Made by a program: the position numbers and the translations under genes
In this document: piece by piece, positions 1 through 64,000 of the stretch
Position numbering within the stretch: position 1 is the stretch's first letter
Layout of the letters: each line of letters opens with the position of its first letter
Notes under the pieces: model-generated
Told to the model about the DNA's origin: nothing
The model's database searches: none
The model's input: the letters and a program-made list of their open reading frames with translations, nothing else
Source: Gemmatimonadota bacterium
Lineage (GTDB): Bacteria > Gemmatimonadota > Gemmatimonadetes > Longimicrobiales > Gaopeijiaceae
Assembly: GCA_007126575.1 (NCBI GenBank)
Contig: SLBA01000016.1
Location: forward strand, 1-64,000
Direction of reading: 5' to 3'
DNA length: 64,000 nt

Positions 1-238
1 CGCCGGGCGCGCGGTCCGGGCCGGCCATCACATCGTCACGGGCCACCCGGGGGTCCCCACCCGCCAGGGTGTCCGGACGTGGAAGGGAGTCGACGGGGAT
101 CGGAGGGGCCTCGGCGGCCTCTTCGGCAACCGGAGGTGCTGGGGCCGGAGGGGCCTCCCTGGAACACCCGACACCCACGACGGCGACGAGCAGGAGGAGT
201 ATCGCGGGGCGAAAAACGGTGCCTGGTGGCGGATGCAT
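1..238 (-). CDS. Exported lipoprotein, N-terminal fragment (cut by window start)
   Basis: Reading the minus strand from the ATG at 238 gives an open frame to the window edge (79 complete codons). Residues 1-25 look like a lipoprotein signal peptide: a short basic start, a hydrophobic run of Leu, Val and Ala, and a lipobox ending VGVGC. A region rich in Pro, Ala and Glu follows and looks like a flexible linker; no catalytic domain is reached before the edge. It is divergent from the muramidase lipoprotein at 389, with about 150 bp between them. The family cannot be named from this fragment. A plus-strand frame covering the same bases lacks any protein-like pattern and was rejected. Confidence 0.6.
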   Translation of the reverse strand, partial: MHPPPGTVFRPAILLLLVAVVGVGCSREAPPAPAPPVAEEAAEAPPIPVDSLPRPDTLAGGDPRVARDDVMAGPDRAPG

Positions 239-388
239 CACGAGTCGGATCCCTCGGGTCCATGGGTTCGGCGGAGACAGTCTCCAAGGTAGGCCCGGCC
301 GGGAGCCCGGACAATCGGCCCGGGAGCCCGAACGAGCCGCCCGAGACGCGCGTTGACCACCCTGCGGCTCCCCCGTCATCTTTCCTTC

Positions 389-1729
389 ATGCCTCCACTC
401 CTTCGTTCGTACCCGACTCTCGCTCTGCCGGCTCCCGCCGCGCTTTTCGTCGTCCTCTTCGCCGCCTGCGGAGCGGGCCCTGACGATGGTCCTCCGTCGA
501 TCGGCGAAGGACCGTCGAATTCCGTGGAGGAGATCTCGGCGAGTGAGGCCGAACCTGCGCCCCCCGTGCGCCCGGGAATCGAGGTGCTTCTCTCGGACTC
601 GCTCCACCTGATCGAGGGACGACGGGTGGGGCTCGTCACCAACCACACGGGGATCGATCGCGAGGGCATTTCGAGCATCGACCGCCTGCACGGGGCGGAC
701 GGGGTCGAACTGGTCGCGCTCTACTCTCCGGAGCACGGGATCCGGGGAACGGCCGAGGCCGGAGAACTGGTGGACCACACGGTCGACGACCGAACGGGGC
801 TCCCGGTCCACTCCCTCTACGGCGACACCCGCAAACCGACTCCGGAGATGCTCGAGGGCGTCGACGTCCTGCTCTTCGACATTCTCGATATCGGGGCCCG
901 CTTCTACACCTACATCTACACGATGGCGCTGGGGATGGAGGCCGCAGGTGAAGCAGGGATTCCCTTCGTGGTGCTCGATCGTCCGAACGCGATCGGGGGG
1001 TGGGCGACGCAGGGGAACATCCTCGACCCGGCGTTCTCGTCGTTCGTGGGGATGTACCCGCTCCCGATCCGGCACGGCCTGACTCCGGGGGAGCTGGCCC
1101 GGGTGTATCGCGGGGAGTTCGGGGTGGTAGCGGAGCTTCACGTGGTTCCCGTGGAGGGCCTCCGGCGGACGATGGACATGGCGGATACCGGGCTCCCCTG
1201 GACGCCCCCGTCCCCCAACATGCCCTCGCTCGAGAGCGCCTACCACTATCCGGGCACCTGCCTGTTCGAGGGGACGAACCTGTCGGTCGGACGCGGGACG
1301 GATCGGGCGTTCCAGCAGATCGGAGCCCCCTGGCTGGATGCGGAGCGCGCAGTGGCCCGCCTCGAGGAACTCGGGATCGACGGGGTCCGCTTCGAGGCCG
1401 TGACCTTCGTCCCGACGGCTCCGGGCGATGGGAAGTTCGCCGACGAGGAGCTCCGCGGGATCCGGCTGCACGTGACGGATCGAGAGCGCTACGACCCGAC
1501 GCGTGCCGGGGTCGCACTCCTGTCGGTCACGCGTGCGCTGGCACGAGAGGTTGGGGATTCCGCCGACCCGTGGGAGTGGCGGGCCGCACACTTCGACCGG
1601 CTGGCCGGAGGCGACGCCCTGCGACGGGGACTCGAAGAGGGACGCGAGATCGATGCGCTGGTCGCTGGGTGGGACGAGGCGTCCCGCGCCTTCGGTGAGC
1701 GCGTGGAGCCCTACCGAATCTACCCCTGA
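389..1729 (+). CDS. namZ: NamZ-type exo-beta-N-acetylmuramidase (DUF1343) lipoprotein
   Basis: The product is about 446 aa and matches the DUF1343/NamZ family (glycoside hydrolase GH171), whose studied member removes MurNAc from the non-reducing end of peptidoglycan fragments. The signature stretches are visible: GLVTNHTG near residue 80, YSPEHGIRG near 110, LLFDILDIGARFYTY near 160, and LDRPN with the downstream GTNLSVGRGTD. I chose the ATG at 389 rather than the TTG at 353 because it begins directly with a signal peptide ending in a lipobox (LFAAC, Cys at about 27). The low-complexity stretch after the Cys is a linker. The protein is therefore probably anchored on the periplasmic side of a membrane and acts in cell-wall recycling or turnover. 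It has its own upstream region and no obvious operon partner. Confidence 0.88.
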   Translation: MPPLLRSYPTLALPAPAALFVVLFAACGAGPDDGPPSIGEGPSNSVEEISASEAEPAPPVRPGIEVLLSDSLHLIEGRRVGLVTNHTGIDREGISSIDRLHGADGVELVALYSPEHGIRGTAEAGELVDHTVDDRTGLPVHSLYGDTRKPTPEMLEGVDVLLFDILDIGARFYTYIYTMALGMEAAGEAGIPFVVLDRPNAIGGWATQGNILDPAFSSFVGMYPLPIRHGLTPGELARVYRGEFGVVAELHVVPVEGLRRTMDMADTGLPWTPPSPNMPSLESAYHYPGTCLFEGTNLSVGRGTDRAFQQIGAPWLDAERAVARLEELGIDGVRFEAVTFVPTAPGDGKFADEELRGIRLHVTDRERYDPTRAGVALLSVTRALAREVGDSADPWEWRAAHFDRLAGGDALRRGLEEGREIDALVAGWDEASRAFGERVEPYRIYP

Positions 1730-1763
1730 CCTCTCGACCCCCGGCCTCGCCGGGGGCGGAAGG

Positions 1764-2129
1764 TCAGTGCCCCAGGTCGGCCACCCAGAGCCGGGCGGGT
1801 GGGACCGGCGTCTCGCGCTTCCGATCGACCTCGAGGAGCGCGACCTGCCCGGGCACCTCCAGCCATCCGACCACCGAGCGCATCGTATCGTCGGTCAGAT
1901 AGGGCGCCCGGGTTGCCACCGCGGCATCCCGAAGTCGCACGGCCATCCCCACCAGCTCCTGCATCGGACCCGGGTTCACGACCACGGCATGCACCTGCAC
2001 CGTGGCACGCGGCGTGGCCTCGACGCAGGCCTCCTGGGCGGATACCGCGGCAGGTCTCGCAAAATGAATCATCGCGACCACCACGAGGGTCAGGATCATT
2101 CTGATGGAACCACTGTCGGGTCGACGCAT
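1764..2129 (-). CDS. Small exported protein of unknown function
   Basis: The product is about 121 aa. The ATG at 2129 is followed within about 10 residues by a hydrophobic segment and a signal-peptidase site AVSA|QEA, so the mature protein of about 90 aa is probably periplasmic or secreted. A GTG at 2159 would add 10 residues ahead of the signal peptide. The mature part is rich in Val, Ala and Arg, has one Cys right after the signal peptide (CVEATPR), and shows no motif I recognise. It is convergent with the muramidase gene and divergent from the appendage operon at 2494, so it could share the intergenic regulatory region. Function unknown. Confidence 0.6.
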   Translation of the reverse strand: MRRPDSGSIRMILTLVVVAMIHFARPAAVSAQEACVEATPRATVQVHAVVVNPGPMQELVGMAVRLRDAAVATRAPYLTDDTMRSVVGWLEVPGQVALLEVDRKRETPVPPARLWVADLGH

Positions 2130-2217
2130 GGTAGGATCCGGGATAGGGGCGTTCTGCACGCTGTTCCGAATTGCAGCATCCGTGCCCGAGAACCGCTATG
2201 CCCTCAAGTCTATTGAT

Positions 2218-2288
2218 TACAACCGTTTACGTACAATAGGTTGCGAACATGACCTTGTAGTCACTGTCTGATTTCACTACACCTACAA
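2218..2288. promoter_or_regulatory. Cluster of TACAA/TTGTA repeats, candidate activator-binding sites
   Basis: TACAA occurs on the plus strand at 2218-2222, 2232-2236 and 2284-2288, and as TTGTA at 2255-2259. TTGTAG at 2255-2260 and CTACAA at 2283-2288 form an inverted repeat, and TGTAGT (2256-2261) with ACTACA (2276-2281) forms a second, nested one. The cluster lies roughly 85-155 bp upstream of the -24 element, the usual place for NtrC-family enhancer sites. That the activator encoded at 7213 binds here is inference. Confidence 0.4.
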
Positions 2289-2371
2289 TGCTCTACCGCC
2301 CCTCGGTACGTCATTCCGGGGCCCGGGCGTGGTGTCCAATTCCTGAACACCTTCCGATTTTGAAACACCGG

Positions 2372-2387
2372 TGGCACCCGTGTTGCC
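2372..2387 (+). promoter_or_regulatory. Sigma-54 (-24/-12) promoter
   Basis: The sequence TGGCACCCGTGTTGCC matches the RpoN consensus TGGCAC-N5-TTGCW at every fixed position except the last (C for A/T). The invariant GG (2373-2374) and GC (2385-2386) are separated by exactly 10 nt, as required. Transcription would start near 2397, leaving a leader of about 97 nt before the ATG at 2494. The same operon ends with an NtrC-type activator gene, which supports the assignment. Confidence 0.75.
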
Positions 2388-2493
2388 CTCCCCTGTGGCC
2401 AGCCTACAGCGGCGCACTCGCCCCGAGTCCCACACCTGGGGCCGGAGACCAAGGTGATGCGCCAGAACAAAGAACCACTTGGGAGCCACAGAA

Positions 2494-3006
2494 ATGAAGA
2501 AACTGACCATGATCCTCGCCCTCACCGCCTTCCTCGCGATTCCGGCGATGGTATCCGCGCAGGGCCAGGGAGACGCCGCGAGCATCAGCGCCACCGCCAC
2601 AGTGATCGCACAGCTCGAGGTTTCCGGCGAAGAAGACCTCCGCTTCGGCGATGTGATCCCGGGAATCGCCTCGACCATCGCAGCCACCGACGTGGGGAAC
2701 GCCGGGCGCTTCCAAATCCAGGGTGGGGGAAACCAGGAAGTGTCTCTGAGCTTTGACAACCTCACCGAGCTTGCAGCCACGGGCGGAGCGACGCTTCCGT
2801 TCGCCTTCGGTTCGAGCTCGGCCGGATTTGGTGTGAGCTCAGGGGAGGCTGACGGCACCTTCGACCCGCTTGCAGGGACCGATCAGCGCCTCGATAACGG
2901 TGTGCTCTACGTCTTTGTCGGCGGCACGGTGACTCCGACTGCGGGACAGCCGGCCGGATCGTACGAAGGTCAGATCACCCTGAACGTCGCCTACACCGGC
3001 AACTGA
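2494..3006 (+). CDS. DUF4402-like secreted structural subunit 1
   Basis: The product is about 170 aa. The ATG at 2494 is preceded by GGGAG at 2481-2485, a good Shine-Dalgarno at 8-nt spacing, so I prefer it to the TTG at 2479. Residues 1-22 are a signal peptide (MKKL start, cut VSA|QGQ). The mature protein is small, Gly/Ser/Thr-rich, Cys-free and beta-rich. It carries the pattern LRFGDVIPG near residue 48 and a C-terminal GSYEGQITLNVAY strand, which fit the DUF4402 family. It shares these features with the next gene product (3082), so the two look like paralogues. First in an operon with chaperone and usher-like genes, it is probably an exported fibre or surface-layer subunit, perhaps the major one. 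Family assignment is by pattern, not by search. Confidence 0.75.
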   Translation: MKKLTMILALTAFLAIPAMVSAQGQGDAASISATATVIAQLEVSGEEDLRFGDVIPGIASTIAATDVGNAGRFQIQGGGNQEVSLSFDNLTELAATGGATLPFAFGSSSAGFGVSSGEADGTFDPLAGTDQRLDNGVLYVFVGGTVTPTAGQPAGSYEGQITLNVAYTGN

Positions 3007-3015
3007 GTCCGCCTG

Positions 3016-3059
3016 GTCCGGTGCGGTCGGCGGGTCATCCTCCCGTCGGCCCACCGGAC
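3016..3059 (+). other. Intercistronic stem-loop between the two subunit genes
   Basis: GTCCGGTG at 3016-3023 pairs perfectly with CACCGGAC at 3052-3059. Inside the loop CGGG (3031-3034) can pair with CCCG (3042-3045). The hairpin sits 9 nt after the stop of the first subunit gene and is not followed by a T-run, so a simple intrinsic terminator is unlikely. An RNA-processing or stability element that raises the first subunit relative to downstream genes is one possibility (inference). Confidence 0.4.
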
Positions 3060-3081
3060 TGCGCGCTCACCTCCTCCCCCG

Positions 3082-3567
3082 ATGCGACTTGGCTCCCTTC
3101 TGACCCTTTCGATCACGATGCTCACGATCGCGGTGCCCGGTGCCCTCTCGGCGCAGCAGGGCCCTCCGCTCGCGGTACAGGGGCAACAGGACCTGAGCTT
3201 CGGAGAGCTGCTGGGGGGGCTGGCGACCCGGGTTTCGCCGAACGACGCGGGGCGGAACGCGCAGCTCCGCATCCGGGGCGCTCGAGATCAGACGATCGAG
3301 ATCTCCTTCGACCTGCCCGCCGAGATGTCGCGACCCGAAGGCGGCTCGATCCCCCTGCTCTTCGGAGCGGCCGATGCGCAGTTCTCGGCCAGCGGGGGCA
3401 CCGGCGACCGGATCCCCTTCGACCCGAACACGCCCTGGACCATCACGCTGACGCAGCAGGGATGGTCCTGGATCTTCCTGGGAGGCACGGTCCAGCCCCC
3501 GCCCCAGGCGCCGTTGGGAACCTACTCCGCAACGATCACACTCACCCTTTCCGACCTCGGAAGCTGA
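3082..3567 (+). CDS. DUF4402-like secreted structural subunit 2
   Basis: The product is 161 aa, with a signal peptide ending ALSA|QQG near residue 24. The mature part repeats the architecture of the preceding gene product: LSFGELLGG corresponds to LRFGDVIPG of subunit 1. A central block ends in ISFDLP, a LFGAADAQFSASGG segment follows, and it closes with an FLGGTV...GTYSATITLTL strand pair. No cysteine is present in the mature part. The differences from subunit 1 suggest a minor or tip-like component, or an adaptor to the usher-like protein, but this is inference. It ends 7 nt before the chaperone gene. Confidence 0.72.
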   Translation: MRLGSLLTLSITMLTIAVPGALSAQQGPPLAVQGQQDLSFGELLGGLATRVSPNDAGRNAQLRIRGARDQTIEISFDLPAEMSRPEGGSIPLLFGAADAQFSASGGTGDRIPFDPNTPWTITLTQQGWSWIFLGGTVQPPPQAPLGTYSATITLTLSDLGS

Positions 3568-3574
3568 GGACACC

Positions 3575-4411
3575 ATGAAGACCCTGATCCGCTCGCTGAC
3601 CCTGACCGTGCTGCTCGGCATGGGCGTCCTGACCGCCGAGGCGCTCTCGATCGTGGTCGCCCCCACGGCGGTCTACCTCGAGCACTCGACCCGCTCGGCC
3701 ACGGTGACCCTCTTCAATCCCGGTACCACTCCCGAAGAGGTCACGATCTCGACGCTCTTCGGCTACCCGACGACCGACGAGGACGGCCGCCTCCACCTGT
3801 TCACCGACGAGGCGGGCGACGATCCCCGGTCGGCGGCGGGGTGGCTGCGTGCCTATCCGCAGCGAGTGGTGGTCGGCCCCGGTGAGCGTCAGGTGGTCCG
3901 GCTCCTGGGCGAGCCCCCGGCCGACCTCCCCGATGGAGAGTACTGGGCGCGTCTGGCAATCACCTCGGGCGCCGAGTCGACGCAGGTCGGAACCGTCCCC
4001 GGCGAATCGGATGTCCGCGTCGGCCTCGACATGCGCGTGCGCACCGTGATCGCGGCCAACTACCGAAAGGGGTCGATCACCACCGGGCTCGAGATCGAGG
4101 ACTTTCAGCCCTGGATCGAGGATGGGCGCCTTCGCCTTCGCCCCCGGCTCCTCCGACAGGGCTCCGCGGCGTACATCTCGGCGCTGACCCTGACCCTGAC
4201 GGACCCGAACGGAGAGGTCGTGCGGGAGTGGCAGGAGCAGGTGGCGGTCTACCGCGAGTACCACCGCCTCTTCGAGTACGACGTCTCGGACCTGGGGCCG
4301 GGTCCCTTCCGCCTTCGGGCCCAGTTCAGTACCGATCGAGACGATGTGCCGGCCGCCTTCCGGCTGCGCACGACCCCGATCGAGCGGGAAGCCCCCGTGT
4401 CGCTGCGCTGA
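3575..4411 (+). CDS. PapD-like periplasmic chaperone
   Basis: The product is 278 aa with a signal peptide ending AEA|LS near residue 24. The N-terminal half has the immunoglobulin-like pattern of pilus chaperones: VVAPTAVYLEHSTRSATVTLFNPG at the start, in place of the usual 'P.R......R.......N', then LRAYPQRVVVGPGERQVVRLLG and LPDGEYWARLAI, which corresponds to the family's 'LPDGEYR..L' motif. The second half is longer and more divergent than in classical FimC/PapD proteins. It should act in the periplasm, capping the two DUF4402-like subunits before delivery to the usher-like barrel encoded 14 nt downstream. The fold call is fairly secure; its exact chaperone subfamily is not. Confidence 0.75.
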   Translation: MKTLIRSLTLTVLLGMGVLTAEALSIVVAPTAVYLEHSTRSATVTLFNPGTTPEEVTISTLFGYPTTDEDGRLHLFTDEAGDDPRSAAGWLRAYPQRVVVGPGERQVVRLLGEPPADLPDGEYWARLAITSGAESTQVGTVPGESDVRVGLDMRVRTVIAANYRKGSITTGLEIEDFQPWIEDGRLRLRPRLLRQGSAAYISALTLTLTDPNGEVVREWQEQVAVYREYHRLFEYDVSDLGPGPFRLRAQFSTDRDDVPAAFRLRTTPIEREAPVSLR

Positions 4412-4425
4412 TCGGAACCGACTCG

Positions 4426-7149
4426 ATGCGCTCCCCCCTTCGCACGGTCACCGCCCTCGGGCCGGTTCTCCTCTCCCGACTCCTGACCGTCTGCCTCCTG
4501 CTTGCTGCGGGTGAGCTGGTCGGGCAGGAGGGGGAGGGCACCCGGTATCCGGCATCGGTGCCCGCAATGGCATCCTCACCGGCGAACGCGAGCGCCACTC
4601 CGGACTCCCTCCACGCACCGATCGACATCCTCATCAACCTTCGCATGGGGCGCCTCTCGGAGCGACTCGTGCCCGCGGCACAGCGCGGGGACACCCCCTT
4701 CCTGCCGGCGGCGACCTTCCTCGAGATGGGAGAGGTCTTCTTCGTCGAGAACGGAGACGGGGTCCTGCGGGCCACGCGGCAGCCGGGCGCGATCGAGATC
4801 CTGGTCGACGCCGAAGCCGGCCGGGCCCGTCTCGGAGGCGAACTGCTGGCCGACGTGGCCGATCAGATGCTCTGGCGGGACGGCCGGATCATGCTCACCC
4901 CCCGACTCCTCGAGCGACTCCTGGGGGTCACGATCCACACGAATTTCTCGGATCTGCACGCCGTCGTCCTGAATCCCGAGGTGCTTCCCCTGGGACGCCG
5001 GATCGAGCGGGAGCGGCGACTCGCCGCACTCCGCCCTCCCGGTGAGACCCCTCCGGCCGAGCGGACCCTGGACCGCACCCCGTACCGCACCGGCGGCATG
5101 GTACTCGACTGGAGCACCTCGGCCGCGCTCGACCGGCCCCAGGAGAGCGCACAGCTCTCCCTCGGCTTCGGCGCACAGCTCCTGGGGGGCTCCCTCCAGC
5201 TCAGCGGCCGCAGCCAGGGTCCCGTGGCGGACGGAAACGTCGACACCGGGGCCAGCTACCACATCGCCTGGCCGCAACAGCGCTGGCTCCGGCAGCTGCG
5301 CCTCGGAGACGGCCTGGGCTCCGGTCCCCGGCCCCGGTCGCTGCGCGGAATCCACCTCACCAACGCGCCCTACGTTCGCGACGCCTACTTCGCCACGGCC
5401 GAGGTCACCGGACGCCTGGGCCCGGGCTGGGAGATCGAGCTTCGCCAGCAGGGGCGAACAATCGACATGACCCGGGCCGACGAGCAGGGTGCGTTCGCGC
5501 TCGACGTGCCCCTCAGCTACGGCACGAATCCCATCGAGGTGGTGGCCTATGGTGCGCACGGCGAGGTCGTCACGATGGAGCGACTCATGCTCCTTCGACA
5601 GGACCGCCTTCCCGGAGGCCGCTTCGAGTGGGGGCTGAGCGCGGGCGAATGCCGATCCGGCGCCTGCCGGGCCGCGGGGAACCTGGACCTCCGCTACGGC
5701 CTCTCCGACCGCTGGACGTTGCGCGCCGGCGCGGACGGATTCCACCGCGACACCCTCCCCGACCTCGCGCACCCCTACCTCGAGCTGTCGGGGTCCCCGG
5801 TGCACTCGGTGCACCTGGGGCTCGAGGCGCTCTACGACGGATTCTACCGAGGGGTGACCGAGTTCACCCCCTCGTCGAATCTACGCGTGCGGGGCGCCTA
5901 CACCTGGTTTCAGCCCGAGCTGGAGGCGCCGGTCCTGCACGACGCCCGCCGCCGCTCCACGACCGAGGCCGATCTCTTCTGGCGGCCATTCGGAGCCGGC
6001 AACCGCTGGAGCCTGAGGGGCTCGGCGGTCTACGAGGAGCGGCGCGACGACTGGCGCCTCCGCTGGCGAGCGACCTCGGCCCTGCAGCTCGGCGGATACC
6101 GGGTCGAGCTGGGAGTGCAGGACCCGGGGCGCTACCAGTCGCACGAGCTCGAGCGCGGCCTCTTCCTGTCGGGCGATCAACCGCTTCGACAGATCGCCTC
6201 GGTCCGGGGGCGGATCCCCCTTCCGAGCCCGACCACGCTCTCGCCCTGGCTCCACGCCGAGATCGAGACGATCGGGTGGGACTCGATCGCCCGCGGTCAG
6301 CTTCGCCTCAGCTATCCGGTCACGCGCAGTACCCAGCTCAACCTCACCGGGGGATGGGACCCGACCGGAGACCATCGCTTCACCGCGGGACTCCAGGCGA
6401 CGCTCGACCAGCTCCGCTCCGTGACCCAGGTCTTCGGCGGGGCGAACCGGGAGATCCGCGCGCTTCAGTACGCCCAGGGGAACGTGCAGTGGAACGAGGC
6501 CACCGGTGGATTCCGCCTCGATTCCGGGCCGGGGGTGGAACGGGCCGGGATCTCGGGATACGTCTTTCTCGACGAGAACGGGAACGGGCGAAGGGATCCC
6601 GGGGAACCGGTGCTCTCGGGCGTCCGGGTGGTGATCGACGGCCGGTCGGTGACCACCGACGAGCAGGGTCGCTACACGCACTGGGACCTGACCCCCTACG
6701 AGATGACCCGGGTGCAGATGGATCCAATGACGCTCCCGAACCCGCTCTGGGTCCCGGCGCTCGGGACGATCGAGCTGCCCCTCGCCCCCTCGTCGTACCG
6801 GCGACTCGACCTGCCGGTGGTGCCCGGCGCCGAGCTCAGCGGGCGCGTGGTCCGGATCACCGGTGACGGGCGCGAGGAGCCGGTGGCGGGAATGGAGATC
6901 GTGATCGCCGACCTGGTGCGGCCCGGAGAGCAGACCGAGATCACGACCTTCTCGGACGGTGGCTTCTACGCGATGGGACTCAAGCCCGGAGCCTACGAGC
7001 TGCGAGTCCCATCCGAGCTCCTGGACCACGTGCAGCTCACACAGGATCACCCGGATCGCGCCGTGGTCGTGCGTTCGAACGGTGAGCGCTCCGCCGGCAA
7101 CGTCGTCATCCGGCTCGTACCGAAGCCCACCGTGACAGCATCGCCATGA
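4426..7149 (+). CDS. Usher-like outer-membrane protein with C-terminal beta-sandwich domains
   Basis: The product is about 907 aa from the ATG at 4426; an in-frame start at 4228 lies inside the chaperone gene and is rejected. A signal peptide (cut near residue 33) is followed by a soluble N-terminal region. A long beta-barrel-like segment then shows usher features: RSLRGIHLTNAPYVRD, GWEIELRQQG, and LSYGTNPIEVVAYGAHGEV, parallel to the usher 'VELYxNG' and 'GxNxIxVxxYGP' blocks. From about residue 700 it has an SdrD-B-like domain (GYVFLDENGNGRRDPGEPV) and a second carboxypeptidase-regulatory-like domain. It probably forms the outer-membrane export and assembly pore for the upstream subunits. 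It is divergent from FimD/PapC, and an independent family of barrel is possible. Confidence 0.7.
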   Translation: MRSPLRTVTALGPVLLSRLLTVCLLLAAGELVGQEGEGTRYPASVPAMASSPANASATPDSLHAPIDILINLRMGRLSERLVPAAQRGDTPFLPAATFLEMGEVFFVENGDGVLRATRQPGAIEILVDAEAGRARLGGELLADVADQMLWRDGRIMLTPRLLERLLGVTIHTNFSDLHAVVLNPEVLPLGRRIERERRLAALRPPGETPPAERTLDRTPYRTGGMVLDWSTSAALDRPQESAQLSLGFGAQLLGGSLQLSGRSQGPVADGNVDTGASYHIAWPQQRWLRQLRLGDGLGSGPRPRSLRGIHLTNAPYVRDAYFATAEVTGRLGPGWEIELRQQGRTIDMTRADEQGAFALDVPLSYGTNPIEVVAYGAHGEVVTMERLMLLRQDRLPGGRFEWGLSAGECRSGACRAAGNLDLRYGLSDRWTLRAGADGFHRDTLPDLAHPYLELSGSPVHSVHLGLEALYDGFYRGVTEFTPSSNLRVRGAYTWFQPELEAPVLHDARRRSTTEADLFWRPFGAGNRWSLRGSAVYEERRDDWRLRWRATSALQLGGYRVELGVQDPGRYQSHELERGLFLSGDQPLRQIASVRGRIPLPSPTTLSPWLHAEIETIGWDSIARGQLRLSYPVTRSTQLNLTGGWDPTGDHRFTAGLQATLDQLRSVTQVFGGANREIRALQYAQGNVQWNEATGGFRLDSGPGVERAGISGYVFLDENGNGRRDPGEPVLSGVRVVIDGRSVTTDEQGRYTHWDLTPYEMTRVQMDPMTLPNPLWVPALGTIELPLAPSSYRRLDLPVVPGAELSGRVVRITGDGREEPVAGMEIVIADLVRPGEQTEITTFSDGGFYAMGLKPGAYELRVPSELLDHVQLTQDHPDRAVVVRSNGERSAGNVVIRLVPKPTVTASP

Positions 7150-7212
7150 AGAACCGGATCCACCAGATTACCCCATGATCACTCCAGGACGCGAACCCAG
7201 GGAGCCCACCGG

Positions 7213-8562
7213 ATGAGCCAGACGCTCCTCCTCGTCGACGACGACACCACCATCCTGAACTCGATCGGCCGCTACCTCGAGAGAGATGGCTTCGAGGTCC
7301 TGCTCGAAACCCGAGGGCACCCCGCCCTGGCCACCTTCGAGGCCCATCGCCCCGAGGTGGTGCTCCTGGACCTGAAGCTTCCCGACGTGGAGCACCTCGA
7401 GATCCTCGAGCGACTGCGCGACTGGAATGCGTCGGTGATCCTTCTGACCGGGCATGCCGACGTGCCCACCGCCGTCGAGGCGATGCAGCTCGGGGCCGAG
7501 AGCTTCCTGGCGAAGCCGGTCGAACTCGACCACCTCTCCGCCGTCCTGAAGCAGGTGCTCGAGAAGAACCGGCTCCTCCGCGAGAACGAGCGCCTCCGGC
7601 AGGGAGGGACCGCGGCCGAGGGCCTCGAGGCCCTCGGGGTTTCCCGGGGGATGAGGGAGCTCGCCGAGCAGATCGAGATGCTCTCGGCTTCGGAGCGGAC
7701 CACCGTCCTGCTGACCGGTGAGAGCGGGACCGGGAAGGGGTGGGTAGCCCGGATGCTGCACGGCCTGAGTCCCCGGGGACGGCGGCCCTTCGTCGAGGTG
7801 AACTCGGCCGGCCTGACCCCCACCTTCCTGGCCTCGGAGCTCTTCGGCCACGAGAAGGGGGCCTTCACCGACGCCCGCGAACGGCGCGACGGCCTCTTCC
7901 TCGAGGCGGACCGGGGCACCCTCTTCCTGGACGAGATCGGGGAGATGAGTCTCGACATCCAGCCCCGCCTGCTGAACGTGCTCGAGACCCGCAGCTTCCG
8001 GCGCCTCGGGGGGAGCGAGGAGCTCCATGCCGACGTCCGGCTGATCGCTGCCACGAACCGGAATCTTTCGGAGCGGGTCGAGGACGGTCGCTTCCGCGAG
8101 GACCTCTTCTACCGACTCAATGTGGCCTCGCTCCACCTGCCTCCCCTGCGGGAGCGGACCGACGACGACCGCCTGGCACTCCTGCACGGGCTGCTGGCGG
8201 GGCTGCGAAAGGAGATCCCGGGGAGCGCCGATCGGATCCACGATGACGCCCTCGACGTCCTCCTCTCCTACCGATGGCCGGGGAACATCCGCGAGATGCG
8301 AAACACGCTGGAGCGGGCGCTCATCTTCTCGGCCGGGGGTGAAGAGATCCGGCGGACCCACCTGCCGGCCGACCTGGTCCGGCGGGGGGGAACCTCACGC
8401 TCGAAGGGATTTCAACCCAGAACGCTCGAGGCCGTCGAGGCCCGCCACATCGAGCGCACCCTCCTGCATCACCGGGGAAACCGGACGCACGCGGCCGACG
8501 ACCTGGGGATCGCTCGGACGACCCTGATCAACAAGATTCGCAAGTACGAACTGGACCTGTAG
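7213..8562 (+). CDS. NtrC-family sigma-54-dependent response regulator
   Basis: The product is 449 aa with the three classical domains. The receiver (1-118) has DDD at 10-12, phospho-acceptor Asp53 and Lys101. The AAA+ domain has Walker A GESGTGKG (169-176), Walker B LFLDE (237-241), an arginine-rich sensor region and the sigma-54 contact loop. A Fis-type helix-turn-helix closes the C-terminus (about 410-449). The contact loop reads GAFTDA (216-221) instead of the usual GAFTGA. It lies 63 nt downstream of the usher-like gene, with a GGAG ribosome-binding site. No cognate kinase is adjacent. With the -24/-12 promoter at 2372 it is the obvious candidate regulator of the appendage operon. The last 35 nt overlap the convergent hydrolase gene. 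Confidence 0.93.
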   Translation: MSQTLLLVDDDTTILNSIGRYLERDGFEVLLETRGHPALATFEAHRPEVVLLDLKLPDVEHLEILERLRDWNASVILLTGHADVPTAVEAMQLGAESFLAKPVELDHLSAVLKQVLEKNRLLRENERLRQGGTAAEGLEALGVSRGMRELAEQIEMLSASERTTVLLTGESGTGKGWVARMLHGLSPRGRRPFVEVNSAGLTPTFLASELFGHEKGAFTDARERRDGLFLEADRGTLFLDEIGEMSLDIQPRLLNVLETRSFRRLGGSEELHADVRLIAATNRNLSERVEDGRFREDLFYRLNVASLHLPPLRERTDDDRLALLHGLLAGLRKEIPGSADRIHDDALDVLLSYRWPGNIREMRNTLERALIFSAGGEEIRRTHLPADLVRRGGTSRSKGFQPRTLEAVEARHIERTLLHHRGNRTHAADDLGIARTTLINKIRKYELDL

Positions 8563-9589
8563 AGATGAGGCCCGGAAGGGGCATGATCCACTCTCCCCCT
8601 TCGGGCAGGGCCCCTTCTACCCGGCGAATGAAGGCATCGATGTCGGTGCCCGGTGAGAGCCTGAGCCCCTCGGTGCGGGGCCTGAAGAAGTCCTCCCAAT
8701 GTCCCAGGATCACGCGCCGCGGGGCCAGGTGCCCCACGATCGCCTCCGGATACCCGTTGACCTGCTCGGCGCCGGGGACGCAGACGATCATCAGGTCCAC
8801 CCCCTTTCGGTCGGGCAGGCGGGGCGGGAATCCGGCGGGGGGTTCCGCGGCCGCGTCCTGGTAGTGGATCCGGTAGACGGGCTCTCCATCCGGCCCAAGC
8901 AGATCGATGAGGAAGGCCAGCGTCTGGCCCTCGAGCCACCCCGAAGCCCGGTCGGGGAGTCCCTCGAGAGGCTCCACGTGATGGCCGGCGAAGAGATTCA
9001 GCTCCATGTAGTGCGGGGCGTGTTCGGAGCGCAGGGCCATGAAGCGGATCGAGCCCCCCTCGACCTCGATCCACTCTCCGGCCGCGCCTGCATCTCCCGC
9101 CTGATCCTCGACCGAGACGAGTCGGCCCGGGTCGAGCTCCGGGTCCCCCGTCAGCGTATGGATCGTGCTCAGACTCCCGTACACTCGGGCCGAAGGGGCT
9201 CGGACCCGGGCGATGTAGGGAACGTCGAGGAGGTGGTCGTAGTGCCCGTGCCCCACGAGGATCGCCGAGACGTCTTCGACCGGGGGGAGGAAGGTGTCGA
9301 CCAGCGCCGTGTCGGTCTCGATCCGGCCGAGGGCCACGTCGAGCATTCCGGGATTGGAGAAGAACGGTGCGGTCAGGAGCGCCGATTCCCCATGGCGGAT
9401 CAACCAGCCCCCGACGCCCAGGTACTCGAGGTGGAGGCCGTCGGGCGCTCCCTCGCAGCAGGGCGCCTCGACGGGGCGCTGGATCGGGGTCACCGGGAGC
9501 TGTTCGACCGGGGTGCGGCAGGCCGCAAGCGCAGCCACCGTGCCGAGGCCGATGCACGCGCCCCGAAGAAGGGTCCCCCGGTGGCTCAC
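8528..9589 (-). CDS. Metallo-beta-lactamase-fold hydrolase lipoprotein
   Basis: The product is about 353 aa. The GTG start at 9589 overlaps the TGA of the upstream aminotransferase gene (GTGA), pointing to coupled translation; a start at 9634 would lack the signal peptide position. Residues 1-24 form a lipoprotein signal (LAAC, Cys24). The metal-binding motif HGHYDH (H114, H116, D118, H119) identifies the metallo-beta-lactamase fold, and GHWEDFF near the C-terminus could supply a further ligand. The substrate cannot be read from sequence. It resembles periplasmic or membrane-attached hydrolases of the UlaG/NAPE-PLD type rather than true beta-lactamases. It ends convergently, overlapping the response-regulator gene by 35 nt. 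Confidence 0.82.
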   Translation of the reverse strand: MSHRGTLLRGACIGLGTVAALAACRTPVEQLPVTPIQRPVEAPCCEGAPDGLHLEYLGVGGWLIRHGESALLTAPFFSNPGMLDVALGRIETDTALVDTFLPPVEDVSAILVGHGHYDHLLDVPYIARVRAPSARVYGSLSTIHTLTGDPELDPGRLVSVEDQAGDAGAAGEWIEVEGGSIRFMALRSEHAPHYMELNLFAGHHVEPLEGLPDRASGWLEGQTLAFLIDLLGPDGEPVYRIHYQDAAAEPPAGFPPRLPDRKGVDLMIVCVPGAEQVNGYPEAIVGHLAPRRVILGHWEDFFRPRTEGLRLSPGTDIDAFIRRVEGALPEGGEWIMPLPGLISTGPVRTCESC

Positions 9590-10479
9590 CCCCCGTCGAG
9601 CTCCGACGCGTCGGGGTCCAGCGCGACGCCACACTCCCGGGCAATCAGCTCCCGGAACCCCTGCATCAGCTCGAGCGTGACCGGGCCGACCCGGCCCTCA
9701 CCGACCGGCTGCCCGTCGAGCTCGACCGTGGGGCGAATCTCGGTCGTGGTGCCGGTGAAGAAGATCTCGGAGGCGCACGCGAGTTCCGCGATCGGGATGG
9801 CCCGCTCCTCGACCGGGACCCCCCGGGCCCGTGCGACCTCGAGTACGACCTCGCGCGTGATCCCCGGAAGGATCTGGTTCGAGGCCGGATGGGTGGCGAC
9901 GACATCGCCGAATACGGCAAAGACGTTGTTGTGCGCCCCCTCGAGGGCGAGACCGTCTCGCACCATCAGTGCGTCGGTCGCGCCGGCCTGGCGGGCCTCC
10001 TCCTGCGCCAGGACGCTGGGAAGGAGCTGGATCGTCTTCAGGTCGCAGCGCGTCCAGCGTCGATCCGGCACGGTCACCGCGTTGAATCCGCGCATCCAGC
10101 GCTCCACCCCGGGGCGCTCGAAGGCCTTGGCGTAGGCGAAGACGGTCGGTGTCGCCGGGGGATCGGGGAAGGCGTGGGAGCGCGGGGCCACACCCCGGGT
10201 GATCTGCAGGTACACCATCGACATCGTGTGGTCCTGGAGCCCGCACCGCTCCAGCAGCTCCCGGTGAATCGCAGGCAGGGGCTCGACGTCGAAGTCGATG
10301 CGGAGCGCTCCCAGCCCGCGGGTCAGGCGCCGGAGGTGCCCGTCCATTCGCAGTGGACGCCCCCCGTAGAAGGGGGTGACCTCGTAGAGGCCATCGGCAA
10401 AGAGAAACCCCCGATCCTCGACCGGAATCATGGCCTCGGATCGGGGGATGAACTCTCCGTTCAGGTATACGGGGTCCAT
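9586..10479 (-). CDS. dat: D-alanine aminotransferase (class IV PLP enzyme)
   Basis: The product is 297 aa of the class IV aminotransferase family. RWTRCDLKTIQLL at 141-153 contains the PLP lysine (Lys148) and closely parallels the RWLRCDIKSLNLL motif of bacterial D-alanine transaminases. The downstream LEGAHNNVF and ILPGITREVVL blocks bind the cofactor phosphate. Such enzymes interconvert D-alanine and pyruvate with D-glutamate and 2-oxoglutarate, feeding peptidoglycan precursors; a ddl gene lies elsewhere in the window (54549). A branched-chain or 4-amino-4-deoxychorismate lyase role is less likely given the RCDLK motif. It sits 8 nt after pspA and is coupled to the downstream hydrolase. 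Confidence 0.85.
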   Translation of the reverse strand: MDPVYLNGEFIPRSEAMIPVEDRGFLFADGLYEVTPFYGGRPLRMDGHLRRLTRGLGALRIDFDVEPLPAIHRELLERCGLQDHTMSMVYLQITRGVAPRSHAFPDPPATPTVFAYAKAFERPGVERWMRGFNAVTVPDRRWTRCDLKTIQLLPSVLAQEEARQAGATDALMVRDGLALEGAHNNVFAVFGDVVATHPASNQILPGITREVVLEVARARGVPVEERAIPIAELACASEIFFTGTTTEIRPTVELDGQPVGEGRVGPVTLELMQGFRELIARECGVALDPDASELDGG

Positions 10480-10487
10480 GCGCTGGC

Positions 10488-11357
10488 TCAGTTCGGGTCT
10501 CGGTTCTCAAGGCGGTCGAACTCCTCGAGCAGCTCCGCCTCCTGGATCTCGCCTTCGTGCGCCTTCGCCTCGGCCGCCTTCCGGCGATCGAAGTCGGAGA
10601 TGGAGTTGGCGTCGGGATCGACGGCCTCGTCGTCTTCCGCCTCTTCACCGGCCTGAAGCTGACGCCGTTCCTCTCCGGCGGGTCCGAGCAGACCCATCTC
10701 CCTTTTCAGGGCAAGGAGACGACCATCCATGTCGTCGCCCGTCTCCAGCTGGCGGAACTCGTCTTCGAGGGTGTCTCCGGTCAGCGCTTCGGACACCTCG
10801 GCCGAGGCCAGGCTGCGCCGCTCCGACTCCTCGATCTTCTCGGCCATCCGGTTGAACGCGTCGAATGCCGACGTGTCGGAGAGCCCCGACATCGTCTCGT
10901 GGATCCGCTTCTGGGCCTGCGCGCGCTTCTGCTTGGCGATCAGGAGGTTCCGCTTGCGCTTGGCCTCTTCGATCTTGTCGTTCAGCTGCTTCAGCGAGGC
11001 CTTGAGCTTCTCGGTCTCCTGCGCCTGTCCCTGCCAGGTCTGCTCCAGGGCGTGGCCCCGGTCGGCGTGTTCCTGGTGGCGAAGGAGCGCCTGCTTGGCC
11101 AGGTCGTCACGACCTTCCTGGACCGCGAGCATGGCCCGCCGCTCCCAGTCCTTGGCCTGCTTCATCTCGTCTTCGAGCTGTGACCGGAGCTTTCGCTCGT
11201 CGGCGATCGCGGCCGCGACCTCGCGCTTGGCCTTCGCCAGCTGGTCGCGCATGTCGAGAATGATCTGGTTCAGCATCTTCTCGGGGTCTTCGGCCCGAGC
11301 GATCAGATCATTGATGTTGGACCTGAAGAGGGTCGAAATCTTTGAAAATATGCTCAT
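10488..11357 (-). CDS. pspA: PspA/IM30 family membrane-stress protein
   Basis: The product is 289 aa. It begins MSIFSKISTLFRSNINDLI, the amphipathic membrane-binding helix of PspA proteins, followed by EDPEKMLNQIILDM and a long alpha-helical coiled coil to about residue 220. The remaining C-terminal tail is acidic and longer than in E. coli PspA (about 220 aa). PspA/IM30 proteins coat and remodel damaged inner membranes as ESCRT-III-like polymers. No pspF, pspB or pspC gene is nearby. It is instead coupled to a YbjN-like gene 3 nt upstream and to dat 8 nt downstream, a layout that suggests constitutive or differently controlled envelope maintenance. Confidence 0.93.
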   Translation of the reverse strand: MSIFSKISTLFRSNINDLIARAEDPEKMLNQIILDMRDQLAKAKREVAAAIADERKLRSQLEDEMKQAKDWERRAMLAVQEGRDDLAKQALLRHQEHADRGHALEQTWQGQAQETEKLKASLKQLNDKIEEAKRKRNLLIAKQKRAQAQKRIHETMSGLSDTSAFDAFNRMAEKIEESERRSLASAEVSEALTGDTLEDEFRQLETGDDMDGRLLALKREMGLLGPAGEERRQLQAGEEAEDDEAVDPDANSISDFDRRKAAEAKAHEGEIQEAELLEEFDRLENRDPN

Positions 11358-11360
11358 TGG

Positions 11361-11762
11361 TCATCCCTCCACGGGCGCGGAGGCGAGGGTCTTGATCCGC
11401 TCCATATGGCCGGACGCGGCCATCTGGAGGCTTTCGAGCGCCGCCTGGAGATCCGAAAAGTCCAGGGATTCCAGCTGGAAGGTGTGGCCAAGGATGAGCT
11501 CTCCTTCCTCGATGCCGTACGCGCCATGCACCACATCGGCCGCGTTCATCTCCAGCAGGGTTCGATAGAGGTCTTCCCGAGGCGTTCCGTCCTTCGGGAG
11601 ATCCATCACCTTCATTCGGAGAATGAGCAGAGGGGGTGAGTGGTTCACCACGATCGGAAGGTCGTCGGTACGACTTCGTACCAGGTACATTCCCTCCGCC
11701 ACCTCCTCATGTTCCACATCCATTCGGATGAGGAAGCTCTCCAGGTCTTCTCTCGTCACCAT
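11361..11762 (-). CDS. YbjN/CesT-like small protein, partner of PspA
   Basis: The product is 133 aa from the ATG at 11762; a start at 11807 would add an unconserved Arg/Gly/Pro stretch. The pattern is MVTREDLESFL, then short beta strands with LPIVVNHSPPLLILRMKVMDLP, then LYRTLLEMNAADVVHGAYGIEEGELIL, and a closing helix. This is the alternating layout of the YbjN / type-III-chaperone-like fold. It has no signal peptide or membrane segment, so it is cytoplasmic. It is the first gene of a tight operon (ybjN-like, pspA, dat, hydrolase), which suggests it works with PspA, perhaps as a folding or regulatory partner. The fold assignment rests on pattern only. Confidence 0.65.
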   Translation of the reverse strand: MVTREDLESFLIRMDVEHEEVAEGMYLVRSRTDDLPIVVNHSPPLLILRMKVMDLPKDGTPREDLYRTLLEMNAADVVHGAYGIEEGELILGHTFQLESLDFSDLQAALESLQMAASGHMERIKTLASAPVEG

Positions 11763-11951
11763 TTCACCCCTCCGTGGTCCGGTCGGCGCCCCGGAGCGCC
11801 GACACATTCAGATGGCCACCTCCGCCGGGCGGGGGTGGGCTCGGGACCCCGAAGCCGCACTCCCGGTGTCCCCTTCCCTATCGAATACGTACGAAGGGGT
11901 GGGGACGATTCATTCGAACGTCCCTACAATACGGTGTTGGAGGTCCGTCCG

Positions 11952-14843
<2,892 letters not shown>

Positions 14844-15677
14844 CTAGAAGGTCCCCCGCAGCTCCCTGAGCGCCGCGATCCGATCCTCGGTGGGGGGATG
14901 GGTCCGGAAGAGCTTCGTCATCCCGCTCATGGCGCCACCCCGCAGCGGATTCACGATCGCCAGCTGCGCTCCGGCTGCGTTCACATCCATCGGGATCTGG
15001 TTCGCCGCGCTCTCGAGTCGCTGAAGGGCGTTGGCGAGACCATCGGGGGAGCCCGCGATCCGGGCCCCCGTCTCGTCGGCCTGGAACTCGTTGGTCCGCG
15101 AGATCGCCATCTGGATGATGATGGCCGCCAGCGGGCCCAGGATCATGATCAGGATCATGACGATCGGATTCCGGTTCTCGCCCCCGCCGAAGAAGATCCC
15201 CCACCGGGCGATCATCGTGATCGCACCCGCCATGACCGCCCCGATCGTGGAGACGAGCATGTGGCGGTGCTTGATGTGGGCCAGCTCGTGCGCGATCACT
15301 CCGGCGAGCTCGTCCCGGCTCATCAGCTGCATGAGCCCCGCGGTGACACACACCACTGCGTGCTTGTGGCTGCGGCCGGTGGCGAATGCGTTCGGCTGCT
15401 GCTTCGGAGCGATCGCCACGATCGGCATCGGGAGGTCCGCGCGGCGCCGGAGCTCGTCGACCATGTCGAAGAGCTCGGGGGCGTCCTCGCGCTCGATGAT
15501 CTTCGCCTTGTACATGCGAAGAACGAGGCGGTGGCTGAACCAGAACATCCCGACGTTCATGACCACGGCCCCACCGAAGAACCACATGGCCATACCCGGT
15601 CCCCCGATCTGTCCGCCGAGGAGGACCAGGAAGACCGTCATCACCGACATCAGGAGGAAAACTTTCAATTGATTCAT
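14844..15677 (-). CDS. htpX: HtpX, membrane zinc metalloprotease
   Basis: The product is 277 aa of the M48B family. It has two N-terminal membrane helices (about 5-24 and 28-48), the zinc motif HELAH at 130-134, and the third ligand in the NEFQADE segment after a second hydrophobic pair (about 145-200). NAFATG near 96-101 is also typical. HtpX degrades misfolded inner-membrane proteins with FtsH in E. coli. It opens a unit with uvrA immediately downstream. About 160 nt separate it from the end of tamB, enough for a promoter, though I see no clear -35/-10 pair. Confidence 0.96.
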   Translation of the reverse strand: MNQLKVFLLMSVMTVFLVLLGGQIGGPGMAMWFFGGAVVMNVGMFWFSHRLVLRMYKAKIIEREDAPELFDMVDELRRRADLPMPIVAIAPKQQPNAFATGRSHKHAVVCVTAGLMQLMSRDELAGVIAHELAHIKHRHMLVSTIGAVMAGAITMIARWGIFFGGGENRNPIVMILIMILGPLAAIIIQMAISRTNEFQADETGARIAGSPDGLANALQRLESAANQIPMDVNAAGAQLAIVNPLRGGAMSGMTKLFRTHPPTEDRIAALRELRGTF

Positions 15678-15796
15678 TCTAGCTCACTCTTACTGTTCTG
15701 ATGTGTTCATCATCGAGGGATCGCACGCGGGTCGCCACATCCTGCCGGAGTCCGGCCATGTCCCGATCGCGGGCGATCTTGCTTTACACCGCAGGG

Positions 15797-15813
15797 GGCT
15801 TTCGGTGCCCCTT
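15797..15813 (-). terminator. Possible hairpin downstream of tamB
   Basis: On the minus strand GGGGC and GCCCC flank a 7-nt loop, 24 nt after the tamB stop. No T-run follows, so it is at best a weak or factor-dependent terminator for the long minus-strand gene run. Confidence 0.25.
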
Positions 15814-15837
15814 CGCCCCGCTCGGCACCCCTCCCGT

Positions 15838-18800
15838 TCAGTACCCCCACTCGCGGTAGAGTTCGAGGCCGAAGATCCGGGTGAGCTGCAGCCCCGCATC
15901 GCCGAACGAGTAGACCCCCTCGCGTCCGAAGCGGTCCTCGACGAAGGCCTCGAAGGTCCAGGTGTCGGTGAAGCGCCACTCCAGCCGCGCACCCGGGATC
16001 TGGGCCTGTCCGCCCCCCATCCCCCCCAGGGGTCGCAGGACCATGGCGAGGAAGAGATCCTGCGCCAGGTACTGCCCCACCTCGATCTGGGTGTCGGCAA
16101 AGGCGCCTCCGAACCCGCCCATCGACGCGCCTCCGGCGTCCCGGGTCTGCGTGATCGCGAAGTAGTCGATCCCGATCTGCTGCGCCACCACCGTCGAGAG
16201 TTGTCCCGCCAGCGTTCCGATTCCCACGCTCACTCCCGCACCCGCAGCTCCCTGAAGCGCCGACGCCTCTCCGGAACCGAGGGCGAACGACGGCCGGCCG
16301 AAGAGCAGATAGCTGATCAGATCGGACTCCGCGATCGGTGGCTGGGCCTCGGACTGCAGGCCGATGCGGAGGGCGAGAAGGGGCCCTTCGACCACCGCCA
16401 CGATGTTCAATGGCTCCTGGCCCTCACGCCTCAGGCGGTGAACCGCACGAAAGTCCAGTGTCGGGTTGATCCCGGGGGTCCCGACGAACTCGACGACCCC
16501 CTCCTGGACCTGAAACTGGCGACCGAGAACATTGTAGTTGCCCCGGATCGCCTCCAGCGAGCCCACCAGGAGGATCTCCCTCTTGGGGCGATCGAAGGTG
16601 ACGATCAGGTCCCCCCCGATCTCGACATTCATCTCTCGGCTACGCAGCCAGAAGTCCCGCTGGATCTCGAGGTCGACATTCACCACCAGGTTGTTGAGGA
16701 AGGGGTTCTGCGCCGCCTCGACCGCCGGTCGGTCGGCGACCAGCGTCGTGTCGACCACGTCGAAGATCGCCGGGTCGGTGAGATCGACGATCTCTGCGGT
16801 CCGAGCGAACTCCTCGAGGAACATCACCCCCTGCTCCACCCGGACCTGCCCACCGATTCGCGGCGCCTGGAAGCGCCCCGTGAGGGTGACTTCGCCCCCG
16901 ATCCGTGCCTCGAGGTCGCGCCGCTCGGTGGCCTGGAACCCGGACGCGCTGATCCGCAGATCGAACCCGGGATCCGTCAGGTCGTTCAGGTCGACGGTCC
17001 CGCTCACCCGGGCGAGTCCGCGGGATCGGGCCTGCCCCGTGACCGTGACCACGCCGTCGGTCGACAGCTCGAAGTCCGCCTCGATCTCTCGCGGGCGAAG
17101 TCCGATCTCGGGGATCGACATGCCTCCGCCGGCCAGGTGCAGGGACCCGGATGGGCGCAGATCGCTGGGCTCCCCGCGCAGCTGGATCCGCCCGTCGAAG
17201 ACCCCTTCGATCTCTTCGATGCCCTCGAGGAACGCCAGGAGCGTCGCGGCCGGGAGCGCATCGATCTCGAGAGTCACGTCGACGCTCCGGTCGGGAAAGC
17301 GATCTTCGACCTCGCGGAAGGCCAGGTTCACCGGGTAGTTCCCGTCCGCGGTCAGGAGACGCTGCCCCTCGTGTTCCACATCGAGCCGGGCGCGGACCAG
17401 TTGGTCGCCGTACGAAAACGTCCCCTCGACCCGGTCCAGATCGGTTCCGCCGATGTTAAGGTACTGCCCGAGGATCTCGCCCTCCATTTCCGGCGATCCC
17501 GCGGGCCCCTCGACCCGCAGCGAGAGGTCGAGCAGCCCCGAGGGCGGATTCTCGATCCGGGCGAGGTGCCCGAGTCGGTTGAGGTCGAGCCGCTCGGTCT
17601 CGAGGGTGAAGCTCGTCATTCCCTCGAGGTCGACGACCCCGTCGGCCCGGATCCGCACCGGAGCGTCGTCCGGATCGTCCGGATCCCCGGCGGACTCGGG
17701 TCTGCGAATCTCGAGGTCGACCACCTCGTACCGTCGATCCCCGATGTGCAGTCGAGCGGGCCGCACGAGACTCCACTCCACCGGGTCCATCTCGAGGACC
17801 AGGGAGCGCAGATCGATATCGATCCCCGTGGAGTCCTGCCGGAATCGGGCGTCGGCGTGGTAGGATTCGCCGGGCTCCCGAAGGATGTCCAGGTCGACCT
17901 CGCCCTCACCTCCGGCCCATCGGGCCTCGGCCACGCCCTGCTCGAAAGTCCAGTCCCGCCAGCCCCAGTCCGCCAGATCGGCGATCCCCTCGATCGAGAC
18001 CAGCTCGAACTCGGTGAGATGACCGATCGCGTCGATCCGCCCCCGCTCCAGGACCGCCTCGGACCACCGGAAGCGCTCCACATCGGCGAATCCGCGGAAG
18101 TCCAGATCACGAAGACCCCCGCGGAGTTCGAGCTCTCCGGACGCCGTGCCATCGAGGAGCCGACCGTTCATGGCGGCCAGCGTGTCCGGGTCGATCCCGT
18201 CCCAGCGAAGGGTCTCGAGTTCGAGTGCGCTCAGGGTATCGGCCTGAATGATCGTGTCTCCCATGAGGAGCGGACGCAGTTCGCTCAACTCGGGAATCGA
18301 CCACGCAAAGGCCATCTCGCCGGCACCGGCGTCCTCCCGTAGCCCCAGGGTACCCGATCCCGTCGCCTCGCCGGCCGGAGACGTCACGAACAGGTGATGC
18401 AGCCGCAGCTCTCCCCCGATCGCCTCGAGGTCGAACTCGGCCCGATCGACGAGGGCATGGCCGGAGCGGCTGTCTTCGAGCCGGACCCATGCGGTCCCCT
18501 CGATCGTCTCGAGATCGAGCCCACGCCCCTCCACCTCGACCTCGCCGCGGATCACCGTCGGCTCGGGAAGGTTGGTCAGAAACGCGGTCAGGTCGAGTTC
18601 GCTCGACGAGGCCGTGAAGGCGTACCCCCGCGCCAGATCGGTCACATCGCCACGGGCGTCGAGGGTCAGTGCACCGCCCCTCGTGTTCAGGCGGGTCGAG
18701 AGCTCCAGGTCGGAGAGGAATCCACTGACCCGGTACTGGCCGCTGATCGGCCCCTCGATCGGCAGGTCGAGGTCGAGGGCGGCGGCGAGTCCGGTCAGGT

Positions 18801-20385
18801 TCACCGGGTCGAGCCCCCCGTCCAGCGAGAGGCGAAGCTGCTCGTTGACGAACTGCACCGTTCCGGCGCCGAGCACCCGACTCTCTTCGCCCCCCGGCGC
18901 CCGATGACGGAGATCGGCGCTCAGCTGCAGGCCGTTCGCGAGGCGACCCGAGGCCTCGACTGCCAGCGATCCGGTACCGAGCACCGTGAGCTCGGGGAAG
19001 AGCGCGGCAAGCGTGCCGAAGTCCAGGGGATCGATACGTGCCGACAATCCCCGCACTCCCGGCTCGTCCCCGTCGAGCAGGAGGCTCCCGCGGGCCTCGA
19101 CCATCGAGGCGGGGATCCCCGCCTCGGCATCCTCGTACTCCAGACGGACATCGATTCCGAGCTCCTCGAAGCTTCCGGTCAGCCGTACCGGCCCCCTCAC
19201 GGTCCCCCCCAGGGGGAGGGGCTCCTCGAGCCAGGGCTCGGCGATCGACAGGTACACGGGATCGGCGACGAGATCGGTCTCGACGAAGCGAAGGCCTCCC
19301 CCGAGCTCCAGCCCCAGGCGTCCTCGGACCCGGCTCTCGCCGCTCTGGAGCTCCGCGTCGGTCACCCGCCAGCTCCCGGAGGTGATCGGTCCCGTGGCAG
19401 AGAGCGTGAGATGACCTCCGCCTTCGGGGATCTGCGGCTCGAGCCAGCGGAAGTCGGCGAAGTCCAGGGGGTCGGCCGTCAGCAGCAGATCCAGCTCAAG
19501 CTCGTCACCGCCGAGTCCGAGGACGATCTGTCCCCGCAGGGTACTGGAGGGAAGCTCGAGCCGGTCGGCCCCGACCAGGAGCTCGGTGCCGGCCCGTCGC
19601 AGATGCCCTTCGAATTCACGGACGTGGAAGGGCTCCTCGAAGATCTGTCCGGTCAGGGAGAGGGCCTGGAACTCGACGAACTCCCCGGGCTCGTCGAGAT
19701 CGAGGAGGCGGACCCTTCCGAGCCGGGCATCGATCGCACTGAAGCGGATCACCTGATGGAGCCCGTCGAACCCGGGAACCGTCTCGACGATCCCACGAGC
19801 GGGCGGGTCCCCCTCGACGGGATTCCGGATGATCAGATCGCCCCCGTGTACTCGCATGCCGTCGAGAGCGAGGCGGAGCTGCGACGCGGGCGCGATCACC
19901 TCCTCGTCGGAGGGATCCGGCTCGAGCGCCTCGGGGTCCTCCGGGTCCACATCCGGCTCCGGCTCGGGTGGGGGAATCCGGAAGATACGGGCCAGGTTGC
20001 TCATCTCGTCCCCATGAAGCGTTTCGAGCACCACCCGGGGTCGCCACACCTCGGTGGGGACGAGTTCGACGTTGCGCCGCAGGAGTGCCCGGACCGAGTA
20101 CCCGACCGTCATGGAGTCGACCTCGGCGAAGGGACGCCCGCGATCATCGAGGATCGAAACGTCGTGGAGGGTGAATCCCCGCAGGAGGCCGTCGGAGCGG
20201 ATGGCCCCCACGCGGACCTCTCCGTCGATGAAGCGGTCCGATTGGCCGATGGCCGTGCGCAGAAGGAAGGCGTGGCCCGGCTGTGTCTGCAGCGCGAACC
20301 AGGCGAGCAGGCCCACCGCGAGCACGAGGATCCCGACACCGGACACGAACCAGAGCAGGGCTTTCGCGGAGCGGTTCATGGCCAT
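15838..20385 (-). CDS. tamB: TamB-type translocation and assembly module protein
   Basis: The product is about 1515 aa. The ATG at 20385 lies one base after the stop of the Omp85 gene; a further ATG sits two codons on, and the frame upstream overlaps the Omp85 gene and is rejected. An N-terminal signal anchor (about residues 8-28) leads into a very long beta-rich region of AsmA-like repeats with recurrent 'L.G...l.G....d' strands. It ends in the TamB/DUF490 domain (LLFGRPSFALGSG and VEVGQYLAQDLFLAMVLRP-like stretches). Such proteins span the periplasm and work with Omp85 partners in outer-membrane protein insertion or lipid transport. Adjacency to the Omp85 gene supports a TamA/TamB-like pair. 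Confidence 0.93.
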   Translation of the reverse strand: MAMNRSAKALLWFVSGVGILVLAVGLLAWFALQTQPGHAFLLRTAIGQSDRFIDGEVRVGAIRSDGLLRGFTLHDVSILDDRGRPFAEVDSMTVGYSVRALLRRNVELVPTEVWRPRVVLETLHGDEMSNLARIFRIPPPEPEPDVDPEDPEALEPDPSDEEVIAPASQLRLALDGMRVHGGDLIIRNPVEGDPPARGIVETVPGFDGLHQVIRFSAIDARLGRVRLLDLDEPGEFVEFQALSLTGQIFEEPFHVREFEGHLRRAGTELLVGADRLELPSSTLRGQIVLGLGGDELELDLLLTADPLDFADFRWLEPQIPEGGGHLTLSATGPITSGSWRVTDAELQSGESRVRGRLGLELGGGLRFVETDLVADPVYLSIAEPWLEEPLPLGGTVRGPVRLTGSFEELGIDVRLEYEDAEAGIPASMVEARGSLLLDGDEPGVRGLSARIDPLDFGTLAALFPELTVLGTGSLAVEASGRLANGLQLSADLRHRAPGGEESRVLGAGTVQFVNEQLRLSLDGGLDPVNLTGLAAALDLDLPIEGPISGQYRVSGFLSDLELSTRLNTRGGALTLDARGDVTDLARGYAFTASSSELDLTAFLTNLPEPTVIRGEVEVEGRGLDLETIEGTAWVRLEDSRSGHALVDRAEFDLEAIGGELRLHHLFVTSPAGEATGSGTLGLREDAGAGEMAFAWSIPELSELRPLLMGDTIIQADTLSALELETLRWDGIDPDTLAAMNGRLLDGTASGELELRGGLRDLDFRGFADVERFRWSEAVLERGRIDAIGHLTEFELVSIEGIADLADWGWRDWTFEQGVAEARWAGGEGEVDLDILREPGESYHADARFRQDSTGIDIDLRSLVLEMDPVEWSLVRPARLHIGDRRYEVVDLEIRRPESAGDPDDPDDAPVRIRADGVVDLEGMTSFTLETERLDLNRLGHLARIENPPSGLLDLSLRVEGPAGSPEMEGEILGQYLNIGGTDLDRVEGTFSYGDQLVRARLDVEHEGQRLLTADGNYPVNLAFREVEDRFPDRSVDVTLEIDALPAATLLAFLEGIEEIEGVFDGRIQLRGEPSDLRPSGSLHLAGGGMSIPEIGLRPREIEADFELSTDGVVTVTGQARSRGLARVSGTVDLNDLTDPGFDLRISASGFQATERRDLEARIGGEVTLTGRFQAPRIGGQVRVEQGVMFLEEFARTAEIVDLTDPAIFDVVDTTLVADRPAVEAAQNPFLNNLVVNVDLEIQRDFWLRSREMNVEIGGDLIVTFDRPKREILLVGSLEAIRGNYNVLGRQFQVQEGVVEFVGTPGINPTLDFRAVHRLRREGQEPLNIVAVVEGPLLALRIGLQSEAQPPIAESDLISYLLFGRPSFALGSGEASALQGAAGAGVSVGIGTLAGQLSTVVAQQIGIDYFAITQTRDAGGASMGGFGGAFADTQIEVGQYLAQDLFLAMVLRPLGGMGGGQAQIPGARLEWRFTDTWTFEAFVEDRFGREGVYSFGDAGLQLTRIFGLELYREWGY

Positions 20386-20386
20386 C

Positions 20387-22642
20387 TCAGAAGGCCTGTC
20401 CGATCGAGACCTGGATCTGCAGGCGCCGGAAGGAGAACCCCCGGTCCTCTTCGAGGAGGAACGGGGCATCGAGCCGGGCCAGTTCGTCCTGCAGCACCCA
20501 CGGAATGCGCTCGCCGTCGGGTCCGACGATCCGGCGCGTGGGGGAATCCTGCCCCTCACGATACGGCCGGATCGACGATGTGATCACCGGCAGCTCCTGT
20601 GTCGTGGCCGGCCGATACGCCACGTCCATACGGATCGGTCCGATCGGCGTCGAATACCGTACGCCCAGCCCCGGCGTGGCGACGATACCGCTCACGCCGA
20701 TCGACGACGCTTCGGCCCAGACCTGCCCGAAGTCCACAAACGCCACCCCACCGACCATCTCCCAGATGGGAAAGCGAAGCTCCAGGCTTCCCTCGACGAC
20801 CGCACTCCCGCCCGCGGGGCGCGAGTCGAAGGCCCCCTCCGCCAGCGGCGACGCGTCGCAGGTCAGCTCATGCACCTCGGCCGGGTCACAGATCGCGAAC
20901 TCCCCGCCCTCCCGAGGGAAGATGAGGTCCTGCACCGGGACGGTGACGACTCGGGGTCCCATCTGGTTCTGGGCGTATCCTCGGACCGAGTTCGCCCCTC
21001 CGGCGAAGAATCGCTTCTGCGGGTGCGCGATCCGCACCGAACCCAGACCCTGGGCGCTGAGGTCCCGGAAAGGAGCCGCATTCAGCCAGCCGGCCCGAAG
21101 TCGGCCCGCCAGCACGCCCACCCCGAACTCGCGGAAGACCGTACCCTCGGCCGTGACCCTCTCGTAATCGAAGTCCGACCCGGTGAACCGCGACGCGTGC
21201 TCGAAATCGGCCGAGACGGTGTATCCGGCGGTGGGAGAAACCGACCGGTTGGTCTCGTCGCGAATCCCTCTCAGCCCGATGGGCGCCAGTAGATTCGCCG
21301 ACTGCAGGATGTCGATCTCCTGGGGGTTGCAGACCAGGAAGCTGCTGCAGAAGAAGACCTCGGCCGCACTGAGACGGGACAGCTGCGGCTGGTACGAGAG
21401 GGTGACCGGGTTCGATCGGCCCAGCGTCCGGGTGAGGGCGAGATTTAGCCCCAGGGACTCGCGGATGTAGATGTCCGGTACGCTCTGGCGCTCCGAGAAG
21501 ACCGCTCCGGTGAAGGTGTTGCGCGGTGAGAAGATCCACGGCTGCGTGAACTCGGCGGACGCGAGCCAGTTCAGTCGGGCGAACTCCCCGGTCCCGGCGC
21601 CCCGACAGATCGAATCCTCGAAGGTCGAGGTGAGTACGCCCGCCAGGCGGCCCCTCAGGACCAGACGCCGGGCGCCGCCCATGAAGTTGCGGGCCGACCA
21701 GCGCGTCTCGCCGGTGAAGCAGTCGGCGGTCGTCCACCCCCCACCCGAGCGCACACGGTGTGCGTCTCCTTCGGCGACGGTGACGCGGATCGGCACGATC
21801 GAATCGGGCTCGTGATCGAGGTCGTCGACGAGCGAAGCGTGGCGGAAGATGGCCAGGCTGTAGAGTTGGCGCTGCGCGTCGAAGATGCCGTCCTGCGAAT
21901 AGAACTCCCCCTCCCGAAAGGGGATCATCCTGCGGATGACGGCCTCGCCGACCTGTTCGTTGCCTTCGATCTCGATCGGCCCGAAGCGGGTGCGCGGGCC
22001 GGTGAAGACGTCGAAGGCGAGCTCGGCCTCGCGGGGTGCGTCGTCGGGCAGGAACTGGTCCCGATAGACCTCGGCGTGCGGATACCCGCGATTGCGCAGC
22101 CGTCGGGTGATGGTGTCGCGCGCCGCATTGACCTGGGTCATGTCGAGCCGGTCGCCGACCCCGATCGGGAGATTGCGGTCGATCGGGTCCCCCGAAACGT
22201 CTCCGACCCCGAACACGTCGAAGGAGACGATCCGGATCGGTTCCCCCTCGGTGATCGTGAAGGTCAGGTCGACCTGGGTCGGGGCTCGACGAACGATCGT
22301 GGTGTCAACCCGAACCTCGCGGTACCCACGCAGCCGATAGAACTGGGCGATTCGCACGAAATCGAGGTCGAACACCCGCTGGTTGTAGAATGCGGGGTCC
22401 ACGGCGAAGCCCCGGTCCAGCCAGCAGAAAGGCTTCACGATGAAGGATCGACAGGTCGTCTGTCGAGTCACGATGCTGTTCGCAAGGGTGCGATCGGCGA
22501 AGGTCTCGTTCCCATCGAAGTTCAGGGAGAGGATTTCCGGGCGAAGCTGGGTCTGGGCGGACGCGTCGGTCGTGGCGACCGACAGCCCCAGGGACACCAG
22601 GATCATGGCCAGGAGGAAGGGGCCGGCGCGTCTGCCTCTCAT
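20387..22642 (-). CDS. Omp85-family outer-membrane assembly protein (TamA/BamA type)
   Basis: The product is about 751 aa. The ATG at 22642 overlaps the stop of the metallophosphoesterase gene (ATGA). A signal peptide ends near residue 29 (ASA|QTQ). About three POTRA-like domains follow, with typical glycine-turn patterns such as FYRLRGYREVRVDT and LRNRGYPHAEVYRD. The barrel has the conserved VRGY motif near residue 553 (GGANSVRGYAQN) and ends in a terminal phenylalanine (IQVSIGQAF), the signature recognised by the Bam machinery. The low POTRA count and direct linkage to tamB favour a TamA-like role over BamA itself. Two cysteine pairs in the surface part could form disulfides. Confidence 0.88.
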   Translation of the reverse strand: MRGRRAGPFLLAMILVSLGLSVATTDASAQTQLRPEILSLNFDGNETFADRTLANSIVTRQTTCRSFIVKPFCWLDRGFAVDPAFYNQRVFDLDFVRIAQFYRLRGYREVRVDTTIVRRAPTQVDLTFTITEGEPIRIVSFDVFGVGDVSGDPIDRNLPIGVGDRLDMTQVNAARDTITRRLRNRGYPHAEVYRDQFLPDDAPREAELAFDVFTGPRTRFGPIEIEGNEQVGEAVIRRMIPFREGEFYSQDGIFDAQRQLYSLAIFRHASLVDDLDHEPDSIVPIRVTVAEGDAHRVRSGGGWTTADCFTGETRWSARNFMGGARRLVLRGRLAGVLTSTFEDSICRGAGTGEFARLNWLASAEFTQPWIFSPRNTFTGAVFSERQSVPDIYIRESLGLNLALTRTLGRSNPVTLSYQPQLSRLSAAEVFFCSSFLVCNPQEIDILQSANLLAPIGLRGIRDETNRSVSPTAGYTVSADFEHASRFTGSDFDYERVTAEGTVFREFGVGVLAGRLRAGWLNAAPFRDLSAQGLGSVRIAHPQKRFFAGGANSVRGYAQNQMGPRVVTVPVQDLIFPREGGEFAICDPAEVHELTCDASPLAEGAFDSRPAGGSAVVEGSLELRFPIWEMVGGVAFVDFGQVWAEASSIGVSGIVATPGLGVRYSTPIGPIRMDVAYRPATTQELPVITSSIRPYREGQDSPTRRIVGPDGERIPWVLQDELARLDAPFLLEEDRGFSFRRLQIQVSIGQAF

Positions 22643-23481
22643 GACTGCGGCCGCTGAAACCATCGATTCGGAGCCCGGGGAAACGCGTGGGTGGAGAACG
22701 GGGCGAACCGCCCGAGGACTCCGAAGTGCATGAAGTGGGTGACATTCACCCGCTCGTCTTCTACCCGGATGACGTTGAATGAGTTCTTGGCGGCCTCGCG
22801 CGCCCGGCCCCGGCGGGATGTGGTCGTGCCGCTCTGCACGATGGTAATCCCCCGATCGCGCTCCGCTCCCGGGTACACGTCGAGCGAGTTCCCGATGTAG
22901 GCGCGGTGGAGGTGGCCGCCGAGGACGAGGTCCACCCGCATCTCCTCGAAGGCGTCGAGGATTCGCCGGGCCCCGGGCAGCGGACGGTCTCCCTCGTAGT
23001 CCGGTGCCGGCGCCAGGTGATGATGGGCCACCACGACCCGGATCGTCCCCGGGTCCGATTCCTCGAAGGCACGCCGGGCGAACTCGATCTGATCGGCGTC
23101 GACCCGCCCGTTCACGATCGCCCTGCGGGGGGCACTCGAGTTCAGAGAGACGGCGATCAGCCCTGGGATCCTGGTCACCGTGTCGAGCTCCGGCTCAATG
23201 AACCTACGGTAGTTCCGGTACGGGTCCGTGAGCCGCTCCCAGACGCGGTAAAGGGGCACATCGTGGTTCCCGGGCGTGACCACCACGGGGACCTCGGGCA
23301 GCCGATCGAGCCATGCCCGCGCCGCCTCGTACTCGTGCACCTTTGCCCGCTGCGTGAAGTCACCCGAGATCACGACGAGGTCGGGAGACTCCTCGTGGAC
23401 CGACTCCAGAAACCGCTCCGCGACCTCGGGGTCGTGGGGCTGGCCGAAGTGGAGGTCGGAGCCGTGGACGATCTTGATCAT
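22639..23481 (-). CDS. Calcineurin-like metallophosphoesterase
   Basis: The product is 280 aa with all the core metal motifs of the calcineurin-like family: SDLHFG (8-13), GDFTQRA near 40, GNHD near 71, AHHH near 151, and GGHLH near 193. There is no signal peptide, so it is cytoplasmic. Related enzymes include cyclic-nucleotide phosphodiesterases (CpdA) and UDP-diacylglucosamine hydrolases (LpxH). The motif spacing does not decide between them for me, although the operon with an Omp85 protein and tamB makes an envelope-lipid role attractive. About 78 nt with a low-GC patch (around 23545-23560) separate it from tsaD, so an internal promoter is possible. Confidence 0.87.
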   Translation of the reverse strand: MIKIVHGSDLHFGQPHDPEVAERFLESVHEESPDLVVISGDFTQRAKVHEYEAARAWLDRLPEVPVVVTPGNHDVPLYRVWERLTDPYRNYRRFIEPELDTVTRIPGLIAVSLNSSAPRRAIVNGRVDADQIEFARRAFEESDPGTIRVVVAHHHLAPAPDYEGDRPLPGARRILDAFEEMRVDLVLGGHLHRAYIGNSLDVYPGAERDRGITIVQSGTTTSRRGRAREAAKNSFNVIRVEDERVNVTHFMHFGVLGRFAPFSTHAFPRAPNRWFQRPQS

Positions 23482-23559
23482 CGGGTACGGAAACGGGGAG
23501 AGGCAGTGGGAACCATCGATCCTCTGCCGGGGACGCGGGCAGAAGTACAGCTTATGAAG

Positions 23560-24621
23560 TTAACCCCCGCCCGTGCGTTCTCGTAGTCCCGGAAAGGCCA
23601 GCGCGGCATCGGCTCCGAGCTCGGGCGGGGCGACCCGGCCCGCCGAGAGGTGGAAGAGCCCGGCGCGCGCGATCATCGCACCGTTGTCGAGCGAGAGGCG
23701 TGGAGATGCGCACAGGACCCGGCCCGACGGACCGAGTCGCTCGGTCATCTCGGTCTTCAATCGCCGGTTCGCCGAGACCCCGCCCCCGAGAAGCACGCGA
23801 TCGACGCCCGCCTGCTCCGTCGCGCGAAGGGTCTTCGACACCAGGGTATCGACGACCGCGGCCTGGAATCCCGCCGCCACATGCGCGCGCTCCGCGTCGA
23901 GCTGGCCGGCCGCCTCCAGTTCGGCGACCCGGATCGAGACCGCCGTCTTGAGCCCCGAGAAGGAGAAATCGAAGTAGTCGGAACCCTCGGGCCGCTGGTT
24001 GCCCCGAAGCATCGGGCGGGGGAACCGGTACCGTGCCGGATCCCCGTCCCTGGCCGCTCGCTCGATCTCGGGTCCCCCCGGGTAGGGGAGTCCGAGAAGC
24101 TTCGCGACCTTGTCGAAGGCCTCGCCCGCGGCATCGTCCCGGGTGCGCCCGAGCAATCGGTACTCTCCCCACGCGCGGACATCGAGCAGGAGGGTATGGC
24201 CGCCGGAGACGAGCAGCGCCACGAACGGCGGCTCGGCCTCGGGATCCTCGAGGCAGGGCGCGAAGAGGTGGCCCTCCATGTGATGCACACCCACGAGCGG
24301 CCGGTCGAGCGCGTACGAGACCGCCTTCGCCCAGCTGACTCCGACCAGGAGAGCCCCGATCAGGCCGGGGCCCGCCGTGACCGCCAGGGCGTCGAGATCC
24401 GAGAGCGTCGCCCCGGCCTCGTCCAGGGCCGCATCGACCACGTCGTCGAGCACCGCCAGATGGGCCCGAGCGGCCAGCTCTGGCACGACACCGCCCCAGA
24501 CGCGGTGAATGTCCTGCGAGAGGATGACGTGTCCCAGGATCTCACCCTCGCCGGAAAGCACCGCCGCCGAGGTCTCGTCACACGACGTTTCGAGTCCGAG
24601 GATCATCGACGTCGAGGTCAC
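23560..24621 (-). CDS. tsaD: TsaD, tRNA N6-threonylcarbamoyladenosine transferase subunit
   Basis: The product is 353 aa, near the family's 337. Motifs are complete: LGLETSCDETSAA (8-20), the metal-binding HHMEGH (113-118), LVSGGHT, and the ATP-binding FSFSGLKTA and LGGGVSANRRL blocks. With TsaB, TsaC and TsaE it installs t6A at position 37 of ANN-decoding tRNAs. I place the start at the GTG at 24621, whose bases overlap the stop of the YbbR gene (GTGA), but an ATG five codons later (24606) is equally family-like. The tsaB, tsaC and tsaE genes are not in this window. Confidence 0.97.
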   Translation of the reverse strand: MTSTSMILGLETSCDETSAAVLSGEGEILGHVILSQDIHRVWGGVVPELAARAHLAVLDDVVDAALDEAGATLSDLDALAVTAGPGLIGALLVGVSWAKAVSYALDRPLVGVHHMEGHLFAPCLEDPEAEPPFVALLVSGGHTLLLDVRAWGEYRLLGRTRDDAAGEAFDKVAKLLGLPYPGGPEIERAARDGDPARYRFPRPMLRGNQRPEGSDYFDFSFSGLKTAVSIRVAELEAAGQLDAERAHVAAGFQAAVVDTLVSKTLRATEQAGVDRVLLGGGVSANRRLKTEMTERLGPSGRVLCASPRLSLDNGAMIARAGLFHLSAGRVAPPELGADAALAFPGLRERTGGG

Positions 24622-25619
24622 GACGCTCGGTCACCCTCGCCGTCGGGGTCCTCCGGATCCTCCGGGTCGTCCGCATCGTCCGCGCGCCGGGTAAGGACCA
24701 CCTCCTCCTCTTCGAAGGTGGCGCGGACCCAGTCGGGAAGGCCGCGAACCCGAAGGGCGGGTGTGACCTGCTCGCCGGCCTCCGGAAGCGCATCGGAATC
24801 GATCTCGATCACGATCTCGAGCTGCGAGGCGTCGACGCGCTCGACCAGGGAGCGCGCGCCGGTCAGTCGGACGACCCCCACCTCCGGGATGCTCTCGAAC
24901 TCATCGGCCAGTTCGGAATCGGAGAGTACGTACGGGACATCCTCGACGATCCGCTCCTCGCTCTCCTCGACCCGTACGTCGACTTCGACCTGCGCCGGCT
25001 GGACCTGCAGACCCTGCACCGCCGTGGAGTCCACGCGCAGGGTGACGGTCCCCGTGCCGGAAATCGTGGCCAGGTCCAGCGAACGGAACCGCACCGAGTC
25101 CATCTCGGCAAGTCGGCTTCGGGCGCCGGTGACACGCACTTCCTGGGCTGCCGGGAGCGGAGGCCCGGCGAGTGCCAGTCCCTCGGGAAGTTCGTTCTCG
25201 AGCGAGAACACCAGGGGGATCGATCGTCGCTCCACCGGCTCGAAGGTGAAACGGACGGTCGCCGGCTGGATGTCTTCGACACCGACGCCCGGTCGATCCT
25301 GCACGCGCACCCACTGGCTTCGGAGCACCACCGTGGTGTCGCCCGTGGTGACCTCGTCCATCGGGACGAGGATCGTCGGTCGGCCGGTGCGGGAGAGATC
25401 CCCGGCGGCACCCTGGAGCGAGACGGTCACCACGGCGGGCTGAGGATCTCCGACCAGCACCCAGTCGGGATCACTCAGGTCCACGCGCACCGGCACGTCC
25501 TCGAACTGGAAGCGCCCCGGTGCCTCCCACTGCACCGAGAGCCAGAGGAGGAGGGCCACCGCGAAGGCCGAAACCTTCAGGGTCAGGTTGCGGGTGAAGA
25601 ACCCCGAGACGTTCGGCAC
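24618..25619 (-). CDS. YbbR/CdaR-like exported repeat protein
   Basis: The product is 333 aa with a GTG start 4 nt after the thioredoxin gene. The N-terminus (NLTLKVSAFAVALLLWLSVQ) is the signal anchor typical of YbbR proteins. About four beta-strand repeats of roughly 80 aa follow, each with a 'P..V.V.G....' turn. The protein ends in an unusual acidic tail of Asp, Glu and Pro from about residue 312. In Firmicutes the family member CdaR controls the c-di-AMP cyclase CdaA, but no cdaA gene is adjacent here, so a c-di-AMP link is only a family-based possibility. Confidence 0.85.
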   Translation of the reverse strand: MPNVSGFFTRNLTLKVSAFAVALLLWLSVQWEAPGRFQFEDVPVRVDLSDPDWVLVGDPQPAVVTVSLQGAAGDLSRTGRPTILVPMDEVTTGDTTVVLRSQWVRVQDRPGVGVEDIQPATVRFTFEPVERRSIPLVFSLENELPEGLALAGPPLPAAQEVRVTGARSRLAEMDSVRFRSLDLATISGTGTVTLRVDSTAVQGLQVQPAQVEVDVRVEESEERIVEDVPYVLSDSELADEFESIPEVGVVRLTGARSLVERVDASQLEIVIEIDSDALPEAGEQVTPALRVRGLPDWVRATFEEEEVVLTRRADDADDPEDPEDPDGEGDRAS

Positions 25620-25623
25620 CGGG

Positions 25624-26193
25624 TCAGACCTCCCCGTCGAGCAGTCGACGGATGAAGTCGACGTACTGCGGCCGGTCCCACTCGGTGGCGCCCGCCACCT
25701 TCCGGTAGATCTGACCGTCGCGACCGATCACGAAGGACTCGGGCAGCGCACGGGTCTGGTAGGCGCGCCGGATGCGACCCTGGGGATCGTGCAGGATGGG
25801 GAAGGTCAGGGAAAGGGAGTCCGAGAAGGCCCGGATGTCGCCACCGGGCATCCCGTCGGGATCCCGCTGACCCACCCGCGCGTCGACGCTGACCGCGACG
25901 ATCTCGAAGTCCTCGCCCTCGAGCTCCTCGTAGAGCCGCTGCATCGAGGGCATCTCGTACCGGCAGGGGGGGCACCAGGTGGCCCAGATGTTCAGGAGGA
26001 CGACCTTACCCCGGTAGTCGTCGAGCGTGGCCGGCTCCCCCTCGAGGGTGACCGCTTCGAAGTTCGGAGCCTGCACCCCCGGGCCCACGGCGTGGAGCCG
26101 GTCCTGGTTGACCCACGCGAAGGTGATGACCGCGAGCGCGAGGACAGCCGTGATGTAGTACGGCAGGTTCGAGGCCTTTGGTCGTTCACTCAT
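25624..26193 (-). CDS. Membrane-anchored TlpA/ResA-like thioredoxin
   Basis: The product is 189 aa. A single membrane helix (about 11-28) anchors a periplasmic thioredoxin-fold domain. Its redox motif is WCPPC (73-77) within LLNIWATWCPPCRYEMP, and the cis-proline segment LPESFVIGRDG lies near residue 155. This is the TlpA/ResA/CcmG group, which reduces disulfides in exported proteins, often apocytochromes c. No cytochrome maturation gene is nearby, so the client is unknown. It lies 3 nt after the PASTA gene and 4 nt before the YbbR gene. Confidence 0.92.
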   Translation of the reverse strand: MSERPKASNLPYYITAVLALAVITFAWVNQDRLHAVGPGVQAPNFEAVTLEGEPATLDDYRGKVVLLNIWATWCPPCRYEMPSMQRLYEELEGEDFEIVAVSVDARVGQRDPDGMPGGDIRAFSDSLSLTFPILHDPQGRIRRAYQTRALPESFVIGRDGQIYRKVAGATEWDRPQYVDFIRRLLDGEV

Positions 26194-26196
26194 GGC

Positions 26197-27054
26197 TCAT
26201 CCGTCCTCTCCATCATCCTGGAAGAATCCCCGGGTCCCGACCTCGAGGTTGACCTCGCCCCCGCGGGGGATCATCTCGCCCGCCGCCGGGGTGGTCGCCA
26301 GCACCTCGCCACTGCGGAACCCGAACTGGAATCGGGTCTCGACCTCGCCCACGGTGAGTCCCAGCTCCTCGAGCGCCGCCCGGGCCTCGTTCTCCTGGCG
26401 ACCCACGAGATCGGGCAGCTCAACCAGGGGGGGGCCGAGGGAGACCTTCAGCCGGACGTCGGATGGAAGCGTCGCCTGCGTACCCACCTCGGGCTCGGTG
26501 GCCACCACCCGTCCCGCCGGGTCGTCATGGTCGATCGAATCCACGGTGACCTCGAAGCCCGTGGTCTGAAGGACCGTTACGGCCCGGTCGACCCGGAGAC
26601 GTGTCACATCGGGAATCGGCCGACGCTCCGGGCCCAGGCTGACCGTGATCTCGACCCGCCCTCCCTGGACCGCGAACTGGCCGGGAAAGGGCGTCTGCCC
26701 GACCACCTGACCCTCGGGGATCGTGGGGTGTCGGATCGAGTCGACCCGTCCCACCTCGAGCTCGCGCTCACGCAGGGACTCCCGGGCGTCGGCCTCACTG
26801 GCCCCCCTCAGGTCGGGGACCTCGAGAAGCGCCGCGACCGAATCCTCTTCGCCGGGGAAGGAGACCTGCGTGGCGTACAGATACCCGGTGGTCATCCCCA
26901 CCAGGAGGGTGACGAACGCCACCAGGAAGGCGCGGCCGAGCGGCCATCCCCCCGAACGGGAGCGCGACGAGGAGCGGGACTTCTTCTTCCCGGCGCCTCC
27001 TCCCCCATTCTTCGACCCCGCGCGGCGTCGTCGAAGTGACTTTCCCAGATCCAT
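26197..27054 (-). CDS. PASTA-domain membrane protein without a kinase domain
   Basis: The product is 285 aa. A basic, low-complexity cytoplasmic tail (residues 1-40, many Arg, Ser and Lys) precedes one membrane helix (about 41-62). Three consecutive PASTA domains follow (about 78-142, 145-208 and 210-278), seen from the repeated 'VPDL.G....A...L...GL.V' and 'G.V....P..G......V.V.VS.G' pattern. PASTA modules bind peptidoglycan fragments or beta-lactams in Ser/Thr kinases and penicillin-binding proteins. Here the kinase is absent, so it may be a cell-wall tether or sensor acting through its basic tail (inference). It follows rsmB by 33 nt. Confidence 0.88.
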   Translation of the reverse strand: MDLGKSLRRRRAGSKNGGGGAGKKKSRSSSRSRSGGWPLGRAFLVAFVTLLVGMTTGYLYATQVSFPGEEDSVAALLEVPDLRGASEADARESLRERELEVGRVDSIRHPTIPEGQVVGQTPFPGQFAVQGGRVEITVSLGPERRPIPDVTRLRVDRAVTVLQTTGFEVTVDSIDHDDPAGRVVATEPEVGTQATLPSDVRLKVSLGPPLVELPDLVGRQENEARAALEELGLTVGEVETRFQFGFRSGEVLATTPAAGEMIPRGGEVNLEVGTRGFFQDDGEDG

Positions 27055-27087
27055 GATTTCGGTCTCTCCCTGGCCTTCGCGAGTCGC

Positions 27088-28425
27088 TCAACGCCGCCGG
27101 AGTCGGGCGGCGAACGCCCCATCGGTCCCCGTGCGCTGCGGAAGCGCCCGAAGAAAGGCGCCATCCAGCGCCTGGACCGGAGGGCCCTTCGTCGAGTCCG
27201 GCGTGGAGTCCGGCCCGTCCTCCACGATAAACCCGGGATGCTCCCGAAGGAACTCCTCGACGCGTCCTTCGTTCTCTTCCGGCTCCAGCGAGCAGGTCGA
27301 ATAGATGAGTAGTCCCCCGGGTCGCACGGCCCCGGCCGCGCCCGCGAGGATCCGGTTCTGCACCCGGGCCATCCGCTCGATGTCGCCAGGCTCGAGCCTC
27401 CAGCGCGCGTCCGGGTGCCGGGACAGCGTTCCGGTTCCGGTGCAGGGCGCGTCGACCAGGACCAGATCCCGGGGTCGAAGCGGCACGGCCTCGGCCGCGG
27501 CGACCACCGTGGGGATCCGTGCCCGCAGCCTCCGCGAGGTCTCTGCGACCCGCTGGAGTCTCGGCGCGGAGCGATCCAGTGCGACCACCCGGGCTCCTTC
27601 GCTCCAGAGCCCCATGGTCTTACCTCCGGGAGCCGCGCAGAGGTCCGCCGCCTCGAGGCCCTCGACCGGGCCCGCGTGCGCGACGACCCACGCCGCGGCC
27701 GGATCCTGAACGATCGAGGGCAGCGCGCCCAGCGCCCGAAGGGGATCGGTCCCTGCCTCGAGTCGCACCGTCCGGCTTCCCGGAGGACCCGGCCGGGCCT
27801 CGATCCCCACCCCGGCCAGACGCGACACGGCGCTGGCCAGGGTCTCCCCCCCGACCATCAGTCGCAGATACAGCCCCGGCACCGTGTTGTTGAACTCCAC
27901 CAGGCGCCGGGCCTCGTCGGGACCCCACCGGTCGACCCACCGGTCGATCAGCCAGCGCGGGTGCGATCCCCACGACGTCAGGTACCCCCGGGGGTCCTCG
28001 TCGAACGAGGGGAATCGCGTCTCGTCCGCGCCCTCCCGCCCCAGGGAGCGGAGCACCCCGTTCGTCATCCCGGCCAGCCCCTTTCCGGCGAGCGCCTGCA
28101 CCTGGTCGACCGTCTCGGAGACGGCCGCGTAGCCCGGCACGCTTCCCATGTGGAAGAGCTGGTAGGCCCCCATCCGGAGGAGATTCGTGACCCCGGACCT
28201 CAGGCTCCCGAGTCCGTCGCGCAGGTGCAGGTCGAGCAGGTAGTCGAGGCGTCCGCGATACCGGACCACCCCGTACGTCAGCTCCTGAACCCAGGGGCGG
28301 TCCTCGGGGGCCAGGGTCTCCAGCGAGGCCTCCCATGCCCGATCGAGTCTCCGGTTCCGGGAGACCTCTTCGAGGATCCGAAAGGCGACCTCGCGAGGCC
28401 CCCCCTTCTTCGTCGGGCGGTTCAG
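27088..28425 (-). CDS. rsmB: RsmB, 16S rRNA m5C967 methyltransferase (probable CTG start)
   Basis: The frame upstream of the GTG at 28269 continues the family's N-terminal NusB-like domain (REVAFRILEEV, DRPWVQELTYGVV) without a stop, so a start at 28269 would cut the domain. No ATG, GTG or TTG occurs upstream in frame before thiG codons. The only well-placed codon is CTG at 28425, overlapping the thiG stop as CTGA, just like the many ATGA/GTGA junctions here. This gives 445 aa, close to E. coli RsmB (429). SAM-binding LCAAPGGKT, DAPCTGTG and the catalytic STCS motif are intact. It methylates C967 of 16S rRNA. Confidence 0.9.
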   Translation of the reverse strand: MNRPTKKGGPREVAFRILEEVSRNRRLDRAWEASLETLAPEDRPWVQELTYGVVRYRGRLDYLLDLHLRDGLGSLRSGVTNLLRMGAYQLFHMGSVPGYAAVSETVDQVQALAGKGLAGMTNGVLRSLGREGADETRFPSFDEDPRGYLTSWGSHPRWLIDRWVDRWGPDEARRLVEFNNTVPGLYLRLMVGGETLASAVSRLAGVGIEARPGPPGSRTVRLEAGTDPLRALGALPSIVQDPAAAWVVAHAGPVEGLEAADLCAAPGGKTMGLWSEGARVVALDRSAPRLQRVAETSRRLRARIPTVVAAAEAVPLRPRDLVLVDAPCTGTGTLSRHPDARWRLEPGDIERMARVQNRILAGAAGAVRPGGLLIYSTCSLEPEENEGRVEEFLREHPGFIVEDGPDSTPDSTKGPPVQALDGAFLRALPQRTGTDGAFAARLRRR

Positions 28426-29234
28426 TCGAGCATCCCGGTGGTGGGCGACGAGGGAACGGCCACCTCGCGGCGGGGCATGCGACCCGCCAGCCAGGCGAGT
28501 CGTCCGGCGCGGGTGGCGAGCCGCATCGCGTCGGCCATCGCGACCGGGTCATCGGCCACGGCCACCGCGGTGTTCATGAGCAGACCGTCGACCCCCTGCT
28601 CCATCGTCAGACAGGCGTCCGAGGCGGTCCCCACCCCGGCGTCGACGATCACGGGCACCGAGAGGCGGGACTTGATCTCGCGGATGTAGAAGGGGTTGAT
28701 CAGCCCGAGCCCGCTCCCGATTGGGCTGGCCAGCGGCATCACCGAGACGCACCCGGCGTCCTCGAGCCGGAGCGCCGAGATGAGATCGTCGTTGGTGTAG
28801 GCCATCACCTTGAAGCCCTCGTCGCACAGGACCTTCGCCGCCTCGAGCGTCGCCTGCACGTCGGGCAGGAGGGTCGCCTCGTCACCGATCACCTCGAGCT
28901 TGATCCACTCGTTGAAGCCGGCTGCGCGGGCGAGCCGTGCGTACCGGATCGCCTCGTCGGCGGTGTAGCATCCCGCGGTGTTGGCGAGAAGGAAGAACTC
29001 GTCGGGGTCGAGATGATTCAGGATCGCCTCGTCGCTCGACCGGTCCAGGTCGACGCGGCGCACCGCCACGGTCACCATCTCGGTCCCGCTGGCGCGCAGG
29101 GCGGCCATCATCGTCTCGTTGTCCCGGTACTTTCCGGTCCCCAGGATCAGGCGCGAGGTGAACTCGCGGCCTCCCATCTCGAGGGGGCGGTCGGTGCCGG
29201 CCAGTGGGGCTTCGGTCTGGGTGCGTTCACTCAT
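28422..29234 (-). CDS. thiG: ThiG, thiazole synthase
   Basis: The product is 270 aa. ILGTGKYRD (30-38) and NTAGCYTADEA (85-95) are present, as are the Schiff-base lysine in WIKLEVIGD (Lys112), the phosphate-binding PLASPIGSG, and VDAGVGTASDA. All are diagnostic of ThiG. It builds thiazole phosphate from 1-deoxyxylulose 5-phosphate, dehydroglycine and ThiS thiocarboxylate. The ThiS domain is encoded in the fusion gene 60 nt upstream. A dehydroglycine supplier (ThiO or ThiH) is not in the window. The last bases overlap the proposed rsmB CTG start. Confidence 0.97.
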   Translation of the reverse strand: MSERTQTEAPLAGTDRPLEMGGREFTSRLILGTGKYRDNETMMAALRASGTEMVTVAVRRVDLDRSSDEAILNHLDPDEFFLLANTAGCYTADEAIRYARLARAAGFNEWIKLEVIGDEATLLPDVQATLEAAKVLCDEGFKVMAYTNDDLISALRLEDAGCVSVMPLASPIGSGLGLINPFYIREIKSRLSVPVIVDAGVGTASDACLTMEQGVDGLLMNTAVAVADDPVAMADAMRLATRAGRLAWLAGRMPRREVAVPSSPTTGMLD

Positions 29235-29294
29235 GACGTCGGTCGAGTCTCCTGTGGCAGTCGAGTACGGTCGAAAATCGGGTGCGGTGGCGAA

Positions 29295-30164
29295 TCAGCC
29301 GCCACCGACGAAGTGGACGAGTTCGAGCTGGTCGCCCTCTGCGAGGGTGACCTCGGCGTGCGCCTCGCGGGGGACGATCTCGCGGTTGCGCTCGACCACC
29401 ACGGTGCCGGGAACGAGCTCCAGCGCCTCGAGCAGGCCGGCAATCGTGAGTCCGTGTGGGACTTCACGCTCGTCTCCATTCACGACCAGCGTCATCGTCC
29501 GGGTCGAGGGGTCGGTCTTAGAGCTCATCGGGGGGTCCTCCCTTCCATCGGGTTCGAGCCGAGCCAGGTAGTCGTCGAGTGCGCGGCCGGGGTCCGGCGC
29601 GTCCCAGACGCCGCGGATCACCGCGACCCCGTGGGCACCGGCCCGCCGGAGCTCGCCCACCCGCCCTGGTGTCACGCCCCCCACTGCGAGGAGCGGGAGC
29701 CCTCGGGCCGCGGCCAGGCGCTCCACCCGTGCGGGCCCGGCCGGCTCGCGTCCGGGGTGCGATTCGGATCGGTAGATCGTGCCCACCATAAGGTAGTCTA
29801 GACCCTCCCCCGTCGTCTCCCCCTCGCCGTGAATCGACCGTCCGAGGAGGACCTCGTCGCCGAGCAGGGAGCGGGCCTCGGCGGGGGGCAGGCTCCGTCC
29901 CCCCAGGTGGACACCGGATGCCGACCCCCGCAGCGCCATCGCGACGTCGACGCGGTCGTTCACCAACAGGTGCGCGCCGGTGGCGGCGGCCGGGCCGGCG
30001 AACGCAACCCCCAGCTCGTACAGACGCCGTCCCGGTGTCCGGGGCCCCCTGAGGTGCAGGGCCAGTCGCCCCCCTCCCCGCTCCATGAGGGCCCCGGCCC
30101 GCCGGAGAAGCCGCTCGTCGGCCAGCAGGTCGTCGTTCGTGAGCAGGTGAAGGCGCGGGAGCAT
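29295..30164 (-). CDS. ThiE/TenI-like domain fused to ThiS sulfur carrier
   Basis: One 289-aa frame carries two thiamine modules. Residues 1-205 form a ThiE/TenI barrel (VNDRVDVA at 68-75, GVHLGG at 84-89, [16 protein letters not shown] at 123-138). Residues 224-289 form ThiS, ending in the required C-terminal Gly-Gly (HFVGGG). The segment that carries the conserved Arg and Lys for HMP-PP binding in ThiE reads HLRGPRTPG, lacking the Lys. This favours a TenI-type thiazole tautomerase over thiamine-phosphate synthase, though it is not decisive. Because ThiS is at the C-terminus, its Gly-Gly stays free for adenylation and sulfur transfer. An internal ATG with a strong ribosome-binding site may also yield free ThiS. 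thiG follows 60 nt later. Confidence 0.85.
29536..29546 (-). promoter_or_regulatory. Internal Shine-Dalgarno ahead of a ThiS start (ATG 29528)
   Basis: GGAAGGGAGGA on the minus strand lies 7 nt before the in-frame ATG at 29528 (Met213 of the fusion). It is among the best ribosome-binding sites in the window and would start a free ThiS of 77 aa within the fusion gene. Confidence 0.5.
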
Positions 30165-30175
30165 GGCGGATCCGA

Positions 30176-31114
30176 TCAGTCGAAGCGCTCCCCGACGTTC
30201 GGCCCACCCCCGCGCAGCCAGTCGGCGGTCTTCATGCGCCGCTTGCCCGGCGGCTGGACCTCGAGGAACCGGAGCGAGCCCTCCCCGGCCGCCACCACGA
30301 GCCCGATCTCGGGATCGGCGCGCAGGACGGTGCCCGGCGGGGCGGGGCGACCGGCCTCGCCCTCGACGACCCGGGGCTGGAAGAGCTTCACGGGCTCCCC
30401 CCCGAGGGTCGACCAGGCGCCCGGAACCATATCCATCCCGCGAACCAGGTTCGCCACCTCGCGGGCCGCGCCCGACCAGTCGATCCGAGCGGTATTCCGG
30501 TCGATCTTGGGCGCCAGGGTCGCCCGCTCGTGGTCCTGCTCGCGCGGCTCGAGCACGCCAGCCTCGAGCAGTGCAAGCGCCTCGAGCAGGGCCTCGGCGC
30601 CCAGCTCGGCCAGGCGGAGATAGACTCCGGTCGCCGTGTCGTGGGGGGCGATCGGGAGACGCCGCTGCAGGAGCACCGGGCCCTCGTCCATCCCCTCGGT
30701 CATCTGCATGACCGAGATTCCCGTCTCGGGCAGCCCCCGGATCAGGGCCCAGTTCACCGGGGCTGCGCCCCGCAGCTCCGGAAGGAGCGAGGCATGCACG
30801 TTGACCGAGCCGTGCGTGGGAAGCTCCAGCACGCCGGGCACGAGGATGTGCCCGTACGCCACGACGACCGAGAGGTCGGGACCGAGCGCCGCCAGCTCGT
30901 CGACGAAGGCCTCCCCCCGGGGACGCTCGGGGGTCAGGACCGGAAGCCCTTCGGCCTCGGCGACCGTCCTCACCGGAGACGCCCTCAGCTTCCGCCCACG
31001 TCCCGCCGGCCGGTCAGGCTGGGTGACCACACCGACCACCTGAAATCCCTCTCCCGTGAGCGCCCGCAGTGAGGGCACCGCAAAGTCCGGGGTTCCCCAG
31101 AAGACGATCCTCAC
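30176..31114 (-). CDS. fmt: Fmt, methionyl-tRNA formyltransferase
   Basis: The product is 312 aa (E. coli 315). The GTG at 31114 overlaps the def stop (GTGA) and begins exactly at the family's N-terminus ([12 protein letters not shown]). The formyl-THF site is complete: [16 protein letters not shown] with Asn/His, and GMDEGPVL with the catalytic Asp context. The C-terminal tRNA-binding domain contains GTVL and [12 protein letters not shown]. It formylates initiator Met-tRNA. Deformylase lies immediately upstream in the same unit, the usual def-fmt pair. Confidence 0.97.
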
Positions 31115-31626
31115 CCCGAGGCCTCTTCGGCCAGCAGCTTCCGATACTTCTTGAGGAGCATCCGGCGCTTCAGCGCCGACAGGTGGTCGATGAAAAGCAC
31201 CCCTTCGAGATGATCCACCTCGTGCTGCAGCGCACGGGCGAAGAGCCCTTCGGCCTCGACCGTGATCGGCTCCCCATCGGGGTCGAACCCCTCGATCCGC
31301 ACCCGGGCGGGCCTTCGCACGACCTCGGTGACCCCGGGAATACTGAGACACCCCTCGGGCTCCTTCTCGGTCTCGTTGGAGCTCTCGACGATGCGGGGAT
31401 TGACCAGGGCCACGCGCCCCTCCTCTCCCCCGGCGCTCACATCGACCACGAGCACCTGCCGCGAGATCCCGATCTGGGGGGCCGCGAGCCCCGCGCCCTC
31501 CTCGTAGACCATGGTCTGGAACATGTCGTCGACCAGCCGACGCAGTTCGTCGTCGAAGGCATCGACGGGCGCCGCCGGTTCCCGCAGCACGGGATCGCCG
31601 AGGTATCGCAGTTCGCGGATCGCCAT
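31111..31626 (-). CDS. def: Def, peptide deformylase
   Basis: The product is 171 aa with all three metal-site motifs: GAGLAAPQIG (about 44-53), EGCLSIPG (about 90-97) and QHEVDHLEG (about 133-141). It removes the formyl group from nascent proteins, using Fe2+ or another divalent metal. It sits 5 nt after yajC and overlaps fmt by 4 nt, matching its functional pairing with Fmt. It is of ordinary length, with no extension. Confidence 0.97.
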   Translation of the reverse strand: MAIRELRYLGDPVLREPAAPVDAFDDELRRLVDDMFQTMVYEEGAGLAAPQIGISRQVLVVDVSAGGEEGRVALVNPRIVESSNETEKEPEGCLSIPGVTEVVRRPARVRIEGFDPDGEPITVEAEGLFARALQHEVDHLEGVLFIDHLSALKRRMLLKKYRKLLAEEASG

Positions 31627-31631
31627 CGTGC

Positions 31632-31976
31632 TCAGCTGTCCCGGGTGTCGAACTCGTCTTCGACCTTGCGGGCCACCTTCGAGCGCTCGACCACCATCCG
31701 GGTGTTCTCGCCCGTCTTGATGGTGATCCGGTCCTCGCTCAGGTGGACGATCGAACCGATCACTCCCCCGACGGTGACCACCTCATCCCCCTTGCGAAGC
31801 GCCTGGATCATCTCGCGGTGACGCTCCTGCTCCTTCCTCTGGGGACGGATCAGGAGCCAGTAGAAGATCGCGAAGATCAGCGCGATCTGAACGAGAATGA
31901 CGGTCATGCCGCCTCCCCCACCCTCGGCGGGGGCCATCAGAAGTCCGGAAACCGGTGAGATCACCTTGTGCTCCAT
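31632..31976 (-). CDS. yajC: YajC, Sec translocase accessory subunit
   Basis: The product is 114 aa. A Gly-rich N-terminus precedes one membrane helix (about 24-44), then the hallmark LIRPQRKEQERHREM and a small cytoplasmic beta domain with LRKGDEVVTVGGVIG. YajC associates with SecDF-SecYEG. It follows tgt as in many bacteria, but the usual secD and secF genes are missing downstream; def and fmt come instead. The gap to tgt is 58 nt. Confidence 0.95.
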   Translation of the reverse strand: MEHKVISPVSGLLMAPAEGGGGGMTVILVQIALIFAIFYWLLIRPQRKEQERHREMIQALRKGDEVVTVGGVIGSIVHLSEDRITIKTGENTRMVVERSKVARKVEDEFDTRDS

Positions 31977-32034
31977 GGTTTGAAGTCAGGCCGCCGGGCG
32001 TCTGCCCGGTCGATGGTGTCGCCGCGCTCGTCGT

Positions 32035-33198
32035 TCAGGTCGCTCGTCGGGCTCGCGCCGCCCGATACCGCTCCAGCCAGTCGGCGCTCCACGTCGTGAA
32101 GCTCCCCTCGTCGATCCGCCGGCGCGACTCCTCGGCGATTCGATGGAGGAACCGGATATTGTGCATGGAAATCAGTCGATGGGCAAAGGCCTCGCCCGCC
32201 ACGACCATGTGCCGCAGGTACGCCCGGTCGAAGCGGGAGCAGGCGTAGCAGTCGCAGCTCGAATCGAGGGGGCGCGTCGATCCGCGGTGGCGCGCCGCCT
32301 TCATATTCACCTGTCCGTCATCGAGGGTCCAGGCGGTCCCGTGTCGGGCGTTGCGCGTCGGCGCCACACAGTCGAACAGATCGCAGCCGCGCCCGATCGC
32401 CTCGAGCAGATCGTCGGGATAGCCGACGCCCATCAGGTACCGGGGCCGGTCCGCGGGAAGCTCCGGATCGAGCACCTCGAGCGTCTCCCACATCTTCGGC
32501 TTCGGCTCGCCCACCGAGAGCCCCCCGATCGCCACCCCGTCCCAGTCGCCCAGCGCCAGGACCGCCCGGGCGTGTTCCCGTCGCAGGTCGGGATAGACGT
32601 TGCCCTGCACGATCGGAAACAGACTCTGTTCGGGGAGGTCGATCTCGGCAACTCGACCCATCTCGTCGAAGTGAGCCCGGCAGCGCTCCAGCCAGCGCAG
32701 GGTCCGCTCGTTGGCCCGGGCGGCGACCGCCCGCTCGCACCCCCCGGGAGGACACTCGTCGAAGGCCATGATCACGTCGGCCCCCAGCGTTCGCTGGATC
32801 TCGATCACGGACTCGGGGGTGAACTCGTGCGTCGAGCCGTCGATGTGGCTCTGGAAGATGACCCCGTCGTCGTGGATCTCGCGGATGTCCGAGAGCGAGA
32901 AGACCTGGAAGCCCCCGGAGTCGGTCAGGATCGGCCCGTCCCAGCGCATGAAGGCGTGCAGGCCACCGAGCTGGCTCACCTCGAGGTGACCGGGTCGCAG
33001 GTAGAGGTGATACGTGTTCGCCAGGATCATCGACGATCCGACCCGGGCGACCTCATCGGGCGAGAGCGTCTTGACCGCGCCGAGGGTGCCGACGGGCATG
33101 AACGCCGGGGTCCGGACGGGCCCGTGCGGGGTCCGGAAGGTGCCCTTTCGGGCGGCTCCCTCGGTGGCCTCGAGCTCGAACGAGAAGGATCGGCTCAC
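32035..33198 (-). CDS. tgt: Tgt, queuine tRNA-ribosyltransferase
   Basis: The product is 387 aa from the GTG at 33198, which overlaps the queA stop (GTGA) and begins at the family N-terminus; a longer frame to 33819 runs through queA and is rejected. The catalytic ILTDSGGFQVFSL block, MAFDECPP, GGLSVGEP and the zinc site CDCYACSRF with a His about 25 residues on are present. It exchanges G34 for preQ1 in tRNAs for Asp, Asn, His and Tyr. Its pairing with queA places two queuosine steps together. Confidence 0.97.
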   Translation of the reverse strand: MSRSFSFELEATEGAARKGTFRTPHGPVRTPAFMPVGTLGAVKTLSPDEVARVGSSMILANTYHLYLRPGHLEVSQLGGLHAFMRWDGPILTDSGGFQVFSLSDIREIHDDGVIFQSHIDGSTHEFTPESVIEIQRTLGADVIMAFDECPPGGCERAVAARANERTLRWLERCRAHFDEMGRVAEIDLPEQSLFPIVQGNVYPDLRREHARAVLALGDWDGVAIGGLSVGEPKPKMWETLEVLDPELPADRPRYLMGVGYPDDLLEAIGRGCDLFDCVAPTRNARHGTAWTLDDGQVNMKAARHRGSTRPLDSSCDCYACSRFDRAYLRHMVVAGEAFAHRLISMHNIRFLHRIAEESRRRIDEGSFTTWSADWLERYRAARARRAT

Positions 33199-34262
33199 CG
33201 GGAAGCTCCGGTGGGATCGCGGCGCACGATCGCCATCGCGTCGCCGTACGAGTAGAAGCGGTACCTTTCGCGGATCGCCTCGGCGTAGGCGGCCATCGTC
33301 GCCCGATAGCCCGCGAAGGCCCCCACCAGCATCAGGAGGGTCGAGCGCGGCAGGTGGAAGTTCGTGACCAGAGCGTCGACGACCCGGAACTCGAAGCCGG
33401 GGGCGATGAACAGCTCGGTCTCGCCCCGGCCCCCGTCCAGCACGCCGTCGAGCGCGGCCGCCTCGAGGGTCCGGACCACCGTCGTGCCCACCGCCCAGAC
33501 CCGCCCGCCCCCCTCCCGCGTCCGTCGAATGGCCGCGCCCGTCTCCCGGGGAACCTCCCATCGTTCGCTGTGCATGGCGTGGTCCGCCACCCGATCCACC
33601 TCGACCGGGCGGAAGGTGCCGGGGCCCACGTGCAGGGTGACGCGGGCGACCTCGACCCCCCGCTCCTCGATCGCCCGGAGAAGGGCCGGGGTGAAGTGCA
33701 GGCCCGCTGTGGGCGCGGCCACCGAGCCGGGCACGCGGGCGTAGACGGTCTGGTAGCGATCGCGATCGAGGGGCTCCTCCTCGCGCTCCATGTAGGGGGG
33801 GAGGGGGAGCCGGCCCCATCGCTCGAGCGTCGCCTCGACCGACAGCTCCGACTCGAGCCGGACCACCCGCCCGCCGTCTCCGGTGCCGTCTTCGATCACG
33901 ACCTCGAAGCCCTCGTCGATCACGACCCGGCGGCCGGGCTTGAGCTTCGAGCCGGGCCGGACCAGCGCCTCCCAGCGCCGCTCGTCGCCATCGTCGGTCA
34001 GACGCAGCAGGAGCACCTCGCAGCGGGCGCCGGTCGGCTTGTGACCCAGGAGCCGAACGGGGAGCACGCGGCTCTCGTTGAGCACCAGGAGGTCACCGGG
34101 ATCCAGGAGCGCGGGCAGCTCCGCGAAGGTGCGGTGCTCCGGCTCGGCCTCCCCGACCACCAGGAGACGGCTGGCGTCGCGGCGCTCGGCCGGATAGCGG
34201 GCGATCCGACCCTCGGGGAGCTCGTAGTCCCAGGCCGCAATCCGCGTCAGATCGACGGGCAC
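33195..34262 (-). CDS. queA: QueA, tRNA preQ1 ribosyltransferase-isomerase
   Basis: The product is about 355 aa from the GTG at 34262, which gives the family-like start PVDLTRIAAWDYELPEGRIA; a TTG at 34280 would overlap ruvB by 11 nt. Conserved stretches include YPAERRDASRLLV, LNESRVLPVRL, the PTAGLHFTP substrate motif and HVGPGTFRPV. QueA transfers the ribosyl moiety of SAM to preQ1-tRNA, making epoxyqueuosine. It lies between ruvB and tgt, a common arrangement in diderm bacteria. Confidence 0.96.
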   Translation of the reverse strand: MPVDLTRIAAWDYELPEGRIARYPAERRDASRLLVVGEAEPEHRTFAELPALLDPGDLLVLNESRVLPVRLLGHKPTGARCEVLLLRLTDDGDERRWEALVRPGSKLKPGRRVVIDEGFEVVIEDGTGDGGRVVRLESELSVEATLERWGRLPLPPYMEREEEPLDRDRYQTVYARVPGSVAAPTAGLHFTPALLRAIEERGVEVARVTLHVGPGTFRPVEVDRVADHAMHSERWEVPRETGAAIRRTREGGGRVWAVGTTVVRTLEAAALDGVLDGGRGETELFIAPGFEFRVVDALVTNFHLPRSTLLMLVGAFAGYRATMAAYAEAIRERYRFYSYGDAMAIVRRDPTGASR

Positions 34263-34269
34263 GGCCGAC

Positions 34270-35307
34270 TCAGGACTCAAAGAGGGACGCCTGATCGGTC
34301 AGACCGTCGGGGGGCGTGTAGCCGAACCGTCGGTAGCACCGGGGGGTTGCCATGCGCCCGCGGGGGGTCCGCATCAGGAAGCCCTCCTGGATCAGAAAGG
34401 GCTCGTAGACCTCTTCCAGCGTGCCCTGGTCCTCGCCGATCGCCACCGCGAGCGACGAGAGCCCCACGGGTCCCCCGTCGAACTTCTCGAGGATCGTCTG
34501 CAGGATCCGACCATCCATTTCGTCGAGGCCGTACTCGTCCACATCGAGCATCTCGAGGGCGGCGGCGGCGACCTCGGTGTCGATCACCCCGTCGGCCCGA
34601 ACCTGGGCATAGTCCCGTACGCGGCGCAGAAGCCGGTTCGCAACCCGGGGGGTGCCCCGCGAGCGTTTGGCCAGCTCGGCGGCGCCCTCGGTCGTGGCTT
34701 CGATTCCCAGGAGCTGTGCGCTGCGGGCCACGATTCGGGCCAGCTCCTCGGGCGGGTAGAAGTTCAGCCGCTGCACGATCCCGAAGCGGGCACGCATGGG
34801 GGCCGTGAGGAGCCCGAAGCGGGTGGTGGCGCCGACGAGGGTGAAGCGCTCGACCCCCATCGTCATGGTCTGCGCGCGCGCCCCTTCCGAGAGCCGGATC
34901 TCGACCTTGTAGTCCTCCATCGCGGGGTAGAGGAACTCCTCGAGGATCGGGCGCAGGCGGTGGATCTCGTCAATGAACAGGATGTCTCCGCGCTCCAGGT
35001 TGGTCAGGAGCCCGACGAGGTCCGCCGGCTTCTCGAGCACCGGGCCCGAACTGGTGCGCAGCGACACCCCCATCTCTTCGGCCATGAGCGCCGCAAGGGT
35101 GGTCTTTCCCAGCCCCGGAGGCCCGTGGAAGAGGATGTGGTCGAGGGGCTCGTCACGCTGGCTGGCGGCCTCGATGGCGATGCGCAGCGACTCCTTCACC
35201 TTCTCCTGGCCCACGAATTCGTCGAGCTGCCGCGGACGCAGGGTGGGCTCGGTCCGGGTGTCCTCTTCGAGCGCCTCGGGGGTCGTGACCTCGTGGCGGG
35301 CGCTCAT
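34270..35307 (-). CDS. ruvB: RuvB, Holliday-junction branch-migration ATPase
   Basis: The product is 345 aa from the ATG at 35307, which overlaps the ruvA stop (ATGA); the longer frame to 35937 lies over ruvA and is rejected. It has the [14 protein letters not shown] start, Walker [12 protein letters not shown], Walker [10 protein letters not shown], the sensor stretch [20 protein letters not shown], and the winged-helix C-terminus ending [21 protein letters not shown]. The RuvB hexamer drives branch migration together with RuvA. Confidence 0.98.
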
Positions 35308-35903
35308 CGGTTGGCCAGCGCCCGGCGGATGAGCTCGTCGGGCCCGTCCGCCTTTCCTTCCTTGAGCGCCGCCCGGACCAGGGAATCGGCCTCGGCCCAG
35401 GGCATGCCGAGCGCCACCAGGGCGCGGACCGCCGCCTCGGCCATCCCCTCCTTCACCTCTTCGGTCCCGTCGCCGCTGACCACCCGGAGGGTCTGGAGGT
35501 CGTCGAGCCGGTCCGCGAGCTCGAGCATGATCTTCTCGGCCTTCTTCTTTCCGATCCCGCTCACCTGCACGAGGGCCGGGATGTCGCGGGAGGTGATGAT
35601 CTGGACCAGTCGCCGGCCGGAGTAGGTCGACAGCATGGCCAGCGCCAGCTTCCCTCCCACCCCCGAGGCATTCAGGAGCCGGCCGAACAGGGTGCGCTCG
35701 AGTGGCTCGATGAAGCCGTAGAGCGCCGAGAGGTCCTCGCGGACCAGGTGGACGGTCCGCAGCTCGATCTCGTCGCCGGGTGCCGGGAGGCGCTGCGCCA
35801 CGGTCAGGGGGACCTCGACCTCGTAGACGACGCCCCCCGGGGTCGAGACTTCGACCCGATCCTCGTCGATCGAGAGCAGGGTCCCGCGAATTCGGGAGAT
35901 CAT
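35304..35903 (-). CDS. ruvA: RuvA, Holliday-junction-binding subunit
   Basis: The product is 199 aa, from the ATG at 35903 overlapping the ruvC stop (ATGA). [13 protein letters not shown] begins the OB-fold domain. [17 protein letters not shown] and [16 protein letters not shown] are the two helix-hairpin-helix motifs (family 'GVGPK' and 'GIGKKTAER'). The C-terminal RuvB-binding domain spans about 150-199. The Lys-for-Thr in GIGKKKAEK is a mild variation. It forms tetramers clamping Holliday junctions. Confidence 0.97.
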
Positions 35904-36457
35904 GAGGGGCTCCGGGCGAAGCGGTGCGGGAGGGCACCCGGAAGCCGGCCGTCGACCCCGAGCACGAGATGGCAGAGGGCGCAGGCCACCCCGTCGGCGG
36001 CGTCGTTGGGGCGCGGGGGCTCCTTGAGGCGGAGCTGCTCCTGGACCAGGAGCCCGACCTGGTCCTTGGTCGCGCTCCCGTGCCCGACGACCGCCTTCTT
36101 GATCGCGACCGGCGTGTACTCGGCGACCTCGATCTTCAGGCGGGCACCGGCGACCAGGATGGCGCCCCGTGCATGGCCCAGGATCAGGGCGCTTCGGGCG
36201 TTCTTCCCCTGAAAGACGCTCTCGACCGCGACCGTGTCGGGGCGGAAGCGCTCCAGGATCTCGGTGACGCCTTCGAAGATCTCGAGGATCCGAACGGCGA
36301 GCTCCGCCTTCCGGGTGGGGCGGATCACCCCGCATTCGAGGAGCCTCATGGCCCCACCACGCCGCCGGGCGACGACACCGTAGCCGGTGGCGATCGAACC
36401 GGGATCGATCCCCACCACGACGAGCTCTTCGGGCTCCCGGTCTCCCCCGGCCGTCAC
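35900..36457 (-). CDS. ruvC: RuvC, Holliday-junction resolvase
   Basis: The product is 185 aa; the GTG at 36457 overlaps the yebC stop (GTGA). The acidic catalytic residues are visible in VVGIDPGS (about 14-21), TVAVESVF (about 75-82) and the C-terminal [11 protein letters not shown] (about 150-160), with the basic [15 protein letters not shown] segment between. Length and order match the family. The gene order yebC-ruvC-ruvA-ruvB is widespread. Confidence 0.97.
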
Positions 36458-37203
36458 GACATGGCCTCGGCCATGACCGCCTCGTCGATGTCGGCGTTCG
36501 ACGAGACCTCCTGCACGTCGTCGTGGTCGTCGAGCGCGTCCAGGAGCTTCAGGAGCCGCTCGGCGTCGGACCCGGTCACCGCCATCAGGTTCTTCGGGAT
36601 CATCGCCAGCTCGGCGCGCTCGAACTCGACCCCCGCCTCCCGCAGCTGCCTCTGAACGTCGTGAAAGGAGGCGACCTCGGTCGTGACCACGAACTCACCC
36701 GCCGACTCCGAGACATCCTCGGCGCCGGCCAGGAGGGCCGCCTCGAAGACGGCCTCCTCGTGGTAGCGCGAGGCGTCGACGAAGATCTGGCCCTTCCGGT
36801 CGAACTGCCATGCCACCGATCCCGCGGTGCCCAGGTTGCCCCCGTGCTTGTCGAGCAGGTGCCGGACCTCGGCCACGGTGCGGTTCTGGTTGTCGGTGGT
36901 GGTCTGGATGAAGAGCGCCACCCCCGAGGGGCCGTAGCCCTCGTAGGAGAGTTCCTCGTAGTTGACGCCTTCGAGTTCGCCGGTGCCCCGTTTGATCGCG
37001 CGCTCGATGTTCTCGAGCGGCATGTTCTCCTGCTTGGCCGTGTCGACCGCGAGCCGAAGCCGTGGGTTGTAGTCCGGATCGCCCCCGCCATCTCGCGCCG
37101 AAACGGTGATCTCGCGGATGAGCTTGGTGAACATCTTGCCGCGCTTCTGGTCGTTGACGGCCTTCTTCCGCTTGATCTGCGACCATTTGTTGTGTCCGGC
37201 CAC
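36454..37203 (-). CDS. yebC: YebC/TACO1-family protein
   Basis: The product is 249 aa with a GTG start at 37203 giving the nearly invariant N-terminus AGHNKWSQIKRKKA. RGKMFTKLIREI, the NPRLRLAVDTAKQENMP block and the ENIERAIKRGTGE loop identify the family, and the acidic C-terminus is typical. YebC proteins have been described as transcription regulators and, more recently, as factors relieving ribosome stalling at proline stretches. It is the first gene of the long minus-strand run, with a promoter-like sequence about 117 nt upstream. The apparent frame reaching 38043 is antisense to the gamma-glutamyltransferase gene and rejected. Confidence 0.96.
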   Translation of the reverse strand: MAGHNKWSQIKRKKAVNDQKRGKMFTKLIREITVSARDGGGDPDYNPRLRLAVDTAKQENMPLENIERAIKRGTGELEGVNYEELSYEGYGPSGVALFIQTTTDNQNRTVAEVRHLLDKHGGNLGTAGSVAWQFDRKGQIFVDASRYHEEAVFEAALLAGAEDVSESAGEFVVTTEVASFHDVQRQLREAGVEFERAELAMIPKNLMAVTGSDAERLLKLLDALDDHDDVQEVSSNADIDEAVMAEAMS

Positions 37204-37319
37204 GGGGACCTCCGGCTCGCCGGGATTGGGTGTCGGCCATCGGCGCATTCCCGGCGAAGCTCTGCCGCGTCGATGGTGGGGTCGGGTGCGGGGCACTCGA
37301 CCGGCTCGGTTCGATTCGC

Positions 37320-37349
37320 AATATAGGTCGGTTCGGGGAGGGGCGTCAC
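37320..37349 (-). promoter_or_regulatory. Sigma-70-like promoter candidate for the yebC run
   Basis: On the minus strand GTGACG (37349-37344) and TATATT (37325-37320) are separated by 18 nt; they match the -35 and -10 consensus at four and five of six positions. It lies in the low-GC patch of the divergent intergenic region, about 117 nt before the yebC GTG. Confidence 0.45.
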
Positions 37350-37429
37350 CCCGGGGTCGTCGCATTTTCGTCGGGCGCCGGGTAGGTTGCGGGCAGCTTC
37401 CCCACATCTCCCGAACCCGTCGACCGCCC

Positions 37430-39163
37430 ATGCCGACCCCCCTTCGCCGACCAACCCGCGCGCTGGTGCTCCTCCTTTTGCTCCCTCTACTTCCCGCTCT
37501 TCCCATGGCGACTCCGACCTCTCCCTTTTCAACCGCGCACCTCGAGGCCCAGGAGCCCGTCCCGACCACCGTCGCGGGCCGATCCACCGTGTACGCACCG
37601 CGCGGGATGATCGCCACTAGCCAGCCGCTCGCGACGAGCGCCGGGCTGCGGGTGCTCGGGGATGGGGGCAACGCGGTCGACGCGGCGATCACCGCCGCCG
37701 CCGTGCTCACCGTGGTCGAGCCCCACATGACCGGGATCGGGGGCGACATGTTCGCCCTATACTGGTCGGCCGCCGAGCAGCGGCTGGTCGGATTGAATGG
37801 ACACGGCCGGGCGGGCTCGCGCATGACCCGCGACGCGCTCCTCGAGGCCGGCCACGAGAGCATCCCGAGCCGGGGCGCGCTCTCGGTCACGGTGCCGGGC
37901 GCGCTCCGGGGGTGGGCCGACCTGCTCGAGGCGCACGGGACGATCTCGCTGGCCGAGGCCCTCACCCCCGCCATCCGGCTCGCCGAAGAAGGGTTCCCCG
38001 TCTCTCCGATCATCGCGCGCGACTGGGGCAACCAGGTGAACACCCTGCAGAACGACGAGGGTGCGCGCGCGACCTACCTGATCGACGGAGACCGCGCCCC
38101 CGCGGCCGGCGAGTGGTTCCGCAACCCCGACTACGCCGAAACGCTCCGGCAGATCGCGACCGAGGGGATCGAGACCTTCTATGGAGGTCCTCTCGGGGCC
38201 CGGGTGATCGAGGGGCTCGACGCGCTCGGCGGCTTTCTCACCCTCGAGGACCTGCGGGAGCACCGCTCGCAGTGGGTCGAGCCGATCTCGGCCCCGTACC
38301 GGGGCTACCGGCTCTGGGAGATCCCCCCTCCGAGCCAGGGGATCGCCGCCCTCCAGATGCTTCGGATCCTCGAGCCCTTCGAACTCGAGGCCATGGGACA
38401 CAACTCCCCCGAGTACCTGCACCACCTGGTCGAGGCGAAGAAGCTGGCCTACGCCGACCTGGCCGGGCACATCGCCGACCCGGGCTTCATGCGGGTCGAC
38501 AGCGAGCAGCTCCTCTCCGACCGCTGGATCGACGGGCGCCGGTCGCTCATCGATCCGTACCGGGCGATGGAGGCTCCGGAGCCGGGCGACGCGCTCACGA
38601 ACAGCGAGACGATCTACCTGACGGTGGCCGACGAGGAGGGGAACATGATCTCGTTCATCAACTCCGTCTTTAACTATTTCGGGTCGGGAGTTGTCATACC
38701 GGGTACGGGCTTCGACCTCCAGAACCGGGGCAGCGGATTCACCATGGAGGTCGACCACCCGAACATGGTGGCGCCCGGAAAGGAACCGTTTCACACGATC
38801 ATCCCCGCCTTCGTGACCCGGCTGAACGACGCTGGTGACGAGGAGGCGTGGATGAGCTTCGGCGTGATGGGTGGAGCCATGCAGCCGCAGGGTCATGTGC
38901 AGGTCCTGCTCAACATGATCCTCTTCGGAATGGACCCGCAGGAGGCGATCGACGCACCTCGTTTCCGGCACTATTCCGGCCTGGACCTGGGCCTCGAGGC
39001 GCCGATCCTGCACGCGGTCAGGGAGGCTCTCGGGGCGCGCGGCCACGAGGTCCGCACCATCGGGCCGCTGGCGGTCGGGGGCGCGCAGGCCATCGTCCGC
39101 CTCGAGCGCGGGTGGGCCGCGGGATCCGACCCCAGAAAGGACGGCCAGGCCGCCGGCCACTAG
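37430..39163 (+). CDS. ggt: Exported gamma-glutamyltransferase
   Basis: The product is 577 aa. The ATG at 37430 opens a signal peptide (Arg-rich start, Leu run). Family landmarks are GNAVDAAITAAAVLTVVEPHMTGIGG, then VPGALRGW, and the autoprocessing region TNSETIYLTVADEEGN. The Thr of TIYLTVAD aligns with the catalytic Thr of the classical TTHFSVVD, the next two residues differing (Ile-Tyr for Thr-His) as in YwrD-like members. The small subunit keeps FGSGVV and the late FGVMGGAMQPQGH. It hydrolyses or transfers gamma-glutamyl groups, such as those of glutathione, in the periplasm. It is divergent from yebC. Confidence 0.93.
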   Translation: MPTPLRRPTRALVLLLLLPLLPALPMATPTSPFSTAHLEAQEPVPTTVAGRSTVYAPRGMIATSQPLATSAGLRVLGDGGNAVDAAITAAAVLTVVEPHMTGIGGDMFALYWSAAEQRLVGLNGHGRAGSRMTRDALLEAGHESIPSRGALSVTVPGALRGWADLLEAHGTISLAEALTPAIRLAEEGFPVSPIIARDWGNQVNTLQNDEGARATYLIDGDRAPAAGEWFRNPDYAETLRQIATEGIETFYGGPLGARVIEGLDALGGFLTLEDLREHRSQWVEPISAPYRGYRLWEIPPPSQGIAALQMLRILEPFELEAMGHNSPEYLHHLVEAKKLAYADLAGHIADPGFMRVDSEQLLSDRWIDGRRSLIDPYRAMEAPEPGDALTNSETIYLTVADEEGNMISFINSVFNYFGSGVVIPGTGFDLQNRGSGFTMEVDHPNMVAPGKEPFHTIIPAFVTRLNDAGDEEAWMSFGVMGGAMQPQGHVQVLLNMILFGMDPQEAIDAPRFRHYSGLDLGLEAPILHAVREALGARGHEVRTIGPLAVGGAQAIVRLERGWAAGSDPRKDGQAAGH

Positions 39164-39184
39164 ACAATCCGTCTCGACGTTCTC

Positions 39185-39213
39185 TTGCTTTCCAATTACG
39201 GCACCCCTACCGT
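39185..39213 (+). promoter_or_regulatory. Possible promoter of the TonB-dependent receptor gene
   Basis: TTGCTT (39185-39190) and TACCGT (39208-39213) are spaced by 17 nt, ahead of the ATG at 39246. The -10 match is weak (three of six). Confidence 0.25.
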
Positions 39214-39245
39214 CCACGTTTCCCCTCCATCCTACCCCTGAGTTC

Positions 39246-42200
39246 ATGCGCCCCTCCCTCGTCCGATCGATTCGCATCACCCTGTTCCTGCTTCTGGTCG
39301 CACCGCTCGGTTCGGCCCAGCTCTTCGCGCAGGACACCGAAGCTCCCGCCCTCTTCGGAGAGGTGCTCTCGCAGAGGGGCGCCCCGATCGCGGTCGCCGA
39401 AGCGGAGCTCATAGAGATCGGCACCGAGCTCTCGCGAACCACGCTCACCAACTCCGAGGGACGCTACGAGTTCACCGACCTCGAGCCGGGTGCCTCCTAC
39501 CGACTGATCGTCCGGTCGGCGGGCTACTCGACGGCGGAGCGAGAGGTGGCCGACATGAACGCCTTCGAGCGCCGCAGGGTCAACGTGGTCATGATCCCGC
39601 CCGAGTTCGCCCTGGAGGGGATCGACGTGGCCGTGGACCGGCGGTTCGACCCGGGACTCTCGGGGCCCCAGATCTCGGTGACCCGGGAGCAGGTCCTCGC
39701 GCACCCCACCACCGAGCGCAACTTCCTGGAGCTGGCCACCCTCTCACCGGTCGCGGTCCAGACGAGTGACGGGGGCGAGGTCTCGATCTCGGGACAGAAC
39801 GAGCGGCACAACGCGATCCTGGTCGACGGAGCCCTGAACCAGGATGTCTTCGGAGCCTCGCCGAGCGGGATCCCGGGCGCGGCGGCACGGGCCAAGCCGA
39901 TCCCCTTCGACGCGATCCAGCAGTTCAGCATCGAGGCCGCCCCCTTCGACGTGGGGGTGAGCGGGTTCACCGGTGGGGTCATGGATGCCTCGACCCGCTC
40001 GGGCACCAATCAGTGGGAGGGCTCGCTCTTCTCGCAGTTCAGGAACCAGCACTTCTTCGGGAGCCTGGAGCTCGATGGCGCCCAGGTCGCCCCCGAGGAG
40101 TTCTCGAAGTACGTGTGGGGCTTCAATGTCGGGGGCCCCATCCGGCTCGACGAGGCGCACTTTTTCATCGCCGCGGAGTTCGAGGACCGGAGCGAGCCCT
40201 CTCTGGGATTCATCGAGGGGACGCACGACGCCCTGCGCACCCGTCTCGCGCCCGACTCGCTGGCGCGGATGACCGACATCCTGCAGAACCAGTACGGGAT
40301 GGACCCCGGCACGTCGGGACAGGTCTCGCTGGGCAACCCCCTGTCGAACGTCTTCGCCCGGCTCGACTGGCAGCTGTCCGAGGCCCACCGCCTGGTGCTG
40401 CGACACAACTTTTCGGGTGCCGCCCGGGACTCGACCCCGAATCGGTCTCCGGTCGGCCCCTACGAATATTCCTCGGCGGGCTACCGGGCCGAAAGCAACA
40501 GCCACGCCTTCAGCAGCCGGATCCTTTCGGAGTTCGGTGCGGGCCACGCGAACCAGCTTTCCTTCAACGTGCAGCGGATCAGTGAGGAGGCGCTCCCCGC
40601 CTCCCTCGCCCCGATGCTCGATGTCACGCTCCGCAGCAGCGAGGACGGGGTGGGTCTGCGCCGGGAGGCTCGGGCGGGGTCCCGGTACTACTCTCAGCAG
40701 AGCGCGCTCGACCAGACGATCATCCAGCTGACGAACCGGATGGTGCTGGCACGTGGAGATGTGAACACCACCCTCGGCCTCGGGCTGGACTATTTCCGTT
40801 TCGACCATGACTTCCGCCCGGGCTCGAGGGGGTACTACCAGTTCGACGACCTGGGAGCGCTCGAAGCGAATCAGGCAAGCTATTACGAGGTGAACGTCCG
40901 GAACCCCGAATTCTCGGATCCGACCGTGCAGTTCTCGGTCGCCCAGCCCCACCTCTATATGCAGAATGAACACGAGTTTCCCGATGGGCTGGTGATGAAC
41001 TACGGCATGCGGGTGGACATCCCGATGTTCCTGGGATCCCCTCTCTACAACGAGGCGGTCGACGACGCCTTCGGTCTTCGTACCGACAACCTGCCTGCGA
41101 ATCGGGTCACCTTCACACCCCGGCTCGGCTTCAACTGGCAGCCGCTGACCCGCCTCCGCACGCAGTTTCGCGGAAGCATCGGCATCTTCACCGCGAATCT
41201 CCCCTATACCTGGATGGCCGACGCGGTCCGACACACCGGGCTGGGCAACGCGATCCTCACCTGCTCGGGAGGGAACACCCCCGGATACGACCCCTCGGCG
41301 CCCGCCCCGGTGACCTGTGCCGACGGCTCCGGCGTCGAGAGTGCCGCCCAGGGTCGCGTGGTCGGCTTCCGCGACGATTTCGCACTTCCCCGGGAGCTGA
41401 AGATCACCACCTCGCTCGACCAGGAGCTGCCCGGAAACATCGTGATGACGGTCGAGACGCTCATGATCCCGACCTTCTCGCGGACCGCGGTCCGCGACCT
41501 GAACCTCCCCCCCGTGGGGGTGGCCGGAGACAGTGACTACAACGAGGCCTTCGGCGAACGGGCGCACTACGGGTCCGCGACAGCGACCGGGTACTCCTCG
41601 GACCGACGGCTTCCCCAGTTCTCGCAGGTCCTTCAGATCGAGAATGAGAAGCGGGCAGCGATCGCCTTCGGGGCGACGCTGCAGCTGGAGCGGGAGATGG
41701 CGGAGTGGCTGACCCTGACCGGATCCCTGAGCCTCAGCCGCACCACCGACGAACAGAGCCTGACCTTCGGAGACATGGCGACGAGCCTGGCGGCGACCCC
41801 GATCGGAACGATCGCCAACCAGTACACGGCCCGCCCCGCCAACTTCGATCGTCCCCGCAAGTACCTGCTCAACGCCCGGGCCCGGGTGCCCGAGCGGTGG
41901 GGGGGCGCCCAGGTCTCGGTCCTCTACGTGGGGCAGTCGGGGCAGCCGTATTCGTACGTATACGGCTCGGACATCAACGGAGACGGCTTTCCGGGCGCCG
42001 GGATCCCACTCGATGCCAGCAATGACCTGATCTTCATTCCGGACGACCCCACGCGCATTCCGGGCTCGCTGCTCACCAAGCAGCTCTTCACGCAGTTCGT
42101 CGATGGCGTCGAGCCGTGCCTGGCCGACGTGCGCAACCAGATCACGACCCGAAACAGCTGCCGCACCCCGATGACGCACATGGTCGACCTGAGCGTCTCG

Positions 42201-42509
42201 CAGCCCTTCAGCGTCGGGGGTGCCCGCTTCGAGGTCTCGGGAGACATGCTCAACGTCCTGAACCTCTTCAACTCGGAGTGGGGGCAGGTCTGGGAGGTCG
42301 ATCCGGTGGTGCCGATTCTCGATTTCGCCCGTCGCACCGAGGAGGACATGCAGGGGAACCCGCTTCCGAACTCCCCGGCCCAGCTCGGCTTCAGCGGCCC
42401 CGTGGTTCGGGACCAGGAGTCCGGAGCCCTGCGCCCGGTGCTCCCCCACAACCTCGTGGTCCCCGCGTCGCAGTGGCAGGCCCAGGTCGGACTGCGGGTC
42501 TACTTCTGA
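39246..42509 (+). CDS. TonB-dependent outer-membrane receptor with carboxypeptidase-regulatory-like domain
   Basis: The product is 1087 aa. A signal peptide (cut near LFAQ|DT, residue 29) is followed by a carboxypeptidase-regulatory-like beta sandwich (about 35-115; NSEGRYEFTDLEPG...YRLIVRSAGY). A plug domain comes next (about 135-260; ISGQNERHNAILVDGALNQDVFG) and then a large beta-barrel ending in VGLRVYF with a terminal aromatic residue. This architecture resembles the oligopeptide- and glycan-uptake receptors common in Bacteroidota and Gemmatimonadota. The substrate is unknown. It is followed 17 nt later by a GH113-like hydrolase, which could hint at a carbohydrate ligand, but no SusD-like partner is present. 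Confidence 0.93.
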   Translation: MRPSLVRSIRITLFLLLVAPLGSAQLFAQDTEAPALFGEVLSQRGAPIAVAEAELIEIGTELSRTTLTNSEGRYEFTDLEPGASYRLIVRSAGYSTAEREVADMNAFERRRVNVVMIPPEFALEGIDVAVDRRFDPGLSGPQISVTREQVLAHPTTERNFLELATLSPVAVQTSDGGEVSISGQNERHNAILVDGALNQDVFGASPSGIPGAAARAKPIPFDAIQQFSIEAAPFDVGVSGFTGGVMDASTRSGTNQWEGSLFSQFRNQHFFGSLELDGAQVAPEEFSKYVWGFNVGGPIRLDEAHFFIAAEFEDRSEPSLGFIEGTHDALRTRLAPDSLARMTDILQNQYGMDPGTSGQVSLGNPLSNVFARLDWQLSEAHRLVLRHNFSGAARDSTPNRSPVGPYEYSSAGYRAESNSHAFSSRILSEFGAGHANQLSFNVQRISEEALPASLAPMLDVTLRSSEDGVGLRREARAGSRYYSQQSALDQTIIQLTNRMVLARGDVNTTLGLGLDYFRFDHDFRPGSRGYYQFDDLGALEANQASYYEVNVRNPEFSDPTVQFSVAQPHLYMQNEHEFPDGLVMNYGMRVDIPMFLGSPLYNEAVDDAFGLRTDNLPANRVTFTPRLGFNWQPLTRLRTQFRGSIGIFTANLPYTWMADAVRHTGLGNAILTCSGGNTPGYDPSAPAPVTCADGSGVESAAQGRVVGFRDDFALPRELKITTSLDQELPGNIVMTVETLMIPTFSRTAVRDLNLPPVGVAGDSDYNEAFGERAHYGSATATGYSSDRRLPQFSQVLQIENEKRAAIAFGATLQLEREMAEWLTLTGSLSLSRTTDEQSLTFGDMATSLAATPIGTIANQYTARPANFDRPRKYLLNARARVPERWGGAQVSVLYVGQSGQPYSYVYGSDINGDGFPGAGIPLDASNDLIFIPDDPTRIPGSLLTKQLFTQFVDGVEPCLADVRNQITTRNSCRTPMTHMVDLSVSQPFSVGGARFEVSGDMLNVLNLFNSEWGQVWEVDPVVPILDFARRTEEDMQGNPLPNSPAQLGFSGPVVRDQESGALRPVLPHNLVVPASQWQAQVGLRVYF

Positions 42510-42526
42510 GCGAGGTGACCCGGACC

Positions 42527-43627
42527 ATGTCCACCAGGACCGGGCTTCGGGTCGCCTTCCTCGGGGGTGGGGTCGCCCTTCTGGCGGCCCTCGCGTGGGG
42601 GGGTGCACCCACCCCACCCTCCGCAACGGGCTCCGAACCGGTCGCATCGTGTCCGGATTCGGAGCTCGAGGGCACCACTCCGATCCGGGGCGTATCGCTC
42701 GTCACCCCCCGATCGGAGCTCGAGGCCCGACACCTCGACGCGCTCGATCGGATCAGCGCGGAGTGGATCGCCGTTCTCCCCTACGCCCGCCTCGCGGCAA
42801 ATGGAGCGATTCAGCATCGGTCGGGCCCCGAGGACGGGCCCGGCTTCTCCAGTGGGCGTCTCGACCTGGCCGCACACACCATCCGCCAGGCGAACGAGAA
42901 GGGGCTCGGTGTGATGCTCAAACCGCACCTCTGGAGCGGCGCCGACTGGGTCGGCCACTTCGCTCCCACCTCCGAAGCGGACCGGATGCGCTTCGAGTCG
43001 CAGTACCGTGCGTTCATCCTCGAGTTCGCAGCACTGGCCGACTCCCTCCAGGTCGAGATCTTCGTGATCGGCACCGAGCTGGACCAGACCGTGCGGGAGC
43101 GTCCGGCGTTCTGGACCGACCTGATCGGTGAGATTCGCCAGCGGTTTGGGGGAAAGCTGACCTACGCGGCCAACTGGGATGGCTTTCAGGACGTGCCCTT
43201 CTGGTCGGAGCTGGACTACATCGGGGTCGATGCCTTCTTTCCGCTCTCCACTCGGGCCACCCCGACCCCCGATGCGCTCGTCGACGAGTGGGCTCCCATC
43301 GTCGAGGCACTGCGGGCCGAATGTCGTTTGGCGGGCAGACCCGTCCTGCTGACGGAGTACGGGTACCGGAGCATCGACGCGTCCGCCGGTCCGCAGTGGG
43401 AGATGCCGCGCGAGGGCGACCCCTCGACGCCCGTCAACCTTGCGGCCCAGGTGAACGCGTACGAAGCCCTCTTCCGGGCGGTCTGGGCCGAGCCGTGGGT
43501 GGCCGGCGGATTTCTCTGGAAGTGGTTTCCCGACGACGAGCGGCTCCGAGCCGAGCGGCGAGCGGACTACACCCCGCAGCACAAGCCTGTCGAGGACGTC
43601 ATCCGCGACTGGTACTCCCGGCCGTAA
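42527..43627 (+). CDS. GH113-like secreted glycoside hydrolase
   Basis: The product is 366 aa with an N-terminal signal sequence (about 1-27). The body reads as a TIM barrel of the GH113 (beta-mannanase-like) type: IRGVSLVTPRSELEA at the first strand, WIAVLPYARL, GVMLKPHLW, FVIGTELDQT with the putative acid/base Glu184, YAANWDGFQ, and VLLTEYGYRS with the putative nucleophile Glu277. It probably acts on a polysaccharide outside the cytoplasm; substrate specificity cannot be inferred. It lies 17 nt behind the receptor gene. Its 3' end overlaps the convergent kinase gene by 29 nt. Confidence 0.75.
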   Translation: MSTRTGLRVAFLGGGVALLAALAWGGAPTPPSATGSEPVASCPDSELEGTTPIRGVSLVTPRSELEARHLDALDRISAEWIAVLPYARLAANGAIQHRSGPEDGPGFSSGRLDLAAHTIRQANEKGLGVMLKPHLWSGADWVGHFAPTSEADRMRFESQYRAFILEFAALADSLQVEIFVIGTELDQTVRERPAFWTDLIGEIRQRFGGKLTYAANWDGFQDVPFWSELDYIGVDAFFPLSTRATPTPDALVDEWAPIVEALRAECRLAGRPVLLTEYGYRSIDASAGPQWEMPREGDPSTPVNLAAQVNAYEALFRAVWAEPWVAGGFLWKWFPDDERLRAERRADYTPQHKPVEDVIRDWYSRP

Positions 43628-45260
43628 CCGGCGGCTCGGGCGACCCCTCGGCCGGGACGGGCAGGAGCACCGTGAAGGTCGTGCCCCGGTCGGGTTCGCT
43701 GTCGACGAGGATCGTGCCCCCGGCCTGCCGGACCGTCCCGAACGAGGAGGCGAGGCCCAGCCCCGTCCCCTTTCCCACCTCCTTGGTCGTGAAGAAGGGT
43801 TCGAAGACCCGCTCCACGATCCCTGATTCCATTCCGCAGCCGTCGTCGCTCACCCGGATCCGGACGAGCTGCTCCTCGCCCCGGCCCGGAAGCCAGTCCC
43901 GAAGCGCCGGCTCGGCCAGAATCCCCGCGGAGTTCGGCTCCCACTGATCGACCAGGATCCGGACGGTGCCATCGCGTCCGGCGGCATGGATCGCGTCACG
44001 GGCGTTCAGTCCCAGGTTCAGCACCACCTGCTGAAGCCGAGCCGGGTTCGACCGCACCCGGGGAAGGTCCGGGGCCACCACGACCTCGAGGCCCACCTCG
44101 TCGTCGAGGGTGCGTCGGAGGAGCCTCTCGGTCTCGGCCAGGAGCTCGTGGATGTCGACCGTTCGCAGAGGGGCCATCTCACCGCTCGAGAACTCGAGCA
44201 GGTGTCGCGTGAGTTCACCTGCACGGCGCACCGCCCGGCTGATCTCCTCGATCTCGTCGCGCAGCGGGTGATCGGAATCGAGCCCGGTGCGAACCATCTC
44301 GGTGTTCCCCGAGATGACCGTGAGCAGGTTGTTGAAGTCGTGCGCCACGCCTCCCGCCAGTCGGGCGACCGATTCCAGGTGACGGAGCTGGCGGAGCTTC
44401 TCCCGGCTGGCCCGAAGGGTGTCCTCCATCTGCTTTCGCTCGGTCACGTCGCGGCACGCCAGCTGCACCTCGATCCCGCCCGACGCGGTATGCGTGGCGG
44501 GAATCACCCGACCGTGCGTCTCGACCCATACCCGGATCCGTCCCTCTCCGATGAGCTCGATAGGAGGCAGGGTCAACGATCCCTCCGACACCTCTCCGCC
44601 AGCCGCCCCGCAGGGCGGAAGGGCTTCGGAGACCATGCGATGATACCGAGCATCGACCAGGTCCAGAAAGGACCGACCATCGAGCGCCTGTGGATCTCGA
44701 CCGAGCATCGGGCGGGCGGCGGGAGAGGTGTAGAGGATCCGACACCTCGGATCGATCCGGAGGATGAGGTCGGTCGAATGCTCGGCCAGGAGTCGAAAAC
44801 GGAATTCGCTCTCTTCGAGGAGCACCCGGGCACGATCTCGCTCCGACTTCGCCTTCCGTGCCGCGATCACCGCTTCGATCGTCTGCGGCAGTCGGCGGAT
44901 ATGACTGGGCTGCTTGATGACGTAGTCGTCGGCTCCGGCCTTCAGCGCATCGACCGCGATTTCCTCGGAGCCCGTGCCGGTCACGATGATGATCGGGACG
45001 TCGGGCATGACCTCCCGGACCCTTCTCAGGACATCGAGACCGGTCATCCCAAGGATATTGAAGTCGCTCAGGACGAGGTCAAACCGGGCGGACTCGGAGA
45101 GCACCGACTCCAGGTCGTCGTGCGTGGCCGCCTCGGTCAGGCGGTAGGCATCGCTCTCGATCTCGAGGGCATCCCGCACGAGCGCACGGTCGAAGGAGGA
45201 GTCGTCGACATACAGGATCTGCTTCACCTTCGATGCCGGGGGGCTGCCGTGTTCGGACAT
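43599..45260 (-). CDS. Receiver-PAS-histidine kinase
   Basis: The product is 553 aa. A receiver domain leads (1-125; YVDD at 17-20, phospho-acceptor Asp66, Lys116), then a helical linker, a PAS domain (about 150-275, closing with CRDVTERKQMEDTL), the dimerisation helix with VAHDFNNLL (His307), and a HATPase domain (N box NLGLNARDAI, DDGCGM, GKGTGLGLAS). There is no membrane segment. With the receiver at the N-terminus, the kinase activity may be set by phosphorylation from another kinase, plausibly the one encoded two genes upstream. The ATG at 45260 is preferred over an extension running through the upstream gene. Confidence 0.93.
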   Translation of the reverse strand: MSEHGSPPASKVKQILYVDDSSFDRALVRDALEIESDAYRLTEAATHDDLESVLSESARFDLVLSDFNILGMTGLDVLRRVREVMPDVPIIIVTGTGSEEIAVDALKAGADDYVIKQPSHIRRLPQTIEAVIAARKAKSERDRARVLLEESEFRFRLLAEHSTDLILRIDPRCRILYTSPAARPMLGRDPQALDGRSFLDLVDARYHRMVSEALPPCGAAGGEVSEGSLTLPPIELIGEGRIRVWVETHGRVIPATHTASGGIEVQLACRDVTERKQMEDTLRASREKLRQLRHLESVARLAGGVAHDFNNLLTVISGNTEMVRTGLDSDHPLRDEIEEISRAVRRAGELTRHLLEFSSGEMAPLRTVDIHELLAETERLLRRTLDDEVGLEVVVAPDLPRVRSNPARLQQVVLNLGLNARDAIHAAGRDGTVRILVDQWEPNSAGILAEPALRDWLPGRGEEQLVRIRVSDDGCGMESGIVERVFEPFFTTKEVGKGTGLGLASSFGTVRQAGGTILVDSEPDRGTTFTVLLPVPAEGSPEPPVTAGSTSRG

Positions 45261-45295
45261 GAATGTCAGGCCCTCGCTGATGGTGGGTCCCGGGG

Positions 45296-45754
45296 TCAGA
45301 CCCGAGGGGGGCGAGCGTTCCAGGCCAGCCAGAACTCTCCGATGGAGCGCACGACATCGAGGAATCCCTGGAAGGTCCGTGGCTTCACGAGGTAGCCGTT
45401 GGCACCGCCATCGTAGGATCCCGCCCGGTCCTCGGTGTGGTCCGACGACGAGAAGATGAGGATCGGGATCCTGGACCACTGCCGCGAACCTTTCACCCTG
45501 CGCAGGACCTCCTGGCCCGACATTCCGGGCAGCTTCAGGTCGAGCAGGATGAGGTCCGGGAGGGCGCCGTCGTCGGTGCCCCGCTCCAGGAAAAGCAGCG
45601 CCTCCTCTCCGGTGAACACCGCGTGGAGCTGCGTGAGCGGCCAGACCGTTCGAAAGGCATCCTCGGTGAGGTCCACATCGAGCCGGTTGTCCTCGACCAG
45701 GAGGACCGTCGCCGGCAGGCTCCGCGTCCGGGTACTCGCTTCGGCCATCATCAT
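45296..45754 (-). CDS. Single-domain response regulator (Rcp1-like)
   Basis: The product is 152 aa and consists of one receiver domain: acidic pocket EDN at 21-23, phospho-acceptor Asp72 in LLDLKLPGMSG, and Lys in GYLVKP. The insertion SSSDHTEDRAGSYDGGANGYLVKP is typical of Rcp1-type regulators that partner PAS/phytochrome-like kinases. It has no output domain, so it would relay phosphate or bind a partner. Its ATG overlaps the stop of the kinase gene (ATGA), making that kinase the likely partner. Confidence 0.92.
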   Translation of the reverse strand: MMMAEASTRTRSLPATVLLVEDNRLDVDLTEDAFRTVWPLTQLHAVFTGEEALLFLERGTDDGALPDLILLDLKLPGMSGQEVLRRVKGSRQWSRIPILIFSSSDHTEDRAGSYDGGANGYLVKPRTFQGFLDVVRSIGEFWLAWNARPPRV

Positions 45755-47196
45755 CGCCGCATCTCGGCTGTCCCCAGATGTTCGTGGTTGGTCTCGGCCG
45801 GCCTGAACGTCAACACGAAGGTCACACCCTCGAGGACCGCCGAGTCGCTCGGGTCATGGTCACCGATCGAGACCGTCCCCCCCATCAACTCCATCAGCCG
45901 CCTGACCACCGCGAGGCCGAGCCCGGCCCCCGCGACCTCTTCCTGGGAGTGCAGCCGCTCGAAGAGCTCGAAGACCCGCTCCCGATGCTCTTCGGCGATC
46001 CCCGGTCCATTGTCGGACACCCGAAGCAGGACCCGGGATCCATCGGCCTCCCCCGAGATCCGTACCCGCCAGTCCCGATCGGGCGCACGGTACTTCCACG
46101 CATTGCCCAGAAGATTCTGGACCACCCGCCGCAGGCCCTGCGGGTCCGCGGTCACGAGAGGGATGGCACCGACCACCTCCACACCCGTCGAAGCCAGCTC
46201 ATCGGCGGCACGCAGCTCCTCGACCACCTCGTCGATGACGCGCCCGAGGTCGACGACCTCACGAGAGACCTTTTCGGAGTCCAGCTTCCCATACTCCAGA
46301 AGGCCGTCAATGAGGCGGTCCATCTGTTCTCCGGCCGTCAGGATGTTTCCCACGTACCGGCGGCCCTCCTCCGGCAGCGCCTCTCCGTGTCGCCTCCGGA
46401 TGATTTCGCCGAACCCCAGGATCGCCCGCACGGGGGCCCGAAGGTCGTGCGAAATCGAATAGCTGAGGGCCCTGAGGTCGGCGTTGGCCTGCGCCAGCTC
46501 CTCGGTCCGGCGGTGCACCCGCGCCTCGAGCTCGAGGTTCAGGCGGCGGACCTCCCGGGTGGCCTCGAGCTCGTCGGTGACATCGTGCGCGAGGGACATC
46601 ATCGAGGTCGGATTGCCGTCGCCGCCCCGCAGCCAGGAGTTGTACCACTCGCACCAGATGACCTGCCCGTCCCTGCGCAGGTTCCGGTTCACCGAGAAGG
46701 ATCCCGACTCTCCTGCCTCGAGGCTCTCGTTGATGATGCGCTCGACCTCGGGCAGATCCTCTGGAGGCACAAACCCCCAGTCGGACCAGCGCTTCCCGAG
46801 CACCTCGGCCGCGCTCCATCCGAAGACGTCTTCGGCTCGCTTCGACCACCGCGAGACCCGAAACTCCTGATCGAACTCGATCAGCGCCAGCGGGGTGTTT
46901 TCGACATGGGAGGCGAGTCGCTGGTTCGCCGCCTTCAATTCTCCTGCAGCCCGGGCCCGGCGGGCGAACTGGAACCTGAGAAGCACGAAGAGGAACCCGG
47001 CCGTTACGAGCACGAAGAGGGTGCCCTTCCACGTCTGCAGGGTGGCGAACGCTTCGGGGCCGGGGCTCAGCTGGAAGAGGACCCAATCCGAGGCCACGAT
47101 CCAGAGGGTCCCGACGGCGGCGTACAGCCCGGCTGCGACCGCAGCCGAGCGGGCGGGGGACGGTGGTGCCGGGAGGAGACCGGCCGGTTGTCGCAT
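45751..47196 (-). CDS. Membrane PAS-domain sensor histidine kinase
   Basis: The product is about 481 aa from the ATG at 47196; a GTG at 47259 would add 21 low-complexity residues. Two membrane helices near the N-terminus enclose a short periplasmic loop (LYAAVGTLWIVASDWVLF and GTLFVLVTAGFLFVLLRF). A PAS domain follows (VENTPLALIEFD to SLAHDVTDELE), then a coiled linker, the SISHDLRAPVRAILGF histidine box and a HATPase domain with NLLGNAWKY, DNGPGI and GAGLGLAVVRR. The tiny periplasmic loop and cytoplasmic PAS suggest sensing of an internal or membrane cue. It heads the kinase-receiver-kinase gene cluster. Confidence 0.92.
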   Translation of the reverse strand: MRQPAGLLPAPPSPARSAAVAAGLYAAVGTLWIVASDWVLFQLSPGPEAFATLQTWKGTLFVLVTAGFLFVLLRFQFARRARAAGELKAANQRLASHVENTPLALIEFDQEFRVSRWSKRAEDVFGWSAAEVLGKRWSDWGFVPPEDLPEVERIINESLEAGESGSFSVNRNLRRDGQVIWCEWYNSWLRGGDGNPTSMMSLAHDVTDELEATREVRRLNLELEARVHRRTEELAQANADLRALSYSISHDLRAPVRAILGFGEIIRRRHGEALPEEGRRYVGNILTAGEQMDRLIDGLLEYGKLDSEKVSREVVDLGRVIDEVVEELRAADELASTGVEVVGAIPLVTADPQGLRRVVQNLLGNAWKYRAPDRDWRVRISGEADGSRVLLRVSDNGPGIAEEHRERVFELFERLHSQEEVAGAGLGLAVVRRLMELMGGTVSIGDHDPSDSAVLEGVTFVLTFRPAETNHEHLGTAEMRR

Positions 47197-47285
47197 GGGC
47201 GAAGCCCTCGGGCCGGAGGTCGAGGAGGGTGGACCTGTCGGCCGCAAGGTAGTCGTCACCAGGGATACCGGTCAAATCGGGAGAC

Positions 47286-48050
47286 TCACTCCGCTCCGTC
47301 GGACTCCCGGCTCGAGAGCCATCGGGACAGGCGCCGCCGATACGCGAGAAGGACGAACAGGGGCAGGACGGCCGAGATCACGACCCCGGCCAGCACCCAT
47401 CCGGTCGCCTCGATCGCGGTCGCACCGATCACCGAGTAGAAAATGGTGCTCGGAACAGCTCCGGCACCCACGGCGAGGAGGAACGGGGGCCAGCGGATCC
47501 CGGTGACCCCCGCCGCGTAGCTCACCAGGTCGGGGTTGATGAACGGGATCACGCGGCCCAGGAACACGGCCAGCACCCCCCTGCGCCGCATGAACCCGTC
47601 GACCCGGGCAAGGCTGTCTTCGGAGACGAGCCGCACCACCCCGGGGCGACCCACGACCCGCGCGATCCCGAAGCAGATGGCCGCGGCCAGAATCTGCGTC
47701 CCGAGGGTCAGAAGCCCCCCCAGGACGATCCCGAAGAGCATCGCGTTGGCGATCCCCAGGAGGAACGACGGCCCCGGAGGGAAGATCGAGGTGGCGATCT
47801 GGAGGAGCCCCGAGACCACGGGTGCCCACGCCCCGAACTGCAGGAGCCACATCCGCAGACCATCGGGGTCGCCCTCGCGCAGGATGTCCCAGGCCACGAC
47901 CAGCTCCGCCCTGAACGCGGGGCTGAACCCGATGAGCGCCGCGCCGGCCACGACCAGGATCAGCGCCGGAAGGAGCGAGAGAGCGACCGGGACCGCTCGG
48001 TCGCCGCGTCCTTTCGCCGCAGAGGGCTCGCGCGCCGGATCAGGAGTCAT
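47286..48050 (-). CDS. TVP38/TMEM64 (VTT/DedA-like) membrane protein
   Basis: The product is 254 aa from the ATG at 48050. After a short basic cytoplasmic stretch there are about five to six hydrophobic segments. Two re-entrant-like stretches carry FPPGPSFLLGIANAMLFG and the conserved GRVIPFINPDLVSYAAGVTGI, characteristic of the VTT (SNARE-associated) domain. Such proteins are implicated in lipid scrambling and undecaprenyl-phosphate or phosphatidylethanolamine flipping; which of these applies here is unknown. It is divergent from the peptidase lipoprotein gene at 48167. Confidence 0.9.
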   Translation of the reverse strand: MTPDPAREPSAAKGRGDRAVPVALSLLPALILVVAGAALIGFSPAFRAELVVAWDILREGDPDGLRMWLLQFGAWAPVVSGLLQIATSIFPPGPSFLLGIANAMLFGIVLGGLLTLGTQILAAAICFGIARVVGRPGVVRLVSEDSLARVDGFMRRRGVLAVFLGRVIPFINPDLVSYAAGVTGIRWPPFLLAVGAGAVPSTIFYSVIGATAIEATGWVLAGVVISAVLPLFVLLAYRRRLSRWLSSRESDGAE

Positions 48051-48097
48051 GGCCCTGAAACCTCCATCGGGGACCGGAGGTTCCGAAGACCCGCCCG

Positions 48098-48127
48098 TTG
48101 CGAACCGACGCCCCTCTTCCCTACCCT
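48098..48127 (+). promoter_or_regulatory. Possible promoter of the M20 peptidase gene
   Basis: TTGCGA (48098-48103) and TACCCT (48122-48127) are 18 nt apart, 40 nt before the ATG at 48167. The -10 match is weak. Confidence 0.25.
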
Positions 48128-48166
48128 GCATATCGAACGGAGAATCACCCAGACCACCGGAGATCC

Positions 48167-49543
48167 ATGAAGACGCCCCCTGCCCTCGTCCACCTCCCCA
48201 TCATCCCATTCCTGATCCTCCTCACGCTGTCGGCCTGCGAGGAGGCCCCCGACACCATGCCGGGCGAGGCCGTTACCGAGCCGGCCGCCCCGTCGGAACA
48301 GGAACAGGCCTCGCCGGAGATCGAGATGAGCTACATCGAAGAGATGGAGAGGCTGGCAGCGGACCCCCGTATCGAAGCGGCCTTCGGCATCATCGAAGAG
48401 CTGGAGCCCCGCACTATGGAGGACCTGGTCACGATCACCGAGATCCCGGCTCCGCCCTTCATGGAAGACGAGCGTGCCGACGCCTACGTGGAGATGCTGC
48501 GAGACGCGGGTCTCGAGGATGTGTCGCGCGACGAGGAGGGCAATATCATAGGGATTCGCCCGGGGACCGTCTCGGATGGGGTGATCGTGGTCTCGGCACA
48601 CCTGGACACCGTCTTTCCCGAAGGCACCGATGTGACCGTGGAGTTTCGCGGAGATACCCTCTTCGCCCCCGGCGTCGGCGACGACTCCCGTGGACTCGCC
48701 ATGCTCCTGACCGTCGTCCGAGCGATGGAACAGGCCGGGGTCGAGACCGAGCAGGACGTGTGGTTCGTGGGCACGGTGGGAGAGGAGGGGCTCGGCGACC
48801 TTCGCGGGGTAAAGCACCTCTTCCGCGAGGGTGGACCCTCGATTGACGCCTTCCTCTCGGTCGACGGTCCGGGCGACGACCGGGTCATAAACCAGGCGCT
48901 CGGGTCCCTGCGGTACCGGGTCACCTTCTCGGGCCCCGGAGGCCATTCCTGGGGTGATTTCGGGATGGTCAATCCCGCGCACGCCCAGGGACTCGCCATC
49001 CAACTCTTCACCGATCGCGCCCGCGAGTTCGTCGCCTCGGGCCCGCGCACGAGCTACAACGTCGGGCGTCAGGGTGGAGGCACCTCGGTCAACTCGGTTC
49101 CGGTCGATGTCTGGATGGAGGTCGACATGCGCTCGATCGACCCCGACCGCCTCCAGGGCATCGGGGAGTTGTTCCGGGAGACGATGCACGAGTCGCTCGA
49201 TCGGTACAACGCACGGCATGACGAGGGCCCGCACCTGACGGTCGAGCTGGACCGCGTCGGGGACCGACCCAGCGGAGAGATCCCTCCGAACGAGCCCCTG
49301 ATCCAGCGCGCCATGGCCGCCGCCGCATGGTTCGGGGGCGAGCCGAGCCTCGAGCGCTCCTCGACCGATTCGAACGTGCCGATCTCGCTCGGCATCCCGG
49401 CGGCGACGGTCGGACGAGGGGGTGCGGGCGGGGGCGCGCACTCGCTCGACGAATGGTGGCTGAACGAGGACGGGCACATCGCGATCCAGCGCACCCTTCT
49501 CCTGGTCGTGGCCGAGGCCGGACTCGCCCCGGAGTCCGACTGA
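48167..49543 (+). CDS. M20-family peptidase lipoprotein (peptidase T-like)
   Basis: The product is 458 aa. The ATG at 48167 has GGAG 5 nt upstream and starts a lipoprotein signal peptide (LSAC, Cys24), followed by a Glu/Pro/Ala linker. The metal-binding residues of the di-zinc M20 fold are visible: His145 and Asp147 in SAHLDTVF, Asp172 in GVGDDSRG, Glu206/207 in VGEEGLG, and a late GGAHSLDEW. The dimerisation insert starts at GPGGHSWGDFG. It should be an aminopeptidase or carboxypeptidase attached to a membrane in the periplasm or at the surface. It ends 3 nt before the convergent membrane-protein gene. Confidence 0.92.
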   Translation: MKTPPALVHLPIIPFLILLTLSACEEAPDTMPGEAVTEPAAPSEQEQASPEIEMSYIEEMERLAADPRIEAAFGIIEELEPRTMEDLVTITEIPAPPFMEDERADAYVEMLRDAGLEDVSRDEEGNIIGIRPGTVSDGVIVVSAHLDTVFPEGTDVTVEFRGDTLFAPGVGDDSRGLAMLLTVVRAMEQAGVETEQDVWFVGTVGEEGLGDLRGVKHLFREGGPSIDAFLSVDGPGDDRVINQALGSLRYRVTFSGPGGHSWGDFGMVNPAHAQGLAIQLFTDRAREFVASGPRTSYNVGRQGGGTSVNSVPVDVWMEVDMRSIDPDRLQGIGELFRETMHESLDRYNARHDEGPHLTVELDRVGDRPSGEIPPNEPLIQRAMAAAAWFGGEPSLERSSTDSNVPISLGIPAATVGRGGAGGGAHSLDEWWLNEDGHIAIQRTLLLVVAEAGLAPESD

Positions 49544-49546
49544 CCC

Positions 49547-50059
49547 TCAGCGCCTCGAGTCGAGGAGCCAGCGGGGCTCTCCTGCGGGAGCGCTGCGAGC
49601 CTCGGCGAGGGTGGGCGGGGTACAGCCCGCCCCGTCGTAGAGGTCGATCAGCGCCCCGAGACCCCGGGCGATCTCGTCGGCCGCAGGGTCCTCGCCGGCC
49701 CGCTTCTCGACCTCGGACAGGAAGCGCTCCAGATACCACTCCACCCGATTCGGGTAGGGCAGAACCCGGTCGGCGACCCAGCGAAGCGCGAAGGCAGCGG
49801 CCAGCAGGATCGGTGACATCCACCACCATTCGAAGAGGAGAATCAGCGCACCCAGGAAGGGCAGGAGCCAGAGATCGGCGTTGAGCAGGGCGTACCACCC
49901 ACCCATCACCAGCCGGCTGGCGCGGCGCGCCACCCCTTCCGACCCCGGCGGAGCGAGTGTCCGGACCGCCCAGACCCCCGCCGCATCCACCCTTCGGCCC
50001 AGAGGCACCGCCACCGCGTAGATCACGGCCAGGGTCCAGGCCACGCCGAGCGCCATCAT
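49547..50059 (-). CDS. Small membrane protein of unknown function
   Basis: The product is 170 aa. A first hydrophobic helix lies at about residues 3-20, and a long hydrophobic stretch at about 55-95 with several Trp (LLFEWWWMSPILLAAAFALRW) probably forms two helices. A soluble C-terminal part follows (LPYPNRVEWYLERFLSEVEKR, about 100-170). I do not recognise the family. It is divergent from the metalloprotease gene at 50280 with about 220 bp between, in which I see no further gene. Coding potential is supported by the coherent hydrophobic pattern and two consecutive ATG starts. Confidence 0.6.
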   Translation of the reverse strand: MMALGVAWTLAVIYAVAVPLGRRVDAAGVWAVRTLAPPGSEGVARRASRLVMGGWYALLNADLWLLPFLGALILLFEWWWMSPILLAAAFALRWVADRVLPYPNRVEWYLERFLSEVEKRAGEDPAADEIARGLGALIDLYDGAGCTPPTLAEARSAPAGEPRWLLDSRR

Positions 50060-50279
50060 GGGGTCGGCCTCCGGGCGAGAGGGGTCAGGGCTGCGTCAGG
50101 CCGTCGCATCGTGGTCCGGATTCGGGTGGGAGTCGGTCGGCACCGCAATGTACAGGACGCTCGCGGTTCCGTCAGCAGGAGGCTCCCGATCTTCCGGGAG
50201 AAGCAGGGGTATCAACGGGCGGATCCGGGAGGCCCGCCTCCCCCCTGCGCCTGCGGCCCGAAGACACGAGGTGACCCCG

Positions 50280-51197
50280 ATGTACCTTCCGATTCTGCTT
50301 GCGATCTGGAGCACCCTCCCCGCTCCGGCGTGCGACCCCCCCATCACGTGGCAGGTCGACCAGGTCGACGAGCGCTTCGGAATGACGATCGAGGAGGCGC
50401 GGTCGTGGGTCACCGAGGCCGCCCGCCTCTGGGAGACCGCCGCCGGACGCCCCCTCTTCGAGCACGACCCCGAGGACGGATTTCCCATCACCTTCGTCTG
50501 GGATTCACGGCACCAGGTCATGCAGGACCGGATCGCCCGAGAAGACCGGCTGGCCGAACAGGGCGCCGGGATCCAGGACCGCCGGAGCGCCCTTGACGAG
50601 GCCCGCGAGGCACTCCGACTCGAGCGCGCCCTCTACGACGAGCGGCTCGCAGCGCTCGAAGGGCGACAGGCCGAGCACCGGCGCGCCATCGAGTACTGGG
50701 AGAGCCGCGGAGGACCTCCCCCGGCCGAGGCCCGCGAACTCGACCGGGTACGCGAGGAGCTCGAGCGCGAGCGGATGCGGCTGCAGGAGAAGGCCGAGGG
50801 GATCAACGTGCTCGTCGCCCGCGTCAACGAGGACACCGAGGCACTGAACGAGGCGATCTCGGGGTACAACGCCGCGCAGTCGCGCCTCCGGGGCGGAGCC
50901 GACGACGGGATGCTCACCGGCTTCTACCGCGAGTCCTCGCGCGCGCTGGGCTCCTGGGTCCTCTCGGTGAGCCGCGAGATCGAGATCTACCAGTTCGACG
51001 ATCCCGACCACCTGATCCGTGCGATCGCCCACGAGCTCGGGCACGCGCTCGGGCTCGGCTACACCTCGAACCCGAGCGCGATCATGTACGAGCACGCTCG
51101 ATCTGCCCGCGCCGGACAGCGGGGGCTGGGAGGCGCCCAGCTCCACCCCGCCGACGTCGAACTGGTCAGGAGCCGCTGCCCCCTCCCATCGCCCTGA
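50280..51197 (+). CDS. Matrixin-like metalloprotease with coiled-coil insert and altered third zinc ligand
   Basis: The product is 305 aa from the ATG at 50280. A short hydrophobic start with a Cys at 18 (PAPAC) suggests export. Residues about 85-195 form a highly charged coiled coil. The C-terminal catalytic stretch is HELGHALGLGY (251-261), and the Met-turn SAIMY is at 266-270. In the canonical metzincin motif HExxHxxGxxH the final His is a zinc ligand; here it is Tyr261. The catalytic Glu252 remains. The enzyme may coordinate zinc differently or be impaired. The long coiled coil between the N-terminal strand and the zinc helix is unusual for matrixins. The last 32 nt overlap the convergent M14 gene. 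Confidence 0.8.
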   Translation: MYLPILLAIWSTLPAPACDPPITWQVDQVDERFGMTIEEARSWVTEAARLWETAAGRPLFEHDPEDGFPITFVWDSRHQVMQDRIAREDRLAEQGAGIQDRRSALDEAREALRLERALYDERLAALEGRQAEHRRAIEYWESRGGPPPAEARELDRVREELERERMRLQEKAEGINVLVARVNEDTEALNEAISGYNAAQSRLRGGADDGMLTGFYRESSRALGSWVLSVSREIEIYQFDDPDHLIRAIAHELGHALGLGYTSNPSAIMYEHARSARAGQRGLGGAQLHPADVELVRSRCPLPSP

Positions 51198-53532
51198 GCA
51201 GAAGCGGCCAGGTCGCCGAGGACTGCCCCCTGTAATCTGGCTGAAAGCCAAAGAGGATCAGCTCGCCCTCGCCGATCTCGACGCGGAGCATGGCGGCCCC
51301 TTCGGCCACGAACTCCGGCCCCATGAGCCACCCCGACAGAAGCGGGTCACCCGAACCGTAGCGGGCCAGGACCTCGACCCTCGGGTCGTCGACAGTAAAG
51401 GCGCGCGAGCCACCGCCCCCGCCCCCACCCTGGAACCAGGCGATCGACTCCTCCTCGAGCCCGGCCACGAAGGGGTGCGCCTCGAGCTCCAGCCGCACGA
51501 TCGAGCCCGGAACGTAGAAGCTCTGCGAGCTCTCGCCCTGCCCGCTTCGGCCGACCTCGACCTCGAAGAGATCGATGAACAGGTCGGCCGCGGATTCCAC
51601 CGCGACGACGCGCCCCCCGTCTTCGACGAAGGCCCTGAGGTGGTCGAGCCCCTCCTCACCGATCCCGCCGGCGTACGGCTCGGCGATCTGGTTCGGCGAG
51701 ATCCCGTTGACGATCGAGCCCGCTCCCCGCGACTGGAAGAGCACGACGTCGACTCGCTCCCGAAAGCTTCCGTCCCGCATGTGGACCTGCATGAGGGTGT
51801 CGTAGTCAAGCTGATGCTGGTCCAGGACCCACCGGGTCCATCCCGAGGGCTGGGACTCGCCCCACCCCTTGAAGACGCCCACGCGGGGCGCCTCGGGCCC
51901 GGTGAGCTCCGCCGGAAGAGGGTACTCGATCCGATCGGGAACCGGAATCACCTCCGACAGCTCGGCGTCGAAGGCGTCCTCGATCGCGGTGACCTCGACT
52001 CCCATCAGGAGGGGAAGGGTGTGCGCGGTCACATCGTAGGGCACCTGGGGAGGCCCTCCGGGATACTGCCGCAGGTCCGGGTACTCCTGCCGCTCCAGGA
52101 GCGCCTGCGCGAACGAGGCGAAGGGCTGATCCATCGGGATCACGTAGCTTCCCGCCGGCCAGCTGCGACCCTGCGCGGTGAAGGGCGCGGTGGCCTCGTG
52201 CACCTCGACATCCCCCACCCGCAGGATCCGGATCATGTCGGTCATCCGCACGGGATCGGCCTGCTCGGGGGGGATCACCCAGGCCGCCGGCCACCGGTCC
52301 CAGCGCTCCACCGCGCGCTCCTGGATCCCGTGGAAGTTGCGCACCCAGTACTCGCGGTTGCGGGCCGCGTGCCGGAGCACGGCCATCGAGGCGGACTCCA
52401 TGTACTCGACGATGTCGCCGATCCCCCACTCGCCCCCGGGCCAGGGCGCCGGGTGGTTCCAGTTGGAGGTGTGCGGGTCGGCGCCCCGGCGGGCGCTGAG
52501 GTCCTCGGGGGACAGGTCCACCGGCGCGGCCCAGTCGGCACGGGCGACCTCGACCAGGATCCGCGCGCCCCCGTGGTGGTGCTGATACGCGCGGGCGGGG
52601 GTGAAGGCGTCGAAGATCGAGTAGGTGCCGACGCCCGTCTTCCCCTCGGCCAGCAGTTCGGCCGCCACGTAGGAGCCAAGCTGATTGACCGCTCCGATCA
52701 GCGAGGGGTCGATGTTGGGCTCCCACGGATCCTGGTACGGCGGCACCCATATCCGGAGGTTGTCGGCCCAGAGCTGATGATGATCCTGCACGATGTGCGG
52801 ACGCCAGGCATTGTGCGCGTGCCGGACGGTCAGCTCGGTCTCGACCTGCCGGATCGCGTACCAGTCCCGGTTGTTGTCGTGCCCGACGTACCAGTGATAC
52901 AGCCAGGGGAGTGGGGCGCTCTGGAATTCGGTGTCCTTCCACTCGTTCCACCAGTCGGCCACGTACTGGGTGCCGTCGGGATTCAGCGAGGGCACGCTGA
53001 GCAGCACCACCTTCTCGAGGATCTCGAGCACCTCGGGGTCATCCGAGGTCGCCAGGCGGTAGAGGAGCGAGGGGGGCATCTGGCCCGACCCGACCTCGAA
53101 GGAGTGGATGTGGTTCGTGATCAGCACCACCGCCTTTCCGTCGCGGAGGAGTTCGTCGCGGTGGGCATCGTCTCGAATCCGACGTGGATCGGCGAGCGTC
53201 TGGTTGATCTCGCGGAGCTCCTCCTTGCGCTCGAGGTTCCCGGGGGCCGAGACCGTGAGCATCACGAAGTGCCGGTCGCGCGTGGTCATCCCGAGGGTGT
53301 CGATCTGGATCCGGGGGCTCGCGGCCGCCAGCCGATCGTAGTAGGCGAGAAGGCTCTCCCAGTCCGCCAGCTCCCGGTCGGTGCCCATCTCGAACCCGAA
53401 GTGCTCGAGCGGGCTGGGGACCTGGGCCTCGAGCGAGGTCGAGACCAGGAGGAGGGCGAGAAGGGGGGTCAGTACCGCCGCGAACGAGATCGAGGGGCGC
53501 GCGAAGGGGACGGGACGTGTGGGTCGAGACAT
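51166..53532 (-). CDS. Large secreted M14-family zinc carboxypeptidase
   Basis: The product is about 788 aa from the ATG at 53532, with a signal peptide (cut near LEAQ|VP, residue 37). The M14 metal motif is HSFE (143-146) in LITNHIHSFEVGSG. Further conserved segments are VPSLNPDGTQYVADWW, WYVGHDNNRDWYA, IVQDHHQLW and AYQHHHGGARILVEVA. After about residue 560 a second alpha/beta region (RVDVVLFQSRGAGSI; LRAFVEDGGRVVAVES; LILFGFQPDYRGQS) resembles a class I glutamine-amidotransferase-like module lacking its catalytic Cys. Such proteins are frequent in Gemmatimonadota and are probably used for peptide scavenging. It shares 32 nt of antisense overlap with the metalloprotease gene. Confidence 0.9.
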   Translation of the reverse strand: MSRPTRPVPFARPSISFAAVLTPLLALLLVSTSLEAQVPSPLEHFGFEMGTDRELADWESLLAYYDRLAAASPRIQIDTLGMTTRDRHFVMLTVSAPGNLERKEELREINQTLADPRRIRDDAHRDELLRDGKAVVLITNHIHSFEVGSGQMPPSLLYRLATSDDPEVLEILEKVVLLSVPSLNPDGTQYVADWWNEWKDTEFQSAPLPWLYHWYVGHDNNRDWYAIRQVETELTVRHAHNAWRPHIVQDHHQLWADNLRIWVPPYQDPWEPNIDPSLIGAVNQLGSYVAAELLAEGKTGVGTYSIFDAFTPARAYQHHHGGARILVEVARADWAAPVDLSPEDLSARRGADPHTSNWNHPAPWPGGEWGIGDIVEYMESASMAVLRHAARNREYWVRNFHGIQERAVERWDRWPAAWVIPPEQADPVRMTDMIRILRVGDVEVHEATAPFTAQGRSWPAGSYVIPMDQPFASFAQALLERQEYPDLRQYPGGPPQVPYDVTAHTLPLLMGVEVTAIEDAFDAELSEVIPVPDRIEYPLPAELTGPEAPRVGVFKGWGESQPSGWTRWVLDQHQLDYDTLMQVHMRDGSFRERVDVVLFQSRGAGSIVNGISPNQIAEPYAGGIGEEGLDHLRAFVEDGGRVVAVESAADLFIDLFEVEVGRSGQGESSQSFYVPGSIVRLELEAHPFVAGLEEESIAWFQGGGGGGGSRAFTVDDPRVEVLARYGSGDPLLSGWLMGPEFVAEGAAMLRVEIGEGELILFGFQPDYRGQSSATWPLLLRAMGGGSGS

Positions 53533-53597
53533 GGCGTTCCGGAGACGTCGGGGGATGGTGTGGGGTGGATGCGCCCATGGTAACGCCCCACCGTCCG

Positions 53598-54485
53598 TCA
53601 GTCCATCTGCCGACGCCTCGAAACCTCGTCCAGGACCTTCCGTTCCTCGGAGGTAAGCGAGCTGATCCCCGAGGCCGAAATCTTGTCGAGGATGCGGTCC
53701 ACCTCGTCGAGGAGCTCCTTTTCGGGGCGATCCTCGCGACCCTCCCGACCCCCGGCACGCATGAGTCGCCGGTGGATCGGCTCCCGCTTGCGTGCGTCGG
53801 TCTCGGTCGCGCCGGAGTCCTTGCGCGGAACGATCGCCACCTGCTGGCCGAATCCCGACGACCCCGCGAACCGGTTGCTCGTCCCCCCGGGGGGTGCGAA
53901 GCGGAGATAGAGGAAGGCCGCGGCCAGCCCTCCCAGGTGCGCGAAGTGGGCGATGTTGTCCTGCGGACCGCCGAAGCTCGAGATGAAGGCCATCACGAAG
54001 AGGAAGGCGACGAGCCACTTGGCCTTCACGGGGAAGATCCCGAACACGTAGATCGGGGCATTCGGCCAGTTCCAGGCGAAGGCCAGCATCAGCCCGTAGA
54101 CGGCTGCCGAGGCGCCGATAATCGAGGCGGAGTGTGCGAAGATGAAGCTGAGCAGCGCCCCGCCGATCCCGCAGGCGACGTAGAACTTAAGGAAATCCGC
54201 CGATCCCCACTTCTGCTCGAGCGGTGCCCCGAAAAAGAAGAGAATCAGCATGTTCAACGCCACGTGCAGGAAGTTGCCGTGGATGAACATGTAGGTGATG
54301 ATGCCCCAGGGGCGCGTCAGCGCTTCGGCCGGGGTGAATCCGAACCAGTGGTAGAAAAAGTTCGGGCTCGTGACGGTCCCCACCAGGAAGATCACCGCAT
54401 TGGCAATGATCAGCCGTTTCACCCAGGGAGTCAGGGTGAATCCGAAGCCGAAGCCCGAGGAAGCGGTGGTGGATCCGAACGACAT
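53598..54485 (-). CDS. Rhomboid-family intramembrane serine protease
   Basis: The product is 295 aa. Six hydrophobic segments lie between about 22 and 195. HGNFLHVALNML (69-80) is the conserved loop, Ser126 lies in the catalytic GASAAVYG motif, and His183 lies in AHFAHLGG, completing the Ser-His dyad. The soluble C-terminal tail (about 200-295) ends in a helical segment with LLDEVDRILDKISASGISSLTSEERK, a domain often found at the end of bacterial rhomboids. It probably cleaves membrane-protein substrates within the bilayer. It lies 63 nt after ddl and 65 nt before the M14 gene. Confidence 0.93.
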   Translation of the reverse strand: MSFGSTTASSGFGFGFTLTPWVKRLIIANAVIFLVGTVTSPNFFYHWFGFTPAEALTRPWGIITYMFIHGNFLHVALNMLILFFFGAPLEQKWGSADFLKFYVACGIGGALLSFIFAHSASIIGASAAVYGLMLAFAWNWPNAPIYVFGIFPVKAKWLVAFLFVMAFISSFGGPQDNIAHFAHLGGLAAAFLYLRFAPPGGTSNRFAGSSGFGQQVAIVPRKDSGATETDARKREPIHRRLMRAGGREGREDRPEKELLDEVDRILDKISASGISSLTSEERKVLDEVSRRRQMD

Positions 54486-54548
54486 GGTGCGGGGGCCGAA
54501 GTCTGGAGGGGCGGAGGAGGAGCAGAGTAGCCCTCCTCTGCCGTGGAT

Positions 54549-55598
54549 TCAACCCGCCGAATCTTCGGGGGTTCCGATCCGGGCCGCCTCGATCCGGGCG
54601 AGGGCGGTGCGGGCAATCCGATCGCACAGGTGCGGAAAGGGGATCCCGGCGGCGCGGGCCGCCCGCGGCAGGAGCGAATTCGCCGTCATCCCCGGCAGGG
54701 CGTTCGCCTCGAGGCACCACAGCTCCCCGGCTTCATCCAGGATGAAATCCACCCGTGAGAAATCGCGCAGGAAGAGGGCCTCGTGGACCTGCAGCGCCCG
54801 CTCCCGGGCCCGCTCGGCGACCGCGTTGGGGATGTGAGCCGGGAAGACCTCGCGGGCGAGGCCCGGCTGATACTTGCACTCGTAATCGAAGATCTCGTGC
54901 TCGGGAATGATCTCGCCGACGGGCAGGGCGTCGCCGCCCACGACCCCGACCGTGAGCTCCCGTCCGGGGATGTAGGCCTCGTAGAGCACCCGGTCCTCAT
55001 AGCGCAGCGCCAGCTCCACGGCCTCCTCGATGGCGTCCCGCTCCTTGACCAGCGAAAGCCCGAGGGTGGACCCCCCCGATGGCGGTTTCACGATAAGGGG
55101 AAGCCCCAGCCGCTCCACGACCTCGTCGGGGGTGGCGGGGTGCGGGAGCCAGTCGGGGGTGGGGATCCCCGCGTCCCGAAAGAGCCGCTTGGAGACCTCC
55201 TTGTCCATCGAGAGGGTGCATCCGAGCCGACCGCTCCCCGCGTAGGGGAGCCCGGTCAGGTCGAGGAGCGCCTGCAGGGTGCCATCTTCGCCGGTCCCCC
55301 CGTGCAGGATCGGGAGCACGACATCGACCCCCTCCATCTCGGGGACGCGGGTGAGCGCCGTGATGTCTCCGGATTCGAGGAGGTCCACCGAACCCGGCGG
55401 CGGCGGGGCGATCCCCACCCCCGCCGCGACGAGCCGGGCCTGATCCTCGCGCGAGAGGACCCCCCGGGCCGTGTCGAAGGCCACCACCTCGTGTCCGCCC
55501 TCGCGAAGCGCCTTCGCGACCTGCGCGCCCGAAGCGAGCGAGACGTCCCGCTCCCCCGACGTGCCCCCCATGAGGACCGCGATGCGAAGACGGCTCAT
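54549..55598 (-). CDS. ddl: D-alanine--D-alanine ligase
   Basis: The product is 349 aa, with an ATG at 55598 overlapping the stop of the upstream PLP-enzyme gene (ATGA). ATP-grasp motifs are complete: LMGGTSGERDVSLASG at the N-terminus, LHGGTGEDGTLQALLD near 96-111, KPPSGGSTLGLSLV, and the late FSRVDFILDE with EANALPGMT for metal binding. It makes D-Ala-D-Ala for peptidoglycan; the D-alanine aminotransferase at 9586 could contribute D-alanine. No mur genes are adjacent. Confidence 0.97.
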   Translation of the reverse strand: MSRLRIAVLMGGTSGERDVSLASGAQVAKALREGGHEVVAFDTARGVLSREDQARLVAAGVGIAPPPPGSVDLLESGDITALTRVPEMEGVDVVLPILHGGTGEDGTLQALLDLTGLPYAGSGRLGCTLSMDKEVSKRLFRDAGIPTPDWLPHPATPDEVVERLGLPLIVKPPSGGSTLGLSLVKERDAIEEAVELALRYEDRVLYEAYIPGRELTVGVVGGDALPVGEIIPEHEIFDYECKYQPGLAREVFPAHIPNAVAERARERALQVHEALFLRDFSRVDFILDEAGELWCLEANALPGMTANSLLPRAARAAGIPFPHLCDRIARTALARIEAARIGTPEDSAG

Positions 55599-56641
55599 GG
55601 CCCCCGGACTCCGACGCTCTCTACCGGGTGCCCGTGCTCGGTCATCCACTCGTCGTTGTAGAGTTTGGTCAGATAGTGCTCGCCCCAGTCGCAGAGCACC
55701 GCGACGACGAACCCGTCGGGATCATCGATCTCGCGGGCGCGCTCGAGGGCGGCATGAACGATGAGCCCCGCGGAGCCCCCCACGAAGAGCCCCTCCTCGC
55801 GGGTGAGCCGGCGGGCCATCGCGAAGGCGGAGCGGTCATCGACGCTGACGTAGTCGTCGACCACCTCCAGGTCCAGGGTGCCGGGGATCTTGTCGTTGCC
55901 GAGCCCCTCGACCTGGTAGACCTCGCCCTCGGGCATCTGGCCGGTGTGGAAGAAGGAGGCGATCACCGAGCCCACCGGATCCACCCCCACGATCTGCACC
56001 TCGGGGTTCCGCTCCTTCAGGAATCGGCCGGTCCCGGTAATGGTGCCTCCGGTCCCCGCTCCCGCGAAGAAGTGCGTGATCCGCCCCCGGCTCTGCTCCC
56101 AGAGCTCCGGCCCGGTGCTCTCGTAGTGGGCCTTCGGGTTCGCGGGATTGTAGAACTGGTCGGCCAGCACGGCCCCCGGTGTCTCGCGGGCGATCCGGGC
56201 CGCCCACTGCGTGTAGTGCCGCGGATCATCGTTCGGCACGTCGGTGGGAGTGATGATCACCTCGGCCCCGAAGGCGCGCAGCAGTCGCACCTTCTCGGTG
56301 CTCATCTTGTCGGGCATCGTGAAGATGCACCGATAGCCCCGCGAGGCGGCGGCCATCGCCAGCGCGAGTCCGGTGTTCCCGCTGGTGGCCTCGACCACGG
56401 TGCCTCCCGGCCCCAGCGAGCCCTCGGCCTCGGCGGCCTCGATGATCGCCTGGCCGATCCGGTCCTTCACCGACCCCCCCGGATTCATGAACTCGCACTT
56501 TCCGTACACGGGGGTCCGGATCCCTTCGGCGACCCGATTGAGCCGCACCAGGGGGGTCCACCCCACGAGATCGAGGGCCGAGGCGACCGGGCGGCGAAGG
56601 CGATCGGGAGGGGTGATGTGGCGGGGCTCAGGAGTCGTCAT
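55595..56641 (-). CDS. Cystathionine beta-synthase / cysteine synthase-like PLP enzyme
   Basis: The product is 348 aa of fold-type II. GGSVKDR carries the PLP lysine (Lys59), and TSGNTGLALA and GTGGTITGTGRFLKE bind substrate and cofactor phosphate. VEGLGNDKIPGTLDLEVVDDYV and EGLFVGGSAG resemble the CBS core more than CysK, where a 'GIGAGFIP' motif is usual. There are no C-terminal CBS domains. It probably makes cystathionine (or cysteine) from serine or O-acetylserine. The ATG at 56641 lies 14 nt inside the end of the preceding gene; ddl follows with an ATGA overlap. Confidence 0.88.
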   Translation of the reverse strand: MTTPEPRHITPPDRLRRPVASALDLVGWTPLVRLNRVAEGIRTPVYGKCEFMNPGGSVKDRIGQAIIEAAEAEGSLGPGGTVVEATSGNTGLALAMAAASRGYRCIFTMPDKMSTEKVRLLRAFGAEVIITPTDVPNDDPRHYTQWAARIARETPGAVLADQFYNPANPKAHYESTGPELWEQSRGRITHFFAGAGTGGTITGTGRFLKERNPEVQIVGVDPVGSVIASFFHTGQMPEGEVYQVEGLGNDKIPGTLDLEVVDDYVSVDDRSAFAMARRLTREEGLFVGGSAGLIVHAALERAREIDDPDGFVVAVLCDWGEHYLTKLYNDEWMTEHGHPVESVGVRGP

Positions 56642-57044
56642 TCACTCGGGGTCGTTTCGAGAAGTGCACGGGCAGGGAGGCCCACATCCGGATTCGTTTT
56701 CCATCCTTTCGTCCCGGCTGGAAGCGGAGCTCGCGCGCACCCGTCAGCGCAGCCGCGTCCAGCCCCTCGTGCCCCGACGACTCGAGGACCTCGACGGAGT
56801 CGACCACCCCCGTCTCGTTCACCCGGACCCGAAGGAGGGTCGTCCCCTCGGCGCCCTCGTCCCACAGCTCCACGGGGTAGGCGATCGGCTCTTCGCCGTA
56901 GAGGGGAGTCGGCTGTTCCAGCTCGCCCTCGCCCCCGCAACCGACCAGGAGCAGGAGCGTCAGGGTCGCGGCCAGCCGGCGCAGCGGTTCGGGCACCTCG
57001 CGGAGCACGGTGGACCATCGGTCCTGGGAGATCGTCGTCTTCAC
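56628..57044 (-). CDS. TonB C-terminal-domain lipoprotein
   Basis: The product is 138 aa; its GTG start overlaps the mutS stop (GTGA). Residues 22-36 are a lipoprotein-type signal (LLLLVGC, Cys36). The rest (about 55-132) is a TonB C-terminal domain: YPVEL, a 'LLRVRVNETGVVDSVEVLESSG' strand pair, LDAAALTGARELRFQPGRKDGKRIRMWASLPVHF. TonB energy transducers are normally anchored by an uncleaved N-terminal helix with a long Pro-rich spacer; here the anchor is a lipid and the spacer is nearly absent. It is therefore unlikely to transduce proton-motive force to receptors and may be a structural or sensor protein. Confidence 0.8.
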   Translation of the reverse strand: MKTTISQDRWSTVLREVPEPLRRLAATLTLLLLVGCGGEGELEQPTPLYGEEPIAYPVELWDEGAEGTTLLRVRVNETGVVDSVEVLESSGHEGLDAAALTGARELRFQPGRKDGKRIRMWASLPVHFSKRPRVNDDS

Positions 57045-59671
57045 TCGTCGTCGGATGGGTCTGAAGGGGTACCGAGGGCCTCGGCCCTGAGCCTGGCCAG
57101 AACGTTCATCGCCTCGAGCGGCGTCATCGCCTCGAGCTCCACACGCCGGAGTCGGGCCACCACCGGGTGCTCCCCCGCAAAGAGGGAGAGTTGGTCCGGC
57201 GACGGGGTGGAGTCGGGCCGGTGCGCGCCGAAGCGCCCCAGCCCCTCTCCCCCTCCCGAGTGTGTACCCTCGAGTTCGGCGAGAAGCTCGCCCGCCCGCG
57301 CGATCACGGGTGCGGGCAATCCGGCGAGCCGGGCCACCTGGATCCCGTAGGACCGGTCGGCACCCCCCGCTTCGAGGCGGCGCAGGAAGACGATGTCGTC
57401 GCCCGTCTCCCGCACCGACACGTTCATATTCTTGACCCCGCCGAGAAGATCCCCGAGCTGCGTTAGCTCGTGGTAGTGGGTGGCGAAGATCGTCTTGCTC
57501 CCCAGGTGTTCATGGAGGTGTTCCGTGACCGCCCACGCGATCGAGACGCCGTCGTACGTCGAGGTCCCCCGACCAATCTCGTCGAGGAGCACCAGGCTGC
57601 GGTCCGTGGCGCCGTGGATGATCGAGGCGGTCTCGTTCATCTCGACCATGAAGGTGGACTGGCCCCGGGCCAGGTTGTCCGAGGCCCCGACGCGGGTGAA
57701 GATTCGGTCGCACAGCGGAAGGCGCGCCGCATTCGCCGGCACGAAGGAGCCCATCTGGCCCAGCAGCTGGATCAGCCCCACCTGCCGCAGGATCGTGCTC
57801 TTCCCCGCCATGTTGGGGCCCGTCAGGATCACGATCCGCCCGGCTTCGTCGAGAGTGAGGTCGTTCGGGATGAACTCCTCGCGCGGCATCATCGTCTCGA
57901 CCACCGGGTGGCGACCGGCCTCGATCTCCATCTCGAAGCCGGTGTGGATCTCGGGCCGCACGTACCCGCGGGTCTCGGCGGTGTGGGCCAGTGTGGCGAT
58001 CACGTCGAGCTGCGCCACCCGCGCCCCGGCCTCCTGGAGCCGTCGGACCTCGCCCCCGACGCGGGTCCGAAGGGCCTGGAAGAGCTCGGTCTCGAGCGCC
58101 AGGATCTTCTCTTCGGCGCCGGTGACCTTCTCCTCCCACTCCTTGAGCTCCGGGGTGAAGTAGCGCTCCGCGTTCGAGAGGGTCTGCTTTCGCACGTAGT
58201 CTTCGGGCACCTTCTCGAGATTCGCCCGGGTGACCTCGAGGTAGTACCCGAAGACTTTGTTGAAACCCACCTTGAGCGAGCCGATCCCTGTCCGTTCGCG
58301 CTCGCGGGTCTGGAGCGAGGCGATGAAGTCGCGGGCCCCGTCCCGCACCTCCCTCAGCTCGTCGAGATCGGCCGAATGTCCCGGCCGGATCACCCCTCCA
58401 TCCTGCAGATTGGGGGGGGCCCCGTCGGCGATCGCGTCCCCGATCGTCCGGGCGACGTCGTCGAGCGGATCCATCTCGACGGTGAGCGAGCGCAGGAGGG
58501 CCGCTTCGGCGTCCTCGGCATCCTCCTGCACGCGTGGGAGGAGGGCGAGGGAGCGGCCGAGCGAGAGGAGCTCCCGCGGGTTCGCGCGCCCCGATCCCAC
58601 CTTCGCCGCGAGCCGCTCCATGTCGTGGATCCCGTCGAGGTGCTCCCGGAGCCTCCGGCGCATCTCGCGGTTCTCGACCAGCTCCGCGACCGCCTCCTGT
58701 CGCCGCCAGATCGGGTCGGCGACCACGAGGGGCCGAAGGATCCAGCGTCGGAGGAGGCGCGCGCCCATCGCGGTCACGGTCCGGTCGAGCACGGCGACGA
58801 GCGTCCCCCCCTCCTCTCCGGCCCGCAGGGGCTCGACGAGCTCCAGGTTCCGCCGGGTCATCTCGTCGAGGAGCATCTCGCTGCCGGGCCGCAGGATCCG
58901 GGGGGGCTGCAGGTGCCCGGAGCCGGTCGGCTGGGTCTCGTTCAGGTACTGCAGGAGGGCGCCGGCCGCCCGGATCAGCCCCCGATCACCCGGCTGGAAG
59001 CCCAAGGCGTCGAGCGACTGGATCCGGTACCAGCGCAGGAGCTCCTCCTCGCCCATCTCGCGGTCGAAGAACCAGTCGTCACGGATGGTGCGGGGGACCC
59101 TCATCTCCCCCGAGGGCTCGAAGCGACCCCGCAGCGACTCGGGCAGGAGGAGCTCGGCGGGCTCGACCCGGCCCAACTCGGGGGTGAGCGCGCGATCGGG
59201 AACCGACTGGACGAGGAACTCACCCGTCGACAGGTCCACCGCGGCGAGCCCCACCATCCCCTCGTCCGGCGGCGCCACCGCCACCAGGAAGTTGTTGCGC
59301 GAGGCGTTCAGGAGGGTGTCGTGCAGGACGGTGCCCGGGGTGACCGTCTCGACGACCTCGCGCCGGACGATCCCCTTCGCCTCGGAGGCGTCCTCGACCT
59401 GATCGCAGATCGCGGCGCGGTAGCCCGCCTTCACCAGCCGCCCGAGGTACTCATCGAGCGCCTTCGCCGGCACCCCCGCCATCGGCACCTCGGCGGCCGC
59501 CCCGTTGTTGCGCGAGGTCAGGGTGAGCCCCAGCACCTTCGCCCCCTCGCGGGCGTCCTGGTTGAAGAGCTCGAAGAAGTCCCCCACCCGAAAGAAGATG
59601 AGGGCGTCGGGATGCCGCTTCTTGGCATCCCGCCACTGCTTCATCAGAGGCGTGTCGTCGGACTTCGCCAT
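57041..59671 (-). CDS. mutS: MutS, DNA mismatch-recognition ATPase
   Basis: The product is 876 aa (E. coli 853). The mismatch-binding motif is FFRVGDFFELF near residue 26, with the intact Phe-x-Glu. The lever and clamp domains follow, then Walker A GPNMAGKST, the dimer loop STFMVEMNETA, Walker B LVLLDEIGRGTST and ATHYHEL. A C-terminal linker (about 790-820) leads to a short helical domain. It begins a unit with four downstream genes (tonB-domain, CBS-like, ddl, rhomboid) that are functionally unrelated. A promoter candidate lies just upstream. mutL is not in the window. Confidence 0.98.
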   Translation of the reverse strand: MAKSDDTPLMKQWRDAKKRHPDALIFFRVGDFFELFNQDAREGAKVLGLTLTSRNNGAAAEVPMAGVPAKALDEYLGRLVKAGYRAAICDQVEDASEAKGIVRREVVETVTPGTVLHDTLLNASRNNFLVAVAPPDEGMVGLAAVDLSTGEFLVQSVPDRALTPELGRVEPAELLLPESLRGRFEPSGEMRVPRTIRDDWFFDREMGEEELLRWYRIQSLDALGFQPGDRGLIRAAGALLQYLNETQPTGSGHLQPPRILRPGSEMLLDEMTRRNLELVEPLRAGEEGGTLVAVLDRTVTAMGARLLRRWILRPLVVADPIWRRQEAVAELVENREMRRRLREHLDGIHDMERLAAKVGSGRANPRELLSLGRSLALLPRVQEDAEDAEAALLRSLTVEMDPLDDVARTIGDAIADGAPPNLQDGGVIRPGHSADLDELREVRDGARDFIASLQTRERERTGIGSLKVGFNKVFGYYLEVTRANLEKVPEDYVRKQTLSNAERYFTPELKEWEEKVTGAEEKILALETELFQALRTRVGGEVRRLQEAGARVAQLDVIATLAHTAETRGYVRPEIHTGFEMEIEAGRHPVVETMMPREEFIPNDLTLDEAGRIVILTGPNMAGKSTILRQVGLIQLLGQMGSFVPANAARLPLCDRIFTRVGASDNLARGQSTFMVEMNETASIIHGATDRSLVLLDEIGRGTSTYDGVSIAWAVTEHLHEHLGSKTIFATHYHELTQLGDLLGGVKNMNVSVRETGDDIVFLRRLEAGGADRSYGIQVARLAGLPAPVIARAGELLAELEGTHSGGGEGLGRFGAHRPDSTPSPDQLSLFAGEHPVVARLRRVELEAMTPLEAMNVLARLRAEALGTPSDPSDDE

Positions 59672-59721
59672 GGGTGCGGGGTCGGAGGTTCAGGGTGCCG
59701 GGGTCGGCTGCGGCCGAGAAA

Positions 59722-59751
59722 AGGATACCGGGAAGCGACCCCGGCGATCAA
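59722..59751 (-). promoter_or_regulatory. Sigma-70-like promoter of mutS
   Basis: On the minus strand TTGATC (59751-59746) and TATCCT (59727-59722) are 18 nt apart, about 50 nt before the mutS ATG. Both hexamers match the consensus at four of six positions. Confidence 0.45.
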
Positions 59752-59856
59752 GCGTCCTGTTCGAGACGGCCGTCCACGAGCCCGACGGTGACCGGAAAGA
59801 TCGCAAACGTCGCAGGGGACGAGGCGTTTGTCCTATTTCCGGCCACGAGGCGGGGA

Positions 59857-61185
59857 TCAATCGTCCTCGAGCGACGCGGGACGCTCGGCGGCGTGCTCCA
59901 CGGCGCCCCGGATCTCGTCCCAGTCCGAGATTCCCGCCCAGAAGACGATCCACGGGTCGCGTCGACAGGAGCCGTCGGCGTGGTCCAGGTAGAACTCGTT
60001 GACCGGATTGCCGTCGCGCGAGCGCCAGAAGAGGCTGGGGGTCCCGGACCGCATCTGCTTCCAGAGCGTCCTCCCCAGCCCCTCGCCCCGTGCCGTTTCG
60101 GCCACCATGAACTTGTCCATGTACACCCCCCCGGCAGCCCGGGCGAGCACGATCGAGGCGCGGTAGTGCTCGCTCAGGTAGATCCGAAGTGGGCGGGTCC
60201 GCTCGAAGTATTCCTCGACGAGGGGGCGCCCGAAGCTGGCCTGTACCAGGTCGCGGAAACGGTCCCGGTCGATCCCCTCCCAGGACTCGTAGACCTCGAT
60301 GCTCTCCCCGCGCCGCACGAGGGTCCCCGACCCCCGATGCGTGAAGAGCTCCTTGGCCATCTCCTCGGGACTCGTGATCGAGAGCGAGGTCGCCGGGGGC
60401 AGCGAGAGGAGGAGATCGTGGATCTGCTCCAGCTTGACCCGCATGCCCGAGTGCACCCAGGGCTCCCCCATCAGACGCGCGTAGTCGGTGGCCAGGCTGA
60501 TGTTGCTCAGCACCCGGCCCTCGGCGTCGAGGAGCCCCCCCGTGCCCGTCAGGAAGATGATCTTGTAGGGCTCGACCCGCTTCACCAGCTCGTTGGCGGC
60601 CCAGTCGGCATTCACATTGACCAGCTGTCCGGCCGAGGTCTCGCCGAGCGAGGCGATCACCGGAATCGAACGGGCCTCGACGGCGGAGCGGATGACGTGG
60701 GTGTGCACCTCGGTGACGGTGCCGACGAGCCCGAGGGTGTCCGGAGCGAGCAGATCGCACTCGAAGACCCCGGAGTGGATGGGGGTGGCCCGGACCCCGG
60801 CCCCCTGGAGGGCTTCCACGAGCCGCAGGTTCTGGAGCTGGAAGACCCGCCGGACCACCCGCAGCGCCTCGGGCGAGGTGACCCGCAGCCCATCGACGAC
60901 CTGCTTCTCGATCCCGGCCGCCGCCAGCGCCCCGTCGAGCTGCGGCCCGGCCCCGTGGATCACGATCGGGGTGAGTCCCACCTGCTGCAGGAAGGAGAGC
61001 GAGGAGACCAGGGCCTCGAGATCGTCGCGCAGGACCGCGCCGCCCACCTTGACGACCGCGAAGCGCTCGGCGTCGAGCTCCGAGAAGCGGTCCAGGTAGA
61101 GCTGCACCTCGCGGGTGCTCCCCAGGTTCGAGAGCAGCCGGACGATCGTCGGGCGGAGTTCGTTCACGCGCAGGTTCTCGTTCAT
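59857..61185 (-). CDS. Fused acetylglutamate kinase / GNAT acetyltransferase (NAGS-K type)
   Basis: The product is about 442 aa from the ATG at 61185. Residues about 40-290 are an amino-acid kinase domain: VVKVGGAVL, VIHGAGPQLD, VDGLRVT, and VNVNADWAANELV with FLTGTGGLL. Residues about 295-442 are a GNAT-like domain with the acetyl-CoA loop VAETARGEGLGRTLW and a C-terminal FWAGI stretch. This layout matches the bifunctional N-acetylglutamate synthase/kinases known from Xanthomonas and Maricaulis and related to animal NAGS. It would catalyse the first two steps of arginine synthesis. No other arg gene is in the window. Whether the kinase half is active cannot be read here. Confidence 0.88.
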   Translation of the reverse strand: MNENLRVNELRPTIVRLLSNLGSTREVQLYLDRFSELDAERFAVVKVGGAVLRDDLEALVSSLSFLQQVGLTPIVIHGAGPQLDGALAAAGIEKQVVDGLRVTSPEALRVVRRVFQLQNLRLVEALQGAGVRATPIHSGVFECDLLAPDTLGLVGTVTEVHTHVIRSAVEARSIPVIASLGETSAGQLVNVNADWAANELVKRVEPYKIIFLTGTGGLLDAEGRVLSNISLATDYARLMGEPWVHSGMRVKLEQIHDLLLSLPPATSLSITSPEEMAKELFTHRGSGTLVRRGESIEVYESWEGIDRDRFRDLVQASFGRPLVEEYFERTRPLRIYLSEHYRASIVLARAAGGVYMDKFMVAETARGEGLGRTLWKQMRSGTPSLFWRSRDGNPVNEFYLDHADGSCRRDPWIVFWAGISDWDEIRGAVEHAAERPASLEDD

Positions 61186-61332
61186 GCGCGGGAAGATCGC
61201 ATGCGCGGACCGAAAACGAAAACCCCCCACGGCCGAATTGCGGGGTCCCCGGTGGTCTTTCGCATAGACAAATGAAGAGAAGGCTCATCCGGCACACCCG
61301 CCGTCCCCACACTCGGAAAAGAGGACCGACCC

Positions 61333-62352
61333 GTGGCCCCGAACCAACCCCAAGGCTCGACCTTTCGCACCTCGATAGGGCTCCTGCTCCGCACCACGCC
61401 CTTCCTGGTCTTCAACGCGGCCGTCTACGGGGCCTTCTTCCTGGCCGCCGTCGCCTGGCTCGGTGTCTTCGGAGGGCTGGCGGTGCTCTTCGCCCCCCGG
61501 ATCGAGCTGCTCTCCCTGATCTTCATGTTGATCGCGGTCGCTGGTCCTTTCGGGGTCCTGACCTTCGGGCGCCGGTACATCCTCTACCTGGTCAAGGGCG
61601 GGCACATCGCCGTGATCACCAAGCTCCTGGTCGATGGCGAGATCCCCGACGGCCGGGGGCAGATCGCGTACGGACGCGACGAGGTGCAGAAGCGCTTTCG
61701 CGACGTGAGCATCCTCTTCGTGCTGGACCGGATGATCGACCGGGTGGTGCGACGCTTCACCAACCGGTTCGTGCGCCTCGTCGACTGGCTTCCCCTGGGG
61801 CAGGGTGCGGGGAAGGCCGCCCGCTGGGTCGCGGCGATCGTGAACCGCTCCCTCTCGTACGTGGACCAGGCGATCCTCTCGTACGCCATCTCTCTCGACG
61901 ACGACAATGTCTGGCGCAGCAGCCGGCACGGGCTGATCCTCTACGCGCAGGCCTACAAGCCCGTTCTGATGACCGCGCTCAAGGTCTGGCTCCTGGGCAG
62001 GGCCTTCTTCATCGTCTCGCTGGTGGTGATCGGGGTGCCCGGGGTCCTCTTCCTCCTGGTCTTCGATGCGATCTGGTTGCAGATCGCGGTCCTCGCCGCC
62101 ACCCTGATCCTTGCATCGCTCCTGGTCCGCGCCGTCTACGAGCCCTTCGCCACGACCTGGACGATCGTCACCTACCACCGCGCGATCCAGGGAGTCGAGG
62201 TCGACCCCGTCTGGGACGAGCGGCTCCAGTCCGTCTCGGGAGAGTTCAAGAAGCTCGTGGGTCGGGCCCGGGAGTTCGATCCGCGGCGGGACCCGGTGGA
62301 CGAGGCGGCCTCGGCCACCGGCGGGGGGATGGCCGGCGGGCAGTCCCCCTGA
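61333..62352 (+). CDS. Multi-pass membrane protein of unknown function
   Basis: The product is 339 aa with a GTG start (MAPNQ). Hydrophobic segments lie at about 23-55, 60-80, 210-235 and 240-265, giving four or more helices. A central soluble region (about 85-200) contains VLDRMIDRVVRRFTNRFVRLVDWLP and ends in SLSYVDQAILSYAISLDD. The C-terminal tail is charged and Gly-rich. I do not recognise a catalytic motif; the layout recalls bacterial choline-transporter-like or 'TMEM' proteins, but this is not secure. It has 147 bp of divergent intergenic sequence shared with the acetylglutamate gene and ends 3 nt before the convergent M14 gene. Confidence 0.7.
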   Translation: MAPNQPQGSTFRTSIGLLLRTTPFLVFNAAVYGAFFLAAVAWLGVFGGLAVLFAPRIELLSLIFMLIAVAGPFGVLTFGRRYILYLVKGGHIAVITKLLVDGEIPDGRGQIAYGRDEVQKRFRDVSILFVLDRMIDRVVRRFTNRFVRLVDWLPLGQGAGKAARWVAAIVNRSLSYVDQAILSYAISLDDDNVWRSSRHGLILYAQAYKPVLMTALKVWLLGRAFFIVSLVVIGVPGVLFLLVFDAIWLQIAVLAATLILASLLVRAVYEPFATTWTIVTYHRAIQGVEVDPVWDERLQSVSGEFKKLVGRAREFDPRRDPVDEAASATGGGMAGGQSP

Positions 62353-62355
62353 GCT

Positions 62356-64000
62356 TCAGCCTCCGGGCGCCTCCAGCGTCACCGCCGCACGGTCCACACC
62401 CCCCTTCTGCGACTTCAGGACCACCGTGAGCTCGGCTCCGGCCGCGGCTTCGACGGTCCACTCGCCGTAGTAGTACGACTCGTAGCGTCCCCCTCGGGTG
62501 CCCCGCATGAAGTCGAACTCGACCGTGAGGGAATCGTCGGTCGTGGCCGCCTCGCCGAGCTCCAGGGTCAACCGATCGGGTTCGGCGATCCCGCTCCGGC
62601 GCGCCTGCTGCATCGAGCTGTCCAGCCACCCCTCGTTCGTGACCCGGACGCGGACGGTCCAGCGCTCGTCTCCGAGCGGCTCCACCTCGACCGAGCGGAC
62701 GCGGGCCAGGGGGAGCCGAAGGGCGCGGGCGACCGCGAAGCGGGCCTGGTCCACGGCGACCTCCTCGAAAAAGGGCCCCGGGGGCGGATTTCGAGTCCAG
62801 AACCGGCTGAAGCCCCCGATCTCGACCTCGCCCAGGGTGGGGTGATCGAAGGGGGTCCAGTCGACGAACCCCTCGCCCGCCAGCCGGGGATCGCCCTCGT
62901 GCCGGTCGAGCCACTCGAGCACCTTCGCCTGCACGTCGGGCCGGTTGTAGCGACCGGGAATCGCGAAGAGGGGCTCATCGCGCGGGATGTCGTCCCACCC
63001 GATCTCGTTGACGAAGGGCTCCATGGTCCAAAGCTCGGTCGTGGTCGAGAAGGCGCCCATGTGCGAGTAGGCCCAGTCGATGAAGACGCCCCGGCGGGCT
63101 CCCGGCTGCTCGTCGGGGTCCAGCCCCGGCTGGATCGTGGTGAACTGATGATAGACCGAGGCCTGGGGGTAGGTCGTCATCGGCTGGCCCTCGGCCAGGA
63201 TCGCCTGGTAGTCCTCGAGGTCCTGCGGGGGGATGTCGGAGTCGGGCCGGGCCGCGAAGGGACGCAGATGCACCCCGCTCGTGGTGTGATACGACTCGAT
63301 CATCCCGATGTGGGGCCGGCGGGTGATGAAGTCGACGATCGCCCGCGAATTCTGTTCGTCGAGCGGATAGTCCCCCGCCCCGCGGAAGCTCCCGTCGGCA
63401 GAAGACCAGAAGGCCGGGTAGTTGCGGTTGGTGATGAACCGCATGAAGGGCGGATCGGAGTTGATCTGCCCGTCTCCGTTGTCGTCGTAGCCCTCCTGAT
63501 GGACGCGGTAGAAAGGGCCGGCCTCGTCCTCGCCACTGCGGCGAACCAGGAGGCGGGGATCGCCCTCATACGCCCTCCACTCCCCCTCGGGGTCCTCGAC
63601 CCGCATCTGCAGGATGTTGCCGTCACCCGTGATGTCGGAGGGCCCGTCGGCGCCCCGCATCCCGGGTCCGTACAGACGCTCGCGGTTCGCGATCTCCCAG
63701 GGGTCCCACGAGACCTCTCCGGTGACGAAGTACTCCGCCCCCTCGGGGTTCGCGAGGGGAAGCACGTACACGGCGCGAGAATCCAGGAGCTCGGTCACCT
63801 CGGGGTCGTCCCCGTACCGCGTAAGCAGCCACCAGACCAGGTGCAGGGCGACCTCGCCCGCCATGACCTCGGAGTCGTGCTGGTTCCCGTCGAAGTAGGC
63901 GGCGGGCTTCTCGTCGGCGGGCCCCGTCCCCCGGTTCGTGATCTCGACCATCCACAGCTCCATCGTACCCGACTGGCTCTCTCCGATCGAATACAGGCGC
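62356..64000 (-). CDS. M14-family zinc carboxypeptidase (5' end beyond window)
   Basis: At least 548 codons are open to the window edge. The first visible residues (RLYSIGESQSGT) continue in frame upstream of the ATG at 63963, so that ATG is internal and the gene starts outside. The zinc motif HDSE lies in FDGNQHDSEVMAG. The third ligand candidate is in MIESYHTTSG, and the catalytic Glu in TTTELWTMEPF. A C-terminal beta-sandwich (about the last 150 residues, from VRSVEVEPLGDERW) follows, as in many secreted M14 enzymes. It is a second, clearly different M14 type from the one at 51166. Probably secreted; the signal peptide is not visible. Confidence 0.9.
   Translation of the reverse strand, partial: RLYSIGESQSGTMELWMVEITNRGTGPADEKPAAYFDGNQHDSEVMAGEVALHLVWWLLTRYGDDPEVTELLDSRAVYVLPLANPEGAEYFVTGEVSWDPWEIANRERLYGPGMRGADGPSDITGDGNILQMRVEDPEGEWRAYEGDPRLLVRRSGEDEAGPFYRVHQEGYDDNGDGQINSDPPFMRFITNRNYPAFWSSADGSFRGAGDYPLDEQNSRAIVDFITRRPHIGMIESYHTTSGVHLRPFAARPDSDIPPQDLEDYQAILAEGQPMTTYPQASVYHQFTTIQPGLDPDEQPGARRGVFIDWAYSHMGAFSTTTELWTMEPFVNEIGWDDIPRDEPLFAIPGRYNRPDVQAKVLEWLDRHEGDPRLAGEGFVDWTPFDHPTLGEVEIGGFSRFWTRNPPPGPFFEEVAVDQARFAVARALRLPLARVRSVEVEPLGDERWTVRVRVTNEGWLDSSMQQARRSGIAEPDRLTLELGEAATTDDSLTVEFDFMRGTRGGRYESYYYGEWTVEAAAGAELTVVLKSQKGGVDRAAVTLEAPGG

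Follow-up and report, generated by a model that had tools for sequence, protein, structure and literature searches.

The locus analyzed here raises the question of whether two small DUF4402-like proteins, encoded beside a divergent chaperone and a 907-amino-acid barrel protein in a Gemmatimonadota genome, form a fiber by a pathway of their own. We analyzed a stretch of 64,000 nucleotides (the 64-kb window), which a preliminary description had proposed to encode a chaperone/usher-like system and possibly a distinct fiber assembly pathway. The first part of this proposal can now be put more firmly, but the second part does not hold: a divergent lineage of the chaperone-usher pathway is a better description. 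Very probably, these genes constitute a chaperone-usher pilus operon that is minimal yet complete and belongs to a nonclassical lineage, with sub1 as the shaft, sub2 as the tip, and sigma-54 control. Its membership in the chaperone-usher pathway is well supported; there is no such support for placing it in the classical or the archaic class, because the residues or domains that define those classes were looked for and are not present. The features are:

2372 to 2386, forward strand: sigma-54 (-24/-12) promoter, TGGCAC-CCGTG-TTGC; an exact motif match, conserved upstream of subunit genes
2494 to 3006, forward strand: sub1, the proposed shaft pilin; DUF4402, signal peptide, and a putative N-terminal donor-strand extension (mature residues about 5 to 17)
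3082 to 3567, forward strand: sub2, a paralog of sub1; pilin domain without the N-terminal extension; proposed tip or initiator subunit
3575 to 4411, forward strand: PapD-like periplasmic chaperone (weak PapD_N match, and hhalign), with Trp124 and Arg126 in strand F1
4426 to 7149, forward strand: predicted outer-membrane usher, 907 amino acids; N-terminal domain (about 66 to 181), 24-strand barrel, plug (321 to 390), CTD1 (SdrD_B), and CTD2 (CarboxypepD_reg)
7213 to 8562, forward strand: NtrC-family response regulator (Pfam: receiver, sigma-54 activator, Fis-type HTH), 63 bp past the usher

The four open reading frames from sub1 to the usher are separated by just 75, 7, and 14 bases, and all four products have signal-peptide-like starts. 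As had been described, the two subunits are paralogs (phmmer E = 2.8e-22, 32% identity) and neither contains any cysteine. The linkage of the four genes is not due to chance: of 44 homologous loci, which come from Gemmatimonadota and from proteobacterial plasmids, nearly all show the order subunit-subunit-chaperone-(optional third subunit)-usher. In some loci (among L101, L108, L040-L043, and L047), the chaperone is preceded by three or four subunits, and two genomes, G067 and G084, have two separate systems each. Elsewhere in the window, 353-1729, upstream of the operon, encodes a NamZ-type exo-beta-N-acetylmuramidase (both Pfam domains are strong, and the start is lipoprotein-like), and 10488-11357, on the reverse strand, encodes a PspA/IM30 family protein and adjoins an aminotransferase class IV gene.

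Is the 907-amino-acid protein an usher? It has no match to Pfam's Usher model (PF00577), and a sequence-only search of the PDB with the profile of its family gave no convincing match to an usher. However, the profile aligned to five classical ushers from E. coli K-12 with hhalign (94.7%, E = 6.3e-8), and in this profile-profile alignment the plug region of FimD aligns with an inserted domain of the 907-amino-acid protein. The AlphaFold2 model (pLDDT 80.1, from a 20-row alignment) contains an N-terminal domain (66-181), a linker helix (188-202), 6 barrel strands (225-312), the inserted six-strand domain (321-390), 18 more barrel strands (400-690), and then two beta domains. When this model was compared to the PDB with Foldseek, the best 18 matches were all to FimD or PapC (top E = 2.1e-27, probability 1.00), and these were followed by SdrD-type domains and unrelated porins. 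Thus, the protein is predicted to be a complete usher with the layout of FimD and PapC, including a plug between strands 6 and 7 of a 24-strand barrel. The preliminary description had reported SdrD_B and CarboxypepD_reg domains, both of which Pfam does find, and considered them to be additions outside the standard layout. We dropped the idea of extra domains once the usher fold was seen: in the model, the two domains sit at the positions of CTD1 and CTD2. Because CarboxypepD_reg was found in 20 of 20 usher homologs and SdrD_B in 19 of 20, these are the constitutive CTD1 and CTD2 of this usher family.

The subunits were also compared to pilins by both sequence and structure. Sub1 exceeds Pfam's cutoff for DUF4402 (32.1 versus 25.2 bits), but sub2 falls below it (18.1 bits, E = 0.0043); across the family, 77 of 91 subunits have a DUF4402 match. 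Just 4 of the 91 match Pfam's SCPU family, and weakly (best E = 0.0014), so that the subunits do not have the SCPU domains of the archaic class and the relation to SCPU is distant. When the subunit profile was compared to sequences in the PDB, the sole significant match was the SCPU pilin 8cio_A (E = 2.2e-4), a chain that was deposited in five copies and that we take to be from the CupE pilus. The authors of the CupE structure built five CupE1 subunits, and the donor strand of CupE1 is reported to have 13 residues (PMC10104325). With hhalign, the family's subunits and E. coli pilins aligned collinearly from end to end (67.8%, with cross-controls at or below 1.8%). The AlphaFold2 model of sub1 (from an alignment of 91 subunits) has a pLDDT of 92.8, and most of the core is above 94. 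Of its 50 best matches by Foldseek, 46 are chaperone-usher pilins, albeit with modest TM-scores (0.36-0.54); CfaB is the top match, and the others include the pilin domain of PapG, CsuA/B, FimA/F/G/I, PapE, SafA, and Caf1.

The preliminary description had seen no obvious donor strand, but sub1 seems to have one. An N-terminal extension of 12-15 residues with alternating hydrophobic residues (I9, A11, A13, and V15 of the mature protein) lies outside the confident, pilin-like core: the first 19 residues are modeled without secondary structure, and the mean confidence is around 70 across the first 20. In 40 sequences of the S1 class, position 9 is mostly I/V, positions 11 and 13 are mostly A, and position 15 is mostly V/I, with T, S, or N between them. 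The sub1 model thus has the predicted form of a pilin, that is, an Ig-like fold that probably lacks its last strand and carries an N-terminal extension. It had been reasoned that closed subunit folds and a barrel without a plug would count against a chaperone-usher system, and the predicted folds of sub1 and of the usher show neither. A pilus building block is the likely job of the DUF4402 family.

The chaperone was described as PapD-like but divergent, and its match to PapD_N is indeed weak (E = 0.088). PapD_N was found in 6 of 20 chaperone homologs (best E = 2.3e-4), and sequence-only searches of the PDB with the chaperone profile gave no convincing match to a solved chaperone; weak matches to abrin (E = 0.08-0.46) were taken as chance. 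Against a set of E. coli chaperones (FimC), hhalign gave 39.9%, with cross-controls of at most 1.8%. The gene's position next to the usher and the protein's length fit a two-domain periplasmic chaperone, which would have a PapD-like fold.

In classical chaperones, subunits are anchored by a basic pair in domain 1 (Arg8 and Lys112 of PapD, or Arg20 and Lys139 of Caf1M). In our family, position 32, which corresponds to Arg8, is alanine in 30 of 40 chaperones, and no conserved lysine was seen in the G1 region. Nonclassical chaperones lack the classical pair and are marked instead by an invariant proline in strand D1 (Pro59 of CsuC or Pro60 of EcpB), Arg89 in strand F1, and Tyr196 and Arg174 in domain 2 (PMC4654587). 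The proline is present: Pro95 aligns with Pro60 of EcpB and is conserved in 39 of 40 sequences, with one gap. Tyr226 (39/40) and Arg194 (35/40) are candidates for the equivalents of Tyr196 and Arg174. The position of Arg89, however, is Trp124 in all 40 chaperones from Gemmatimonadota, with an invariant arginine (Arg126) two residues further on, whereas all four proteobacterial relatives have arginine at the Arg89 position and histidine or valine two residues on. Since two residues along a strand is on the same face, Arg126 may take over from Arg89 as the anchor for the subunit.

We then considered the role of sub2. From the predicted cleavage site to an invariant phenylalanine, the subunit right before the chaperone (S2) has fewer residues than S1 in every one of the 34 loci compared and fewer than S3 in all 15. 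This stretch holds the N-terminal extension, which S1 and S3 have and S2 does not: its median length is 26 residues in S1 (range, 22-30), 26 in S3 (23-32), and 14 in S2 (11-22), where cleavage sites were placed by a simple AxA-Q rule and single values may err by a few residues. From this phenylalanine onward, the cores are similar (medians of 118 residues in S1 and 121 in S2). As S2 could accept a strand but could not donate one, it could only start a fiber, and therefore sub2 should be the tip. By analogy, the minor subunits of AAF have no such extension and occupy the tip in solved structures (PMC4169507), and a start by an extension-less subunit in AAF pili of E. coli is a further structural precedent (PMC5029526). 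We infer that sub2 is the first, distal subunit. A terminator was ruled out because it must donate a strand.

It is unlikely that sub2 has some other role, such as an initiator that remains in the periplasm or, after all, a terminator. Its place directly before the chaperone is fixed, yet it has neither a binding pocket nor a second domain that would identify it as an adhesin; but a terminator has to donate a strand to the subunit ahead of it, and sub2 could not do so, and the extension-less subunits of AAF are at the tip. Somewhat less unlikely is that the product of the same machinery is not a discrete pilus but a thin polyadhesin coat, capsule-like or amorphous, as with the F1 antigen or Saf. 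The matches of the sub1 core to the Caf1 and SafA structures, together with a weak match of one family subunit to Pfam's Caf1 antigen family, would fit such a coat, as would an operon with single-domain subunits only and no two-domain adhesin; however, the closest match by sequence is the SCPU pilin 8cio and not Caf1. We give very little credence to a different secretion pathway in which a usher-like barrel exports folded DUF4402 proteins without donor-strand exchange. Pfam does not recognize the usher and barely recognizes the chaperone, and the C-terminal domains come from other families, but this pathway is difficult to reconcile with the full usher layout, the pilin fold with its free N-terminal extension, and an operon grammar that is the same as in chaperone-usher systems.

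If the locus is a chaperone-usher pilus operon, then assembly would proceed as follows. Sub1 and sub2, which have signal peptides, would be exported by Sec. Each would be an Ig-like pilin without its last strand and would be held by the PapD-like chaperone, which would lend a strand and anchor the subunit's C-terminus. The complexes would dock on the N-terminal domain of the usher, the plug would move aside, and the fiber would grow through the 24-strand pore, while CTD1 and CTD2, whose layout is predicted, would handle the base of the growing fiber as in FimD and PapC. Sub2, with a pilin core but no donor strand, would enter first, and sub1, with both, would form the shaft behind it by donor-strand exchange between subunits. 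The fiber would presumably be on the cell surface. No further copies of the subunits or the chaperone were found in the genome.

Transcription would be from the sigma-54 promoter. Within the window, TGGCAC-N5-TTGC is matched exactly at one site only, 2372-2386 (none in 100 shuffles; expected, 0.00). Across the genome, there are 8 exact matches, versus 5 for a reversed-pattern control, so the motif by itself is weak evidence and the weight lies in its conservation. In 30 of the 44 loci, a site scoring at least 9 of 11 precedes the first subunit, as compared to 2% of the control stretches taken from these loci, and the sites mostly end 76-129 nt before that subunit. No sigma-54 site was present in the proteobacterial plasmid loci. 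Conserved promoters include those of the window, L032, L033, L037, L047, L093, L096, and L099-L101. A fixed C after TTGC, which is unusual, was seen in 27 of 29 sites upstream of operons. The genome encodes RpoN. An NtrC-type response regulator is directly downstream of the window's usher, and its orthologs take the same place in G001 and G011. In other loci, either a sigma-54 activator or else a hybrid histidine kinase is encoded next to the usher or near it; the regulator at 7213-8562 probably controls the operon. In eight loci (L034, L090, and L094-L099), the adjacent gene that is convergent with the usher encodes a receiver domain; two of these were run against Pfam, and both are hybrid histidine kinases.

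How widespread are these systems? A search with the 907-amino-acid protein found about 20 long homologs in 98 related genomes (27-94% identity), and a single-protein search of genome contigs found the sister genome alone (REBS01000113.1). The usher family profile identified ushers in 55 of 298 Gemmatimonadota genomes (E ≤ 1e-60). Pfam's Usher model matched 2 of the 298, with 1 above the cutoff, so surveys that rely on this model would miss these systems. That one usher (G006:C1:3708719-3710020; L053, L055) is missed by the family profile. In the usher tree, the window's protein clusters with families of other orders and not with the other two of its own order (97/94, 21-row clade), a placement that points to horizontal transfer or to an old paralogy. 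In tblastn searches of plasmids, the operon was also located on two plasmids of Polaromonas and in Sphingopyxis and Pseudoalteromonas; tblastn with sub1 gave zero matches. On these plasmids, the subunits are annotated as "DUF4402," the chaperones as "molecular chaperone" or, in one case by NCBI, "fimbria/pilus periplasmic chaperone," and the ushers as "carboxypeptidase regulatory-like" or "SdrD B-like."

Among known systems, the archaic (sigma) pili, such as CupE of Pseudomonas aeruginosa and Csu of Acinetobacter baumannii, share with our system the matches to SCPU pilins and a chaperone without the classical anchor residues, as well as Arg89 in the proteobacterial relatives. CupE6 and CsuE have two domains, whereas all the subunits in the operon are single-domain and there is no two-domain tip adhesin. 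Also unlike the archaic pili, the window's subunits have no disulfide and belong to DUF4402 instead of SCPU, W124/R126 stands in for Arg89 in Gemmatimonadota, and the CTDs of the usher are of the SdrD_B and CarboxypepD_reg types. In archaic and alternative systems, the register of the donor strand is shifted by one donor residue (P0). The alternative pili (CFA/I and Ecp) are similar in that CfaB is sub1's top structural match and that the conserved Pro and Trp124 align with Pro60 and Arg89 of EcpB, but the profiles match the single sequences of EcpC (4.8%) and EcpB (12.1%) poorly. Classical type 1 (Fim) and P (Pap) pili have the same usher layout and pilin fold; they differ in the Arg8 equivalent, in Pfam's failure to find PF00577 or PapD_N above its cutoff in our system, and in their lectin-bearing tip. 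In AAF/Afa-Dr polyadhesins, a single-domain subunit without an extension also tips a polymer of the major subunit (PMC4169507), but these belong to the classical FGL lineage, and no sequence relation to the window's system was found.

Our literature searches found no description of a DUF4402 chaperone-usher family and no full-text mention of DUF4402. More tentatively, and as a possibility that we do not favor strongly, DUF4402 systems might be a separate deep lineage of chaperone-usher systems, beside the classical, alternative, and archaic ones, in which the chaperone's carboxylate-anchoring arginine shifted by two positions in strand F1 (W-x-R), a single-domain tip lost its donor strand, and, in Gemmatimonadota, expression became tied to sigma-54. 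Overall, these results propose a function for DUF4402 and suggest that chaperone-usher fiber systems are common in Gemmatimonadota, a phylum in which they are hardly ever picked up by standard annotation. The rule of a tip without a donor strand and the W-x-R switch also make sharp, testable predictions about the evolution of subunit order and of chaperone binding.

Follow-up and report, generated by a model that had tools for sequence, protein, structure and literature searches.

The window, by which we mean the whole 64,000-nucleotide stretch of Gemmatimonadota DNA analysed here, carries at 29295..30164 a stop-free reading frame of 289 aa in which a TenI-like (TMP-TENI) barrel is followed by ThiS; this and all other window features described below lie on the reverse strand. 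An earlier note on this DNA had described one frame joining a barrel to a C-terminal ThiS with a free Gly-Gly end, and the description holds: Pfam detects both domains, TMP-TENI (PF02581) with 117.3 bits (cut-off 27) over aa 7-186 and ThiS with 49.7 bits (cut-off 22.5) over aa 228-289, the fused protein scores 75.7 bits (cut-off 37.45) with the NCBIfam thiS model TIGR01683, and the C-terminus reads VHFVGGG. The barrel, assigned by its Pfam match and its residue set, takes up 29529..30164 together with the linker down to an internal ATG, and the remaining 29295..29528 encode, from that ATG, a ThiS part of 77 aa with a free GGG end (TIGR01683 79.7 bits, same cut-off). The in-frame ATG (29526..29528) is preceded, 8 nt upstream, by the Shine-Dalgarno sequence AAGGGAGG (29537..29544), both already pointed out in the earlier note; between the two lies a run of six C (29530..29535), on which that note was silent. 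A flexible linker is predicted to join two well-folded domains in the fused protein: AlphaFold2 gives two confident domains with a mean pLDDT of 92.6 and low confidence for the linker at about 205-220.

The frame sits in a row of genes read in one direction, with def and fmt upstream and thiG, rsmB and a PASTA protein downstream. The fmt frame (30176..31351; PF00551 and PF02911) has Pfam domains from aa 81 onwards, its true start being later than the start of the ORF; thiG, the thiazole synthase gene already said to be encoded next door, lies at 28422..29234 (PF05690, 348.9 bits). Rfam gave no match to a known RNA, riboswitches included, in the window. Elsewhere in the genome there is a second ThiS-family protein (G000:C113:880-1113, L003), which ends GMVSGG and by eye is more MoaD-like.

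Origin of the fused reading frame

Gemmatimonadales bacterium LCM1.Bin31 (hereafter G001) belongs to the same genus as the window's genome and shares about 89.5% DNA identity with the window over 56,674 aligned bases. Its junction, GGAGGACCTCCGATGA, separates two genes, the TGA stop of the barrel overlapping the ATG of thiS as ATGA. The window's junction, GGAGGACCCCCCGATGA, is one base longer, and the extra base falls within the six-C run, between the Shine-Dalgarno sequence and the ATG and just before the ATGA overlap. It is because of this one base that the barrel frame runs on into thiS; with one C removed, the window's barrel would end EDPR, to be compared with EDLR in G001. AAGGGAGG is found in G001 too and, since the same ATG begins thiS there, what had been taken for an added device is the ancestral start of thiS, which still has a ribosome-binding site of its own. 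In an ATGA overlap, a single base suffices to fuse two neighbouring genes.

Barrel and thiS stand side by side in most of the 59 genomes searched (the window's own and 58 relatives). They are separate genes in all 29 relative loci read (L005-L033), and likewise in 19 loci of a named collection (L054-L072, some of them from the same genomes); among 44 separate loci, the junction is an ATGA or GTGA overlap in 20, another short overlap in nine and a gap in 15. Within the window's genus, one genome of three has the fusion, the genes being separate in G001 and G002. Judged from these junctions, the fusion has not become established in the window's lineage. Loci L056, L057, L060 and L070 come from assemblies titled as Gammaproteobacteria MAGs, yet their thiS-linked barrels are Gemmatimonadota-like, and the titles look wrong.

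The reliability of the extra base was gauged from the rest of the alignment with G001. The aligned genes amount to 45,533 bases and contain 63 homopolymer runs of at least six bases, of which only the one at the junction has a gap; among runs of five or more, two of 234 have a gap, the one outside the junction lying beside an in-frame 3-base gap. These counts come from 34 chosen intervals, three ORFs having been trimmed at the 5' end, where frame changes fall near doubtful starts. Stops are in register with the G001 stop in 38 of 39 gene-like ORFs, a set picked by substitution pattern to which the fused ORF does not belong. Out-of-frame gaps occur in eight of the 39: five regain the frame inside the gene, and three shift it close to their uncertain starts at the 5' end. 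As the other long runs are free of gaps and the stops keep their register, we judge the assembly not to be prone to homopolymer slips. The earlier note had allowed for a frameshift or a sequencing error joining two genes: the frameshift stands, as a mutation of one extra C relative to G001, while sequencing error at the junction is possible but not favoured, the matter resting on one base in one draft genome.

Constraint on the barrel and thiS

Between the window and G001, the barrel has a dN/dS of 0.36, more than any other of the 28 usable intervals (two of 30 were left out for a wrong frame, indicated by dN/dS above 2); thiS reaches 0.35 on few changes, and the other 26 intervals range from 0.02 to 0.20. 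When changes in the barrel were assigned to the two lineages with each of six outgroups, window-only and G001-only changes numbered 9/7, 8/9, 6/14, 9/13, 7/7 and 6/11. We had considered that the barrel might have decayed faster after the fusion, and rejected this, there being no consistent excess in the window's lineage with the six outgroups. As far as these substitution counts tell, constraint on the barrel is weak in either lineage, with no burst of change since the fusion. Separately, the synonymous distance of thiS (29295-29528) to G001 is unusually low, with a dS of 0.07 against mostly 0.15-0.65, in what is a short gene.

Identity of the barrel

For the comparison of residues, we set 42 thiS-linked rows, the window included, against 16 second, unlinked copies of relatives and numbered the columns after B. 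subtilis ThiE, as deduced from the alignment to 3o15; the 42 rows combine 30 loci of the 59-genome search with 12 of the 80 loci of a further contig search, a few genomes appearing twice (for example L008/L054 and L028/L058). The claim that the barrel lacks the Lys of ThiE and is TenI-like was borne out and extended: Lys61, Asp112 and Lys159, which we take to be pyrophosphate or metal residues, are absent from all 42 linked rows, column 159 being His in every one; His stands at column 132 in 41 of the 42 and, likewise in 41, replaces Gln57. All 16 unlinked copies, by contrast, keep Gln57, Arg59, Lys61, Asn92, Asp93, Asp112, Ser130 and Lys159, and none has His132. The window's barrel has Pro, Ser and His at the Lys61, Asp112 and Lys159 columns, and its His112 aligns with His122 of TenI, presumably the active-site His of that enzyme. 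Because the residue sets differ in this way, the thiS-linked copy can be called TenI-like and the unlinked copy is likely ThiE. The window's barrel is a putative tautomerase.

Curated models place the barrel less readily. The TenI equivalog NF005819 (NCBIfam) gives 83.5 bits for the whole protein and 84.9 for the barrel alone, below its cut-off of 251, and thiE TIGR00693 gives 109.1 bits, below its cut-off of 145.1. The best fold matches in the PDB are the ThiE enzymes 3o63 and 1xi3, ahead of TenI 3qh2, and fold comparison of the barrel does not separate TenI from ThiE. In a tree with partial reference sequences and low support, the barrel does not group with B. subtilis TenI. Since its scores are below the curated cut-offs and B. 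subtilis TenI keeps Lys at the 159 column, the window's barrel, on its sequence, is not of the B. subtilis TenI subtype. It shares with that TenI (PDB 1yad, 3qh2) the TMP-TENI barrel, the His at the ThiE-132 column, the lack of Asp112 and a gene row with thiS and thiG, comparable to the P. apiarius TenI-thiO-thiS-thiG operon as given in the accessible part of its source; it differs in having His at the 159 column, Asp93 where TenI has Gly, and ThiS attached. With B. subtilis ThiE (PDB 2tps, 3o15) it has in common the barrel fold, Asn92, Asp93, Ser130 and an equivalent of Arg59, while it lacks equivalents of Lys61, Asp112 and Lys159 and is not the copy linked to ruvX and mltG; that a ThiE K159A structure exists is seen from the title of a PDB entry.

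In each of the 16 loci with the unlinked ThiE (L037-L052; neighbours named by eye and partly by Pfam), its gene comes after ruvX and mltG. The window's assembly has no second TMP-TENI match, the barrel being the sole one; ThiC and ThiD were found in the genome, and ThiN, a candidate replacement for ThiE, gave no match there. mltG is missing as well, and ruvX matches from base 2 of its contig onwards; G001 likewise lacks mltG, its ruvX starting at base 56 of a contig. As mltG is missing alongside thiE and ruvX stands at a contig end, the true ThiE most likely lies, in both genomes, in an assembly gap over mltG-thiE. The same observations, together with the residues, led us to reject the view that the genome has no ThiE other than this barrel.

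TenI-ThiS fusions elsewhere in Gemmatimonadota

The earlier note had suggested looking for the same fusion in related genomes, and the search found it. With a profile of the fused protein, 395 genomes of the phylum yielded, among the matches listed (to about E 4e-56), at least ten stop-free two-domain frames in at least nine genomes: eight copies from family f6, spread over seven genomes, one from family f7 (G186) and the window's own. The idea that the fusion is unique to the window is overturned by these frames. Family f6 has it in all seven genomes analysed (G091, G096, G220, G282, G320, G355, G394; loci L174, L175, L177-L182); few residues separate barrel and ThiS, there is no internal ATG, and all copies end FVGGG. 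They share with the window the order of the domains and the FVGGG end, and by eye a thiG-like start follows the stop; unlike in the window, the linker is about 15 residues shorter and lacks the internal ATG, and the tree gives the f6 fusion a separate origin. The gene in G186 (L176) is fused with an in-frame ATG at the junction, and a genome of the same genus, G314 (L223), has the genes separate with TGATGA. In the tree, the f6 copies form one clade (support 100), G186 and G314 pair (100) and the window pairs with G001. On this placement, and because G001 and G314 have separate genes, the sequences indicate three independent TenI-ThiS fusions, if the window's is real; among them, the window is the youngest and least certain example. 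His37, Arg39, His112 and His136 (window numbering) are invariant in the ten fused proteins.

Other ThiS-family proteins of f6 were compared with NCBIfam (L205, L208, L209), where the best model was moaD, below cut-off, or were judged by eye (L206, L216, L218), the scope excluding one each in G096 and G282. Among the proteins scanned, and as far as tested, the fused ThiS is the only ThiS in f6; since no other was detected, a tethered ThiS should be able to work. One of the proteins judged by eye (L218 in G220, about 1501-2919) has an N-terminal ThiS/MoaD-like domain on a MoeB/ThiF-like protein with a rhodanese-like end. G320 has two different fused copies, on contigs C67 and C101 (L177, L181), from duplication or mixed strains.

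Discussion

ThiS must travel between ThiF and ThiG for sulfur delivery. Hazra 2011 is reportedly the primary paper on TenI. Our literature search, which covered open-licence papers, found no description of a TenI-ThiS fusion. The available text of Iyer et al. (2006; PMC1779556) describes ThiS-ThiG, ThiS-ThiF and sulfite reductase-ThiS fusions, in which ThiS likewise shares a chain with a partner and, in the sulfite reductase case, also forms the carboxyl end; the partner in the window differs from these, a TenI-like barrel going unmentioned in that text. Among the core thiamin genes of one Gemmatimonadota order, the accessible part of PMC10469786 lists thiC, thiG and thiE.

We suspect that the fusion arose from an ancestral fmt-tenI-thiS-thiG row of Gemmatimonadota, with tenI and thiS overlapping by four bases (ATGA). 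The gain of one base in the upstream C-run would have let the tenI frame miss its stop and continue through thiS, so that TenI and ThiS form one protein whose GGG tail is free; with the Shine-Dalgarno sequence and the ATG still in place, free ThiS is probably made too. By analogy with the fixed fusion of f6, a ThiF-like enzyme could load the tethered ThiS, once adenylated, with sulfur for presentation to ThiG, and the docking of ThiS there would bring the attached TenI-like barrel near the ThiG product, in line with the channelling that the earlier note had put forward as a possibility. To this account as a whole, with a real one-base gain, probable production of free ThiS and a functional tethered ThiS, we give about an even chance; the sequences show the difference from G001, the separate genes of the relatives, the residue set and the independent fusions, and that the mutation is real, that both products are made, that the barrel acts as a tautomerase and that the tether helps is what we infer. 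The gap-free runs elsewhere, the stops in register, the lack of a burst of change in the barrel and the predicted two-domain fold also count in its favour. Against it, a single base of a single draft genome is at issue, one genome in three of the genus has the fusion, the barrel scores below the curated TenI cut-off, and it is the least constrained interval, so that the fusion may simply be tolerated.

The last point leads to a rival in which the mutation is real and without benefit: thiS would use its own start, and the fused protein would be a tolerated by-product or be degraded, a TenI-like enzyme not being strictly needed. The intact Shine-Dalgarno sequence and ATG, the high dN/dS of the barrel and the restriction of the fusion to one genome of the genus all fit; however, the window's barrel has no excess of changes over that of G001, and the f6 fusion has spread to all seven genomes analysed and lost the internal start, which argues that a tethered ThiS can function, and we regard the absence of benefit as rather unlikely. 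About equally unlikely, in our estimate, is an error of sequencing or assembly, under which only five C are really present, tenI and thiS remain a pair of overlapping genes as in G001, and there is no fusion protein here. The whole fusion does hang on a single homopolymer base in a draft of 205 contigs, and in all the nearest relatives the two genes are not joined; the absence of gaps from the 62 other runs of at least six bases, the stops in register and the independent appearance of the same fusion elsewhere in the phylum speak against it.

Two further readings carry far less weight. One might take the fused barrel for the thiamin phosphate synthase (ThiE) of this organism, since it is the only TMP-TENI match in an assembly with ThiC and ThiD and no ThiN found, and since ThiE enzymes come first among its fold matches; with Pro, Ser and His at the three ThiE columns, a second copy that keeps the ThiE residues after ruvX-mltG in 16 of 16 relatives, and a likely gap at just that place in both genomes of the pair, we consider it very improbable. 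A slippery C-run, with some products ending at the old tenI stop and others fused, to give fusion, free TenI and free ThiS together, has the sequence CCCCCC directly before the overlap in its favour; the run is absent in G001, and the junctions of f6 and G186 show none, which leaves this reading barely credible.

Returning to a real and functional fusion, it is conceivable, though we hold it only tentatively and with more doubt than belief, that Gemmatimonadota have repeatedly arrived at tethering the tautomerase to the sulfur carrier, the window representing a first step, with both forms made, and f6 an end state, in which the fusion is the only ThiS. For annotation, our comparison means that two kinds of 'thiE' are to be told apart in the phylum, the thiS-linked one being TenI-like and the one linked to ruvX and mltG likely a thiamin phosphate synthase. 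The f6 fusion is a better experimental subject than the window: its only detected ThiS is joined to a tautomerase-like barrel, which makes it a test of how free the carrier must be and, with the proteins ready for the purpose, of whether TenI acts on the ThiG-bound product. If recurrent tethering is true, the docking of ThiS would deliver in one act sulfur to ThiG and TenI to its unstable product.
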